From an uncultured Schlesneria sp. (lineage in GTDB: Bacteria > Planctomycetota > Planctomycetia > Planctomycetales > Planctomycetaceae): DNA of 53,409 bases. Below the pieces are notes generated by a model. That model did not search any database, was not told the DNA's origin, and was given only the letters and a program-made list of their open reading frames with translations. Both the position numbers and the translations under genes were made by a program. The stretch is taken from assembly GCA_903899985.1 (NCBI GenBank), contig CAIULL010000187.1:1-53409 (forward strand). Direction: 5' to 3'. Below, piece after piece: positions 1 through 53,409 of this stretch (position 1 is its first letter; each line of letters opens with the position of its first letter).

Positions 1-78
1 ACGGTGACATCGGGGACGATCACGCAGCAGTCATCGCTCAACGTCGTCGGAGACCTGACGGACAACGGTGCGACGTAA
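1..78 (+). pseudogene. Upstream reading frame of the repeat protein, ending at an in-frame TAA
   Basis: Frame 1 is open from the window edge and reads repeat-protein sequence (SGTITQQSSLNVVG then LTDNGAT) before a TAA at 76-78. The equivalent codon in the next repeat copy, at 373-375, is TAC (Tyr), and the same frame continues with repeat sequence directly after the stop. So the stop looks like a single-base nonsense change (TAC to TAA), or a base-call error, inside one long coding region rather than a natural gene end. Confidence 0.7.
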
Positions 79-1063
79 CTCAAGGGGGATGTGACGACCA
101 GCGGGAGCCAGACCTTCAATGGTCCCGTGCAACTGACGAACAGTGACACACTGACCAGCACCAGCAATGGGAACGTGACGTTCAGCTCGACCCTGGACGG
201 AACGACGAGTGGTGTGCAGAGTTTGACGATCAGTAACGGGAGTGGGAGCACAACGTTCGACGGAGCGGTGGGTGGGAGCACGGCCCTCGGTTCGGTGACG
301 GTCACTTCGGGAACGATCACGCAGCAGTCATCGCTGAACGTGGTCGGGAACCTGACGGACAACGGGACGACGTACCTCAAGGGGGATGTCACCACCACCG
401 GCAACCAGACCTACAATGGTGCCGTCCACCTGACCAACAGTGACACGCTGACGAGCACCGGGAACGGGAGCGTGACATTCGCGTCCACCCTGGACGGAAC
501 AACGAAATGCGAGCAAAGTCTAACGCTCATTACAGGCACAGGTCGTACGACGTTCGATGGGGCGGTTGGGGGCGTCATTAGCTTGAAGTCATTGAGTGTA
601 AGCGGTCCGTCGACGCTGGACGGGAACGTCACGACATGTGGGACGCAAACCTATTTGGGACCCGTGACCTTGGGTGCCAACGACACACTAACGACGATGA
701 ACAGTGATGTTACCTTCGGTACGACCGTTGATGGTCCCTATGCTTTGACGGTTGCCGCTGGATCTGGGACTGTGACCTACACAGGAGTCTTTATTAACGG
801 TCACTATGTTGCTGTTGGAGGAACCACGCCATTGACCTCGCTGGACGACAGCGGCGGCCTTACTGTGCTTAAAGGGGATGTGACTACGACGGGCAACCAG
901 ACATATAATGGTGCCGTTCAGGTTTATAACGTCATCACAATTACAAGCAGGGGCGGAGGCGATATCGAATTCTATGGAACCCTTGATGGCCCGGGAGGAT
1001 TGATCGTTTATACAACTGGGCTTGCCGAGTTTCACGGCGCCGTCGGCGGATCAATACCCGTGA
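79..1063 (+). repeat. Tandem coding repeats of about 80-99 codons, four units
   Basis: Units begin near 79, 376, 616 and 868, each opening with an L-K/D-G-D/N-V-T-T motif followed by G-x-Q-T-Y/F. Unit 1 is 297 nt long, and its DNA is close to identical to unit 2 in several blocks. Units 3 and 4 are shorter and more diverged. The gradient suggests recent duplication on the N-terminal side and older copies toward the C-terminus. Confidence 0.8.
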
Positions 1064-2058
1064 ATCCCTTTAAAGTTCCTGGAGCTGAAGCCCATCCAAT
1101 TGTATTTGACGTGACACCGCCGGTGAAAATCCTGCATTTTCCGGAATCGCAAGTCGTCAACGACGTGCTTCACGATACGATCACGGCACTCGCCCTCGTC
1201 ATCAATACTGATCGAGACATACAAGTTGCGGAAAACGTAATTACTTCGGAGCGGCTCGTCTTTTTCAAAATTACCGCCCCCGATAACACCAGCAAAACGA
1301 TTCTGCTTAAAGAGTTGGATCTTGACGATTTGCTCGGTGCGATTCGCAAAAACAAAGCTACGGATCAATCGATATTGCCTGATGGAATGTACGAAATCCT
1401 CGTCCAAGAGCCGGGTGATACGAGCCTACGAACCGTTCTGGAATTCAAAATCGTTAATGGTTCAATTGACGATGGAAGTGAATCGACCAGCGATCCGTTG
1501 CCATCGTCGAGCGAATCGGGACAACCGGCATTAGACTCCAAACCTATCGAGGGTGATTCTGCTGTCCCGAATACGCCGGTTCCAGAAAACCCCGACGCGA
1601 CGAACAAGGGACGTGATGGAGCCTCTATTGATTCGACGATCTTTTCAAATATCCAGATGATCGCTTCTGCTGAGTCATCAATCGTAATTGATCGATCATT
1701 TGATGATAAACCATTGGTTCTAACAGCGCCACGATTTGGTGCAAAGAGCGGGCGAATCGAGTGGAACTATGAAACGGACGCGAACGAGGAACAGGGCATT
1801 GATGCCGCAGCAGATCAGGAGTCAGAAGTGAACGATGCAAACGACTCGATGGACGACAATTCTGACATTGTAGTCGGCAACATGAATCAGACGGCAGGAG
1901 CCGTCATGTTTTGCAGTGCAACGTCGTTAGTCATCAGCGGTGTTGGCCGGCTGAAAGATGAGTCAGACGGCGAAAGAAATTACACGGCTGCACCAAGGTT
2001 GAATCGTGCCGCACGAATACTACGGAAGAGTTTTACTTTTCGTGGAGTCTCTCGATGA
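91..2058 (+). CDS. C-terminal part of a giant beta-strand-repeat surface protein
   Basis: The first possible start after the TAA at 76-78 is the ATG at 91, which lies inside a repeat and has no SD, so this is probably the tail of a much longer protein. Residues 1 to about 325 are tandem units rich in Thr, Gly, Ser and Val, with recurring QTYNGAV, DTLTST and STLDGTT motifs typical of right-handed beta-solenoid adhesins. Residues about 345-460 form a non-repetitive globular segment. Next comes an acidic Ser/Pro/Asp-rich linker, one hydrophobic stretch (AVMFCSATSLVISGVG) and a basic tail of about 40 residues ending FRGVSR, which suggests an outside-facing protein held by one C-terminal helix. 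The stop overlaps the start of the kinase gene by 4 nt (ATGA), implying translational coupling. The start and the intact length are unknown. Confidence 0.65.
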   Translation: MTTSGSQTFNGPVQLTNSDTLTSTSNGNVTFSSTLDGTTSGVQSLTISNGSGSTTFDGAVGGSTALGSVTVTSGTITQQSSLNVVGNLTDNGTTYLKGDVTTTGNQTYNGAVHLTNSDTLTSTGNGSVTFASTLDGTTKCEQSLTLITGTGRTTFDGAVGGVISLKSLSVSGPSTLDGNVTTCGTQTYLGPVTLGANDTLTTMNSDVTFGTTVDGPYALTVAAGSGTVTYTGVFINGHYVAVGGTTPLTSLDDSGGLTVLKGDVTTTGNQTYNGAVQVYNVITITSRGGGDIEFYGTLDGPGGLIVYTTGLAEFHGAVGGSIPVNPFKVPGAEAHPIVFDVTPPVKILHFPESQVVNDVLHDTITALALVINTDRDIQVAENVITSERLVFFKITAPDNTSKTILLKELDLDDLLGAIRKNKATDQSILPDGMYEILVQEPGDTSLRTVLEFKIVNGSIDDGSESTSDPLPSSSESGQPALDSKPIEGDSAVPNTPVPENPDATNKGRDGASIDSTIFSNIQMIASAESSIVIDRSFDDKPLVLTAPRFGAKSGRIEWNYETDANEEQGIDAAADQESEVNDANDSMDDNSDIVVGNMNQTAGAVMFCSATSLVISGVGRLKDESDGERNYTAAPRLNRAARILRKSFTFRGVSR

Positions 2059-5000
2059 TTAAGTGCCCGAATTGCGGTAAACAGGTTCAGGGAAAAGATC
2101 TCATCGGTGGAATCTGTTCCTATTGCAATCAACGACTGACAGCCAGTGACAAATCATCAGACTCTGGTGATTCAAAATCCCTTTTCATTAAACAACTTCG
2201 AGCTCCCTCGAATCCGAGTGGTTCTGATCCGGGGTCGGTAGACCCCGATAAATACGTTGACGCTTCGAACGAAGGATCTCCGGAATCCGATGTCGGGAGT
2301 GATTCGAGTTCTGCAACTTTTCTCTCTGATGATTTTCCAGATCGAACAATTCAATCCGGGATCATTTCAGCGATTTCCGAATCGGATTCTCCTGGGGAAG
2401 ATGATGCAGAATCAATTTCTGATAACCACCGCACAATTGCAGAAGCGGTGATTCGGAACGAACCGCAACGGCCCGATACACATTTGGAGAGTGACGCCGA
2501 CAACGATTCTGGTGACATCGGCGCGACCTATATCTCAGCCGAAGTACCTGAGGAGAATCTTGATACTGTTGACGGTTCTGACATTCAAAAAGAAATCCAG
2601 GAAGAACAAAAAACGATCTTCATCGAAGATTTTACGGATTTTCAGCCAAAGCAAGATCCGCTTGAAGACCACATGAAGACACTTGTTGTCGAAACCAACG
2701 AATTTTCTCGAGGGGATGGAGACCCGGACCAGACCTACATCTCGGATGACATTCCAGAAGGCATGCTTAAGACGGTCGCGTCGCTCTGGGGATCACTTGA
2801 AGATGCTGAGCCGAGCGAACCGCATTCCCAAACGCAAGCAACGCCCACAGTTCCAACAGAAATGAAGGGCGGATCTCAGAAAAAGGTATCACCCAGCAAG
2901 CAACAACAAACTCTAATTATTAAAACCAAGTCGTTTTCAGATGTCATCCCCAATGATACCGGGGGGCCGAGAATCAAGGAGGAAGACCCCGAATATGAGT
3001 TGCTGAAAGTTCTTGGCGAGGGGGGAATGGGCGTCGTCTATGATGCCCGCCAAACTTCAATCGACCGAAACGTCGCCGTCAAGATGCTCAAGGCAAAGTC
3101 GGCAGATAACCAGAAACAGCGAGCGAAATTTCTCGCCGAAGCTGTCGTTACCGGCGAACTCGATCACCCCAATATTGTACCGATTTACGATGTCGGCTCA
3201 AATTCCGAAGGTGCTCTTTTCTATTCGATGAAGAAAGTTCAGGGGACCCCATGGTTAAAGGTCATCAAACAGAAGTCGATTCCTGAAAATCTCGAAATTC
3301 TGATGAAAATTGCCGACGCCGTTGGTTTTGCACATGCGCGTGGCGTCGTCCATCGCGATTTGAAACCAGAAAACGTCATGCTCGGTGAATTCGGCGAAGT
3401 CCTTGTGATGGACTGGGGGTTGGCTCAGCCTTCGAAAGCATTTCGCAAGTCGCGCAGCATTGTCGAAACCAATACGATGGGCGGAACCCCAGCGTATATG
3501 GCACCTGAAATGACAACCGGACCGATCGAACGAATCGGACCCGCCAGCGACGTCTACTTATTAGGAGCCATGCTCTTTGAAATCCTGACCGGTAGTCCGC
3601 CCCACGTGGCAAAAAATGCCATGAAATGCCTGATGGCTGCCGCGAGAAATGAGATCACGCCAACTGATAAAAAGGGAGAGCTTGTCGATATCGCGATGCG
3701 AGCGATGCAGACCAATCCTGAAGATCGATACCAGGATGTCAAATCGTTTCAGGCTGCAATCCGTGATTACCAGTCGCACTCCGAAAGCGTCCTGCTTTCT
3801 ACTCACGCCCTCGGTGACCTGAAGAAAGCAGGTGAGTCTCAAGATTACGAGAGCTTTTCTCGAGCTGTATTTGGATTCCAGCAGGCGATCGAACTCTGGG
3901 ATGGAAACAAGGGAGCGATCACAGGCCTCGCAGATGCGAAATTGTCCTACGCGGAATGCGCGTACCAAAAGGGAGACTTCGACCTCAGTCTTTCGCTGGT
4001 CGACAAGAATAACCCTGAACATGCGAGCCTTCTTGCAAAATTGCTCGCTGCCCAGGAAGAGCGAGAAGCGAAACATCGGCGATTTCTTCTGCTCAGAAAG
4101 GTCGCTAGCGGGCTTGCCGCTGCTGTTTTCCTGATCGTCGTTGGGGCGACAATTTGGATTCGTAGCGAGCAGCAAGAAGCACTAAAGCAGGAAAAAATAG
4201 CAAAGAAAGAGGCAAAAAACGCTATCGATGCAAAGCAGGAAGCGGACAAAGCCAAAGATCGCGCGCTTGAGGCAAAGGAACGGGCAGAGAAAGCTGAAGG
4301 TGACGAAAAGCTCGCTAAATTAGAAGCGATACAAAATGAAAATCTGGCGATTAAGAACGCAAAACTGGCAATCGAGCAGCGAAAAACAGCCGAATACCAA
4401 GCTTATATTGCAAAGATTGGACTGGCAGCATCACAAATTGACAAGAATGCTTTTGGCGCCGCAAGGGACGTGCTTCAGAGCTGTAATCCAGAATTGCGCA
4501 ACTGGGAGTGGGGGCGTTTAAGTTATTTGTGCAGCCAAAATAAGCAAGAATTTGACGTCGTCGACCCGGTCGACGCTCTGGCTGTCACGAGGCGAGGTCA
4601 CCTGTTTGCAACCGGTGGTTGGAATGGAACCGCAAGGATTTGGGATCTGACGACCAAAAAAGAGAAAATTCCGCCACTCATGCACGACTGTGATTATGTT
4701 TACGCTGTTGCATTCTCGCCCGATGGCAGGTTTCTCGCGACCGGGAGCGATAAGATCGCCAAGTACGCTCAATTGTGGGATTGCGAAACGGGAAAGCGAA
4801 TCAGAGTTTTTGAGGGACACACAAAATCAGTCCGTAGCGTCGCGTTTTCAAAAGATGGAAAGCGTTTGCTGACAGGCTCATTAGATAAAACAGCCGCTCT
4901 CTGGGATGTAGAAACGGGAAAGCGACTGATCGAATTCCATGGACATTCATTGTCGGTCAATTCTGTCGAATTCTCGCCAGACGAAACGCAAATCGTCTCG

Positions 5001-7439
5001 ACCGGGCAGGATGGGACTGCCGTTGTTTATCAAATCGACAATCTTGCACAGAAAATCACAAAGACCTTTCCACCGTTTGCCGGTCACAAAGGCCCTGTCA
5101 ACTCTGCAACCTTTTCTTCAGACGGCAAATCCGTTGTTTCGGCAGGGTATGATGGCAAAATCTTGATCTGGAAGCCCGAACTGATCGAGCGCTATGATTT
5201 CAGGCAACTCAACAAACTTTCGTCGACCAATAAGTCGGCGCCGCAGTCGGAAGCTCCCCCCGAAGTTATCCCGCTGGCAAAGTTTCGCTCCATGGAAGGG
5301 CATACTGGTGCCGTCCGTTCAGTAAAGTTTTCCGCCGATGGGAAGCTGCTTGTCACCTGTGGACAAGATGCGACAGTTCGCGTGTGGGATTTCGCCACAG
5401 GCATACCTCTGACAAGCTTCCGAAATGAAGAAGGGAAGATTCGTGGTCACGGCGAAGAGGTGACTGCCGCCTTATTCTTGCCCGATGGAAAACGACTGCT
5501 TTCGGCCAGTCACGACAAATCTGTTCGAGAATGGAATATCGATGACTACCAGGAAATTCGAACACTTCGAGGACTCGTGCTCGATGGACATGCTGATGCG
5601 GTCCTTGACGCTTCGTACTCACCAGACCGACAACATATTGTCACCGCAAGTCGAGATCGAACTGCGCGCACGTGGAATGCAGGTAATGGCAAGGTCGAAA
5701 ATGAATTTACGGAAGGTCACTCTTACCTTGCGTCCTCTGCAGTCTTTTTTCCAGATGGTCGCAGATTGATCACTGCCGCCATTGATAACACAACCCGTTT
5801 GTGGGACGTCGAGACAGGCGGCCAAATTGTTCGTCTGGAAAACACAGGCCGCTCCGCAGCAATCGCGCTTTCGTCCAATCAGCAATGGATTGCGACCGGT
5901 GGTAATGACAATCTGGTTCGGTTATGGGATGTTCGAAAGTCATGGGAATCGAGAGTCGGGAGCGAATTGAAACCTTTTCTTGGTCATACTGCTGAAGTGA
6001 ATGCGATCGCTTTTTCGCCAGACGATTTGTTGTTAGCAACAGGGGATCTAAAAGGTAACGTTTTCCTTTGGAACATTGAGACCCGAGAAATCATCAAAAA
6101 ATTTAAAGGCCATACGCGAAAAATTACGGCGATCAGTTTTCTTAAGAATGGGTCTCGGCTTGTGACCTCCAGCATCGACAATTCAGTCGGTCAGTGGGAC
6201 ATTACGACGGGTAAAGAAATCGAGCAGTTAGTTCTGAAACATCCTGACTCCGTCATTGCGATGCAGGTCGTTCCAGAATTAAATCAAATTGTGACAAGTT
6301 GCTCTGACAAGTACGTCAGGATTTGGGATGCGGATAAAGCGGATGTCATCCACACGTTAAGTACACTTGAGGGGGGCGTATATTCACTTTCGATCTCAAC
6401 AGATGGCCGTCGGTTAATTGCTGCCGATTCGAAGAATCGAACAGTCCGCTTTTGGGATGTGGCCTCAAATCGTGAAATCCAGAAGCCCCAGGCCAATGGA
6501 CAACTTGGGCCGATCATCGATTTGAAAAAACGAGGCGGACTGCTCTGGTCGGTCGCATTTCAACCAGGGAGTGACGATATTCTTACGGTCGGAGGCGGTG
6601 AAGCGCGTTTGTGGGAAACGTCGACCGGAAATGAAAGGATGAGTTTCTCGCAACATGGCACCGTTGCGTCAGCGTGTTACTCGCCGGATGGGAACCGTAT
6701 TGCCACTGGAAGTTGGGACAATTCTGCCAAAGTCTGGGACGTTGCCACGAAACAGGTGGTCCGCAAATTCGAGGGGATACACACTGGCAATGTGAACTCC
6801 GTTGCCTTCTCGAAAGATGGGACGAAGCTGTTGACAGCAAGTGACGACAAAACAGCAATACTTTGGAATATCGAAACTGGAAGCGTCGCCCACAAATTAA
6901 TCGGCCACACGGATCGAGTCTGGTCAGCGACGTTTTCGCCAGATGGAAATCTCATCGTCACGGCATCTAACGATAAAACGGCACGGATCTGGCGAGCAGA
7001 CGATGGTACACTGATCAGAGAGTTTTCTGGTCATAAGTACGGTGTCACTTGCGCAACGTTTATGCCGGACGGAAAAAAGATCATTACGGGAAGCGAAGAC
7101 ACCAGTGCTGGCTTGTGGGACGTATCAACTGGCGAGCGATTGATCGAATTCCGCGGTCACACCGCAAGGGTTACGTCGGTCGCAGCATCTCCAGATGGAA
7201 CGCGAATTCTGACGGGGAGCGCAGATCAGTCAGCGAAACTCTGGGACGCCGATCCACAAAAATCCGTCGACAGGAAAGGAAAAGAAATACTCAGTCTGAA
7301 TCGTCATACGGAAGAAGTCACTTCGGTGGCGTTCTCGTCGGACGACGACGGTCGGCAGATCCTCACGGGAAGCCGTGACGGGACGGCTGTTATCTGGTTA
7401 TCATCGGAATGGAAAAAAATGATGACCGCATCGGATTAA
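2055..7439 (+). CDS. Zinc-ribbon / Ser-Thr protein kinase / WD40 repeat membrane protein
   Basis: Residues 1-30 hold a CPNC...CSYC zinc ribbon. Residues 30-310 are acidic and probably disordered, with short repeated TY(I/L)SDD(I/F)P-like and TL(V/I)(V/I)xT-like motifs. A Hanks-type kinase domain spans about 314-590: glycine loop GEGGMGVV (321-328), VAVK lysine near 341, HRDLKPEN near 432, DWG (in place of DFG) near 452 and APE near 482. One membrane helix (about 678-700) is followed by a Lys/Glu/Ala coiled coil to about 790. From about 835 to the end there are some 21 WD40 units (WD, WN or variant W ends), enough for three seven-bladed propellers. The kinase should be cytoplasmic and the WD40 part on the other side of the membrane if there is one helix. 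The ATG overlaps the preceding gene by 4 nt. A role in signalling through the surface protein is inference. Confidence 0.93.
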   Translation: MIKCPNCGKQVQGKDLIGGICSYCNQRLTASDKSSDSGDSKSLFIKQLRAPSNPSGSDPGSVDPDKYVDASNEGSPESDVGSDSSSATFLSDDFPDRTIQSGIISAISESDSPGEDDAESISDNHRTIAEAVIRNEPQRPDTHLESDADNDSGDIGATYISAEVPEENLDTVDGSDIQKEIQEEQKTIFIEDFTDFQPKQDPLEDHMKTLVVETNEFSRGDGDPDQTYISDDIPEGMLKTVASLWGSLEDAEPSEPHSQTQATPTVPTEMKGGSQKKVSPSKQQQTLIIKTKSFSDVIPNDTGGPRIKEEDPEYELLKVLGEGGMGVVYDARQTSIDRNVAVKMLKAKSADNQKQRAKFLAEAVVTGELDHPNIVPIYDVGSNSEGALFYSMKKVQGTPWLKVIKQKSIPENLEILMKIADAVGFAHARGVVHRDLKPENVMLGEFGEVLVMDWGLAQPSKAFRKSRSIVETNTMGGTPAYMAPEMTTGPIERIGPASDVYLLGAMLFEILTGSPPHVAKNAMKCLMAAARNEITPTDKKGELVDIAMRAMQTNPEDRYQDVKSFQAAIRDYQSHSESVLLSTHALGDLKKAGESQDYESFSRAVFGFQQAIELWDGNKGAITGLADAKLSYAECAYQKGDFDLSLSLVDKNNPEHASLLAKLLAAQEEREAKHRRFLLLRKVASGLAAAVFLIVVGATIWIRSEQQEALKQEKIAKKEAKNAIDAKQEADKAKDRALEAKERAEKAEGDEKLAKLEAIQNENLAIKNAKLAIEQRKTAEYQAYIAKIGLAASQIDKNAFGAARDVLQSCNPELRNWEWGRLSYLCSQNKQEFDVVDPVDALAVTRRGHLFATGGWNGTARIWDLTTKKEKIPPLMHDCDYVYAVAFSPDGRFLATGSDKIAKYAQLWDCETGKRIRVFEGHTKSVRSVAFSKDGKRLLTGSLDKTAALWDVETGKRLIEFHGHSLSVNSVEFSPDETQIVSTGQDGTAVVYQIDNLAQKITKTFPPFAGHKGPVNSATFSSDGKSVVSAGYDGKILIWKPELIERYDFRQLNKLSSTNKSAPQSEAPPEVIPLAKFRSMEGHTGAVRSVKFSADGKLLVTCGQDATVRVWDFATGIPLTSFRNEEGKIRGHGEEVTAALFLPDGKRLLSASHDKSVREWNIDDYQEIRTLRGLVLDGHADAVLDASYSPDRQHIVTASRDRTARTWNAGNGKVENEFTEGHSYLASSAVFFPDGRRLITAAIDNTTRLWDVETGGQIVRLENTGRSAAIALSSNQQWIATGGNDNLVRLWDVRKSWESRVGSELKPFLGHTAEVNAIAFSPDDLLLATGDLKGNVFLWNIETREIIKKFKGHTRKITAISFLKNGSRLVTSSIDNSVGQWDITTGKEIEQLVLKHPDSVIAMQVVPELNQIVTSCSDKYVRIWDADKADVIHTLSTLEGGVYSLSISTDGRRLIAADSKNRTVRFWDVASNREIQKPQANGQLGPIIDLKKRGGLLWSVAFQPGSDDILTVGGGEARLWETSTGNERMSFSQHGTVASACYSPDGNRIATGSWDNSAKVWDVATKQVVRKFEGIHTGNVNSVAFSKDGTKLLTASDDKTAILWNIETGSVAHKLIGHTDRVWSATFSPDGNLIVTASNDKTARIWRADDGTLIREFSGHKYGVTCATFMPDGKKIITGSEDTSAGLWDVSTGERLIEFRGHTARVTSVAASPDGTRILTGSADQSAKLWDADPQKSVDRKGKEILSLNRHTEEVTSVAFSSDDDGRQILTGSRDGTAVIWLSSEWKKMMTASD

Positions 7440-7657
7440 AAGCGCCAGTTCTAGAACTCACGACTCTCATTTGACGTCGTTTCATTATTGTGAAATCGGC
7501 TCGAGCCGAAAACCCGGTCGACGCTGGTCATTATCATCGGCAGAAGTGGCGAAATTCGCCGTCTCATCTGGACAACTTCGAGCAGTTGTCTTCCCCTGCA
7601 GGAAGTCGATGCGAAGTGTAGAAACCGATTTGATAAACTTCTCAATGAACGAATGAG

Positions 7658-7703
7658 AACGTTGCCATCAGTCAATTCCTTCGAAACAACTGATGGCAAC
7701 GTT
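7658..7703. terminator. 15-bp perfect inverted repeat between convergent genes
   Basis: AACGTTGCCATCAGT at 7658-7672 is matched exactly by its reverse complement at 7689-7703, with a 16-nt loop. It lies between the 3' ends of the kinase gene (+) and the secreted protein gene (-), where a bidirectional terminator is expected. The T-tracts beside it are short, so rho-independent function is not certain. Confidence 0.55.
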
Positions 7704-7764
7704 TATCCGTCCGTAGTCGTGATTACTTCGTCGTCTTAAGACCGAAAGCAATCAATGACAGTAA

Positions 7765-8334
7765 TCATCGATAGAAAATGGTCGCGTAGTAACCGTTGGC
7801 ACCTCGAGCAACACCGATTTCAATCGGAGTTCGCTGGCCCCAGAAGCAAGAATTGCGGATCGCCTGATCAGCGGTGGCTCCGAATCCATTTCCTTCGAAG
7901 CTTCCTCCACCGAATCCACCACCAAGATGCTGAACACTGCCGATTCTAGCGCTTTGCTCGGCCTTCCACTGGGCGCTTCCGGGAGCGGCAGATGCTTGCG
8001 GTGTCGGCTGGTTGATCACGGGCGTACTTTGAGTCACGGTAGACGGTGATGCTGCGACGGAATTGGCCAGCACGACACCGCTTCCCGAAGTGTCAACGGC
8101 ATTCGTCTGAATAATGCTATTTGACTGTTGAGGATAAACAGCATTTGAGGACGGAGCGTAATTCGTCGTCTGAGTTACGACATTTGTCGGAGCCGCAACT
8201 GCCATCGACGGTGTGGCTGGCGTGTAGTACTGCGTATAGGCTTGTTGACGGCCCATCCGATGACCGCGGGCCTCTGCGACTGTTGTGCACAATGATAGCG
8301 CCAACACCAGAATTGCTAACTGCACTTTAACCAT
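7765..8334 (-). CDS. Small secreted protein with planctomycete-type C-terminal domain
   Basis: The start is the ATG at 8332-8334. It has a strong SD (AAGGAGGA, 8341-8348) and gives a 189-residue protein with a clean signal peptide (MVKVQLAILVLALSLCTTVA, then EARG). A longer in-frame reading to 8442 is rejected because only the shorter start has an SD and a leader. The middle is low-complexity, rich in Ser, Thr, Gln, Asn and Val. The last 40 residues (about 150-189: DQAIRNSCFWGQRTP then EIGVARGANGYY) match a short C-terminal domain I associate with exported planctomycete proteins of unknown function. It is convergent with the kinase gene and appears to be a single-gene transcription unit. The function is unknown. 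Confidence 0.8.
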   Translation of the reverse strand: MVKVQLAILVLALSLCTTVAEARGHRMGRQQAYTQYYTPATPSMAVAAPTNVVTQTTNYAPSSNAVYPQQSNSIIQTNAVDTSGSGVVLANSVAASPSTVTQSTPVINQPTPQASAAPGSAQWKAEQSARIGSVQHLGGGFGGGSFEGNGFGATADQAIRNSCFWGQRTPIEIGVARGANGYYATIFYR

Positions 8335-8442
8335 GATTCGTCCTCCTTCAGAGCCTCTAAAATGGACATTCCGTCCATGTCTATCACGACAATAGTGATA
8401 GCGTCCCATTAAAAGATAAATAATTACTAATGTCGTAATCAC

Positions 8443-9598
8443 TTATCGATCTGCTTGTTAAAAAATCCGTTACATTGCGAGCGATTCGTTGATGGCCGGC
8501 GCCATCAGGGACCACCTCGTGAAGAGAACAATGCTCTTCGATGTTCGTCCTGAATCGCTGTTTCCAATTCTGTAGCCAAACTTGCAGTCACCCCAACCGG
8601 GAAACCTTGTTTAACTAGTCGGCGCAAATGAATGGCTTCCCGACAGATGTAGCGCATCATTCGCTGCATCCCGGTAAACGCTCAGCGTGTATTCCGGTCG
8701 CTTAAGTCTCTTCCCGAAATACCTGCAGATCCATCGTCGCAACCGAGAACCACTTAGCCATGGGGTGGTACAGGTGTCCCATGTCCGATTCCGTTGATCT
8801 CCACGTAAATTTAACGTGGAATTGAGAACATTTTCACAAAATCCATACCGAGTGATTTACGATGTCGGCGGAGTCTTGTTTCGGTTGCAGGCGGCAGCGT
8901 TCGTGCCACTTTAACAACCCTGTGCCCGTTTCCATGAGGCTCAACTGACTCCATCCGAGATACCATTTGGTGTGTGTTATACTCACCCCAAAGTCCGCAG
9001 TCAGCGGACGACTCATTCTTAACGGCGGGTAGAGTTAAGTTCAACCCACAAATGAAAAAACAACACGAAAAAACAAAGAAGATGAGGCGCAATGCTTTGC
9101 TGGTAATGGGCTTATGGATTCCTGAAATCAGAGAGAAAATCGTGGGAAAGGCCCGGTTTTGAGCTCTGAATTACGAATTCTGAGTCGTCAAAACCTACCG
9201 CGTTTTGCTGATTCAGTCCGGACGGGATCTGGTCGTTCGCCTTCGCATATTCGAAGACTCCCTTGCCTTTTCCTTTCCCATCAAGCGTAGCAATGAGGGC
9301 CCAGGCCAGCTTTAAATCGCTCGAACCCGAGTCGGAATCGAAGCTCTAGTTGGTACTCAATACCGACGAAGTTTTCCGTGACAATTAACCTTGAGTTTTT
9401 GGCCGCCCATCGACAAGCAAATCAGGATCACATTCGGACGACCTACTGACAGTGTCACTGGCCGCGAAAAGCTGGTGATTGATTCCCGTTCAGGGTTCAC
9501 TGGAACCTTCATTTGGATGACGCGTTTACCACTAGACGTTCCTGCAAATCTGTGCTCAAAATGCGAGAAATACCGCACCGATTGGATTACAAAGGATC
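8443..9598. other. Gene-poor stretch, possible gene remnant
   Basis: No convincing gene is seen. On the minus strand 8505-8669 there is a 54-codon frame (starting MQRMMRYICREAIHLRR) with helical-looking composition but no SD. The adjoining sequence to about 8790 reads in short broken frames, so this may be a decayed gene. A small hairpin, CCACGT/ACGTGG, lies at 8801-8819. Frames at 8811-9092 and 9357-9606 have ordinary random composition and are not called. Confidence 0.4.
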
Positions 9599-9802
9599 CT
9601 ATGTAATCGCTCGCTTAACGATTTCCACGGCTCCCCACCCCGACAGCATTCCAAGCAGGTATGTTCCCATAATCAGAAATACTTTGCGGATTTGCATGGA
9701 CCATGTCAGGAGGCGGACGTCGACGATTTCCAGATTCTGGATAGAAAAAATCAGAATCGTGATAAACAGCAATACGGCAATAGTCCCCGTGACGTACTTC
9801 AT
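9599..9802 (-). CDS. LapA-domain (DUF1049-like) small membrane protein
   Basis: This is a 67-residue protein with two hydrophobic helices (residues about 5-22 and 40-57) separated by a short polar segment with the pattern IQNLEIVDVRLL. That is the layout of the lipopolysaccharide-assembly protein A domain family (residue order QN...V...F/L, second helix with GxxLG-like glycine spacing, here MGTYLLGMLSGWG). The ATG at 9802 is chosen because GGAG lies 6 nt upstream; the TTG 12 nt earlier would contain that SD. It is the last gene of a tight five-gene minus-strand set, 18 nt after the binding-protein gene. A membrane scaffold role is inference. Confidence 0.75.
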   Translation of the reverse strand: MKYVTGTIAVLLFITILIFSIQNLEIVDVRLLTWSMQIRKVFLIMGTYLLGMLSGWGAVEIVKRAIT

Positions 9803-9820
9803 GATGAACTCCAATGATGT

Positions 9821-11143
9821 TTAAAGGTCTATTTTTACTTCGGCACCCTTTTTGACGCCGCCATTTGTCCAATCACAACTCCAACCAGGAAACACTGATT
9901 GAGGATACGGGTCAGGTGCGATCGTGTCCGCTGACTGAAAAACCATCTCGAATTGCCGGTTTTTGCCGACGCGTCCGATATAAAATCTTTTGTAGGCGTG
10001 TTGCGTTTTGGGATCAATCCTCAATTCCCCACCTGGACCTTCGAATTTGACACCGCTGGCCAAGGCCTCTCGAACTTTATCGACGTTGAAGCTACCAGCC
10101 TTTTCCACGGCGGCCTTCCACAGATAGACCGAAGAATACGCTGCCTCGATTGATTCGTCGGTGATGCGGTCGTAGCCATGTTCTTGCTGAAACCGATCAA
10201 TGAACTTTTTGTTAGCATCGGTATTCAAGCATTGAAAATAACTACGTGCCGAAAAATGCCCCTTTGCATTATTCGACCGCATTCTGCGAAGTTCGTCTTC
10301 TCCCACGTTGATCGCGACAACGGGAACCTGTTCTGCCGTGACGTCTGCGGCGGCCCACTCGTTATAAAGGCTGAGATTGCTATCACCAGTAACTGTACTA
10401 AGAACCGCGTCAGGTGACGTCTTCCTGATGTCTTGAGCGATTCCCGTGTCTTTCTGACTCAGTGGGACGTATGTCTCACCCACGACCAAAACGGATTTGT
10501 CCTGCAGATATTTCTTGACAATTATGTTTTCTATTCTTTGATGGACATCATCAGAACCAATCAGAAAAATCCGTCGGCGAGACCCTCCCGCTTCACTGAG
10601 CAGCCAGTCAATTGCGGGAAGAATCTGCTGGTTGGGCGTCGAGCCGGTATAGATAATATTTCGAGACGATTCGTTACCTTCGTACGAGGCCGGGTAAAAT
10701 AGAAGGCCGTTCGATTCTTCAAATACCGGCAGAACGGCTTTGCGGGCGGCGGATGTCAAACAACCGAAGACGACGGCAACTTTGCTTTCGCTCAGTAGTT
10801 TTTTCGCTCTTTTAGGAAACACGGTTGTTGCTCGAGACGCGCCGTCTTCGACCACAGGATCAATTTGTGCTCCAAGGATCCCCCCGGCGGCATTGATCTC
10901 TTCGATCGCCATCAATTCGATATCGCGCAACGGATTTTCGCTCATCGCCATCTGGCCCGTTTGTGAATGCAGAATGCCGACTCTGACGGGCGTTGCGTTC
11001 GAAATCGGTATCAGTTCGCTGCAACCTGCGAAGACAAGCGGAGCGAGCGCACGCATCGACGCCAGAGCAAACGAACCGCTCCCTTGCTTCAAACAGTCGC
11101 GACGTGTCAATCCGCTCGCAGCATCGATTTTATTTTTCTTCAT
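9821..11143 (-). CDS. UrtA-like ABC-type substrate-binding lipoprotein (urea/amide/branched-chain amino acid family)
   Basis: This 440-residue protein starts at the ATG at 11143. The N-terminus has LTRRDCLKQG and a hydrophobic stretch ending APLVFAGC, so it combines a Tat-like twin arginine with a lipobox; a lipidated, exported protein is likely. The body is a type-I periplasmic binding protein (Leu/Ile/Val-binding fold). VGILHSQTGQMAMSE, MAIEEINAAGGILG, VEDGAS, FYPASYEG and NIIYTGSTPNQQI are the signature segments of the UrtA/FmdD branch. Urea permease and ATPase genes (urtBCDE) are absent from the neighbourhood, so transport is doubtful and a sensory or scaffold role with the adjacent membrane proteins is possible. 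It lies 19 nt after the AIM24 gene and 18 nt before the LapA gene. Confidence 0.88.
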   Translation of the reverse strand: MKKNKIDAASGLTRRDCLKQGSGSFALASMRALAPLVFAGCSELIPISNATPVRVGILHSQTGQMAMSENPLRDIELMAIEEINAAGGILGAQIDPVVEDGASRATTVFPKRAKKLLSESKVAVVFGCLTSAARKAVLPVFEESNGLLFYPASYEGNESSRNIIYTGSTPNQQILPAIDWLLSEAGGSRRRIFLIGSDDVHQRIENIIVKKYLQDKSVLVVGETYVPLSQKDTGIAQDIRKTSPDAVLSTVTGDSNLSLYNEWAAADVTAEQVPVVAINVGEDELRRMRSNNAKGHFSARSYFQCLNTDANKKFIDRFQQEHGYDRITDESIEAAYSSVYLWKAAVEKAGSFNVDKVREALASGVKFEGPGGELRIDPKTQHAYKRFYIGRVGKNRQFEMVFQSADTIAPDPYPQSVFPGWSCDWTNGGVKKGAEVKIDL

Positions 11144-11162
11144 GAGTGGAATTCTCGTTGTC

Positions 11163-11852
11163 CTAAAACGTTGCCTGAGAAGGGTAGTCCGATCCACCCT
11201 GTTTTTGCGCCATCATCCAGTAACGCCAGTAGGGAGCGGGATTGAGCAGTACTTTTCCAGGCCCTTCGAAAACTCGAACAAAACTCTCGCCAGACGTGAA
11301 TCGTCCAAAATAATTTTTTGTCGGTCTTTTAATGTTGAACTTCACATCTGGAGTTCGGGCAATGACATACATCCCTTCCGCGACAAGCCTTTGTCCTCGT
11401 CCCAGGACGTGTTCTTCGACGGGCCCGCGCGTTGTCACAACGACTTTTCCATGACCGGCAACTTTGGTCTGCAGGTAGACCAGGCCTTCGCCCGCCCAGA
11501 TCGACGTCATGAGATTCTCTCGGTGAAAGCTAAGATTGACCCGCCCTTCGGATGCCCAGTAAGCACCCCTTTCCAGAATCCAGCTTTCCCCTTTAAGCTC
11601 AATCACGTGAAATCCGCCCAGCGACGATTCCAGAGTAATGATTCCCGTTCCCGTATAAGTTGGACGATAGACCGATTCGTCGGCAAGCAAAGACGTAATC
11701 AGTCCCGTAATCGACGGAATCAGTTCGGAATGGATTGCAATGTCGCCTTTCATGTAACTGAGCGCACCCGCTTCGACGCGTACGGTTTCGTTGTTCATGT
11801 GAACATCGACGTACTGCATCCCTTCCATATACTCGACTTTAAATTCCGCCAT
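11163..11852 (-). CDS. AIM24 / TIGR00266-family protein
   Basis: This 229-residue protein starts at the ATG at 11852, with GAGGGA 8 nt upstream; a longer frame to 11978 runs into the preceding gene and is rejected. The sequence is mostly beta strand and rich in Gly and Val, with VRVEAGALSYMKGDI near the N-terminus and central GEGLVYLQTKVAGHGKVVV and later SGESFVRVFEGPGKVLL segments. These are the typical duplicated beta-barrel features of the AIM24 family (named after the yeast mitochondrial biogenesis protein). No signal peptide is visible. In bacteria the family has no settled function. It sits 16 nt after the DUF4239 gene in a likely operon. Confidence 0.85.
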   Translation of the reverse strand: MAEFKVEYMEGMQYVDVHMNNETVRVEAGALSYMKGDIAIHSELIPSITGLITSLLADESVYRPTYTGTGIITLESSLGGFHVIELKGESWILERGAYWASEGRVNLSFHRENLMTSIWAGEGLVYLQTKVAGHGKVVVTTRGPVEEHVLGRGQRLVAEGMYVIARTPDVKFNIKRPTKNYFGRFTSGESFVRVFEGPGKVLLNPAPYWRYWMMAQKQGGSDYPSQATF

Positions 11853-11868
11853 ACTGCATTTCCCTCGG

Positions 11869-12690
11869 TTAGTCTTCCAACTCCAAGTTCGACTCTTCCA
11901 ACATACTCTTGTAAACGAGTTCAAAGGCTTCTGACGAAACACTGACTTCGCCACGCAGAGGATTGTCCATGGCAGCAATCAAAAAGATCATGGCACCGAG
12001 GAAAAAAACGAGCATCCCACCCAATAACAAATGCGTGAGGAATCTCATTTCAAACATCCAGACAATCGCGATATTGATTAAGGCTCCGATCAGCACGACA
12101 TACCACATGACGGCGGGAATGCCGGTTGTCACGGAATGCAGTCGCATTCTTCTCGCTTCAAAAAAAACGTTAAATTGGCGAAGTGTCTCGGCTTGAAGAA
12201 TCTCCTGACCTCTCGTTTGTGGTTCGAATGCCAATAACCGTTCGTGAAACGCGGTGACCCGAACCCGTCCTCCATCCGGGATAATACCCTTCTTTTGCAG
12301 GGGCCAGGCATACTTGATTACGTAAAGCGTATAATCGCGAAGCAACCAGCAGAGATCCTGGTCAACCGGATGCGGATACGCGTTGGCGTCCTGATAAAGC
12401 GCTCGTAACGCGACTGCTTCTCTCGAAACGTTCTTATCAACTTCCCCGAAATTCTGATATGCGGCCACCGCGATCAAACCGAGAAGCAAGCCGTAAAACA
12501 CGCAAAAACAGGACAGGACATATCCCACAACGTCATTGGTCCCGGTGCGACTTCGCACGAAAAGTCGCAGGAACGGTCGGATAAAAAGGCAACCGACCCA
12601 GTAGAAAAGTACAAAACCACCCGATATCGCCAGGGCAAGTTTCCAACTCGGGATATCATAAATCCGGTAGATCTGATTGTAATCGAACAC
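11869..12690 (-). CDS. DUF4239 (bestrophin-like) membrane protein
   Basis: The start is a GTG at 12690 with GAGGAG about 6 nt upstream, giving 273 residues. Two hydrophobic helices near the N-terminus (about 17-37 and 55-77) and two near residues 195-245 flank a soluble central part. Features I associate with the DUF4239 family are YGLLLGLIAVAAYQNF with EVDKNVSREAVALRALY directly after it, and the late AMDNPLRGEVSVSSEAFE block. The family is predicted to resemble bestrophin channels, but no transport role is proven. It is followed 16 nt later by AIM24 and preceded 63 nt by a zinc-ribbon membrane protein. Confidence 0.85.
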   Translation of the reverse strand: MFDYNQIYRIYDIPSWKLALAISGGFVLFYWVGCLFIRPFLRLFVRSRTGTNDVVGYVLSCFCVFYGLLLGLIAVAAYQNFGEVDKNVSREAVALRALYQDANAYPHPVDQDLCWLLRDYTLYVIKYAWPLQKKGIIPDGGRVRVTAFHERLLAFEPQTRGQEILQAETLRQFNVFFEARRMRLHSVTTGIPAVMWYVVLIGALINIAIVWMFEMRFLTHLLLGGMLVFFLGAMIFLIAAMDNPLRGEVSVSSEAFELVYKSMLEESNLELED

Positions 12691-12753
12691 GTCGCACTCC
12701 TCGATGAAATCCCGGCTGTTATCCTGCGTGATGCAACTTCAACGTTCAGCAGT

Positions 12754-13284
12754 TCACCGACTTGCTTTCACAGATTTCGAACAACGGACGCAAACGTGAT
12801 GTACGGAATGCCTGTGCTCAACGATTTTTTTATTTGTGTCAAACACATTCAGACCTGCACGATGAAGCGCCAATCCGACACCTGCAAACGCGGCTAAAGC
12901 GAGAATCAGTGCGATCCAGAAATGCGTGTAAAACAGGGCGACTATGAACAGGAACACGGCACACGTTGCCACAGAGGGCCACCAGCCACCCACGCGATCA
13001 AAATAGATCGTTGGTTCTTCTTCTTTGAGGGATTCTTTATCACATGTGCTGCACATCAGTTTGCCGTGGTAGTCACATTCCTGATTCACACACTGGAATT
13101 GCGGGTCGGTTGGCAAGACTCGTGCACGACACCGATAGCAGAAATAATTGCGGCATCGCGGACAGTGATAGGCGCCGGGGTCGACTTCAGACCCGCATGC
13201 GGGACATTTTTTTGTATCACCCAGCCGATGAACTTCGTTCAACGTAACCGGTTTCTCTTCAGCGGATGTTTCTGCAGTTGTCAT
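12754..13284 (-). CDS. Zinc-ribbon membrane protein of unknown function
   Basis: This 176-residue protein starts at the ATG at 13284; a reading to 13431 has no better start and unlike composition. Residues about 25-90 carry repeated Cys pairs (CPAC, CPRC, CYRC, a QCVNQEC pair and MCSTC), enough for two or three zinc knuckles of the double-zinc-ribbon type. Two adjacent helices follow at about 105-145, then a basic tail ending CVRCSKSVKASR with a further Cys pair. It is the first gene of the five-gene minus-strand set and may recruit or sense a partner at the membrane. The exact function is unknown. Confidence 0.75.
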   Translation of the reverse strand: MTTAETSAEEKPVTLNEVHRLGDTKKCPACGSEVDPGAYHCPRCRNYFCYRCRARVLPTDPQFQCVNQECDYHGKLMCSTCDKESLKEEEPTIYFDRVGGWWPSVATCAVFLFIVALFYTHFWIALILALAAFAGVGLALHRAGLNVFDTNKKIVEHRHSVHHVCVRCSKSVKASR

Positions 13285-13468
13285 CTTCAGCTCGTCATTA
13301 CGAATTTTACTTTTCGTGCGAGCCGCATCTTCACGGGACTCGCCATCAGGCGCTAAAAGTAAAAATACGCTAACAAGCCGCTGTTGCCGTCTCCAGCGTT
13401 CGGGGGAATTTTCTCCAATTCTTATTATCAAAACCGGCGAAAAGGTTGAGTCATGTCACGTAAACAGA

Positions 13469-15904
13469 CTATTTCACGGGATAATAAATTTTTGTCGTGC
13501 CGATGGTGCCGTTAAACTTGAAGGGGGCCTGGTCGAAGTAATCCAATGAGACCGGCGACCCCAGATCGCTGCCAAGATCGAGACAGTCGTTGGTGCCGAA
13601 GTGCGTTGCCGCTGTGACCGGCACTTGACCTTCCGCCACGATTTTTCCATTGACCTTCATTTTGATGTCCATGGGCCCGCCCATTTTCGCCGTCAACTTT
13701 GAAATCACTTCCAATTGCACCTTGCCCACGGGAAGTTTTTCCTTTGCACGGATCTTGATTCGGTCGATTTCAAAAATATTGTATTCGTAGCAAAGGAAGC
13801 CTTCTTTGACATAACAGGTGAGACCTCCTGCAAAACCGGCGAGTGCATAAAGCACCCCATTTGCATTTGGAGGCACGTCCAGTTCCATACTGACTGTGCT
13901 GTCGAACTTGCCCAGCTTGGGTGCAGCTGCTTCCGACATCCTGTTCATTGGCCCGGTGAAGGTCCATTCGCGGTAAGGTGTCGACGGGGCATCCTCAGGG
14001 TGATAAAGGGCCGTCGACCACAATCCCCCACCGATTGGCAGATTCTTGTTTTTCGTTGATTCCAGCAGGAAGAGGTCCTTCATCTGGGCCAGTTTTTCCG
14101 GCATTTTCTCAGCCAGATCGTCGGCCTGAGACCAGTCTTCGTCCAGATGATAAAGTTCCCATTTGTCTTTTTCGGGAGACCATTCACGGATCCCCTTTGG
14201 TACGCCTGCAATCCACGGTTCGCGCGGACCAAAGGCACAGGCATACCAGCCATCGTGATAGATCCCTCGACTGGCCATGATATCGAAGAACTGAGTCGTC
14301 CTCCGACCTTTCGCGTTCGGCTCGGCAAACGTATAGACCATGCTCTGACCGTCAATCGAATCCTGAGGGACTCCGTTTACGACCCGCGGTGCGCTGATCC
14401 CTGTGACCTGGTAAATCGTCGGTACGATATCGATCACATGGTGAAACTGCGGTCGAGGTTTGGCATCCGCCTTAATCCTTTTCGGCCACGCCACTGCCAG
14501 CGGCTGTCGCGTTCCGCCGAAATGTGCCCCTACAAGTTTCATCGACCGGTAAGGGGTGCTTCCGGCCCAGGCCCAGCCGGCGTGGTACATGTTGTCGGTC
14601 TTAGGCGAGCCAATTGCATCAAGTCCGCCAAGTTCATTTAACGCGTTAATGTGCTGCGAGATCTTCGTGGGGATGCCATTTTGTGCCAGTTGTTCGCTGA
14701 TCGTGCCGTTCTGACCCTCGGCCGATGAACCATTGTCGCCCCAGATATAGAAAATCAGTGTGTTATCCAGTTTCCCCTGTCGTTCGATTTCTGCGATCAC
14801 GCGCCCGGCATTGTAGTCGGCATGCTCGGCGAACCCGGCGAAGACTTCCATCAAGCGACGCTGAAACGGTTTTTCCTCGTCCGGAATGGAATCCCACGAA
14901 GCCATCGAGGCGGGACGTGCCGTCAGCTGTGTGTTCTGAGGAATCCAGCCGAGCTCCTTCTGGCGGGCAAACGTTCGCTCACGGTACTTGTCCCAACCAT
15001 CGTCGAACTTGCCTTTGTACTTATCGGCCCATTCTTTCATGATCTGATGCGGTCCGTGGGCCGCTCCTGGCGCCCAATACATCAGGAAGGGCTTATCGGG
15101 CGCATAGGCCTGCTGCTCGCGAAGCCACTTGATGGCATCCTCGGCAATATCTTCGGTCAGATGATATCCTTTGCGTTCGATTTCGTGCGGATTCACCAGA
15201 GTCGTGTTACGGAACATGGCTGGTTCGTACTGCGAGGCTTCGCCCGCCAGGAAGCCGTAGAAATATTCAAATCCATATCCGGCAGGCCAATAGTCAAAGG
15301 GTCCTTTGGATGTGATATGTTCCTCAGGGGTGTTGTGCCACTTTCCCCAGGCACCGGTGTTATAGCCATAGTCCTTCAGCACTTCGGCGACAGTCGCCGA
15401 CGACTTGGGGATCGTACCGCTGAATCCGTCGAAATCATTCGCCAGAGCGGTAATCTGTCCGTTACCGACGCGAGTGTGATTTCGCCCCGTTAACAACGCC
15501 GCACGGGTGGGTGAACACATCGCAGTCGAATGGAATCGATTGAACGAGACTCCTGATTTGGCAACACGAGATAGGGTCGGCGTATTAATCTCGCCTCCAT
15601 AAGTCGAAGGGGTTGCCGGCCCGAGATCGTCCATGAGAATGATGAGAATATTCGGTGCGGCATCGGCGAGCCGCTTTGGTTCAACTCGCTTTTTGTAGAT
15701 CGAATCTTTGATTGTCAGCCCGGCGACAGAACCTGATGGCGCTGGAGGGAATGGCAGCACCGAGCCGTCAACCTGCACGACCGTGGTTTCGGTCGGCTTC
15801 TTTTCCTCGGCAACTGTTTCGGAATGATTGCCTGACGCAGCCAACCAGCCGAAAAACGCCCCCAAGGCCAACGTGACGATCAATGCGGTCTTTGTGGATT
15901 TCAT
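13469..15904 (-). CDS. Secreted arylsulfatase (AtsA-type, formylglycine sulfatase)
   Basis: This 811-residue protein starts at the ATG at 15904; the upstream frame to 15976 lacks a leader. The N-terminal signal peptide is MKSTKTALIVTLALGAFFGW then LAASGN. The sulfatase domain covers about 80-560. The metal-binding pair Asp92-Asp93 (LMDDLGPATPS) is visible, as are the formylglycine site Cys130 in CSPTRAALLTGRN, the GKWHNTP block and the WGDNGSSAEG metal block. The C-terminal 150 residues are a beta-rich domain ending in FDQAPFKFNGTIGT. Cys130 requires oxidation by a formylglycine-generating enzyme, and none is encoded here. It is a close paralog of the next gene, 150 nt away, and the two probably form one transcription unit cleaving sulfate esters from polysaccharides. 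Confidence 0.93.
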   Translation of the reverse strand: MKSTKTALIVTLALGAFFGWLAASGNHSETVAEEKKPTETTVVQVDGSVLPFPPAPSGSVAGLTIKDSIYKKRVEPKRLADAAPNILIILMDDLGPATPSTYGGEINTPTLSRVAKSGVSFNRFHSTAMCSPTRAALLTGRNHTRVGNGQITALANDFDGFSGTIPKSSATVAEVLKDYGYNTGAWGKWHNTPEEHITSKGPFDYWPAGYGFEYFYGFLAGEASQYEPAMFRNTTLVNPHEIERKGYHLTEDIAEDAIKWLREQQAYAPDKPFLMYWAPGAAHGPHQIMKEWADKYKGKFDDGWDKYRERTFARQKELGWIPQNTQLTARPASMASWDSIPDEEKPFQRRLMEVFAGFAEHADYNAGRVIAEIERQGKLDNTLIFYIWGDNGSSAEGQNGTISEQLAQNGIPTKISQHINALNELGGLDAIGSPKTDNMYHAGWAWAGSTPYRSMKLVGAHFGGTRQPLAVAWPKRIKADAKPRPQFHHVIDIVPTIYQVTGISAPRVVNGVPQDSIDGQSMVYTFAEPNAKGRRTTQFFDIMASRGIYHDGWYACAFGPREPWIAGVPKGIREWSPEKDKWELYHLDEDWSQADDLAEKMPEKLAQMKDLFLLESTKNKNLPIGGGLWSTALYHPEDAPSTPYREWTFTGPMNRMSEAAAPKLGKFDSTVSMELDVPPNANGVLYALAGFAGGLTCYVKEGFLCYEYNIFEIDRIKIRAKEKLPVGKVQLEVISKLTAKMGGPMDIKMKVNGKIVAEGQVPVTAATHFGTNDCLDLGSDLGSPVSLDYFDQAPFKFNGTIGTTKIYYPVK

Positions 15905-16054
15905 ATCGTTGTGTCCCGTTGGATTGATTGGTCGATTGCAAGTGCAATCTTCGAGGAATTGTCGTATCGAAGGCACGGGGAGAGTATCAATTAGCGGTTC
16001 GGCCGCAGCCTCACCATCCTGTTAAATTGCCTGAGTCTCGCGCGACTCGTAAGG

Positions 16055-18463
16055 TTACTGCAATTCCACGACGACTTTTTCAATCTTTCCGTCGAACTTA
16101 AACGGGGCGCGGTCGAAATAGTCCAATGACACCGGAGAACCAAGGTCGACACCAACATCCAGCGTTTCGCTGGCTGTGAATGCCGCTGGCACCGTCCGTT
16201 TGACGGTCGTTCGAGCGACTTCCTTGTCATCCAGTTTCAATACGACTTCTGCCGGGGCACCCGGTTTGGCGATCGTTGTTCCAACCTCGATCTGATGTTT
16301 GCCTGCTCCAACCGTTCCTTCCGTTTTCACAACGGTGCGTTCGATGATCAGCATGTTGTATTCATAAACAAGATGTCCCTTGTCCATGTAAAGCGTCAGT
16401 CCGCCACTCGCTCCGCCAAGAGCGTACAGCACACCAGAGGCCTCATCTTTCAAGTCAACATCAACGGTGACTCGGTTACTCCGTTTTCCGAGTCCCGGAG
16501 CGGTAAATTCTGGCATGCGCGTGGTTGTCGCATCGAAACGCCATGACTTGTACGGACTCTTGACCACGTCCTCAGGATGGAACCGTGTCCACAGTCCGCC
16601 CCCAATGGGAAGAACCTTATTGTCTTTCGCCTCGGCCATGAACAATTCCTTCATCCTGGCCAGGCGTTCGGGCTCCTTCTTCGCCAGATCGTTCGCCTGA
16701 GTGAAATCGGTTCTCAGGTCGTACAACTCCCAGACATCGTTATTCCCATCCCAATCCTTCAATCGAGCCATAGACGCGGGCGTATCCCAGGGGAGGAATG
16801 GGCCGAATGTGCAGGCAAACCAGCCGTCGTGATAAACGCCGCGACTGGCGTTGTTCTCGAAGTACTGCGTCTTTTTTCGGCCCGCCGCTTGAGGATTCGC
16901 AAAGGTGTAAGCCATGCTGATGCCATCAATCGGATCTTGCTTGAATCCGTTCACTTCGCTTGGTTGTTCAATCCCAATCACTTCATACAACGTGGGGACA
17001 ATATCATTAACGTGATGGAACTGTGATCTTGGCGTTTTGTCGGGCTTGATCCCTTTCGGCCATGACACGACCAGGGGATTGCGAGTTCCACCAAAATGTG
17101 CGGCAACGAGCTTTGTGGAACGGAACGGAGTACTTCCGGCCCAGGCCCAACCGGCGTGGTACATGTTGTCGACCTTCGGGCCGCCGAGTACGGACAATCC
17201 GCCAAGTTTGTCGAGTGCGCCGGTCTGCTGCTCGATCGTATTGGGAATATTATTCTGAGCCAGCAGTTCGCTGATACTCCCCCTTTGTCCTTCTGCGCTT
17301 GAACCGTTGTCTCCCCAGATGTAGAGGATGATTGTGTTGTCGCGCAAACCGAGTTTTTCCAGGCCCAGTTCTAACTTTCCGACTTGCGCATCGGTATGCT
17401 CGACGAATCCCGCATAGACTTCCATCAAACGCCGTTGAAACGGTTTTTCCGCTTCAGGAATGCTGTCCCATGCCGCCATGGTCGCGTCGCGCGGGGTCAG
17501 CTTTGCGTCCGCAGGAATCCAGCCCAGTTCTTTCTGACGGGCAAATACTCGTTCGCGATATTTATCCCAGCCTTCGTCAAACTTCCCTTTGTATTTGTCT
17601 GCCCATTCGGGAAAGATGTGATGCGGCCCGTGAACCGCGCCGGGTGCCCAATACATGAAAAAAGGTTTGTCGGGCGTAAAGGCTTGATGGCGATTCAGCC
17701 AGGCGAGCGCCTGATCCGTCATGTCTTCCGTCAGGTGATAACGTTCATCGTGAGGCGGCTCAATCGCGGTCTGGTTTTCATAAAGACGCGGTTCCCACTG
17801 CGAGGTTTCTCCCGCCATAAACCCGTAGAAGTAATCAAAACCATGTCCGTTCGGCCAGCGATCGAAAGGTCCCATCGCCGTTGTCTGATTGGCTGGCGTG
17901 TTATGCCACTTTCCGAACGCGGCAGACTTGTAACCGTAATGGTGTAGCGTCTCTGCAATCGTTGCCGAAGTCTTTGGAATGATCCCCGTGTAGCCATCAA
18001 AGTCGGATGCTCGTTCCGCAATCGTTCCGTTGCCAACGCGATGGTGATTGCGACCTGTTAACAAGGAGGCTCGGGTTGGCGAACAGATTGAAGTTGTATG
18101 AAATGCGTTGAAGCAAATGCCGGAATCGCGAATTTTCGTCAATGTCGGCGTGTGAACGTCACCTCCAAAGGTGTCAGGGATTCCAAATCCGACGTCGTCA
18201 ATGAGGACGATCAAAACGTTCGGAGCATCCGGCTTTAACCGTTCAGGTTCCTTCCGCCATTTCATCGTGGATTCGTGCAACGTGGGGCCGGCAACGCTGG
18301 TCGACGGAGTCCGTGGAAAAGGTAACACTGAGTCAGCTGACCTGGGTTTAGCAGAATTGTCCTGGGCGAGGGCGGCCACTCTTGAATTTCCACAGGCGGT
18401 CAGCCAGCCGAAAAAGCCGGCCGTTGCGACGACCAGGGGCACCAGAATCGATTGCGACTTCAT
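16055..18463 (-). CDS. Secreted arylsulfatase (AtsA-type), paralog of the neighbouring sulfatase
   Basis: This 802-residue protein starts at the ATG at 18463. The leader contains GFFGWLTACGN, which fits a lipobox (Cys24), so this copy may be a lipoprotein while its paralog has Ser at that place. The catalytic residues are Asp89-Asp90 (LIDDVGFGIPDT) and Cys127 in CSPTRASLLTGRN; GKWHNTP and WGDNGSSAEG follow as in the paralog. The last part repeats the same beta-sandwich ending FDRAPFKFDGKIEK. The two proteins align along their full length, indicating tandem gene duplication. No SD is evident. The substrate is unknown, but a sulfated polysaccharide is the usual guess in planctomycetes. Confidence 0.93.
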   Translation of the reverse strand: MKSQSILVPLVVATAGFFGWLTACGNSRVAALAQDNSAKPRSADSVLPFPRTPSTSVAGPTLHESTMKWRKEPERLKPDAPNVLIVLIDDVGFGIPDTFGGDVHTPTLTKIRDSGICFNAFHTTSICSPTRASLLTGRNHHRVGNGTIAERASDFDGYTGIIPKTSATIAETLHHYGYKSAAFGKWHNTPANQTTAMGPFDRWPNGHGFDYFYGFMAGETSQWEPRLYENQTAIEPPHDERYHLTEDMTDQALAWLNRHQAFTPDKPFFMYWAPGAVHGPHHIFPEWADKYKGKFDEGWDKYRERVFARQKELGWIPADAKLTPRDATMAAWDSIPEAEKPFQRRLMEVYAGFVEHTDAQVGKLELGLEKLGLRDNTIILYIWGDNGSSAEGQRGSISELLAQNNIPNTIEQQTGALDKLGGLSVLGGPKVDNMYHAGWAWAGSTPFRSTKLVAAHFGGTRNPLVVSWPKGIKPDKTPRSQFHHVNDIVPTLYEVIGIEQPSEVNGFKQDPIDGISMAYTFANPQAAGRKKTQYFENNASRGVYHDGWFACTFGPFLPWDTPASMARLKDWDGNNDVWELYDLRTDFTQANDLAKKEPERLARMKELFMAEAKDNKVLPIGGGLWTRFHPEDVVKSPYKSWRFDATTTRMPEFTAPGLGKRSNRVTVDVDLKDEASGVLYALGGASGGLTLYMDKGHLVYEYNMLIIERTVVKTEGTVGAGKHQIEVGTTIAKPGAPAEVVLKLDDKEVARTTVKRTVPAAFTASETLDVGVDLGSPVSLDYFDRAPFKFDGKIEKVVVELQ

Positions 18464-18878
18464 TTTTGCATTTCAGTTTTAAAGGTCGAAAAGTCGTGAT
18501 TGGCGGAACGCAGTCCACTGGCCAGGTCGTGCACTTTGTTAAGGTGATAAGTTGGGGAATATCGAGATTGAAGAAAATTCAGTCGTTCGTTTGATAAACC
18601 GCCCACAATAGCATGCGTGCTCGTATCTTCCGGCCCAAGGGGCCTGGATCTCAAATAGCCAGGGCCTCCGGCCCTGGTTACTCAACAACGATACTATCTA
18701 AGGCCTGAAGGGCCGTTCTTCTTGAAATGTTTACCAATAACCGTCGTAAAACGAACTGCCAGCCTTTCAGGCCTGAAAATGCCTTATGAAAAATGATCCA
18801 GGGCCGTTGGCCCTGGCGATTTGAATGGATGACGTCTTGGGCCGGAAGAAGATCAGAACCCCCTTTATCACAACCCAA
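18464..18878. other. Intergenic region carrying a REP-like element
   Basis: The stretch separates the sulfatase start from the end of the decapeptide-repeat gene. It holds the palindrome cluster at 18659-18816 described separately. I see no gene in it; the short frames at 18460-18654 and 18678-18878 follow the repeats and lack starts with SD. Confidence 0.6.
18659..18816. repeat. REP-like composite palindromic element
   Basis: CCAGGGCC-TCC-GGCCCTGG (18659-18677) and CCAGGGCC-GTT-GGCCCTGG (18798-18816) are perfect 8-bp hairpins at both ends. Between them, AGGCCTGAAGGG (18701-18712) faces its near-inverse CCTTTCAGGCCT (18763-18774). The nested arrangement of hairpins is like extragenic palindromic (REP/BIME) elements mobilised by IS200-like transposases. 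No transposase is present here. Confidence 0.65.
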
Positions 18879-21242
18879 TCAGCTCTTGAAATCGAGGCCC
18901 GGATCATCATCCGGTGCTCCGAACAGAGTGAAATTGAAACCGGTGTCCTGCATCGTAATCAGACCCGGCATTGTCGATTTATCGCTTCGTTCGAGCACCA
19001 GAACCGCTCCGTCAACGGTGTAAGTTCCGCTGAATTCTTCTCGCTTTCCTGACCGGTCGAAGCCCCACGTGAATTTGTTGTCTGCGGTCAATTCAAGGGA
19101 AAACGTGGTGCCATCTGGGCGTTTTGCCGTCCGTTTTCCAATAATCTTCGCAGGATCAATATCGGCGGGAGCGGGTTTTTCTGTGCCGGCGACTTGCGGA
19201 GGATCAATCGTCGGGTTTGGGACTGCTCCACCAGCGGCGGGAACGGTTCCACCCATGCCCCTGATCAACTGAGCCGAAAGCTGATCGCCTGGCAACAACT
19301 TGACGACTTCTTGAAGCTGCCTGATCGCGGCGTCCTTGTGAGTCCCCGTGATGTAGTGATAAGCCAGCACGAACCGTGCATCCGCAGCATCGGGTTTCTC
19401 TTGAGTGTATTTTTCGAGAGCCCGAAGCTGAACGGTGTAAACATCGACGTTTGGATAGAGACTGGCCATCGTCGTCCAATCCCAACCAGGTCCTGCGGAA
19501 AGAACGGCGTAGAGCGTTCCTGCAGCCTTCGAGTAGTCGCCTGCGGCGAAGTAAACGAGCCCTCGGAATTCGTGTAGTGCGGCGTCGCCTGGCAATTCTT
19601 GAATCGCCTGATCGATCTCACTTCCTGCCTTAGCATAGTCTCCCGCCAGGAACGCGCTGCGTGCTGCTTCGGTATGAAGACTACTCGCCGCAGGTGCTTG
19701 TTGTGGTACTTGCGGCGATTGCGAGACGGGGGCTGTTGGAACTGCGGATTGGGCACCTTCCTGAATCACCACAACCTGGGCGGGTTGCGAAACAATCTGA
19801 ATCGGCTGAGCATAATTGTAATAGCCGGGACTGCTGGCATAGTAGGGGTTGCTGTAGCTCGCATAACCCGAACTGTAAGCGATGGAACCGAGTGCCCAGG
19901 CGCTGAGTCCAAATGCGGCGGCACCTGTATACCAGGGACGATTGTAATAGTTGTTCCAGGTTGCGTTGTGATAGCCGGCGTTATACCCCGCGCCATAACC
20001 TAGACCCCAGGCTGGGGCACCACCTCCCCAACCAGATCCCGCACCCCAATATCCGTGGTGCCAGGAATTGTTCCAGTTATTGTTTCCAGCAACGGCAAAA
20101 TTATTGCGGTTGCTGTTGATGTTAATGTTGTTGACCGTATTGTTATTACCAATATTGGTTCGATTAAAGTTGTTTCCGCCATTCCCGACATTGATATTGT
20201 TGTTGCCAACGTTGCCAATGTTCACGTTCCGGTTTCCGGTGTTTCCAACATTGACATTGGTGTTCCCGATATTTCCGACGTTCAGGTTCTTGTTTCCGAC
20301 ATTTCCGATGTTGGCGGTATTGTTTCCGACGTTTCCAACATTCAGGTTTTTATTTCCAATGTTCCCAACATTGGCAGTGTTATTGCCAATGTTACCGATG
20401 TTGGTATTGGTGTTGCCGATATTCCCCACGTTTGGATTTCGGTTACCGATATTGCCGACGTTGGTATTGGTGTTACCAATATTCCCGACGTTGGCGTTGT
20501 TGTTCCCAATGTTGCCGACGTTCGGGTTTCGATTCCCGATATTTCCCACATTGGCATTGTTGTTACCAATGTTTCCGACATTGCCTGTGTTGTTTCCAAT
20601 ATTGCCGATGTTCGGGTTTCGATTTCCGATATTCCCGACATTGGCATTGTTGTTACCAATGTTTCCAACGTTGCCTGCGTTATTTCCCATGTTGCCGACG
20701 TTCGGATTCCGATTTCCGATATTGCCAACATTGGCGTTACCTGAACCCAGTCCTGGTCGTTCGGCTCCTTGCCCGAAGCCGCTTGCCCCAGGAAAACCAC
20801 CCGCTCCACCGGAACCGATGTTCGGCCTGTTGGCTGCCCCGAGATTTGCACCTCCGGCCCCGCCAGACGCTCCCGCTCCACCAAAGTTCGGACGAGTGGC
20901 ACCACCACCTCCAGGTTGCCCACCGCCACCTGGAAAGCCCCCGCCGCCGCCAGCGGGGCGATTGACGGCTCCTCCACCGATGTTACCGCCACCACCGCCG
21001 CCAGCTGGTCGGCTGATTTGAGGAGCACCACCACCTCCTCCTCCTCCAGCGGGTCGGCTAAATTGAGGGGCACCACCACCTCCGCCACCTCCACCTGCTG
21101 GACGACTCATACCACCACCACCTCCTCCTCCGCCGCCACCAGGATGAGGCATGCCTCCACCGCCGCCTCTGGCGAAGACCGGTTCATGCATGTTCAAAAT
21201 CATCGAAGAGAGCATCAGGGCAATCAGAGACTTTTTTAACAC
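18879..21242 (-). CDS. Secreted Gly-rich, decapeptide-repeat and TPR protein
   Basis: The start is the GTG at 21242, with GGGAG (21250-21254) 7 nt upstream, giving 787 residues. A signal peptide (LKKSLIALMLSSMILNMHE then PVFARG) is followed by runs of Gly with Pro/Arg/Ala (about 30-165). Next comes a block of about 19 Asn/Gly decapeptides (170-357), then an Asn/Trp/Gly/Tyr-rich stretch (370-480). A TPR-like helical region (about 550-690: GDYAKAGSEIDQAIQELPGD, then GDYSKAAGTL) and a beta-rich terminal domain (GKRTAKRPDGTTFSLELTAD, FSGTYTVDG) complete the protein. It is 70 nt after the SnoaL-like gene, and the cluster with sulfatases suggests an envelope or matrix role. The function is unknown. 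Confidence 0.8.
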   Translation of the reverse strand: MLKKSLIALMLSSMILNMHEPVFARGGGGGMPHPGGGGGGGGGGMSRPAGGGGGGGGAPQFSRPAGGGGGGGAPQISRPAGGGGGGNIGGGAVNRPAGGGGGFPGGGGQPGGGGATRPNFGGAGASGGAGGANLGAANRPNIGSGGAGGFPGASGFGQGAERPGLGSGNANVGNIGNRNPNVGNMGNNAGNVGNIGNNNANVGNIGNRNPNIGNIGNNTGNVGNIGNNNANVGNIGNRNPNVGNIGNNNANVGNIGNTNTNVGNIGNRNPNVGNIGNTNTNIGNIGNNTANVGNIGNKNLNVGNVGNNTANIGNVGNKNLNVGNIGNTNVNVGNTGNRNVNIGNVGNNNINVGNGGNNFNRTNIGNNNTVNNININSNRNNFAVAGNNNWNNSWHHGYWGAGSGWGGGAPAWGLGYGAGYNAGYHNATWNNYYNRPWYTGAAAFGLSAWALGSIAYSSGYASYSNPYYASSPGYYNYAQPIQIVSQPAQVVVIQEGAQSAVPTAPVSQSPQVPQQAPAASSLHTEAARSAFLAGDYAKAGSEIDQAIQELPGDAALHEFRGLVYFAAGDYSKAAGTLYAVLSAGPGWDWTTMASLYPNVDVYTVQLRALEKYTQEKPDAADARFVLAYHYITGTHKDAAIRQLQEVVKLLPGDQLSAQLIRGMGGTVPAAGGAVPNPTIDPPQVAGTEKPAPADIDPAKIIGKRTAKRPDGTTFSLELTADNKFTWGFDRSGKREEFSGTYTVDGAVLVLERSDKSTMPGLITMQDTGFNFTLFGAPDDDPGLDFKS
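20171..20738 (-). repeat. About 19 tandem 30-bp units coding Asn/Gly decapeptides
   Basis: The reading is N-(V/I)-G-N-(I/V)-G-N-x-(N/T/A)-x repeated without gaps, for example NVGNIGNRNP, NVGNIGNNNA and NVGNIGNTNT. The DNA varies mostly at third positions, so protein sequence is kept by selection and the array is not a fresh expansion. The NxGN pattern resembles the pentapeptide-type repeats of mycobacterial PPE-MPTR proteins. Confidence 0.85.
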
Positions 21243-21312
21243 GGGACAACTCCCAGAAAATGGTTTTCGATTGATCAATTTGGAATGAGTATTTGGTTTC
21301 GTTGTTAGACGA

Positions 21313-22452
21313 CTAAAATCCTGGGGTCGGCGCATGTCGCTTGATCACGAACTCAGGAACGTCGCCTCTGGGGACGCCACCCACCACGCGGTCGTACGAT
21401 CGCCAGGTCATTGTGTCTCCGTCGAGTACCCGGTAAACACTCGTTGCCGAGGTCGCTTCTCCCTTGGCATTCGCCCCGTGTGACTTGACCGTCCATGAAT
21501 CGCCGTCGCGGGTCCAGTATCCCTCTGAGTGACCGCCATCAGCATTGAACGTCCACGACTTGAGGTGGCCTCGTAATGCATCCCAGCCGATTCGCGTTGA
21601 GCCGCTCGCGTTCGCAGCACCTGCGACATGCAGCACAAAATCTTGAATCAAATAGTTTCCGGTTTCATCCCAGCGGACGGAGGACTTCACCGCCGAATCG
21701 GGACTCTCTTCAATCCAGTCTCCGACCATCCAGGCCAGTTCTTGAAGATGGTCGTGTGCCGTCAGTTCCACAGGGATCGCGTAATCGCTGACCGATGCCA
21801 ACACCCATCGGCCTTCGACTTTGACGTGAACCGCAACGTATGCGCTGACTGATTCACCTTCTCCGGGGATCGGCTGAGCCCGAACGATCCCTTCTTCGAC
21901 AGCGATGTTTGGCGTCAAGATTCGGATCGAACCGATATCCAGTTGAATTTTGCTCTCGGGAAATTTTGCGAATGTTTGAGCAAAGTCATGTTCAATCGCT
22001 TCACGGCCTTTAATCACATTCCCGTTTTCATCGGTCAATTCGGCCTTGAGTGCAAAAAGTTCAGAGATCGCTTTTGACTGATGAGCGTTGTAGGCGGTGG
22101 TAAACGCATCCGCCGATTGCCGAATCGCTGTCTCATCACCCGAGGCCACTTCTTCATTGGCGGCAGGCTTTTTAACGTCATTTCCCTTAGCAGAAACGGC
22201 CTCTTTTGCCTTGACGTCACCGATCAACGGTTTTTCAGGATTGTTTCTGACCGCAGGAGCTGCCGGTGGAAGTCCACCTTCAGCTCCCTTTTTCGCAGGA
22301 TCGATCGTGGTCGACTTCACCGCGTCAGCAGCCTTCTTGACAGGCGGCGCCGAGGGCTTTGACGGGTCTTGCACCTGAGCATAGCAGACCCAGCTTGTGC
22401 AAATGATGCACACGATGACAAGTGGCCTCAGGGTTTTAATGGATTCGTACAT
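21313..22452 (-). CDS. Secreted SnoaL-like (DUF4440-type) protein
   Basis: This 379-residue protein has an N-terminal hydrophobic leader (LRPLVIVCIICTSWVCYAQ) and a Pro/Ala/Lys-rich linker to about residue 105. A SnoaL/NTF2-like domain spans about 105-230 (AIRQSADAFTTAYNAH at the start, GREAIEHDF in the middle, SVSAYVAVHVKVEGRWVL at the end). This is the alpha+beta fold annotated SgcJ/EcaC in many planctomycetes. A second beta-rich domain (235-375: ELAWMVGDWIEE, then IGWDALRGHLKSWTF) is of the type seen in DUF1579-like lipocalin-fold proteins. It is transcribed just ahead of the decapeptide-repeat gene. The ligand and reaction are unknown, and the catalytic residues cannot be judged. Confidence 0.82.
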   Translation of the reverse strand: MYESIKTLRPLVIVCIICTSWVCYAQVQDPSKPSAPPVKKAADAVKSTTIDPAKKGAEGGLPPAAPAVRNNPEKPLIGDVKAKEAVSAKGNDVKKPAANEEVASGDETAIRQSADAFTTAYNAHQSKAISELFALKAELTDENGNVIKGREAIEHDFAQTFAKFPESKIQLDIGSIRILTPNIAVEEGIVRAQPIPGEGESVSAYVAVHVKVEGRWVLASVSDYAIPVELTAHDHLQELAWMVGDWIEESPDSAVKSSVRWDETGNYLIQDFVLHVAGAANASGSTRIGWDALRGHLKSWTFNADGGHSEGYWTRDGDSWTVKSHGANAKGEATSATSVYRVLDGDTMTWRSYDRVVGGVPRGDVPEFVIKRHAPTPGF

Positions 22453-23102
22453 CGCTTTCTTTCATGAATATGGCAGAAATGGCTTGCCCGAGGGGCGAGT
22501 CAACAAGTTGTGAATTTCACCAAGAGTCTGCCCGAGGAACGGTAACTTTGCAACATCCCGGATAAACATCTCATTGGAATATCCTTTTCACCAAAAACGA
22601 ACTCACTCAACCAAACGAGTTCACAACGCGCCTTCCAACAGTTTTTTTATGACAAGGCATTCCGCTCGGACTATTTGACTGCGTGCGAGAAATCTTGGTC
22701 TGTAGTCATCCGTGAAAATCTTCAAGTGCGAGGCCCTTTCGCCTTGCACTTGTGTGAGACTCATTCCAGACAAGTTTTCCCGTCAGCTCAATAATTCACT
22801 GTTGTTCTCATCGCGCGATGAACTCCCCATGTGCCAATATCATTGCGACCAAGATCTTTTATTTGGCCCCACAAGCCGGAACAGGTCACTCGAGTCCGGT
22901 GAGCTCGGGCGATTTCGTTTGTCAACGGCGTTCAAGTCGTACTCTTTCGCGATAATAACGGGCGAATCGTGGGCGAATCTGGAATCGTGACCCCAGAGAC
23001 AGCCGGCTCACTCGCATCCCGGCGGATAATCCGCAACAATCTGGCAGGAATTGAAACGGTACGTCGACCTTGTCATTGAGATCGTTATTGGGGAGTTGCG
23101 GG
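22453..23102. other. Intergenic region between divergent genes, no gene seen
   Basis: The region contains the promoter areas of the minus-strand SnoaL-like gene and the plus-strand SDR gene. The frame at 22712-22990 has no SD and no recognisable sequence. No hairpin or repeat stood out. Confidence 0.5.
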
Positions 23103-23885
23103 ATGAATTTGAAGGGCAAAAATGCACTGGTGACGGGAGCATCTCGCGGGATCGGACGCGGGTGCGCCATCGAAATGGGTCGCGCCGGTGCAAATGTCGC
23201 AATTAACTATTATTCGCACGGCGACGAAGCGGAAGCCGTTGCTGAAGAGATTCGCGGGTTCGGTGTTAAGGCCATCACGCTTCAGGGGGATGTCTCGAAT
23301 CGACTGCGTGTGGAAGAAATGGTAGCCGAAACCGCGAAGGCTTTCGGCCAACTTGACTTGTTCGTCTCGAACGCCGTTTATAGCGATCGACAACTGATGC
23401 TTGAAGCCGATCTTGCGGGCTTTCATAAAACGATTGACGTTGGAATGTGGGGCGCGTTTTATGGAGTTCGAGCGGCAGCACTGCAAATGGTGAAACAGAA
23501 TTCAGGCGGCTCAATTGTCGTCATCAGTTCGCCACATGCGGTGATTCCTATTCCAACGGCCATGGCATACAACATGGCAAAGGCGGCGATCGATCACATG
23601 GCTCGGACAGCCGCGATTGAATTGGCTCCTCATCGAATTCGAGTCAATATTGTCCATCCGGGCTGGATTGACACGCCGGGTGAACGCAAATTCTTTACGG
23701 AAGAACAAATTACCGAGGGTGCTAAGACGCTACCCTGGAAGCGACTGGGGCAACCGAATGAGATCGGAAAAGGGGTTGCGTATGTCTTGAGCGATGACGC
23801 TGACTACATGACAGGAAGTACCCTCACGATTGACGGCGGAGTCAGCCTTCCCTGGTGGTCAAATCGTTCCGAGGGCTCAATGTAA
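23103..23885 (+). CDS. Short-chain dehydrogenase/reductase (SDR), classical type
   Basis: The start is the ATG at 23103, with GGGGAG 7 nt upstream; the longer frame from 23070 is rejected. The protein is 260 residues, normal for classical SDRs. The Rossmann motif TGASRGIG is at 11-18, a GDVS cofactor segment near 63, SNAVYS in place of the usual NNAG, catalytic Ser142 or Ser143 (VVISSPHA), Tyr156 and Lys160 (YNMAK), and the IDGG end motif. The VNIVHPGWIDTPGE and WKRLGQPNEIGKGVAYVLSD segments are those of 3-oxoacyl-ACP-reductase/glucose-dehydrogenase-like members. The substrate cannot be assigned. It stands 94 nt before the VWA gene. Confidence 0.9.
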   Translation: MNLKGKNALVTGASRGIGRGCAIEMGRAGANVAINYYSHGDEAEAVAEEIRGFGVKAITLQGDVSNRLRVEEMVAETAKAFGQLDLFVSNAVYSDRQLMLEADLAGFHKTIDVGMWGAFYGVRAAALQMVKQNSGGSIVVISSPHAVIPIPTAMAYNMAKAAIDHMARTAAIELAPHRIRVNIVHPGWIDTPGERKFFTEEQITEGAKTLPWKRLGQPNEIGKGVAYVLSDDADYMTGSTLTIDGGVSLPWWSNRSEGSM

Positions 23886-23979
23886 CCAGTTGACGGATCT
23901 GGTGACCTGAATCGAACTCATCACCCGAAGAATGCTGTTGGATCGATTTGACTGAGTTTCCCTTAAACAATCGTTTTTA

Positions 23980-26412
23980 ATGGACGCATTGCAACAAATC
24001 CTGGCTTGGTATCTTGGCCTGCGCGTACCTCGCCCGGGCGAGGGGACCGCGTGGCGATTTGACTATCGTTGGCCCGCTCCACAATGGCTGATGTTGATCT
24101 TTGTGGTTCTGGTCTCAATCTTTGTGGCCGGCATTTATCGGCGTGAAGGAGAGTCTGTCGGCTGGCGAAGTCGCTCGATTTTGATCGGACTCAGGCTCGC
24201 TGTTTTCGCTCTGATCCTTGTGATGCTGACGGAACTGAGCCTTACGATTGAACGTACAGGACTGCCGATCGTTGCGGTCATGGTCGATACGTCGTCAAGT
24301 ATGTCCCTTCTGGATCAATACGCCAGCTCTTCCAAGGGGGCTCGGCTGATTGACGAACTGACCAAATCCGCAGGAAAAGAGCCAAATCGTCTGGCGATTG
24401 CTCAACATTTGCTGACCAGAAATGACGGGCAGATGTTACGAGAACTCCAGCGAACTCATCAATTACGAGTTTATCGCTTTGCCGAGAACGCGACCCCCCT
24501 CGAAGCGGGGGATCTCGGTGACGAGGCTTCATCTGCAGCTCCCGAGCGGTCATTGCAAGAATCATTTACTGCGGCGATCGTCGAGATCAGAGCCCTGATT
24601 GCCGATGGCGATCAAACGCGACCGGCGGCAGCGACGAAGAAGGTCCTGAGCGATTTGCGCGGCGTTCCACCGGCAGCCGTCGTCTTTTTTACGGACGGTG
24701 TCGCCAGCGTCTCTGACGGTGACAAACTTTCCTCAGTGGGAGAGTCTGCTCGGAGGAAAGGAATCCAATTTCATATTGTCGGGCTTGGCAGCGAAATCGC
24801 GGCGAAAGATCTGATTTTATTCGATACATTCGTTGACGAAGTCGCCTTTGTGGGCGATCCGATGGTATTCAAGGCCAAAATTCGAAGCTTTGGCTATACG
24901 GGAAAGAAAATTCTCCTTCGCGTTCGCAAGGAAGGTGAACAATTGAGTCTGGCCCAACAAGAGTTTGTTGCGCCGGCAGATGGGCAGGCCATTCCCGTGG
25001 AACTTTCATATTCGTCAACCGTCGCGGGTGAATTTGACTACGTGCTTGAAGTGGTCGAACAAGCGGATGAAACAAATCTTTTAAATAATGCAGAAACTCG
25101 ACACGTCAGTATTCGGGAAGAAAAAATTCGCGTACTCTTGGCCGATAGCGGCCCACGGTACGAGTTCCGATTCTTGAAGCAATTGTTGGAACGCGACAAG
25201 TCGATTGAACTGAGCACATTGATGCAGGAATCGGATCTTGAGTACGCTCAGGAAGATCGAACTGCGATCGCTCGGTTTCCAGTGAAGAAGGAGGATTTGG
25301 CGAAGTACGACGTACTTGTTCTCGGGGACCTCGCGCCCGATCAACTTGGTAGTGCCGCGCTGGAAAACATCAGCGAGTTTGTCCGGGAAAAGGGGGGCGG
25401 AGTCGTGATGATTGCCGGAACCCAATTCAATCCGCTCGCGTTCGGAGGAACTCCGCTCGAAAGTATTTTTCCATTCGAGATTTCCGGAGTTCGGAGTCCC
25501 CGTGACGCGAGCTCTGAGTCATTTCACCCGAAATTGACATTGGACGGACAGAAGGGAAACAGTTTGTTTCGATTAGGAAATAGCGAAGCAGAAAGCCTTT
25601 CGATCTGGAACGAGCTCCCCAATTTCACATGGATGCTAGAGCTCACAAAATTGAAACCAGGTGCGCGCGTGTTTGCGGAGCATCCGACGAAAATGGGGGC
25701 AAATGGAAAGTTGCCGGTGATCCTTCTGCAACAAGTCGCCGCAGGAAAAGTTTTATTCCACGCCACAGATGAAACGTGGCGATGGAGATTTCGCACGGGG
25801 GACCTCTATTACGGGCGTTATTGGATTCAGGCGGTTCGGTATCTCAGTCGCAGCCATTTGATTGGCAAAGATCGAACGGCCGAATTGACGGTTGATCAGC
25901 AAGTCTACCAGCGAGGGCAGCCCGCCACATTCCGAGTCAGATTTGTTGACGAACGCTTCATTCCGTCCGATTCAAGCGGCGTTTCGGTGACTGTTGAGCG
26001 AAAGGGTGAAGGTCGACAGACGGTGAAATTAAATCGAGTCCGTGAGCTCTCGAAGGCGTTCGAAGGACAGTTAACTCGCTTAAGCGAAGGATCATATCAC
26101 GGATGGATCTCGCAACCGGCTTTGAGTGAAGCACCTCCATCGGTTGACTTCAGGGTGGAAGTACCGCAGCGAGAAATGCAGACACGGGGGCTGGACAAAC
26201 CCGATTTGACCTTGGCCGCGGCATCAACATTCGGCCGCTTTTATACCTTAGAGGACGTAGACAGGCTGGCTTCAGAAATCCCGCGAGGAACACCGATCCC
26301 GCTCGAAACAGATGAACCGATTCCACTCTGGAATCGATGGGAGTTTCTTGGGCTGACCGCATTGCTGCTGACTGCCGAATGGCTCTTGAGGAAACAGCAA
26401 AAGCTGTTGTAG
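23980..26412 (+). CDS. Membrane VWA / glutamine-amidotransferase-like protein (copy 1)
   Basis: This 810-residue protein has two N-terminal helices (about 35-55 and 65-88). A von Willebrand A domain follows, with MIDAS motif D-T-S-S-S (about 102-106) and a later FFTDGVASVSDGD segment (about 230). Then comes a beta-sandwich (LNNAETRHVSI end) and a class-I amidotransferase-like domain (about 380-520: VLLADSGPRYEFRFLKQLLE, YDVLVLGDLAPDQL, GGGVVMIAGTQ) in which the catalytic Cys of true amidotransferases is absent. One helix (WEFLGLTALLLTAEWLL) ends the protein. It is a paralog of the gene at 34702. Such proteins are common in planctomycetes, often near MoxR/BatA genes, but neither is nearby here. 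The role is unknown. Confidence 0.82.
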   Translation: MDALQQILAWYLGLRVPRPGEGTAWRFDYRWPAPQWLMLIFVVLVSIFVAGIYRREGESVGWRSRSILIGLRLAVFALILVMLTELSLTIERTGLPIVAVMVDTSSSMSLLDQYASSSKGARLIDELTKSAGKEPNRLAIAQHLLTRNDGQMLRELQRTHQLRVYRFAENATPLEAGDLGDEASSAAPERSLQESFTAAIVEIRALIADGDQTRPAAATKKVLSDLRGVPPAAVVFFTDGVASVSDGDKLSSVGESARRKGIQFHIVGLGSEIAAKDLILFDTFVDEVAFVGDPMVFKAKIRSFGYTGKKILLRVRKEGEQLSLAQQEFVAPADGQAIPVELSYSSTVAGEFDYVLEVVEQADETNLLNNAETRHVSIREEKIRVLLADSGPRYEFRFLKQLLERDKSIELSTLMQESDLEYAQEDRTAIARFPVKKEDLAKYDVLVLGDLAPDQLGSAALENISEFVREKGGGVVMIAGTQFNPLAFGGTPLESIFPFEISGVRSPRDASSESFHPKLTLDGQKGNSLFRLGNSEAESLSIWNELPNFTWMLELTKLKPGARVFAEHPTKMGANGKLPVILLQQVAAGKVLFHATDETWRWRFRTGDLYYGRYWIQAVRYLSRSHLIGKDRTAELTVDQQVYQRGQPATFRVRFVDERFIPSDSSGVSVTVERKGEGRQTVKLNRVRELSKAFEGQLTRLSEGSYHGWISQPALSEAPPSVDFRVEVPQREMQTRGLDKPDLTLAAASTFGRFYTLEDVDRLASEIPRGTPIPLETDEPIPLWNRWEFLGLTALLLTAEWLLRKQQKLL

Positions 26413-26421
26413 GGAAACGAC

Positions 26422-26613
26422 TTAGGGAGTTGTTTTTGACTCCTTTGAATCTGCCGGATCCCGTCGGAAAAAGGCGCCAGCGCAGCAAGACGCAAGCTCA
26501 AACACTGCGGTCAGAACCATCAATAGCAGCCAGAACCATCCGATGGTTTGGTTACGACTTGACGGGACGGCCAGCGTTCGGACGCGAGTTAACAAATTCG
26601 CGCCATTGCTCAA
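26422..26613 (-). other. Second frame of the putative small membrane protein
   Basis: The codons downstream of about 26550 encode a membrane helix and the tail AFFRRDPADSKESKTTP. The nominal start of this frame overlaps the 40-residue frame and has no SD. It is most likely read by frameshift or is the broken 3' half of the upstream frame; it could also be a coupled second small gene. Confidence 0.3.
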
Positions 26614-26674
26614 ACGCCGCTAACGGGGTGAGCGCACCAACAACCATGAAAATATCGACGACTAGATCAAACAT
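26552..26674 (-). CDS. Putative 40-residue membrane protein, possibly frameshifted
   Basis: The ATG at 26674 has an excellent SD (AGGAGA, 6 nt upstream). It opens a 40-codon frame starting MFDLVVDIFMVVGALTPLAA, one hydrophobic helix followed by EQWREFVNSRPNAGRPVKS. Right after its TAA, a second minus-strand frame (26422-26613) continues with another hydrophobic helix (TIGWFWLLLMVLTAVFELAS) and a charged tail. Joined by a +1 shift near 26560 they would make one two-helix protein of about 82 residues. It is convergent with the VWA gene. The family is not recognised. Confidence 0.45.
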   Translation of the reverse strand: MFDLVVDIFMVVGALTPLAAFEQWREFVNSRPNAGRPVKS

Positions 26675-27629
26675 GACAATTCTCCTGATTGCAGGAGGTG
26701 GCAAATGGTGTGCCAATTCGGTTTTCAGCTGAATTTTACGTTAGAATCAGAAAGTCTGCCTAACGAATACGCAAGGTTGCTGTAAAACGCAGTCATTTAC
26801 TTCACTTTCACAAGTAGCGTTTGGTGGAGAGGCTGACGGTCACGCAAGAAGTGTGTTCAACAGGCTGTCTGGCAAAACTTCTCATGTTGAGACTCGACAA
26901 GTTGTGATCAATTCGGATGGTTTTCGACGTCGATTCCACCGTTTGGACCGACTTTCACCTGATGGGCTGATTCTCGAGGAAATTTAGTCGAATCAAAGAA
27001 TCAACATTTTTTCGGGAATTAAATGACGTTTGCGGCAAGCGACTGGCTCCATCGCCTCTGGGAGCAGGAGGTAGATCGTTGCAGAACGTCCCGGCCTTGC
27101 TGAGAAGTGCCCCAATGGTTCAAGGCTTTTGATCGATGAACGCTCGGCTTTCCTCAACGGTCCTGACGTCATCGAAAGTTTGTTTGAGTCTCGCAGCAGA
27201 TTCGAATGCTCGTTTAGAGGAATCGGCCTGGCGATTCGAAACCGAAGCTGAATCGAAACGCAGCTGAGCGAAAACAAAGTGCGCTCCAAATAGAAGTTGT
27301 TTCCCTTGTAAGACATGGTTCTGCAGAGAAAATGCCTTGGCCTGAACTTTGTGATAAGGCGATGCTCGATCACGAGGTGAAGCTCGACAAGTCTCGTTTT
27401 TCAAATGCTTTCAGCAACTCAAATGATGGAATGAGATCGCTCCGGGAATTGCCTGCATGATCGAGCCGGATTTGAACGAGGGAATTCTCGATGCCTCTTG
27501 TCGTGATTTTGGGGTTCGACTAGGATTCCCTGAATGGATGTTTCGTCAACCCGTCGATAGGTTGGCGGTCAGATCGCCATTTCAAAGTTCAAAGGTTCTA
27601 AAAATCCTCGGTACAAGCGGATATCCCTT
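26675..27629. other. Gene-free stretch upstream of the Prc protease gene
   Basis: I see no supported gene. The frames at 26993-27373 and 27120-27404 on the minus strand overlap each other, lack SD sequences (one would use TTG), and have no recognisable motifs. The region presumably includes the promoter of the protease gene, but no confident -35/-10 pair was found. Confidence 0.45.
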
Positions 27630-29699
27630 ATGAAGTTTCTCGCTCTGTCACGCCCTGTTGGAATCGTAACTGTCGGTGTCATTCTGCTTGTTGCCACAAC
27701 GATATTTGCCCAGCAGTTTGGGGGGGCACAGGCGTCTGAACAGGCTACGGTCAAACTCGTTTCAGAGATGATTTCCAAGTACCACATCACTCAAAAGCCA
27801 CTTGACGATCGAATTTCGGCAATGGTTTTGAATAAGTTCATCAAAGACCTCGATTCTCAAAAACTCTACTTTTTGAAATCCGATATTGATAGTTTTGCAA
27901 GGTACCGCGATCAGCTTGACGACCTCTTGAAAGTTGGGCAGGTGAATTTCGCGCACGAGGTCTTCAAGATCTACCTTCAGCGTCTTGATGAACGAATGGC
28001 AGTCGCTCATATGTTGATCGACGCCCCACACGATTTTTCTCTCGATGAATCGATGATGGTCGACGGAGACCAACTGTCCTGGTCGGCTGATGTGAAGGAA
28101 CTTAACGAGCGATGGAGAAAGCGAGTCAAGTATGAACTTCTTTCGATGCACCTCGATAAGACATCTGCGGAAGATTCTCGAAAACGATTGCACAAGCGTT
28201 ATGAGACGCTCAAACGAAACGCGCACGACACCGAAGACAATGAAGTGCTCGAGATGTTCCTTTCATCTGTGGCTCACTGTTTTGATCCCCATTCAAGTTA
28301 CATGTCACCGCAAACGGTCGAAGATTTTCAAATTACGATGCGACTGAGTCTGCAGGGGATTGGCGCTGCGCTTCGATCTGAAGACGGTATGACAACCGTC
28401 GCGTCGATCGTCCCGGGAGGGGCCGCCGAGAAGGATGGACGGCTGAAAGTGAACGATAAGATCGTCGGCGTCGGCCAAGATGATGGCGATTTCCAGGACG
28501 TGGTTGAGATGAAGCTTAACCGTGTTGTCCGGCTGATTCGCGGTGAACGCGGGACAAAGGTTCGGCTGAAAGTCCTCCGGGAAGCTGGTCAGACCGAGAT
28601 GATCGAACTGGTGCGTCAGACCATTGAACTGAAGTCGTCTGAAGTCAAAGGTGAAATTATCCAGACTGGCGAACGGTTTGGCAGCACCTTTGGCGGTCCC
28701 AAATTCCGGATCGGTGTGATTAACATTCCTTCGTTCTACCGTGATTTTACCGGTGCTCAGCAGGGTAAGGATGATTTTAAGAGCACTGCTCGTGACGTGG
28801 CCAAAGTGCTGACCGAATTTAACGAAAAGGGTGGTGTGGACGCGGTTGTCGTCGATCTTCGAATGAACGGTGGCGGTGCACTCAGTGAAGCCATCGAAGT
28901 TACGGGGCTTTTCATCGATCAAGGACCTGTTGTTCAGGTGAAAGAACAAAACGGGCGCATCAAGAGTCATGACGACGAAGAACCGGGCGAGCAGTACCGA
29001 GGTCCCTTGGTTGTGATCTGCAATCGATTGTCGGCATCGGCATCCGAGATCTTTGCGGCAGCCATTAAGGATTATGGCCGCGGCATCGTGATTGGCGATA
29101 CCACGACTCACGGTAAGGGGACCGTGCAGAACATCATGCCTGTCAGCAGCCAGATGTTCCGTGCACTTCCTGGTGGTAAGGATCGCGGAGCACTCAAGCT
29201 GACGATTAATCAGTTTTACCGGGTGAATGGTGACAGCACGCAAAATCGAGGTGTCGAATCCGACGTTGTTCTCCCCTCGCTTCTCGACCATATGGATCTG
29301 GGTGAATCATTTCTCGATAACGCACTTGCCTTCGATCACATTAATCCGGCACCTCACAAGCTATGGCCTAACGCCAATCCTCAGATTCTGACTGCACTGA
29401 GAGACAACAGTCAAAGGCGCGTCGCCGCTGATCCCAAGTTTCAACAAACACTCAAAGACATCGATCGATATGTCGCTCGCAAAAGTCGAAAGTCTGTTTC
29501 GTTGAATGAAGAAACGCTGAAAGCGGAAAGGGACGAGGACAAGGCCGCGAAAGAAGTTGAAAAAGAGGAAGAAGAGCACGAGACCAAATCTGACAAAGCC
29601 CCGGTCTTTGCCAAGACAGAATACAACGACGAAATTCTGCACATCGCCGTCGATTACACGTCGCTGTTAAAGTCGCAAAAGACTGCTGCCAACCGCTGA
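27630..29699 (+). CDS. prc: Tail-specific (C-terminal processing) serine protease, Prc/Tsp type
   Basis: This 689-residue protein matches the usual Prc length of about 680. A leader (VGIVTVGVILLVATTIFAQ) directs it outside the cytoplasm. A helical N-terminal domain (about 35-230) precedes a PDZ domain (about 235-325; LQGIGAAL, ASIVPGGAAEKDG, KVNDKIVGVGQ). The S41 protease core contains RIGVINIPSFY, AVVVDLRMNGGG, the SASASEIFAAAIKDYG segment with the catalytic Ser (about 472) and the Lys of HGKGTVQ (about 496). The C-terminal part has the Prc-specific helical extension, rich in Lys and Glu. The enzyme degrades or trims proteins at their C-terminus in the periplasm. It stands 92 nt upstream of the ABC ATPase gene. 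Confidence 0.93.
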   Translation: MKFLALSRPVGIVTVGVILLVATTIFAQQFGGAQASEQATVKLVSEMISKYHITQKPLDDRISAMVLNKFIKDLDSQKLYFLKSDIDSFARYRDQLDDLLKVGQVNFAHEVFKIYLQRLDERMAVAHMLIDAPHDFSLDESMMVDGDQLSWSADVKELNERWRKRVKYELLSMHLDKTSAEDSRKRLHKRYETLKRNAHDTEDNEVLEMFLSSVAHCFDPHSSYMSPQTVEDFQITMRLSLQGIGAALRSEDGMTTVASIVPGGAAEKDGRLKVNDKIVGVGQDDGDFQDVVEMKLNRVVRLIRGERGTKVRLKVLREAGQTEMIELVRQTIELKSSEVKGEIIQTGERFGSTFGGPKFRIGVINIPSFYRDFTGAQQGKDDFKSTARDVAKVLTEFNEKGGVDAVVVDLRMNGGGALSEAIEVTGLFIDQGPVVQVKEQNGRIKSHDDEEPGEQYRGPLVVICNRLSASASEIFAAAIKDYGRGIVIGDTTTHGKGTVQNIMPVSSQMFRALPGGKDRGALKLTINQFYRVNGDSTQNRGVESDVVLPSLLDHMDLGESFLDNALAFDHINPAPHKLWPNANPQILTALRDNSQRRVAADPKFQQTLKDIDRYVARKSRKSVSLNEETLKAERDEDKAAKEVEKEEEEHETKSDKAPVFAKTEYNDEILHIAVDYTSLLKSQKTAANR

Positions 29700-29791
29700 A
29701 AATGGCGGATGCATTCTGATGACCGCAATCACCGGCGCGTCGAGTCCGGTATTCCGTTTGATTACTTATTCGGCCCTGCCGCGGTCCGCAC

Positions 29792-30778
29792 ATGGCCATT
29801 ATTGAAGTTTGCCAGCTCGCAAAACATTATCGCGTCTATCGTAAGAATGCGGGATGGATGGCCTCCATCACCGGCCTTTTTCACCGCGAATACAATACCG
29901 TACGCGCTGTCAGAGAGGTCGGTTTTCAGATCGAGAAAGGCGAAATGGTTGCTTTTCTCGGTCCGAATGGAGCCGGGAAAACAACGACCCTGAAGCTGCT
30001 GTCGGGATTGATCTATCCAACCTCGGGAACCGCGACGGTACTCGGGTACGTTCCCTGGCAACGCAGTAATGCGTATCGAAAACGTTTTTCACTGGTTATG
30101 GGCCAGAAGAACCAGCTGTGGTGGGATCTTCCCGCCCAAGAGTCGTTCATTCTCCATCGAGAAATTTACGACATCGACCACGCTGCCTTTCAGCGGCGAC
30201 TGGATGAATTGACCGAACTGCTTGAAGTTCGACAGCTTGTTAAACAGCCCGTCCGGGAATTGTCGCTCGGCGAGCGAATGAGGATGGAGCTAATTGCTTC
30301 GTTACTGCATTCCCCGGAAGTTTTGCTGCTGGACGAACCGACAATCGGACTTGATGTTGTATCCCAACGAAAAGTGCAAGGATTCTTGCGTCATTACCAG
30401 TCTGAACAACAAATGACCGTGCTGCTGACGAGTCATTACATGAAAGATGTTGAAGCACTTTGTCGTCGAGCGATCATCATCAATGAGGGCGAGATCAAAC
30501 ACGATGGGCCATTGGCGGAAATCGTTGATCGTTTCAGCAGCGTAAAGCAGATTCACCTTCAGTTTGCAGGAACCGAGATTCCTGCGGATCTCGATCGTTA
30601 CGGTAAGGTGCTTGAGCAGATACCACCTCGAGTCAAGCTCGAAGTGCCTCGGCAGGACATTCCAAAAATACTTGCCGCTCTTCTCGATCGGTACTGTATT
30701 GAGGATGTCGGTGTGCAAGAACGCCCGCTTGAGGACGCTATGGCAGAGTTGTTTTCACGAAAGAGCTCTGACGAATGA
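29792..30778 (+). CDS. ABC transporter ATP-binding protein (ABC-2 exporter type)
   Basis: This 328-residue protein has Walker [10 protein letters not shown] (about 58-66), a Q-loop near [10 protein letters not shown], signature [10 protein letters not shown] (about 157), Walker B VLLLDEPT (about 177) and the switch His in TSHYMKDVE. The [12 protein letters not shown] segment and the C-terminal regulatory tail of about 100 residues are typical of the family paired with ABC2_membrane_6 permeases. The next gene, 109 nt downstream, is such a permease, so the two form an exporter of unknown substrate. No SD precedes the ATG. Confidence 0.93.
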
Positions 30779-30887
30779 ATAGCGATGTTTTTGATGCGAG
30801 ACGACTTCTGTGTTCCGACAATCGTCCGATCGACGTTAATGCTGCGACCAGACTCATTTCCGGGTAGAGGCCGAAAACATTAGTTCC

Positions 30888-31712
30888 ATGCCCTCATCAC
30901 TCCGCGTCAAATGGTGCATCCTCAGGACCTCTATCGAAGAGAGGCTCGTTTATCGGGCTGACTTTGCCTTTGCGACTCTCGTCCGATTTCTGCCAATTGT
31001 GACACAGGTCTTTCTGTGGGGAGCAATCTATCAGACGGCCGGGCCACGTGATCCCAAGCTGATTAACGGTTACACGTATGGGGATATGGTGGCCTATTCA
31101 TTGCTCGTCATGGTTGGGCGGGCATTCTCTTCCATGCCGGGACTGACGACAGGGATTGCTCGCGATATCCGCGATGGTGCGATCAAAAAGTTCCTCGTTC
31201 AGCCAATCGACCTGCTGGACTATCTCTTCTGGCATCGCGTTGCACATAAGCTGGTCTATTATGCAGTGGCTTTCCTCCCATTTGCGTTTGTTTTCTGGCT
31301 CTGCCGGAATTATCTCCGTGGATGGCCCGAGCCGACGATGTTTGTGGGTTGGCTGATTTCACTCATTCTCGCATTTCTGATCGGATTTCTGATTGAAAGC
31401 TTAATGGGCCTGGTTGCGTTCTGGTTCCTGGAAGTCAGCTCTCTCGTTTTCGTGTACATGTTGCTCAGCTATTTTCTCTCGGGCCATATGCTCCCGCTCG
31501 ATTGGCTTCCACCCCCGTACGGCGATGCAATTCGACTGCTCCCTTTTAAATATCTGGCGTTTGTGCCGGCGGCCATACTGCTCGAAAAGTACAACCATCA
31601 ACAGTTGGCCGTCGAATTAGTCCAAGGCTTCGCATGGGTCGTCGTGTTACTGGCGCTCAATCGTCTGGCGCTGGTACGTGGAATCAAACGCTACAGTGCC
31701 TTCGGCGGTTGA
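30888..31712 (+). CDS. ABC-2 family permease (DUF990/ABC2_membrane_6 type)
   Basis: This 274-residue protein has about six membrane helices: residues about 28-48, 65-85, 115-140, 150-180, 185-205 and 235-260. A conserved amphipathic start (LRTSIEERLVYRADFAF) and the cytoplasmic loop RDIRDGAIKKFLVQPIDLLDY couple to the ATPase. In most species this kind of ATPase works with two different permease proteins. Only one is present here, so either it forms a homodimer or the second subunit lies elsewhere. The substrate is unknown. Confidence 0.88.
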   Translation: MPSSLRVKWCILRTSIEERLVYRADFAFATLVRFLPIVTQVFLWGAIYQTAGPRDPKLINGYTYGDMVAYSLLVMVGRAFSSMPGLTTGIARDIRDGAIKKFLVQPIDLLDYLFWHRVAHKLVYYAVAFLPFAFVFWLCRNYLRGWPEPTMFVGWLISLILAFLIGFLIESLMGLVAFWFLEVSSLVFVYMLLSYFLSGHMLPLDWLPPPYGDAIRLLPFKYLAFVPAAILLEKYNHQQLAVELVQGFAWVVVLLALNRLALVRGIKRYSAFGG

Positions 31713-31798
31713 GGCGATCGATCTCAGACATGCTGCTTCGCGTTGAGTTTCGCTCTGAACTCTGGCATCGCTGACCGACATCCCGTACATCATGACCC

Positions 31799-33019
31799 AT
31801 GACAATCCAACCAGACATTCAACCGCTGCCCACTTCGATGACTGGCGTCTACGGACGAACATTTTGGCTCGCGTATCTTGCGAATTCGATATTGGTGATG
31901 GCCAACGCGCTGACGTTTCGGTTCGCCGAGCTGGTTCATTTTCTCGGCGGAACTGAAAGTGTTGTCGGCGATATCGTCGCCTTGGGAACCCTCGTCGCCG
32001 TTGCGGTAAGACTGAGCGTATCGCACGTGCTTGATGACTATGGAACGCGAGTCATCTGGCCAATCTGCGCACTGTTATTCATCTGCGGGTGCGGAATGTT
32101 TCTTGCCGCTACCCAGATGTCCTGGCTGCTCTATCTGGCCCGGGTGGCGTTTTTTGTCGGACTGACAGGAATGTTCGCCTGCTCGATGACGCATATCCAG
32201 AATCATGTCCCGCCGGAGCGACGAACCGAAATCATCGGTAATCTCGGAAGTAGTGGCTTCGTTGGAATGATTCTGGGTTCAAATCTCGGGGATGGGATTC
32301 GCCATTTTGTGACGGACTTGCAGACTCAATTTCTGATCTTATTCGGCGGTGCTGGATTGATCGGAATTCTTTACCTGGTCATTGTGATTCTTTTGACGTA
32401 CGACGATCACGTGGTGAAAAGAACTGCTTCACCAATTGCAATTCGACTGATGTTCCGTTTCTGGCCAGGCACCGTTGTCCTCGCCGCGATGACGATGGGA
32501 CTGGGGGTCACGGCGACACAGACGTTCCTGACTCGTTACGCGACCTCACAGAAAATCGAGGGGATTGGCCTGTTTTTTACCGGCTATGCAATCTCGGCAT
32601 TTGTCTTTCGGTTACTTGTGCAAAACTGGAGTCAGACGATCGGGCGGCATTGGATGCTGGTGCGAGGATTGATTGGCCATACTGTTGGTCATTTTCTTCT
32701 GTCGTTCGTTACGGAGGGATGGCAGTTCATTATCCCCTCGATTATCTGTGGGTTCGGTCACGCGCTGCTGTTTCCAGCCGTCGTTTCTCTCGGATCAGGT
32801 GCCTTCCCGAAAGAATGCCGAGGAGCTGGAACCGCGATCATCCTTGGATTTACTGATTTTGGATCACTTGTATTCTCTCCCATCCTCGGACGAATCAGTG
32901 ATCGATTTGGATTCCAGGCCATGTATTGTGTTTCCAGCAGCATCGCATTATTCACGGCACTGGGGTATGCGTATATCGCGATCCGACACGAGGACGAAGA
33001 AGCACAACAGCTCCGCTGA
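31799..33019 (+). CDS. Major facilitator superfamily (MFS) transporter
   Basis: This 406-residue protein has about 12 predicted helices in two halves, with a charged middle loop near YDDHVVKRTASP. The loop between helices 2 and 3 has the degenerate motif VLDDYGTRVIW, equivalent to the MFS motif A G-x-x-x-D-R-x-G-R, and a second version GRISDRFGFQ appears late (about 365). Planctomycete neighbours (ABC exporter before, glycosyltransferase after) suggest envelope metabolism, but the substrate is not predictable. The spacing is 86 nt from the permease gene. Confidence 0.88.
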   Translation: MTIQPDIQPLPTSMTGVYGRTFWLAYLANSILVMANALTFRFAELVHFLGGTESVVGDIVALGTLVAVAVRLSVSHVLDDYGTRVIWPICALLFICGCGMFLAATQMSWLLYLARVAFFVGLTGMFACSMTHIQNHVPPERRTEIIGNLGSSGFVGMILGSNLGDGIRHFVTDLQTQFLILFGGAGLIGILYLVIVILLTYDDHVVKRTASPIAIRLMFRFWPGTVVLAAMTMGLGVTATQTFLTRYATSQKIEGIGLFFTGYAISAFVFRLLVQNWSQTIGRHWMLVRGLIGHTVGHFLLSFVTEGWQFIIPSIICGFGHALLFPAVVSLGSGAFPKECRGAGTAIILGFTDFGSLVFSPILGRISDRFGFQAMYCVSSSIALFTALGYAYIAIRHEDEEAQQLR

Positions 33020-33111
33020 CCGAAAAAGGCTTCGGTCGTGTGCCACCATGAAACGGATTGTGATCACCAGTTCGAGAGCCGACGATCACCCGAGGGGTTT
33101 TCCTGATTGCC

Positions 33112-34596
33112 ATGTCCGAGACTCCCGTTAAGACAAACGATTCTGGTAATTCCATGCCAAATCTCAGCAGGCGGCCCAGCGATCAAAAGACCGCTCCTGC
33201 CTCGTTCTTTTGGCAATTCCGGTGGACGACCGCGGTCCTTGTTCTCGCTGCCATCCTGAGACTCGCCGCGACGTCTGGTGATCTCGCGATTGATGAAGTC
33301 TGGTCGCTCTGGTTCGTGCGTACCTGGATCCGCAGCATCGCCTCTATTTTCCTCTTACGGCATGACAATAATCACTTGCTGAATACGTTCATCCTGTACA
33401 TTTTGGGGCCGAATGAGTGGGGTATCTGTTACCGGATCGCGCCGGCCGTCGCTTCGATTCTGGCGGTGTGGCTTTCCGGCCGAATCGCAATTCGCCAGGG
33501 CGGATCTCAGTCGCGACTTGTTACCCAGGTGCTTGTCGGGTCGTCGTACCTTCTGATTCTTTATGGTTCAGAAGCACGCGGCTATTCCTATGCCATCTTC
33601 TTCGCATATTTATCTTGGTTGCTCCTGTTGCGTATTCAAGAGAAGGGGCATTGGCTGGATGCCGGAGCATTTGCGATCAGTGCCAGTCTGGGGTTTCTGG
33701 CTCACCTGACATTCCTTTATTGCTACGCCGGTTTCTGCGTCTGGGCCTTTTTGAGGTGGTTGAAGAAACCAAACTGGATTCTGCCACTGGCTTTGACTCT
33801 TCCGTCGATCGTGGCCTTCGGCCTGTACACATTCTTTATTCGCGGAATGGCGATTGGAGGCGGCCCGGAAACGACAGTCGCCTCTGCCGTGATTTCAACA
33901 TTGTCCATCCTCGCAGGTGGACCACTTTACGACGACGGCGCTTTAGTCACCGCGATTGTCGTCTTGATTGTGCTGGGGATCGGATTCGTCCAGTTGTGGC
34001 ACACAGACCAGGCAATGGCTGCCTGTTATGCGACAATGATTTTCCTGGCTCCAGCCGCAGTCTTGGGCGTTACCGGACATCAGCTGATTTACCCACGCTA
34101 TTTTTTGATACCGGTCGCATTCGCGCTGCTGTTGATCGGCAAGGGACTCGCGAGCCTTTGGAAGCCTGGCACGACAGGACGGTTAATTTCCATCGGGTTG
34201 ATCATCATCTTTCTCGCGGGAAATGGCTGGTGGACGGCACTGCTGCTCAATCATGGGCGCGGAGACTATTCGCAAGCGGTCTCCTGGATGGCGCAAACCA
34301 GTAGTTCCCCGGCGACAGTCAGCAGCGATCACGATTTTCGTAACGGCCTGATGTTCGTATACTTCTCGACACAGCTTTGGCCCAAAGATCCCCCTTTGAT
34401 TTACATCGACCAGCGCAATGTTCCCCCACAGGGAACCGAATGGATCATTCGCCATAATTTCGACGGTGATCCGCCTCATCCAAAATTTATCACCGACTCA
34501 TTTGGAAATGGATACCAGTTGGAACGGACCTTTCTCCATCACAGCCTTTCAGGCTGGAACTGGTGGATCTACAAACGAAACACAAAGCCATTGTGA
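33112..34596 (+). CDS. GT39-type (ArnT/PMT-like) membrane glycosyltransferase
   Basis: This 494-residue protein has about 11-12 membrane helices. After a disordered polar start (1-38) the first helix leads into ATSGDLAIDEVWSLWFV; the acidic pair of this loop is the catalytic site of dolichyl- or undecaprenyl-phosphate-sugar glycosyltransferases. The short C-terminal extracytoplasmic part carries VYFSTQLWPKDPP and a Trp-rich end. It would use a polyprenyl-phosphate sugar and act on lipid or protein outside the cytoplasm. The acceptor is unknown. The spacing of 92 nt from the MFS gene and 105 nt to the VWA gene is compatible with one long transcript. Confidence 0.82.
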   Translation: MSETPVKTNDSGNSMPNLSRRPSDQKTAPASFFWQFRWTTAVLVLAAILRLAATSGDLAIDEVWSLWFVRTWIRSIASIFLLRHDNNHLLNTFILYILGPNEWGICYRIAPAVASILAVWLSGRIAIRQGGSQSRLVTQVLVGSSYLLILYGSEARGYSYAIFFAYLSWLLLLRIQEKGHWLDAGAFAISASLGFLAHLTFLYCYAGFCVWAFLRWLKKPNWILPLALTLPSIVAFGLYTFFIRGMAIGGGPETTVASAVISTLSILAGGPLYDDGALVTAIVVLIVLGIGFVQLWHTDQAMAACYATMIFLAPAAVLGVTGHQLIYPRYFLIPVAFALLLIGKGLASLWKPGTTGRLISIGLIIIFLAGNGWWTALLLNHGRGDYSQAVSWMAQTSSSPATVSSDHDFRNGLMFVYFSTQLWPKDPPLIYIDQRNVPPQGTEWIIRHNFDGDPPHPKFITDSFGNGYQLERTFLHHSLSGWNWWIYKRNTKPL

Positions 34597-34701
34597 TTTT
34601 CTTCACCTCGCTGGCTACTGTGACGAAGTCCGACGAGTTATGCTCGAAGGAGTCGTTCGCGACGCATCAATTGAATTTCGAATTGAGAGGGCTAAGAGAG
34701 C

Positions 34702-37122
34702 ATGTTTGGAACACTCATCTTCGGCGGTCAGTCCTGGCTGACGGTGGCTGTGGTGTTGTTCGGACTGGGCCTGTCTCTTGTCGTGTGGCGCTATTCCCGC
34801 TCGCGGACTGATCTTACCACCCGATTAATGGCGTCAGTCTTTAAAGTTCTCGGACTCTTATTACTCTGCATCTGTTTGCTCGAACCTCTCTGGAGCGGTC
34901 AGCGGGCGCGACCTGGAGCGAACCTGTTTGTCCTCTTGGCAGACGACAGTCAAAGCCTGACGATTAAGGACCCTCAAGCCACCGTCACTCGTGGAGAACA
35001 GCTCAAGAGGTTGTTAAACGCCGAAGATGCTCCCTGGCAGGTCCGTCTGGCACAAGACTTTGATTTACGGCGATACGTGTTTGATTCACGTTTACAAAAC
35101 GTGACCGACTTTACCGGCCTCACTTTCCAGGGTTCCCAAACAAGTTTGATCGGAGTCCTTAACGGATTGAAGGACCGCTTTCGAGACCGTCCGCTGGCTG
35201 GCGTGCTGCTTTTCACAGACGGTATTGCGACCGATTCGCAAGACGCCAAAATCAGTCTTCAAGGTTTCCCTCCGATTTACCCTGTTGTCCTCGGGACCGA
35301 GTCGCTTAACCGGCCAATTCCGGATCTCGCGGTGTCTCATCTCACGATTACAACAACCGCATTCGAAGACGCGCCGGTCACTATCCAGGCGGATGTCACG
35401 CAATCATCGCTTCCCAACGCCAAGGTAACGGCGCAGGTCATCGACGAAGCGGGAACAATCGTCAAGCAAGTGACGCAGGCATTTTCCGATAATTCGGCGC
35501 CGCTTCCGTTTCGATTTCAAATTCGGCCAACCAAACCCGGGATCTCGTTTTACGAAGTCAAAGTCCGGACTGAAGACGAAGCAAAGCGGGCCGAAGCGAC
35601 AAAACCCGCAGCGGCCAGTCCATCGTCTGACAGCGTCTTGAAACCACTTGTCGATGCCTCGTCAATCGAATCGACATTGTCCAACAATCGCCGACTGGTT
35701 GCTGTCGATCGCGGCAGTGCCAAATATCGCGTCCTTTATCTTTGTGGTCGACCCAACTGGGAATACAAGTTCCTGAAACGAGCGATCGATTCTGATGAGC
35801 AGATTGAACTGACGGGTGTAATCCGCATTGCCAAAAAAGAGCCAAAGTTCGATTGGCGGAGTAAAGCGGGTGAAGTCAGCAATCCTTTGTTCCGAGGGTT
35901 CGAGGGAAAGACAGAAGAGACGGAACGCTACGACCAGCCTGTGCTTGTTCGATTGAATACGAAGACCGCCGACGAATTGGCCGAGGGGTTTCCCAAAACG
36001 GCAGTGGACCTTTACCAGTTCCACGCCGTCATTATCGACGATCTGGAATCAGAGTTCTTTTCACCAGATCAACTCGCATTGCTCGAGCGATTCGTCAGCG
36101 AACGAGGCGGCGGTTTACTGATGCTGGGAGGAGCGGAATCCTTCCGGCAGGGGGGATACGAAAGAACTCCCGTTGGACGTATGTTACCAGTTTCGCTCGA
36201 GGCCACAGCTGCGTCGCCAAACCCCATCGGTTATCGACTACGGCTGACGCGAGAAGGCTGGCTTCAGCCTTGGGCACGTCTCCGTTTAACGGAAACCGAA
36301 GAGCAGCAGCGGTTGGTGGAATTGCCGAAATTTTTGACGTTGAATCGAGCGGGCCATGTAAAACCTGGTGCAACGGTCATCGCCGAAGTGACTGAACCGA
36401 CGGGTCAGGCCTTTCCGGCGCTGGCCGTGCAGGCGTTTGGTCGAGGCCGTTGTGCAGCCATGCTGATTGGGGATCTCTGGCGCTGGCAACTTAATCGAAC
36501 CGACACACAGCGGGAAAAAGACGATCTCGGCAAAGCCTGGCGACAAACGGTTCGCTGGCTGATTGCCGATGTTCCTGATCGAATCGAAATGCGTACGACA
36601 CCCAAGGACGATTTGGGCCAACCGTTAATGCAGATTGAGGCTCGCATTCGGACCAACGAATTCCAGCCGCAGGACAATGCATCGGTCTCAATCAACCTGA
36701 AACTTCCCGACGGCACGACGGTCACTCAACCTGCCGAACCATCGCTCAAAGAAGCGGGGCTTTACCAGGCAACGTTCGCATCAAGGCAGTCGGGTCATTA
36801 CCGAGCCGCAGTCGAAGTGATCGACCACGATGGAAAGTCACTCGGGCAATCCAATACCGGCTGGTCGGCCGATCCCGCCGCCGACGAATTCGCGCGGGTC
36901 ACCCCGAACATGGAACTGCTCGAAAGGATTGCCAAACAAACCTCGGGCGAAGTCGTTGCCATTCGCGATCTGGACTCCTTTGTTCGTTCATTACCGAGCC
37001 GCAAGGTTCCGTTAACCGAGGGCTACACGATTCCGCTTTGGCATCAGCCGTGGATGTTGTTGCTCATTGCAAGTTGCCTCTGTGCCGAATGGGGACTGCG
37101 ACGATGGAAAGGACTCCCCTGA
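34702..37122 (+). CDS. Membrane VWA / glutamine-amidotransferase-like protein (copy 2)
   Basis: This 806-residue protein has the same plan as the gene at 23980: two N-terminal helices (about 12-32 and 45-68), then a VWA domain whose MIDAS motif is D-D-S-Q-S (FVLLADDSQSL, about 78) with LLFTDGIATDSQD near 170. A beta-sandwich with an Ala/Pro-rich insert, an amidotransferase-like domain (about 345-490: RVLYLCGRPNWEYKFLKRAI, FHAVIIDDLESEFFSPDQ, GGGLLMLGGAESF) without a catalytic Cys in place, and a C-terminal helix (PWMLLLIASCLCAEW) follow. The stop TGA overlaps the ATG of the next gene by one base, so the two are likely translated together. Confidence 0.85.
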   Translation: MFGTLIFGGQSWLTVAVVLFGLGLSLVVWRYSRSRTDLTTRLMASVFKVLGLLLLCICLLEPLWSGQRARPGANLFVLLADDSQSLTIKDPQATVTRGEQLKRLLNAEDAPWQVRLAQDFDLRRYVFDSRLQNVTDFTGLTFQGSQTSLIGVLNGLKDRFRDRPLAGVLLFTDGIATDSQDAKISLQGFPPIYPVVLGTESLNRPIPDLAVSHLTITTTAFEDAPVTIQADVTQSSLPNAKVTAQVIDEAGTIVKQVTQAFSDNSAPLPFRFQIRPTKPGISFYEVKVRTEDEAKRAEATKPAAASPSSDSVLKPLVDASSIESTLSNNRRLVAVDRGSAKYRVLYLCGRPNWEYKFLKRAIDSDEQIELTGVIRIAKKEPKFDWRSKAGEVSNPLFRGFEGKTEETERYDQPVLVRLNTKTADELAEGFPKTAVDLYQFHAVIIDDLESEFFSPDQLALLERFVSERGGGLLMLGGAESFRQGGYERTPVGRMLPVSLEATAASPNPIGYRLRLTREGWLQPWARLRLTETEEQQRLVELPKFLTLNRAGHVKPGATVIAEVTEPTGQAFPALAVQAFGRGRCAAMLIGDLWRWQLNRTDTQREKDDLGKAWRQTVRWLIADVPDRIEMRTTPKDDLGQPLMQIEARIRTNEFQPQDNASVSINLKLPDGTTVTQPAEPSLKEAGLYQATFASRQSGHYRAAVEVIDHDGKSLGQSNTGWSADPAADEFARVTPNMELLERIAKQTSGEVVAIRDLDSFVRSLPSRKVPLTEGYTIPLWHQPWMLLLIASCLCAEWGLRRWKGLP

Positions 37123-38120
37123 TGAAACCAGTCATTTCAGCCTGGCTGTTACTTGTTTTGTTCTTCGTTCAAGCCACGTTGCTGGCGGAAGAGAAATTGA
37201 CGGTGCCACCGCAATCGTTGATCGTTGTGGTCGGAGCGGGCGGAACGCCGCAATTTGAAATCTCGTTTTATCAATGGTCCGAGCGATGGGAGGCGGCTGC
37301 CAAGCAGGCGGGCATTCCCGCAACGATTATCGGACGGCATCGAGGGGAAGGGAAAATCGAAGTTGCTGACTATGACCGCTTGCGAACCGCAATTGAGAAG
37401 GAAAACGACGATTCCAACCGTGATTTGTGGATCGTGCTGATCGGTCACGGGACGTTTGATCGTCGAGTCGCCAAATTCAACCTGCGTGGCCCGGATGCCT
37501 CAGCCGATGAATTAAAGAACTGGCTGGCACCTGTGCGTCGTCCAACAGCCATCATCAATTGCGCTTCGGCCAGCGGACCGTTTATTCCCATTTTATCGGC
37601 TCCCAATCGAATCGTGGTCACGTCGACAAAATCGGGAACCGAAATCAATTTTTCCCGGTTTGGTGACCATTTGTCACAAGCGATCAACGACCCATCGGCA
37701 GACCTGGACAAGGACGATCAAACCTCCTTGTGGGAGGCATTTCTGATGGCGTCACGCCGAACGGCTGAGTACTACGACAACGACGGACGAGTCGCAACCG
37801 AACACGCATTGCTGGACGATAACGGCGACGGCCAAGGAGTTCGCGCCGATCAGTTTCGCGGACTGACAGCCATTGCCCAACCAACCGACGGACATCCTCT
37901 GGATGGCAGAAAAGGACATCAATGGCATCTCGTCCCCAACGCCACTGACGCCAAACTGTCCCCGGAAGTTCGCGCTAAGCGAAATGAACTGGAACTCGCC
38001 ATCGAAAACTTGCGCGACCAGAAAGAGACCCTTCCTCAAGACGAGTACCTTTCTGAACTCGAACGCCTTCTCGTTGAACTGGCCGAGTTAAACGAACGTA
38101 ACGAGCGAAGTAATCCCTAA
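37122..38120 (+). CDS. Secreted caspase-like (clan CD, C13-like) protein
   Basis: The start is the ATG at 37122, inside the stop of the VWA gene (TGATG), with GGAAAGGA just upstream; the longer frame from 37038 lies within the VWA gene and is rejected. The protein is 332 residues with a leader (PVISAWLLLVLFFVQATLLAE). A clan CD dyad is visible: His109 in WIVLIGHGTFD and Cys147 in IINCASASGPFI, about 38 residues apart as in legumain/caspase-like folds, followed by a VVTSTKSG strand. The C-terminal 60 residues are a charged helical stretch. It probably acts outside the cytoplasm on a protein target related to the VWA partner. Activity is inference. Confidence 0.75.
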   Translation: MKPVISAWLLLVLFFVQATLLAEEKLTVPPQSLIVVVGAGGTPQFEISFYQWSERWEAAAKQAGIPATIIGRHRGEGKIEVADYDRLRTAIEKENDDSNRDLWIVLIGHGTFDRRVAKFNLRGPDASADELKNWLAPVRRPTAIINCASASGPFIPILSAPNRIVVTSTKSGTEINFSRFGDHLSQAINDPSADLDKDDQTSLWEAFLMASRRTAEYYDNDGRVATEHALLDDNGDGQGVRADQFRGLTAIAQPTDGHPLDGRKGHQWHLVPNATDAKLSPEVRAKRNELELAIENLRDQKETLPQDEYLSELERLLVELAELNERNERSNP

Positions 38121-38198
38121 GTATTGAGATTATGGGCACTGTTATTCACTGCCCTGACTGTTTTCGTCACTGTAGGCGGCAAAGTGAGTGCTCGTGAA

Positions 38199-39647
38199 TC
38201 AGAAATACAACTGGCAACGGACCCAGAGGAGATCGTTGGTTTTGGATCTCAAATCTTTCTGCTCATTCAGCAGGACCGGCGATGAGTACATTGAGTGTTG
38301 CCAGTCGAATGTCATGCGGACGTACCGGTTCAAATACCAGTTCACTCCGATATCCGTGATCCCGGCGTTGTTCGTCCAGTTGTGCGGGTCGGCCAAGCCT
38401 GCGGAAAAGACCTGGCTGCCGAGTTGAAGACTTGAATACCGACCGAATAACTCGTAGGCGCCTCGACCGGTCCCTGATTTTGTGATCGGTCGCAGCGGAG
38501 CGATTGTCTGGCGGTTTTCGATTGTCTCGCCGGTGAGGAAGCTGGCGACGGTGACATCGTAACCGAAAATGGGGATGCCGACGGCGGAAGCCCCCGGGGC
38601 AGGTGCGACTCCAAATCGAGCGGCATAGCATTCCGCCTCAAGCGAGAATGGACCGGAGTAGCGCGCGGCGTGCAACGCCCCTTGCAAACGTTCTCCTTTA
38701 GCAACAACTCCGTGTTGATATTCCAAGAAAATGGAGGAGGCCGCATTCGCCGCTTCGTCGTTTTCTGAGGTCTGGATCGATGTCCTCAAGGGAAGCGGAG
38801 ACATTTCGTAGGTCTGCTGACCGACCGCCAGCGATCCGCCTACGTTCAAATTACGTAACCAGGAGAAGCTCTCGGAATACAAAAAGGGCTTAGCGTTCAA
38901 ATAGCCGACCCCGTCGCGAGTTGTGTTGGTGTCTGCCAATCCAGAAAGCTGACCGAACGTCGCCCCAATGGCGTATTGCAACTGCTTCTCAAGCAGTTTT
39001 CCGTGTGCGAAGACGCCAGCCTGACGAGCGAGCCCGAAATTCAAGGCAAACAGGCCTCGCTCGGGCGTGATGTAATACTGCTCAAGGTGGTCGTACCAGG
39101 CATAGCTGTAAGGAACCAGGGCCCGCCCGACTCGAACTTTGAATGCTTCAGAGTGGATAAAATTGACGTTGGCGTCGAGGACATCGAATGCCCCTTCGAC
39201 GCTGCGCTGTAATGATAATTCGTATTCAAAGACGTCAGTCAATTGACCTTCGAAATAGATTCGAAATCGAGGAATATACATGCCGCTGCGCGCGGGCTCC
39301 TGATCGGATGGCAAAAACCCTTTCCCGTCGATTTGTGTCAATGTGCGGATGCGGAGTTGAAACTGATCGTCCACCGACTTCAGGGAAAAGCCCTCATCGA
39401 AAACCGCATAGAGCGGAATCAATGTTTCAGTCCCCTTTTCAGCCGAGCCAGACTCGGGACGCTCGGATGGTTCCGCGCCCTCTTTGGAGGCTTTGGCGAA
39501 AGGAGTCGATTCAAGAGCCGATGGTGCGGGAACGTTGTAGGCAGGGCTTTCAGCAGACTTCGGTTCCTCAGCGGATAGCTCGAATGGTGACAAGACCCAG
39601 ACGACAATCAGGATCGTGAGTGACAGCATCGGGACCTGGCACTCCAT
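38199..39647 (-). CDS. Phosphate-selective porin O/P-type outer membrane protein
   Basis: This protein of about 482 residues carries a leader (MLSLTILIVVWVLSPFELSA); the start may be the ATG at 39647 or the internal one at 39629, which both precede the leader. After an Ala/Glu/Ser-rich linker, alternating aromatic strands begin (DQFQLRIRTLTQIDG, SGMYIPRFRIYFEGQLTDVF, FEYELSLQRS). ANVNFIHSEAFKVRVGRAL and VPYSYAWYDHLEQYY follow, and it ends in WVRCQLYF with a terminal Phe. These are the features of the OprO/OprP porin family. It is convergent with the caspase-like gene. Ion selectivity cannot be read from the sequence. Confidence 0.85.
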   Translation of the reverse strand: MECQVPMLSLTILIVVWVLSPFELSAEEPKSAESPAYNVPAPSALESTPFAKASKEGAEPSERPESGSAEKGTETLIPLYAVFDEGFSLKSVDDQFQLRIRTLTQIDGKGFLPSDQEPARSGMYIPRFRIYFEGQLTDVFEYELSLQRSVEGAFDVLDANVNFIHSEAFKVRVGRALVPYSYAWYDHLEQYYITPERGLFALNFGLARQAGVFAHGKLLEKQLQYAIGATFGQLSGLADTNTTRDGVGYLNAKPFLYSESFSWLRNLNVGGSLAVGQQTYEMSPLPLRTSIQTSENDEAANAASSIFLEYQHGVVAKGERLQGALHAARYSGPFSLEAECYAARFGVAPAPGASAVGIPIFGYDVTVASFLTGETIENRQTIAPLRPITKSGTGRGAYELFGRYSSLQLGSQVFSAGLADPHNWTNNAGITDIGVNWYLNRYVRMTFDWQHSMYSSPVLLNEQKDLRSKTNDLLWVRCQLYF

Positions 39648-40122
39648 GAATCCAGGCCGCATTAGCGACGTGTAAAACGTCAGAGTCCTGAAGAGTAGGG
39701 ATGCAATTCGGCACACATCGAAGCTCTTCTGGAGTGTGATCCTTGGCGGTTTGTTTTCCACTGAAGGCTGTCCAGCGCTGGGACCACGGACGATAGAATC
39801 ATCCAGTCATTGGATCGTCAACTCCGGCGGCAGACTTTAACGGTTTTCCCGAGTTTGCCGTCTGAGTCGATTTTTCCTGCGTCCAGTTTAATTTGAAAAG
39901 TGATTGGCATCCCGATGAGCAAACTAGAAAAGCAGAAGAATTTCGCACTCCTCGAACCCACAGGCTGCTGCAAAACCTCATTCCTGGACGGCGGCAGTCA
40001 ACTTGATCGGCAGTCGCGATCGAGGCAAAGTTTCGACGACTTGATTGGCGGCTCGTCACTAACCGAGGACAATCGTTCTTCCAGGTTTGGCTACGGACCA
40101 TGGTCGGGAAAAAGTGATCATT
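39648..40122. other. Intergenic region between divergent genes
   Basis: No gene is firmly supported. A minus-strand frame (39799-40101) reads an unusual Ser/Cys-rich sequence but overlaps the next gene and has no SD. A 30-codon minus-strand frame beginning MPITFQIKLDAGKIDSDGKL near 39905 looks protein-like but has no usable SD. Confidence 0.4.
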
Positions 40123-40536
40123 ATGACTTGGTCCGAACGCGTGTTTTTTCTTCTGGTGATGATCGGTGCCCCTTTGCTGGTCGTCGTTCTTCCGATTTAC
40201 CTTCTCTTTGGAGGAATCAGAACATTTGCTCTAAGGCCATTGAAGCGGTGCTTCCATGGAATCCAGGTGCATGAGTCACCTGAACCGGGTGACGTCGAAT
40301 GCGTCTACCACACTTACAGAGGGCTTTTGTGTTTCGTGATACAAGACGAACACCGATTCTTTGCCTCGGTTGAAGATTCACGACGTCTCTTAGGACGGCT
40401 TCTAAGATTCAACCTGACGCGGGGTCTGCTGTGCCCCGGAATGATTTTCATACCGTTATTGGCCATTGCTAATTATGTTGCGCAGAAGCGGTCTATCCTG
40501 CAGCAGGTCAATGCGTCCACACCGACGTCTTCGTAA
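40123..40536 (+). CDS. Hypothetical small membrane protein
   Basis: This 137-residue protein starts at the ATG at 40123, directly before the hydrophobic helix (VFFLLVMIGAPLLVVVLPIYLLF); the frame from 40087 is the same without support. A soluble middle part (about 40-95) has VHESPEPGDVECVYHTYRG then FVIQDEHRFFASVEDS. A second helix (GMIFIPLLAIANYVAQ) follows near residue 110. No family is recognised. Its neighbour at 40974 is also a membrane protein of unknown function. Confidence 0.6.
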   Translation: MTWSERVFFLLVMIGAPLLVVVLPIYLLFGGIRTFALRPLKRCFHGIQVHESPEPGDVECVYHTYRGLLCFVIQDEHRFFASVEDSRRLLGRLLRFNLTRGLLCPGMIFIPLLAIANYVAQKRSILQQVNASTPTSS

Positions 40537-40973
40537 GACGACGAAGCAGCCTTCTCACTGCGCCGAGAAGTGAGCCGAATTGCCAGTTGCCGTATTATCC
40601 GTCGCGGCTTTCAGCCGCCAGGCGAGACCTGTCGCAATTCGGACATCCTCTCGGCAGAGGGAAAAGGGGGCTTCCCATTTCGTCTGACAACAAAATTTAG
40701 GTCGTACCCGCGTCGCTTCGGTCGGCTCCCCCGGGCGATGCCAGAATCGAGTTTTGCCAATTTCTTGTTTCTTGCCGGCGAGCTTTTTGAGGTTTCGAGT
40801 CTGCTTTGTTTCCGTATACTCCGAATGCCGGAGCGTCGCCCAGGTTTCTTTTCGGCGACAATTTACTACTCAAAGAGCTTCATTCGATCTAAGATCATTT
40901 CAATAACACTTCAATTGATATCTGATCGAATAAAACCGTGGTTCGTCATCCGTAGATTAAAGGCTATTGGGAA
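40537..40973. other. Gene-free stretch with a small palindrome
   Basis: No gene is supported here. A hairpin GCGGCT-TTC-AGCCGC lies at 40604-40618, embedded in sequence reminiscent of dispersed planctomycete palindromes. The frame 40570-41055 has no start context and overlaps the next gene. Confidence 0.4.
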
Positions 40974-41876
40974 ATGTTCTTCATCTGGGGGCCCCAATCT
41001 GGCGTACGTGACCTCGGGGTGGTTGCCGAATTATGCCCTCAATGTGCTTATGTAATGCCGTGCCGGGTCTTTGGAAAAGTCGAGGGCGCGCATATCTTCT
41101 TTATCCCCGTGGCGAGCGGTGTCACCGAAGTCGCAGCCATCTGTAGCCATTGTCAGAAGCGATTCCGATGCGATATCAATCGTTACAAAGCGATGCTTTC
41201 CGAGTTTGATGCTTTTTCGCTTACTGTTGATGAATTACTTGATCAGACGAATCCCTCGCTGAAAGCTAGGATCGAGTGGTCCAGGAAGTGCGAGGAGCTT
41301 GGCGACGATCCGAGATTTACACAGACCCTGCGATCGGTCGACGAGTTGCGTCCAGGCTTGTTGATGACGCGACTATCGAAAGAGTTGCGGCGCTGGGATC
41401 AATTAGACGAAGCCCAGCGAGCGAATCTTACCAGGGAGTCATCAGAGCTGGCACGTGCGATGAAATTCGCATTGTCGATCAGCACTCAGGTGCCGGAAAA
41501 CGCCGGATGTGCGATTGGATTTCTGATTTGTCTTGCGGTTTGGGGGGCGGCGTTCGTTGTTCCAGCATCAATATCAAAGAGTAACGGATTCGTATTGGGC
41601 GCCGCGCTGGCGGGGCCCCTGCTCGGTAGCGTGGTTTATCAGTTCATCGTCTCTCATCAGGTGAGGCAATGGACTCGCGAAGTCCTTGTCCCTGAAGGTC
41701 GGAAGTCCGGCATCAGTTTTCAACATTTTGTCTCCCTCCTTGAAGACTTGTCTCCGGCAAGAACGCGTTCCGCTGACGTACTCGATCCCTTGAAGGAGTA
41801 CGGGCAAACAATTCGTGAAGAGCTCGCCACCCTCGAAGTCAGCATTGACCGGCATAACAGCGAATCGTCGAGTTAG
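40974..41876 (+). CDS. Hypothetical zinc-ribbon membrane protein
   Basis: This 300-residue protein has its N-terminus (MFFIWGPQSGVRDLGVVAEL) followed by two Cys pairs, CPQC and CSHC, about 40 residues apart with a hydrophobic FFIPV in between. This matches the small zinc-ribbon module seen at the start of several bacterial membrane proteins (zinc knuckle plus FFIP-type segment). A helical region (about 85-165) precedes two membrane helices (about 180-225; GFLICLAVWGAAFVV and LGAALAGPLLGSVVY) and a helical C-terminus. It stands 127 nt before the end of the sigma factor gene (convergent). The function is unknown. Confidence 0.72.
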   Translation: MFFIWGPQSGVRDLGVVAELCPQCAYVMPCRVFGKVEGAHIFFIPVASGVTEVAAICSHCQKRFRCDINRYKAMLSEFDAFSLTVDELLDQTNPSLKARIEWSRKCEELGDDPRFTQTLRSVDELRPGLLMTRLSKELRRWDQLDEAQRANLTRESSELARAMKFALSISTQVPENAGCAIGFLICLAVWGAAFVVPASISKSNGFVLGAALAGPLLGSVVYQFIVSHQVRQWTREVLVPEGRKSGISFQHFVSLLEDLSPARTRSADVLDPLKEYGQTIREELATLEVSIDRHNSESSS

Positions 41877-42003
41877 GGGAACCCCGTATGGTCGTTCCGT
41901 CACGCGCACTTCAGCGTTGAATTGCCGGCGATCAGAATCTGCGGCGGACCAGTTCTCCGGTTTCGCTTGGCCCAAGAGTTCGTTCTAGCGCCGTCTCCTT
42001 GAG

Positions 42004-42750
42004 TTATGTGTCTTTTTGGATGAGATAAATAATCCGTTCGAGCAGGCTCGCGGGGACTTGTGCGTTTCTTTCCGTTGTGCCGACCGGTAGCAGGATTGTC
42101 CGTCTGAATCCTGCTTCATAATTCCGGCAGGTTTCGCAGGCGGCAACGTGTGATAACACAGGCTCGCGTACATCGTCCGCCAGCATGCCATCGATCATGT
42201 CGAGCAATAGATCCAGGCGGCCGCCGCACGTTATTCCCTCGGCACCACAAAGTTCTGGTGAGAGAATTTCGGCGACGTATTTTCGTGCCCGATGCAAGCG
42301 TTGCCGAACCGTCGCCGGCGCGACACCAAGTCGCTCGGCAACTTCCTCGGAACTCATTTGTTCGACATCTCGAAGCACGAGGACGACTCGCTGGTCATCA
42401 GGAAGTTGGTCAATCGCACCCCAAACAACTTCTCGCAAGGCGAGGTCATCGATTTGCCGCCCGCTCGCCAGATGTGCGATCCCCTCCAGGTCGGCTTCCC
42501 CTTTCGTCGAAACCGAACCCGTTTTTCGAAGTTTATTCAGCGCGGTATTGATCGCGATGCGATGTACCCAGGTATTCATAGTCGATTTTCCGTCGAAACG
42601 ATCTTGAGCGCGCCATGCGGCCAGATATGTTTCCTGGAGTGCATCTTCCGCATCGGCGTCATTGCGCAGAATTCGACGAATCGTGGCCAGCAACCGGCTG
42701 GCTGATTCTTTGACGTAGTCTTCAAATTCGTTTGATTTCCATTGCGCCAT
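42004..42750 (-). CDS. ECF RNA polymerase sigma factor fused to a zinc anti-sigma-like domain
   Basis: The start is the ATG at 42750, with AGGGTG about 8 nt upstream, giving 248 residues. Residues 15-80 are sigma-70 region 2 (RRILRNDADAEDALQETYL; later TWVHRIAINTALNKLRK). Residues 105-160 are region 4 (LPDDQRVVLVLRDVEQMSSE, EVAERLGVAPATVRQRLHRA). After a linker comes a Cys-x25-His-x3-Cys-x2-Cys pattern (the Cys of ITCGG to HVAACETC, residues about 175-208), the ZAS/zf-HC2 signature of anti-sigma factors, and a helical tail. The fusion replaces the usual separate anti-sigma gene, so activity may be self-restrained. The divergent neighbour is a small membrane protein. Confidence 0.9.
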   Translation of the reverse strand: MAQWKSNEFEDYVKESASRLLATIRRILRNDADAEDALQETYLAAWRAQDRFDGKSTMNTWVHRIAINTALNKLRKTGSVSTKGEADLEGIAHLASGRQIDDLALREVVWGAIDQLPDDQRVVLVLRDVEQMSSEEVAERLGVAPATVRQRLHRARKYVAEILSPELCGAEGITCGGRLDLLLDMIDGMLADDVREPVLSHVAACETCRNYEAGFRRTILLPVGTTERNAQVPASLLERIIYLIQKDT

Positions 42751-42805
42751 GTGTGTCACCCTGGATTAGACAATTCCATCACGTCGACTGTGACAGACAA
42801 ATCTA

Positions 42806-42820
42806 GACGAATGATTCGTC
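42806..42820. promoter_or_regulatory. 15-bp palindrome upstream of the ECF sigma gene
   Basis: GACGAAT-G-ATTCGTC is a perfect inverted repeat, 56 bp upstream of the sigma start and in the space shared with the divergent SPW-type gene. It fits an operator for a dimeric regulator, but no regulator gene is close by. No clear ECF-type -35/-10 pair was recognised. Confidence 0.4.
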
Positions 42821-43023
42821 AGCAGACAGCGACTTGTCGGAAGGGACGTAGAAAGGCGTCTTATTTCAACATAATGAAGACACCCTGCGGTGGCCTTTTG
42901 TTGTTGTTTCCAGACTACAAAAGGGCCCCGAAAAAAATATTTAAAGGATTCTCTGTCACGAATCCGCTGCGCTGCGTGTCAAAGGTTGTGAGGATCGGCA
43001 ATGTCGCCGACGCAATACAACGC

Positions 43024-43037
43024 GGCCCGGTCGGGCC
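43024..43037 (+). promoter_or_regulatory. Small leader hairpin before the SPW-type gene
   Basis: GGCCCG-GT-CGGGCC is a 6-bp stem just ahead of the AGGAGA SD at 43044-43049. It may influence ribosome access or mRNA stability. The functional role is inference. Confidence 0.3.
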
Positions 43038-43055
43038 AAAACCAGGAGAATTGCT

Positions 43056-43445
43056 ATGAATGTTCGTTTCGTCACTCGCCAAATCCACGCATGGATTGAC
43101 TACCCCGTTGCCATCAGCTTGATGGTGATGCCATTTGTTCTCGGACTCGGAACGCAGAACCCGATTGCTCTCTGGCTGTCTGTTGTCACCGGAGTCGCTG
43201 CCTTCGTCCTGACGCTGTTGACTGACCATGAGTTAGGTGTTTTCCGAGTGCTTCCTTATTGGTTTCACGTTGCCGTCGACCGGCTTGTCGGCGTGACGTT
43301 TGTTGCGGCACCGCTGGTGTTTGGGTTCAGTGGCCTGGATGCAGGCTATTATTTCGCGAATGCTGCAGCAGTACTCTTAGTCACGTTCGTGTTGAACGCA
43401 TCAGAGTCCACTCAGCCAGGTCGAAGTATGGCAACCGCCGCTTGA
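43056..43445 (+). CDS. SPW-repeat-like small membrane protein
   Basis: This 129-residue protein is preceded by AGGAGA 6 nt before the ATG. Four helices are predicted: residues about 17-32, 38-55, 72-92 and 97-113. It contains two similar halves (RQIHAWIDYPVAISLMVMPF and YWFHVAVDRLVGVTFVAAPLV), an internal duplication of the kind in the SPW family of small membrane proteins. The divergent sigma gene suggests it may be part of the sigma regulon. The function of the family is unknown. Confidence 0.68.
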   Translation: MNVRFVTRQIHAWIDYPVAISLMVMPFVLGLGTQNPIALWLSVVTGVAAFVLTLLTDHELGVFRVLPYWFHVAVDRLVGVTFVAAPLVFGFSGLDAGYYFANAAAVLLVTFVLNASESTQPGRSMATAA

Positions 43446-43639
43446 CGCTGAGACACGGTTTCCTTTGTGTGCGACGCATTGGAAAGTCGCGAGAGGGAAA
43501 CCTCAGTGAGATTTTCAGGACACTTGTGATACCGAAAATCTTTTGGGTTTCCCAAAGGATTTTCGTTTTGAAGAGCGTTATTTCCGGTCGCCTTTTGCGG
43601 TTGATCAGGAAACATCTCTAACCAAACGTTGGGTCCATC

Positions 43640-44374
43640 ATGCAAATTCCGGTGATTACAGGCGTTATCGATCGGCGAATTCTCGTGAATTTTCGTGTGA
43701 ACCCTGAAATTATCGCTCGAATTCTCCCCGAGCCGTTTCGACCGAAAATCGTCAAAGGGACGGGGATGGCTGGGATTTGCTTGATTCGGCTCCAAAACAT
43801 TCGCCCTCGTTTTCTGCCTTCGTTTCTCGGGATGTCCTCTGAAAATGCGGCCCACCGAATTGCCGTGGAGTGGGAACAGGACGGCGAAATTAAGGAGGGG
43901 GTATTCATTCCACGAAGGGACACTTCCAAAAGGATTAATACGCTATTGGGCGGTCGAATGTTTCCAGGGAAAAGTCACCTTGCTGTCTTCAACGTTGAAG
44001 AGAACGATGATCATTATCGAGTGGAAGTGGAGAGTGGTGACGGCAATACCCATATTCTTGTTGACGGAAATGTGGTTGAAGACATCCCGGCGACTTCTGT
44101 GTTTACGTCGATCGAGGAAGCATCCAGTTACTTTGAAAAAGGATCGCTTGGATATTCCGTCACCTCGAATCCCGGGGAATTTGAGGGACTTGACCTTCAC
44201 AGCTTCAACTGGCAGGTACAGCCCCTGGCGGTGGAAAACGTTGAATCCAGTTTTTTCTCGGATGAAACGAAATTCCCCAGGGGTTCCGTTGACTTTGACT
44301 GTGCTCTTTTGATGAGAGGAATTCAGCATGAATGGCACGGACAGGAAATGTTATGTGTCGGGCGGGGATGTTAG
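43640..44374 (+). CDS. DUF2071 (COG3361) family protein
   Basis: This 244-residue protein has the family signature near the start, VNFRVNPEIIARILPEPFRP, followed by GMAGICLIRLQNIRPRFLP, SSENAAHRIAVEW and GVFIPRRDTSKRIN. It is soluble, with beta-rich halves, and has no signal peptide. Family members are assigned to acetoacetate-decarboxylase-like folds, but the reaction is unknown. It sits 195 nt after the SPW-type gene on the same strand, with no SD visible. The length is usual for the family. Confidence 0.85.
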   Translation: MQIPVITGVIDRRILVNFRVNPEIIARILPEPFRPKIVKGTGMAGICLIRLQNIRPRFLPSFLGMSSENAAHRIAVEWEQDGEIKEGVFIPRRDTSKRINTLLGGRMFPGKSHLAVFNVEENDDHYRVEVESGDGNTHILVDGNVVEDIPATSVFTSIEEASSYFEKGSLGYSVTSNPGEFEGLDLHSFNWQVQPLAVENVESSFFSDETKFPRGSVDFDCALLMRGIQHEWHGQEMLCVGRGC

Positions 44375-44461
44375 CGACAGTTGAAGACGCTCCGTGACAA
44401 CCCTCCACCAAGATGAGACAAGGCAAAAGATAAATTCATTCCTGACCCCTTTCGCCTAAGA

Positions 44462-44493
44462 CCACTGGGTGATTAAAGAGGATCATCCAGTGG
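44462..44493 (+). terminator. Possible hairpin after the DUF2071 gene
   Basis: CCACTGGGTGAT (44462-44473) pairs with ATCATCCAGTGG (44482-44493), with one G-T wobble and an 8-nt loop. It is 88 nt beyond the DUF2071 stop. A T-run does not follow, so rho-independent termination is doubtful. Confidence 0.35.
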
Positions 44494-44526
44494 CACCGGA
44501 ATGTTGAGACAGGACAACTCTCTCGC

Positions 44527-44709
44527 TTAAGGAACGATCGGCTCGATCTTCGTGACGTGAGGTTCGCCCTGGTTTGGCAGAGTCTCATGAACATAGACGT
44601 TCGCTGCGCCCTGAACCTAATTCGGCACTGCGACCGCGGTCGTGATGATGAAGCCGGAATTCATTCGTGCGTTGACCTGGTTTGCAAAAGCAATGGTGGT
44701 CGTCGCCAT
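44527..44709 (-). pseudogene. Possible gene fragment with one internal stop
   Basis: On the minus strand the ATG at 44709 opens a frame reading protein-like sequence (MATTTIAFANQVNARMNSGF, then TAVAVPN) up to a TAG at 44617-44619. The same frame then continues (VQGAANVYVHETLPNQGEP then KIEPIVP) to a TAA at 44527-44529. Composition is coherent on both sides of the stop, so this looks like a decayed short gene. No family is recognised; it may be chance. Confidence 0.35.
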
Positions 44710-45134
44710 CCCCCGGAATTGCTTTGTTGCTTTTTGAAAAACGTCCCGGGAACCAAGATCTTTTGAGAATTGTGGTTTTGATGGGGGATGAAAAACGAAT
44801 TCTCAGGAAATCCCCCCACTTTCAAAGATCTGAAGCCCTAATGTTTCGGCCAGGAAACGCGGATACGATGTCCCCCAAGATTCTCGTGTCGACGAGTCAA
44901 CCCGACGGTTGAATTCCGTAAACAGAAAACGTCGTTGCCGTGGATTTGGGGCGTTTCGGGGTTTTCTGATAGATGTGTCGACAGTACACTATAAGCGATC
45001 CGCGCAGGGACGGTGCGGTCAGTTGACCTGTTTGATGGCCGCTCCTGCCGCGATACCACAGAAGTGTTCTGTGAGTCTGAATTGCTTTTGGTTCGATTCG
45101 AACTGAATGCAATCGTAACGGAAGGGATGCCATT

Positions 45135-46400
45135 ATGGCTGCAAAGCCGCTTCGTTTATTGCATGCCGCCAACTTGCAGTTGGATTGCCCGCTTCGTGGA
45201 ATAGGGGCCGTCAATGATGACATTCGCGAGATCGTCGAGACCGCGACGTTAACTGCGTTTGAGCGAATTGTGGCGACATCGCTGGAAAAGGATGTCGATG
45301 CTCTCGTGATCACGGGCAACACGTTTGATGCCAGTTATCCGAGTCTGGCTGCCGAAGTTGCCTTACGAGACGGTTTCAGCCGCCTTGCCGAACGACAGAT
45401 TCCTGTCTTCATTGTCCCTGGTCGAATTGATCCGGGATCTGCGTGGCAGGAAATGCCACCTCTTCCCAAGAACGTAACAGTTTTTCTGGATGCTAGTGAA
45501 ACACCGATCGATCTGACTGATCACGGCCACCTTCTGGCCACAATTCTGCCGGTCACGGCCGAGACTTCGATCGAACCGGAAGAACTTGCCAACATTCAGG
45601 GGGGGCGAACATCTGCTAAGGGGGTGCGACCATTTATGGTCGGGTTGCTGCTGACCGATCGCGCGGTCGAAAAGCATGAACGACCGCGACTGTCTGCCGC
45701 TCGGTTCGCAGCGCTGGACTGGCTCCTCTGTCCGTCAGGTGCTGACACCGATACGCTGCCGTTGACGGATGGCCATATTTTTACTCAATCCGCACCGCAG
45801 GGAATGAGCCCTACTGAAACGGGTGCGCACGGCGTGACGCTGTTGGAAGTCGATTCCCATCGAAAAACGAAAAAAACACCGATCAGTCTGGCACCGGTTC
45901 GTTGGGAACGGCTCAATCAATTGGTCGACAGTATCAATAGCCGGGAAGCGTTGGTTGAGCGGATGGTGGCTCAATTGGAACGGTTGCCTTTGCTGAAAGG
46001 CGAGGTGCTACGAATCTGCGAGTGGCAATTGGACCGGTCTTCCAGCGACACAATTGGCTGGGCAACGGAGTCTGCGGCAAATGAGTTGACGTTAGCCTTG
46101 ACGGAACTCAGCGATCATCCTGACGGCCTGCGCTATCTTCACCGGATCCAGCCTGTCGAATTGGATTTGTCACTCATTGAACCGGCTCATCGTGAGGTCT
46201 TAACGGAATACTTGCTGGTGCTCGAACGGCGAGGCTCCGTCGATCAACGTGCTATTGCCAAGTGGCTGTCGGATGCCCGTGTGAGTGATGTGCTGAAATC
46301 TGGTCACTGGGAGCAGTGGACTGAGTCAATTCTGCCCGAACAGGTTACGAATCGAGCAAAACAATTGGGATGGAACTGGTTTTCAACGATCGGAAAGTAA
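45135..46400 (+). CDS. SbcD/YhaO-like metallophosphoesterase-fold protein, catalytic motifs lost
   Basis: This 421-residue protein has GAAGGGA 8 nt before the ATG. The fold and order match YhaO/SbcD exonucleases, with alignable surroundings, but the metal ligands are changed. The D-x-H motif (normally ASDLHLD-like) reads H-A-A-N-L-Q-L-D (10-17), GD-x-x-D reads G-N-T-F-D (61-65), GNHD reads G-R-I-D (96-99), and the GHxH segment (expected after DWLL, about 200) reads CPSG. All expected metal-binding Asp/His of these motifs are replaced, so nuclease activity is unlikely. A structural or regulatory partner of the ATPase gene downstream (120 nt) is the best inference. Confidence 0.83.
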   Translation: MAAKPLRLLHAANLQLDCPLRGIGAVNDDIREIVETATLTAFERIVATSLEKDVDALVITGNTFDASYPSLAAEVALRDGFSRLAERQIPVFIVPGRIDPGSAWQEMPPLPKNVTVFLDASETPIDLTDHGHLLATILPVTAETSIEPEELANIQGGRTSAKGVRPFMVGLLLTDRAVEKHERPRLSAARFAALDWLLCPSGADTDTLPLTDGHIFTQSAPQGMSPTETGAHGVTLLEVDSHRKTKKTPISLAPVRWERLNQLVDSINSREALVERMVAQLERLPLLKGEVLRICEWQLDRSSSDTIGWATESAANELTLALTELSDHPDGLRYLHRIQPVELDLSLIEPAHREVLTEYLLVLERRGSVDQRAIAKWLSDARVSDVLKSGHWEQWTESILPEQVTNRAKQLGWNWFSTIGK

Positions 46401-46520
46401 TAGATGAACAGGCCTGGCGGGGCGAGCACTTCAATCTGTCCCTCGACCTAGTTGATCGACCGCCATCAACTCAAAGATGGCCTAATTTTACTGCCTTATA
46501 CATCGCCGCGAGAGAACAAG

Positions 46521-49500
46521 ATGCGGATCACTGGGATTGAAATCGAACGGTTCGGAGTCTGGCAAAACTATCAGCAACCGCTGAATCGTGAAGGGTTGAC
46601 CGTCTTTTACGGCCCGAATGAAGCAGGGAAGACGACTCTCCTGCGGTTTATTCGCGGTGTCTTATACGGCTATCCGCCCGACGATCAATTGATCGGAAAC
46701 AAGAAAAAGACCCGACGCGAGTCACAATCGGGTTTGCTGCGAGTCGAACATCAGTCGCAGGAATATGAAATCCGGCGCACGGGATTTGGCGAAAATTCCG
46801 GAATCCTATCGGTGAAAGGGATCCCAGCGGGTGAGCCAACCACCGCGTTCATGGAGGAACTGCTGGCATCAACGGACGAGAAGTTGTTCGAGTCGGTATT
46901 TGCCGTCGGACTTCCTGAGCTTCAGCAATTCGCAACTCTCACCGCCGATCAGGTTGGTGACCACCTTTATGGGATGACTCTGGGGCCCCAGGGCCGACTG
47001 CTGATGGAATTGCCACACCGGGCCAACCACGAACTGCATCGGCTGTTTTCGAGCAACGGTGAATCATTAATTCCGCAATTATTGAAGCGGCATGAGGAAC
47101 TGCAGCGGCAGTCGGGGCATTCCTTTCGCCAGCGTGACCGATATCGCGAATTATTGCGAAAGAAGTCGGATCTCGATGATCGAATCATCAAACAACGAAA
47201 TCGACAGGCCGAATTACAAACAAAACTTCGTGGCTTCAGCCACCTGGAAAAAATCCATCCCCCATGGTCCAGGTGCCGTGAATATCGCCACGAACTTAAC
47301 ACGCTTCCCGATTTCAGCGCGTTCCCGGCCGATGGAGTCAGCCAACTTCAACGGTTGGAAACCGACATCAGTGCGGCAGTCCACAAGCGTGAATCGCTTT
47401 TGGCCGAAGTGTCTCAAATCAATCAGAAGCTCGCGTCGATTCAGATCGACCCCGAAATCCGTCGATTTTCGGGTGCCGTTCAGATCCTGGTTGAGCAGCG
47501 TGCTGTTCTGAAGGAGATCGAGCCACGCGTTCACGAGCTACAGGCTGAAGCCATTGAACAAGAGCGAGCTGTTTCAGAGCATCTTTCATCGTTGGGACCG
47601 CATTGGACGTTGGAACGTCTCGATTCTGTTCAAGACTCACCCAAGGCACACGCCGATTTCGTGCAAGCTGCTCGCGAATATCAGGCGATCGACTCGAAAA
47701 CACGGCGAATGCAGCGTCGTTACCGAAGAGCGAATGCCCGTATCAGAGATAAAGAACTCGCGGTCCGTACCGAACTCCAGGATTTCGGTATCCCGGTCGA
47801 AGCGTTGAATGAATCGATCAATGTGGCGCAAAAGCGACTCGACCAGTTGATTGATCTTGGACGCTGGCATTCCAAAGCGACCCAGCTCGAGAATCAAACG
47901 ATTGGAATCGACGAACAACTTGAGCAGCTTCACGATCGACACGGAATTCCGAATTGGATCTATGGAATTCTTGCCTGGTTCACGATCGCAGGTTTCGCAT
48001 TATTTGTGACCGGTGCGTACTCGGCCGTGTATACCGGATGGCTGGTTGGCTTAATCTTCATCGCACTTTCGGTCTTTGCAGGCGGGACCGCCTGGGCGTT
48101 TCGAAATCATTTCGAACAAAACCTGCAGGAACAGGTCGACCAGTTACGGCAGCAGCGCCGGGAATGCGAAACCAATCGCTGGACCATTCTTAAGCACATC
48201 CAGTCGTTTATTGATGAGAGCGGGCTGCGGCAATGGTGGGGCGACCAAGTCACGCCACAGGACCTGGCCAGCGGCGAACTACTGGCCCAAGCTTCGCAAC
48301 GCGCTGCAGATCTGGACCGGTCACAGCGAGAATTCCATCGAGTTCTACAGATCCGCCGACGGTTGAGTGCCATTCGAGGCGATCTACAACTTCAACAGCG
48401 TGAGTTAGCAAATTCTCGCAAAAACTGGTGCCAGACATTATCAAGCCTCGGATTTGATGAAACGGTCCATGTCGACTCTGCGTTCGAACATTGGAAGCAT
48501 GTCATTGCCGCCCGCGATGTTCGGCGACAGTATTTACAGACCGCAGAAAAATCGCGAGACATTCGACGGACTTTCGATCGTTTTCGAAGACAAGTCGAAA
48601 CCGTGGGGCATCGGATGCAACGCCCCGAATTGAATTACGTAAACCCTTCGGAGGTTGTCGATCTGTGGGAAGGTGAGCTTCGCACAGCCCGTCAACTTGC
48701 TCACGAACGAAAGCAATTACAAAAACTTCAAATTCAGCGTCGCAGAGAAACCGTAGAGTATCAGCGGAAAATCGACGGATTGAACAAAAGCCACGATGCC
48801 TTGCTGGCACTCGCTGGCGTAACTCATCGTTCACAACTCAACCATCGCCTGGAATTGATGGAGCGACGAAAGCAGGTCGAATCGCTGCTGGAGCAAACCG
48901 CACGCGAACTTGAGCATCTGGTGAAGTCGCAACCCGATATGGCGTTCGTCGATGAGGACCTGATGCAATACAACCCCAAAGATGCCTTGGGGCTGATCAA
49001 ACAGTTTAATCACGAACACACAGAGCTTGAACATCATATCGAGCAGACGTTTGAGCAACTTGGAACAGTCAAACAAGAGTTGAAACAGCTTGAACACGAT
49101 CGGCGCGGCACACGCATCCACCGAGAACTGTCACAAGTGGAAAACGATTTGCAACAAGCCTGGCTCACCTGGTTTTCGTCGTCGTTGGCAGAGGAAGCCA
49201 TTCATGAAGTCGCGGGCCAGTTCGAACAGGCCAATCAGCCTGAAATGCTTGCCGCAGCAATCCCCTTCTTACATAAATTAACGCTTGGAAAGTACAATCA
49301 TCTCTGGACCCCGCTGGGTCGAAAACAGCTGTTTGTCGACGATGACAAGCACGAATCGCTACCGGCCGAGCGGTTAAGCGGTGGAACTCGTGAACAACTC
49401 TTTCTGTCCATCCGGCTGGCGATGGTTAAGGCGTTCTCGAAGAAGGGGATCGACCTTCCGATGGTGCTGGATGATGTGACCGTAAACTTTGATCAGGAAC

Positions 49501-49676
49501 GGTCCGATGCCGCAGTGGAAACGCTACTTGATTTTACGCGCGATGGTCAGCAATTGCTGGTGTTTACCAGCCATCTGCACTACGCACAATTGTTTGAGAA
49601 GCGAGGGATCAAGCCGATTTATCTTCCCTCTCGCAATCCTTCGGCGAGCGCCGTCGAAGAACGTCGAGCTGGTTGA
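46521..49676 (+). CDS. YhaN-like AAA/SMC-type ATPase with membrane helices in its middle
   Basis: The start is the ATG at 46521, with GAGAG upstream, giving 1051 residues; the frame from 46452 is an unsupported extension. The ATPase head is split. Its N-terminal part has RITGIEIERFGVW and Walker A GPNEAGKTTL (about 35-44). The C-terminal part has the ABC-like signature LSGGTREQLFLSIRLA (about 953), Walker B MVLDDVTVNFDQ (about 980) and the TSHLHY segment. Between them lies a long coiled coil interrupted by two membrane helices (about 480-525; YGILAWFTIAGFALFVTGAY, GWLVGLIFIALSVFAGG). This is the YhaN group, which normally pairs with a YhaO nuclease. Here the partner is nuclease-dead, so a membrane-linked DNA or structural role is possible. 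Confidence 0.88.
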   Translation: MRITGIEIERFGVWQNYQQPLNREGLTVFYGPNEAGKTTLLRFIRGVLYGYPPDDQLIGNKKKTRRESQSGLLRVEHQSQEYEIRRTGFGENSGILSVKGIPAGEPTTAFMEELLASTDEKLFESVFAVGLPELQQFATLTADQVGDHLYGMTLGPQGRLLMELPHRANHELHRLFSSNGESLIPQLLKRHEELQRQSGHSFRQRDRYRELLRKKSDLDDRIIKQRNRQAELQTKLRGFSHLEKIHPPWSRCREYRHELNTLPDFSAFPADGVSQLQRLETDISAAVHKRESLLAEVSQINQKLASIQIDPEIRRFSGAVQILVEQRAVLKEIEPRVHELQAEAIEQERAVSEHLSSLGPHWTLERLDSVQDSPKAHADFVQAAREYQAIDSKTRRMQRRYRRANARIRDKELAVRTELQDFGIPVEALNESINVAQKRLDQLIDLGRWHSKATQLENQTIGIDEQLEQLHDRHGIPNWIYGILAWFTIAGFALFVTGAYSAVYTGWLVGLIFIALSVFAGGTAWAFRNHFEQNLQEQVDQLRQQRRECETNRWTILKHIQSFIDESGLRQWWGDQVTPQDLASGELLAQASQRAADLDRSQREFHRVLQIRRRLSAIRGDLQLQQRELANSRKNWCQTLSSLGFDETVHVDSAFEHWKHVIAARDVRRQYLQTAEKSRDIRRTFDRFRRQVETVGHRMQRPELNYVNPSEVVDLWEGELRTARQLAHERKQLQKLQIQRRRETVEYQRKIDGLNKSHDALLALAGVTHRSQLNHRLELMERRKQVESLLEQTARELEHLVKSQPDMAFVDEDLMQYNPKDALGLIKQFNHEHTELEHHIEQTFEQLGTVKQELKQLEHDRRGTRIHRELSQVENDLQQAWLTWFSSSLAEEAIHEVAGQFEQANQPEMLAAAIPFLHKLTLGKYNHLWTPLGRKQLFVDDDKHESLPAERLSGGTREQLFLSIRLAMVKAFSKKGIDLPMVLDDVTVNFDQERSDAAVETLLDFTRDGQQLLVFTSHLHYAQLFEKRGIKPIYLPSRNPSASAVEERRAG

Positions 49677-49905
49677 TCGATCGTATCAGTCCGGCCTGAT
49701 GAAAGGGCCAAACTGTCGAATTGGTAATACTTTTGCGCCCGTTTAGCGGAAAGCGGCCAAAAAACGCGATCGCACGGTTTGAAAGTCTTCGACGAGGCCG
49801 TGCCTTCAAGGTTGGATAACACGTCCGAGGAACACGGTTTTGCCGAATACAGTAAAACGGCACACGGCTTGGTCGATGAGGTAACGCCGGCCGGAAAAAC
49901 GAAAA

Positions 49906-49925
49906 GAGGCGGGATAACCCGCCTC
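49906..49925 (-). terminator. Rho-independent terminator of the small basic protein gene
   Basis: On the minus strand an 8-bp stem GAGGCGGG / CCCGCCTC with a TTAT loop is followed by TTTTCGTTTTT. It lies 65 nt beyond the stop of the 32-residue gene (49990-50088). The shape and the T-run make a strong intrinsic terminator. Confidence 0.8.
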
Positions 49926-49989
49926 GTTCTCACTTTTGAAGACGACAACTCGGATGAACGAGAAGCGTCATAATCCGGCAGACGCCAGA

Positions 49990-50088
49990 CTATACACCCA
50001 GCTTCTTACGACGAGCCTTACGAGCCTTTGAGCTTGCTGGTCGCTTGCCGTGATTTGCTTTGTTGACCTTGCGGTTGGTTTTTGCTAT
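49990..50088 (-). CDS. Small basic protein (32 residues) with apparent AUA start
   Basis: The frame encodes I/M-AKTNRKVNKANHGKRP, ASSKARKARRKKLGV and then TAG. It is very basic and resembles short ribosome-associated proteins. GGAG (50096-50099) lies 7 nt before an ATA codon (50086-50088), where ATG would be expected. The open frame extends upstream to a TGA but contains no ATG, GTG or TTG, so no canonical start exists. A promoter (50179-50207) and an intrinsic terminator (49906-49925) bracket the gene, which supports real transcription. My memory of similar planctomycete proteins is weak, so homology is not claimed. A G-to-A change or base error in the start codon is an alternative. Confidence 0.65.
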   Translation of the reverse strand: MAKTNRKVNKANHGKRPASSKARKARRKKLGV

Positions 50089-50178
50089 TTTTGTTCTCCG
50101 AAGTTTCGATGCAGCGGCAGTGCCGCATTCATTGTCATCTGAAAAGTCATTTCCGAACCGATGCGAGATCGGCCCAAC

Positions 50179-50207
50179 ATGATAGCAGAACGTTTTTCAA
50201 TTGAAAA
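50179..50207 (-). promoter_or_regulatory. Sigma-70-like promoter of the small basic protein gene
   Basis: On the minus strand TTTTCA (50202-50207), 17-nt spacer and TATCAT (50179-50184): four and five of six matches to the consensus. It implies a leader of about 84 nt with a small hairpin (GCGGC-AGT-GCCGC, 50112-50124) before the SD. Confidence 0.55.
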
Positions 50208-50338
50208 GCGTGACAATCGTTTTCGGCTGACGGGGGGAGAGCCGCGACTTAAATAACATTTTTATGATAAGGGCTGGCGCAGCGTTTCGGCTGATCACTG
50301 GATTGTGTGCGAATGACGTGTGGTTGGCGTTATGTTCC

Positions 50339-50380
50339 GGGGTCGGGTGTTCAAATTTTGAAATTTGAACACCCGACCCC
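50339..50380. repeat. Perfect 20-bp inverted repeat with 2-nt loop
   Basis: GGGGTCGGGTGTTCAAATTT, TG, then its exact reverse complement AAATTTGAACACCCGACCCC. A 42-nt near-perfect palindrome with 10 G:C pairs at the outside. Located between the small basic protein gene and the rpoN stop; both genes read leftward. It could terminate rpoN transcription or be a miniature mobile element. Confidence 0.85.
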
Positions 50381-50567
50381 TCTTTGCTCCCGATCAACGC
50401 GCAATCGATAAGCCTATTCTAAACCCGTCGCCCGACGTGCACTCACCGGCTGTGCCGGCCAATTTTGAAATTTGAACGCCCGACCCCTTCTTCGAGATCG
50501 ATCAACTTACGAAGGATCAGCCTCTTTTAAACCCATCGTCTGACACGCACAGATCGGCTGAGCCGGT
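50354..50567. repeat. Imperfect tandem duplication, two units of about 107 bp
   Basis: Unit 1 (50354-50460) and unit 2 (50461-50567) begin AATTTTGAAATTTGAAC and share GCCCGACCCC-like, GATCAAC, AAACCC(G/A)TCG and CCGGC blocks along the length. Unit 2 ends at the stop codon of rpoN. Divergence of a few tens of percent indicates an old duplication. Confidence 0.75.
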
Positions 50568-52052
<1,485 letters not shown>

Positions 52053-52234
52053 TTTAGGATCTCAATTCAATCGCAGGGCAAAGTTCGCGATCAAGTCGCG
52101 GTCTCTGCTTTCGCGATGAGAAAACACATCATTCTTAGTTAACTTCGACCTGCCCAACTTCATTTTCGATTCACGATCTGCATATAAGTGTTTTCTGGTA
52201 CACGAGAGTCGTTCCTTCAACAAAAAAGCCAGTT

Positions 52235-52858
52235 TTAAAATGATTGTCGTCCGCGGATCGCATCAGCCAGCATTTCCCGATTGGCAAACTCAAGTACACT
52301 TCCTGAAGCAATCCCGCGAGCCAATCGCGTAATTTTGACCGGGTCATTTGCCAGCAAATTGGAAATGAACAGTGCGGTTCCATCTCCTTCGAGCGTCGGG
52401 TTGGTTGCCATCAGGATTTCTGTGACCCCCCCATGGCGCACCCGTTTGACGAGAGCTCCAATATTCAAGTCTTCGGGGCCGACGCCGTTAAGAGGTGCAA
52501 GACGACCTCCGAGAACGTGATAAACACCGTTAAAGATTGAGGCCGCCTCAAGCGCAAGTAAATCTCGCGGCTGTTCAACGACGCAGACAGAATGCTTGTC
52601 GCGACGGGGATCGCTACAAATACTACATGTCTCACCTTCGGTCAGGTTAAAGCAGATGGAGCAAGGACGAACGACCGTTTTCACGCGACGAATGGCCTCA
52701 GCCAGAGAATTGGCCTCGTCTTCGGAGCAGTCGAGCAAATGATTTGCGAGTCGCTCGGCCGACTTGCGGCCGATGCCAGGCAACTTCGCCAGACGCTCGA
52801 TCAAGTTCCCCACAGCAGCTCCGTATGGATGTCGTGGTGGCTCCTCAATCCTTGCCAT
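52235..52858 (-). CDS. recR: Recombination mediator protein RecR
   Basis: This 207-residue protein is normal for RecR. The helix-hairpin-helix ([20 protein letters not shown], 24-43) is followed by a four-Cys zinc finger (CSIC and CSIC, about 66-85). A Toprim domain (about 90-190; [48 protein letters not shown]) and a Walker-like tail complete it. RecR acts with RecF and RecO in loading RecA on gapped DNA. The ybaB gene lies 35 nt upstream, the usual dnaX-ybaB-recR order. GGAG precedes the ATG by 9 nt. Confidence 0.97.
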
Positions 52859-52893
52859 TAATCGTTACTCCCTCAATTGAAGGTGGCGCCCAA

Positions 52894-53247
52894 CTATTTA
52901 CCTAAGCCCATTCCCGCCAAAACATCGCCCATTCCCGGCAAATTCAATCCGCCGGTGATAGAGCTCATCTCCTGAGCCTGCTTCTCAAGCAGTTTTTCAA
53001 GAGCCTGGTTTGTCGCGGCAACAACGAGGTCTTCCAGCATTTCTTTGTCGCCCGACTGAAACAATGCTGGATCGATTTTGCAGGCAAGAACTCTCATTGT
53101 GCCGCCCACTGTGACTCGGACCATCCCAGCACCCGCTTCACCATCACACTGCAAATTGGCGAGTCGTTCTTTCGACTCAGCCATTTTTCCTTGTATCCCT
53201 TGAGCCTGCTTCATCAGCGAGGCGAATTGACCGATTTCTTTAAACAT
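52894..53247 (-). CDS. ybaB: YbaB/EbfC family nucleoid-associated protein
   Basis: This 117-residue protein begins MFKEIGQFASLMKQAQGIQG, a long helix with a Met/Gln-rich motif, then KMAESKERL, VTVGGTMRVLACKIDP and the DLVVAATNQALEKL helix. It ends with a Gly/Leu/Pro-rich tail ending GLGK. The family forms tweezer-like dimers that bind DNA. It starts 5 nt after the dnaX stop and is co-transcribed with recR. GGAG (53257-53260) lies within the end of dnaX and is its SD. Confidence 0.95.
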   Translation of the reverse strand: MFKEIGQFASLMKQAQGIQGKMAESKERLANLQCDGEAGAGMVRVTVGGTMRVLACKIDPALFQSGDKEMLEDLVVAATNQALEKLLEKQAQEMSSITGGLNLPGMGDVLAGMGLGK

Positions 53248-53252
53248 GTCGA

Positions 53253-53409
53253 TTACTCCGATTGCACATCCGTCGAGTCACTTTCAACGGCCTCAACCAC
53301 CAAGTCCTTAACCTTCCAACTCTTGACCCCGAAAACCCCCGTCACTTGCTGAAGATAGGTATCTTCGGGTTCGTCGACAATTTGAGTCCGATTGACCGGA
53401 GCCGCTACC
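53253..53409 (-). CDS. dnaX: C-terminal end of DNA polymerase III gamma/tau subunit (partial)
   Basis: The window holds the last 52 codons of a minus-strand gene ending VKSWKVKDLVVEAVESD then a short acidic tail and TAA (53253-53255). No dnaX catalytic motif lies in this part. The call comes from the conserved order dnaX-ybaB-recR and the 5-nt spacing to ybaB. The rest lies beyond the window edge. Confidence 0.7.
   Translation of the reverse strand, partial: VAAPVNRTQIVDEPEDTYLQQVTGVFGVKSWKVKDLVVEAVESDSTDVQSE

Follow-up and report, generated by a model that had tools for sequence, protein, structure and literature searches.

The single-copy gene for ribosomal protein bL37 in a planctomycete genome of the Schlesneria group carries ATA at the position where its relatives have a canonical start codon. 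The explanation that we judge best, with a probability of about 0.6, is that an ATG-to-ATA transition took place on the genome's own lineage and that the resulting AUA is used for initiation at a reduced level. The gene lies on the minus strand of a stretch of DNA of 53,409 nucleotides (the window), which is contig C187 of a draft assembly of 8,007,946 bases in 296 contigs (G000).

The gene and its expression signals

The open frame that holds the gene runs from 50196 to 49990 on the minus strand and comprises 68 codons from stop to stop. As claimed in a sequence-only reading that preceded this analysis, the frame contains no ATG, GTG, or TTG: its translation lacks methionine, and its valine and leucine codons are GTT, GTC, GTA, CTT, and CTG. 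The coding sequence of bL37 (49993..50088, minus strand) consists of 32 codons counted from the ATA at 50086..50088, and it is followed by the stop codon TAG at 49992-49990. A Shine-Dalgarno sequence, GGAG (50096..50099, minus strand), precedes the ATA with a spacer of 7 nt, AACAAAA, a position that bears out the earlier claim of initiation directed to the ATA.

The promoter (50179..50207, minus strand) consists of TTTTCA, a spacer of 17 nt, and TATCAT, the latter preceded by TG, i.e., an extended -10 element. It is one of two sites that the promoter scan found in 49850-50350 on both strands together, where shuffled sequences lead one to expect 0.3. Downstream of the gene lies an intrinsic terminator (49906..49925, minus strand), in which a stem of 8 base pairs is followed by a T-rich tail, TTTTCGTTTT; the terminator scan gave two terminators on both strands together against 0.7 expected. 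The promoter, the correctly spaced Shine-Dalgarno sequence, and the terminator of the earlier reading are thus all present, with the terminator lying beyond the segment 49990..50207 to which that reading had assigned the gene. These signals are shared with the three nearest relatives, G004 (the closest), G001, and G005. The Shine-Dalgarno stretch TTCGGAGAACAAA is identical and the -10 region TCTGCTATNNT is conserved in all four aligned sequences, and the terminator stem, read by eye in the alignment, can form in all four, G001 and G005 having a G-U pair in it.

Upstream of bL37 on the same strand lie the genes for sigma-54 (rpoN), then recR, then a YbaB-family gene. On the opposite strand, the end of a gene for an AAA/SMC-like ATPase lies some 0.4 kb away from bL37. 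The stretch between rpoN and the promoter of bL37 holds, at 50339-50380 and 50471-50487, a palindrome of TTTGAACACCCGACCCC with a third near copy. Its 17-mer is present 32 times in the window's own genome, 34 times in G004, 19 times in G001, and 9 times in G005, and is missing from the remaining 17 of the 21 genomes searched; it is a REP-like element of one clade.

A side effect of the change to ATA is a new TAG in frame with ATGs that lie upstream, near 50150 and 50132. Coupling of this stop to the bL37 start through an overlapping upstream ORF was considered and rejected: in the alignment, read by eye, the four sequences differ at several amino acids of the upstream frame, and the frame continues through the three sequences that have ATG.

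Identity of the protein

With methionine typed at residue 1, the 32-residue protein matches the NCBIfam model NF047429 (ribo_Plancto_bL37) with 56.5 bits over 30 of its 32 positions, the cut-off being 40. As encoded in the genome, the match has 48.8 bits and covers positions 2-30, with position 1 left out for lack of a methionine there. By this equivalog profile, the frame is the planctomycete 50S ribosomal protein bL37, which gives a name to the basic, ribosome-like small protein that had been proposed. The mycobacterial/actinobacterial bL37 model, NF047428, gives 23.1 bits, under its cut-off of 30 bits, and in Pfam the 32-residue protein matches no model at E up to 10.

The nearest solved chains are those of mycobacterial bL37 (PDB 7kgb_v and others, E 0.018). 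Actinobacterial bL37, as found in the ribosomes of M. smegmatis, M. tuberculosis, and C. acnes, has a core around RK..KANHGKRP in common with the window protein. It differs from it in length, with chains of 24 residues as against 32, and in a model, NF047428, whose cut-off the window protein does not reach. From the planctomycete bL37 of NF047429, the window protein differs in its start, ATA as against ATG elsewhere (GTG in G478 and G533). Excerpts of two papers, both of which term bL37 actinobacterial, describe the protein of that group as occupying the rRNA pocket H39-H42/H72/H89 and touching H89 near the peptidyl transferase centre (PMC5876184, PMC10085706). A search of a limited literature collection that paired bL37 with planctomycetes found no paper, and for this reason the assignment to a planctomycete bL37 is founded on the NCBIfam model and on the core common to both groups.

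Two other identities were rejected. The bTHX model (PF17070; cut-off 29.7 bits) is over its cut-off in no searched genome of the window's own family, f1, and in the window's own genome it has two matches at E up to 10, both on other contigs, the best with 13 bits. The model for bS22 (COX24_C, PF08213) has no match in the same genome at E up to 1 and none over its cut-off in four genomes. In the sample of 59 genomes, bTHX is over its cut-off in nine (G037, G039, G042, G044, G046, G048, G050, G052, and G055). These nine all belong to other families (f2 and f4), and no genome among the 41 with a match to the bL37 query is one of them; the two proteins never co-occur in this sample.

Copy number and distribution

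Two different bL37 queries, used with E limits of 0.001 and 10, each found a single match in the window's own genome. There is thus no second copy found that could cover for a dead gene, and a missed copy is unlikely because the listed completeness of the genome is 99.97%. Of the 59 genomes searched, 41 have a match at E up to 0.001, and the family survey matched bL37 in 154 of its 170 genomes, the window's own genome being included in both counts. Orthologous proteins, whose absence from relatives had been named at the outset as a reason to give up the gene, therefore exist. Among named genomes, a search by DNA pattern found 13 loci, all in MAGs, of which 10 are named Schlesneria; the window's genome is assigned to the Schlesneria group by this kinship.

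The protein seems to be dispensable over evolution. At E up to 0.001, no match was found in 16 of the 170 family genomes, or in 5 of the 130 good-quality ones. In a sample of the phylum, 297 of 392 genomes gave no match, a number to which divergence and incompleteness also contribute.

Start codons in relatives

Orthologues were compared for ATG or ATA, as had been suggested for a check. Of the 79 relatives in which the bL37 start was read, 77 have ATG and the other 2 GTG; ATA occurs in the window genome alone. All 29 starts of a first set are ATG. The loci L053-L098 number 46 (45 read by motif and L066, missed by the motif, read separately), and since three of them repeat genomes already read they represent 43 genomes, again all ATG. 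The last set consists of two more named loci and three more genomes with ATG, and of two genomes with GTG, namely G478 (locus L141) and G533 (L142). These two were chosen for a profile match that starts only at position 2 and are not a random draw. Among the matches listed in the family survey, a match beginning at position 2 is found only in G478, G533, and the window's own genome, and the matches that begin later, in G523 and in a second piece in G033, are at contig ends. Some weak, sub-cut-off matches in other families of the phylum sample, outside the set of 79, begin at positions 2 to 4.

A canonical start, present in all 79 members read, is thus absent here; the NF047429 model does not require one. 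As aligned, the ATA departs from the conserved start codon in one base only, with A in place of G.

Constraint on the coding sequence

The aligned DNA of the bL37 region is 83-92% identical to G004. Within codons 2-32, the base differences between the window and its relatives are five synonymous and no nonsynonymous for G004, six and none for G001, and five and none for G005. Synonymous changes make up 69 of the 279 possible single changes in these codons, and under no constraint and equal rates the probability of five synonymous changes out of five against G004 is about 0.0009. Amino-acid changes do occur in more distant relatives (G011 and G002). Two of the synonymous changes are private to the window genome in comparison with G004, G001, and G005. 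Because the changes are synonymous only and the Shine-Dalgarno sequence, -10 region, and terminator are conserved, we infer that bL37 was under selection until recently. Such constraint leaves the current translation of bL37 unproven. The synonymous-only pattern mostly reflects the period that preceded the change of the start codon.

Mutation or error

The most serious competitor of the preferred explanation is that the A is an error of sequencing, of assembly, or of strain mixture and that the true codon is ATG. An error would agree with the restriction of ATA to this one genome among all those read, and with the nature of the source, a draft in many contigs whose 13 named relatives are themselves all MAGs. 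However, the surrounding sequence is not that of a damaged stretch. The conserved genes next to bL37 show no damage, with sigma-54 and RecR at 99% identity to G004, and the two private synonymous changes indicate a normally diverged sequence. A comparison of ORFs, in which the window was set against G004 and G001 and an S10-region contig against G004, with the first six start-type codons taken per row, points the same way: among the rows listed, bL37 alone has a non-start codon in the window's genome where the relative has an ATG preceded by a Shine-Dalgarno-like stretch, and no other such ATG is lost. The rows include shadow frames, and some GTG and TTG codons, maybe internal, differ, so the comparison is not a count of genes. 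All of these observations bear on the quality of the stretch, not on the base at 50086 itself. By judgement and not by computation, a real change is likelier than an error, perhaps by about three to one, and we regard an error as unlikely, though well worth keeping in mind.

Probable initiation at AUA

If the base is real, the course of events would be as follows. A G-to-A transition on the lineage of this Schlesneria-group genome turned the ATG of bL37 into ATA. Ribosomes would still reach the start by means of the strong, well-spaced GGAG, where the initiator tRNA would pair with AUA with a mismatch at the third position. The fMet-bL37 would then be made at a reduced level and in a manner sensitive to IF3.

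Initiation at AUH codons is plausible in this genus in view of its infC gene, which probably starts at AUC or AUU. The conserved position shortly after GAG is ATC in 11 of the 12 infC loci read and ATT in one (G010). These loci come from L103-L117, with that of the window's genome as L106 on contig C113; the locus of G003, near a contig end, was left out. In four of the 12 (G001, G004, G005, and G007), no ATG, GTG, or TTG lies upstream in frame, and in the other eight, including the window's own genome, one lies further upstream; because of these upstream codons, the AUH start of infC is given as probable. Judged by position and conservation, AUH codons near a Shine-Dalgarno sequence very probably serve as starts for the ribosomes of the Schlesneria group.

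Comparable starts are known from S. aureus. According to excerpts of PMC13009471, ribosome profiling found AUA starts of infC, ccpN, and citZ in this organism. In poor medium, the reporters of cvfC1 (AUU), ccpN, and citZ (both AUA) reached about 10% of the AUG level, and in rich medium that of ccpN reached up to 30%. As in the window bL37, a Shine-Dalgarno sequence precedes the weak AUA or AUU of infC, ccpN, cvfC1, and citZ. The parallel is close for citZ, whose AUA is confined to one strain lineage, much as the ATA of bL37 is seen in one genome. The S. aureus starts were mapped by ribosome profiling, whereas the ATA of bL37 is known here from sequence alone, and those of ccpN and cvfC1 are described as conserved, whereas that of bL37 is not. 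Excerpts of PMC11497404 hold nothing on AUA as a start codon. The AUH starts of infC in the genus and the S. aureus reporters together lead one to expect weak, IF3-sensitive production of bL37.

Against the use of AUA at a reduced level, it counts that this depends on a single draft assembly in which the base may be a consensus error. It also counts that a protein needed once per ribosome would suffer at about a tenth of the start strength, unless bL37 is dispensable; a reduced dose may be tolerated because bL37 can be absent over evolution.

The change may also be real and the gene silent, or almost so, in which case the lineage would live without bL37 and decay would be yet to come. The apparent dispensability of bL37 would suit such a state, as would, by analogy only, the uL30 extension that fills the bL37 pocket in Borrelia according to an excerpt of PMC10618245. 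However, the promoter, the Shine-Dalgarno sequence, codons 2-32, and the terminator are free of decay, and the S. aureus examples show that AUA starts function elsewhere. We consider silence of the gene improbable.

In E. coli, infC starts with AUU and is autoregulated by IF3. A similar role for the bL37 start, i.e., an AUA selected as a regulatory start, such that rejection of AUH codons by IF3 makes bL37 track IF3 as infC does, is the least probable of the explanations and can be set aside almost entirely. A strong Shine-Dalgarno sequence and the probable AUC or AUU start of infC in the same genus would be in keeping with it, and an AUH start, with the discrimination by IF3 expected from it, is common to bL37 and E. 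coli infC. In contrast to the product of E. coli infC, bL37 is a different protein from IF3 and does not itself feed back on the choice of start codon. Moreover, a regulatory start should be conserved, as the non-AUG start of an IF3-type gene is among orthologues; the ATA is seen only here, and autoregulation through a conserved AUA is thus unsupported. The leader together with the gene folds no better than shuffled sequences (z 0.16). A regulatory RNA in the leader was rejected, as three weak Rfam matches near the gene are all far below the gathering score (the best, PrrB_RsmZ, has E 0.023 and 19.5 bits against a gathering score of 44), and over the whole window no Rfam match is above threshold. 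Mutation or error is more likely than control as the source of the ATA. When the sequence-only reading offered an autoregulatory start or a mutation, it is therefore the mutation that agrees with the one-base difference and with 79 relatives free of ATA, and the infC-like autoregulation that lacks support.

A real and used AUA, whether selected or not, would place bL37, a protein next to the peptidyl transferase centre if it resembles its actinobacterial relatives, under discrimination by IF3. With infC itself started at AUC, the share of ribosomes that carry bL37 might then vary with the level of IF3, a reading that we hold to be improbable.

Implications

Both the protein and this type of weak start are already known, and what is new is a start variant in one genome, a modest addition. 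In practical terms, gene finders limited to ATG, GTG, and TTG will miss the bL37 gene of the window, and they may also miss or misplace the infC starts of the genus. If the base is real, the gene would offer a natural experiment on the extent to which AUA can sustain the gene of a ribosomal protein, and likewise on the need for a full dose of bL37.
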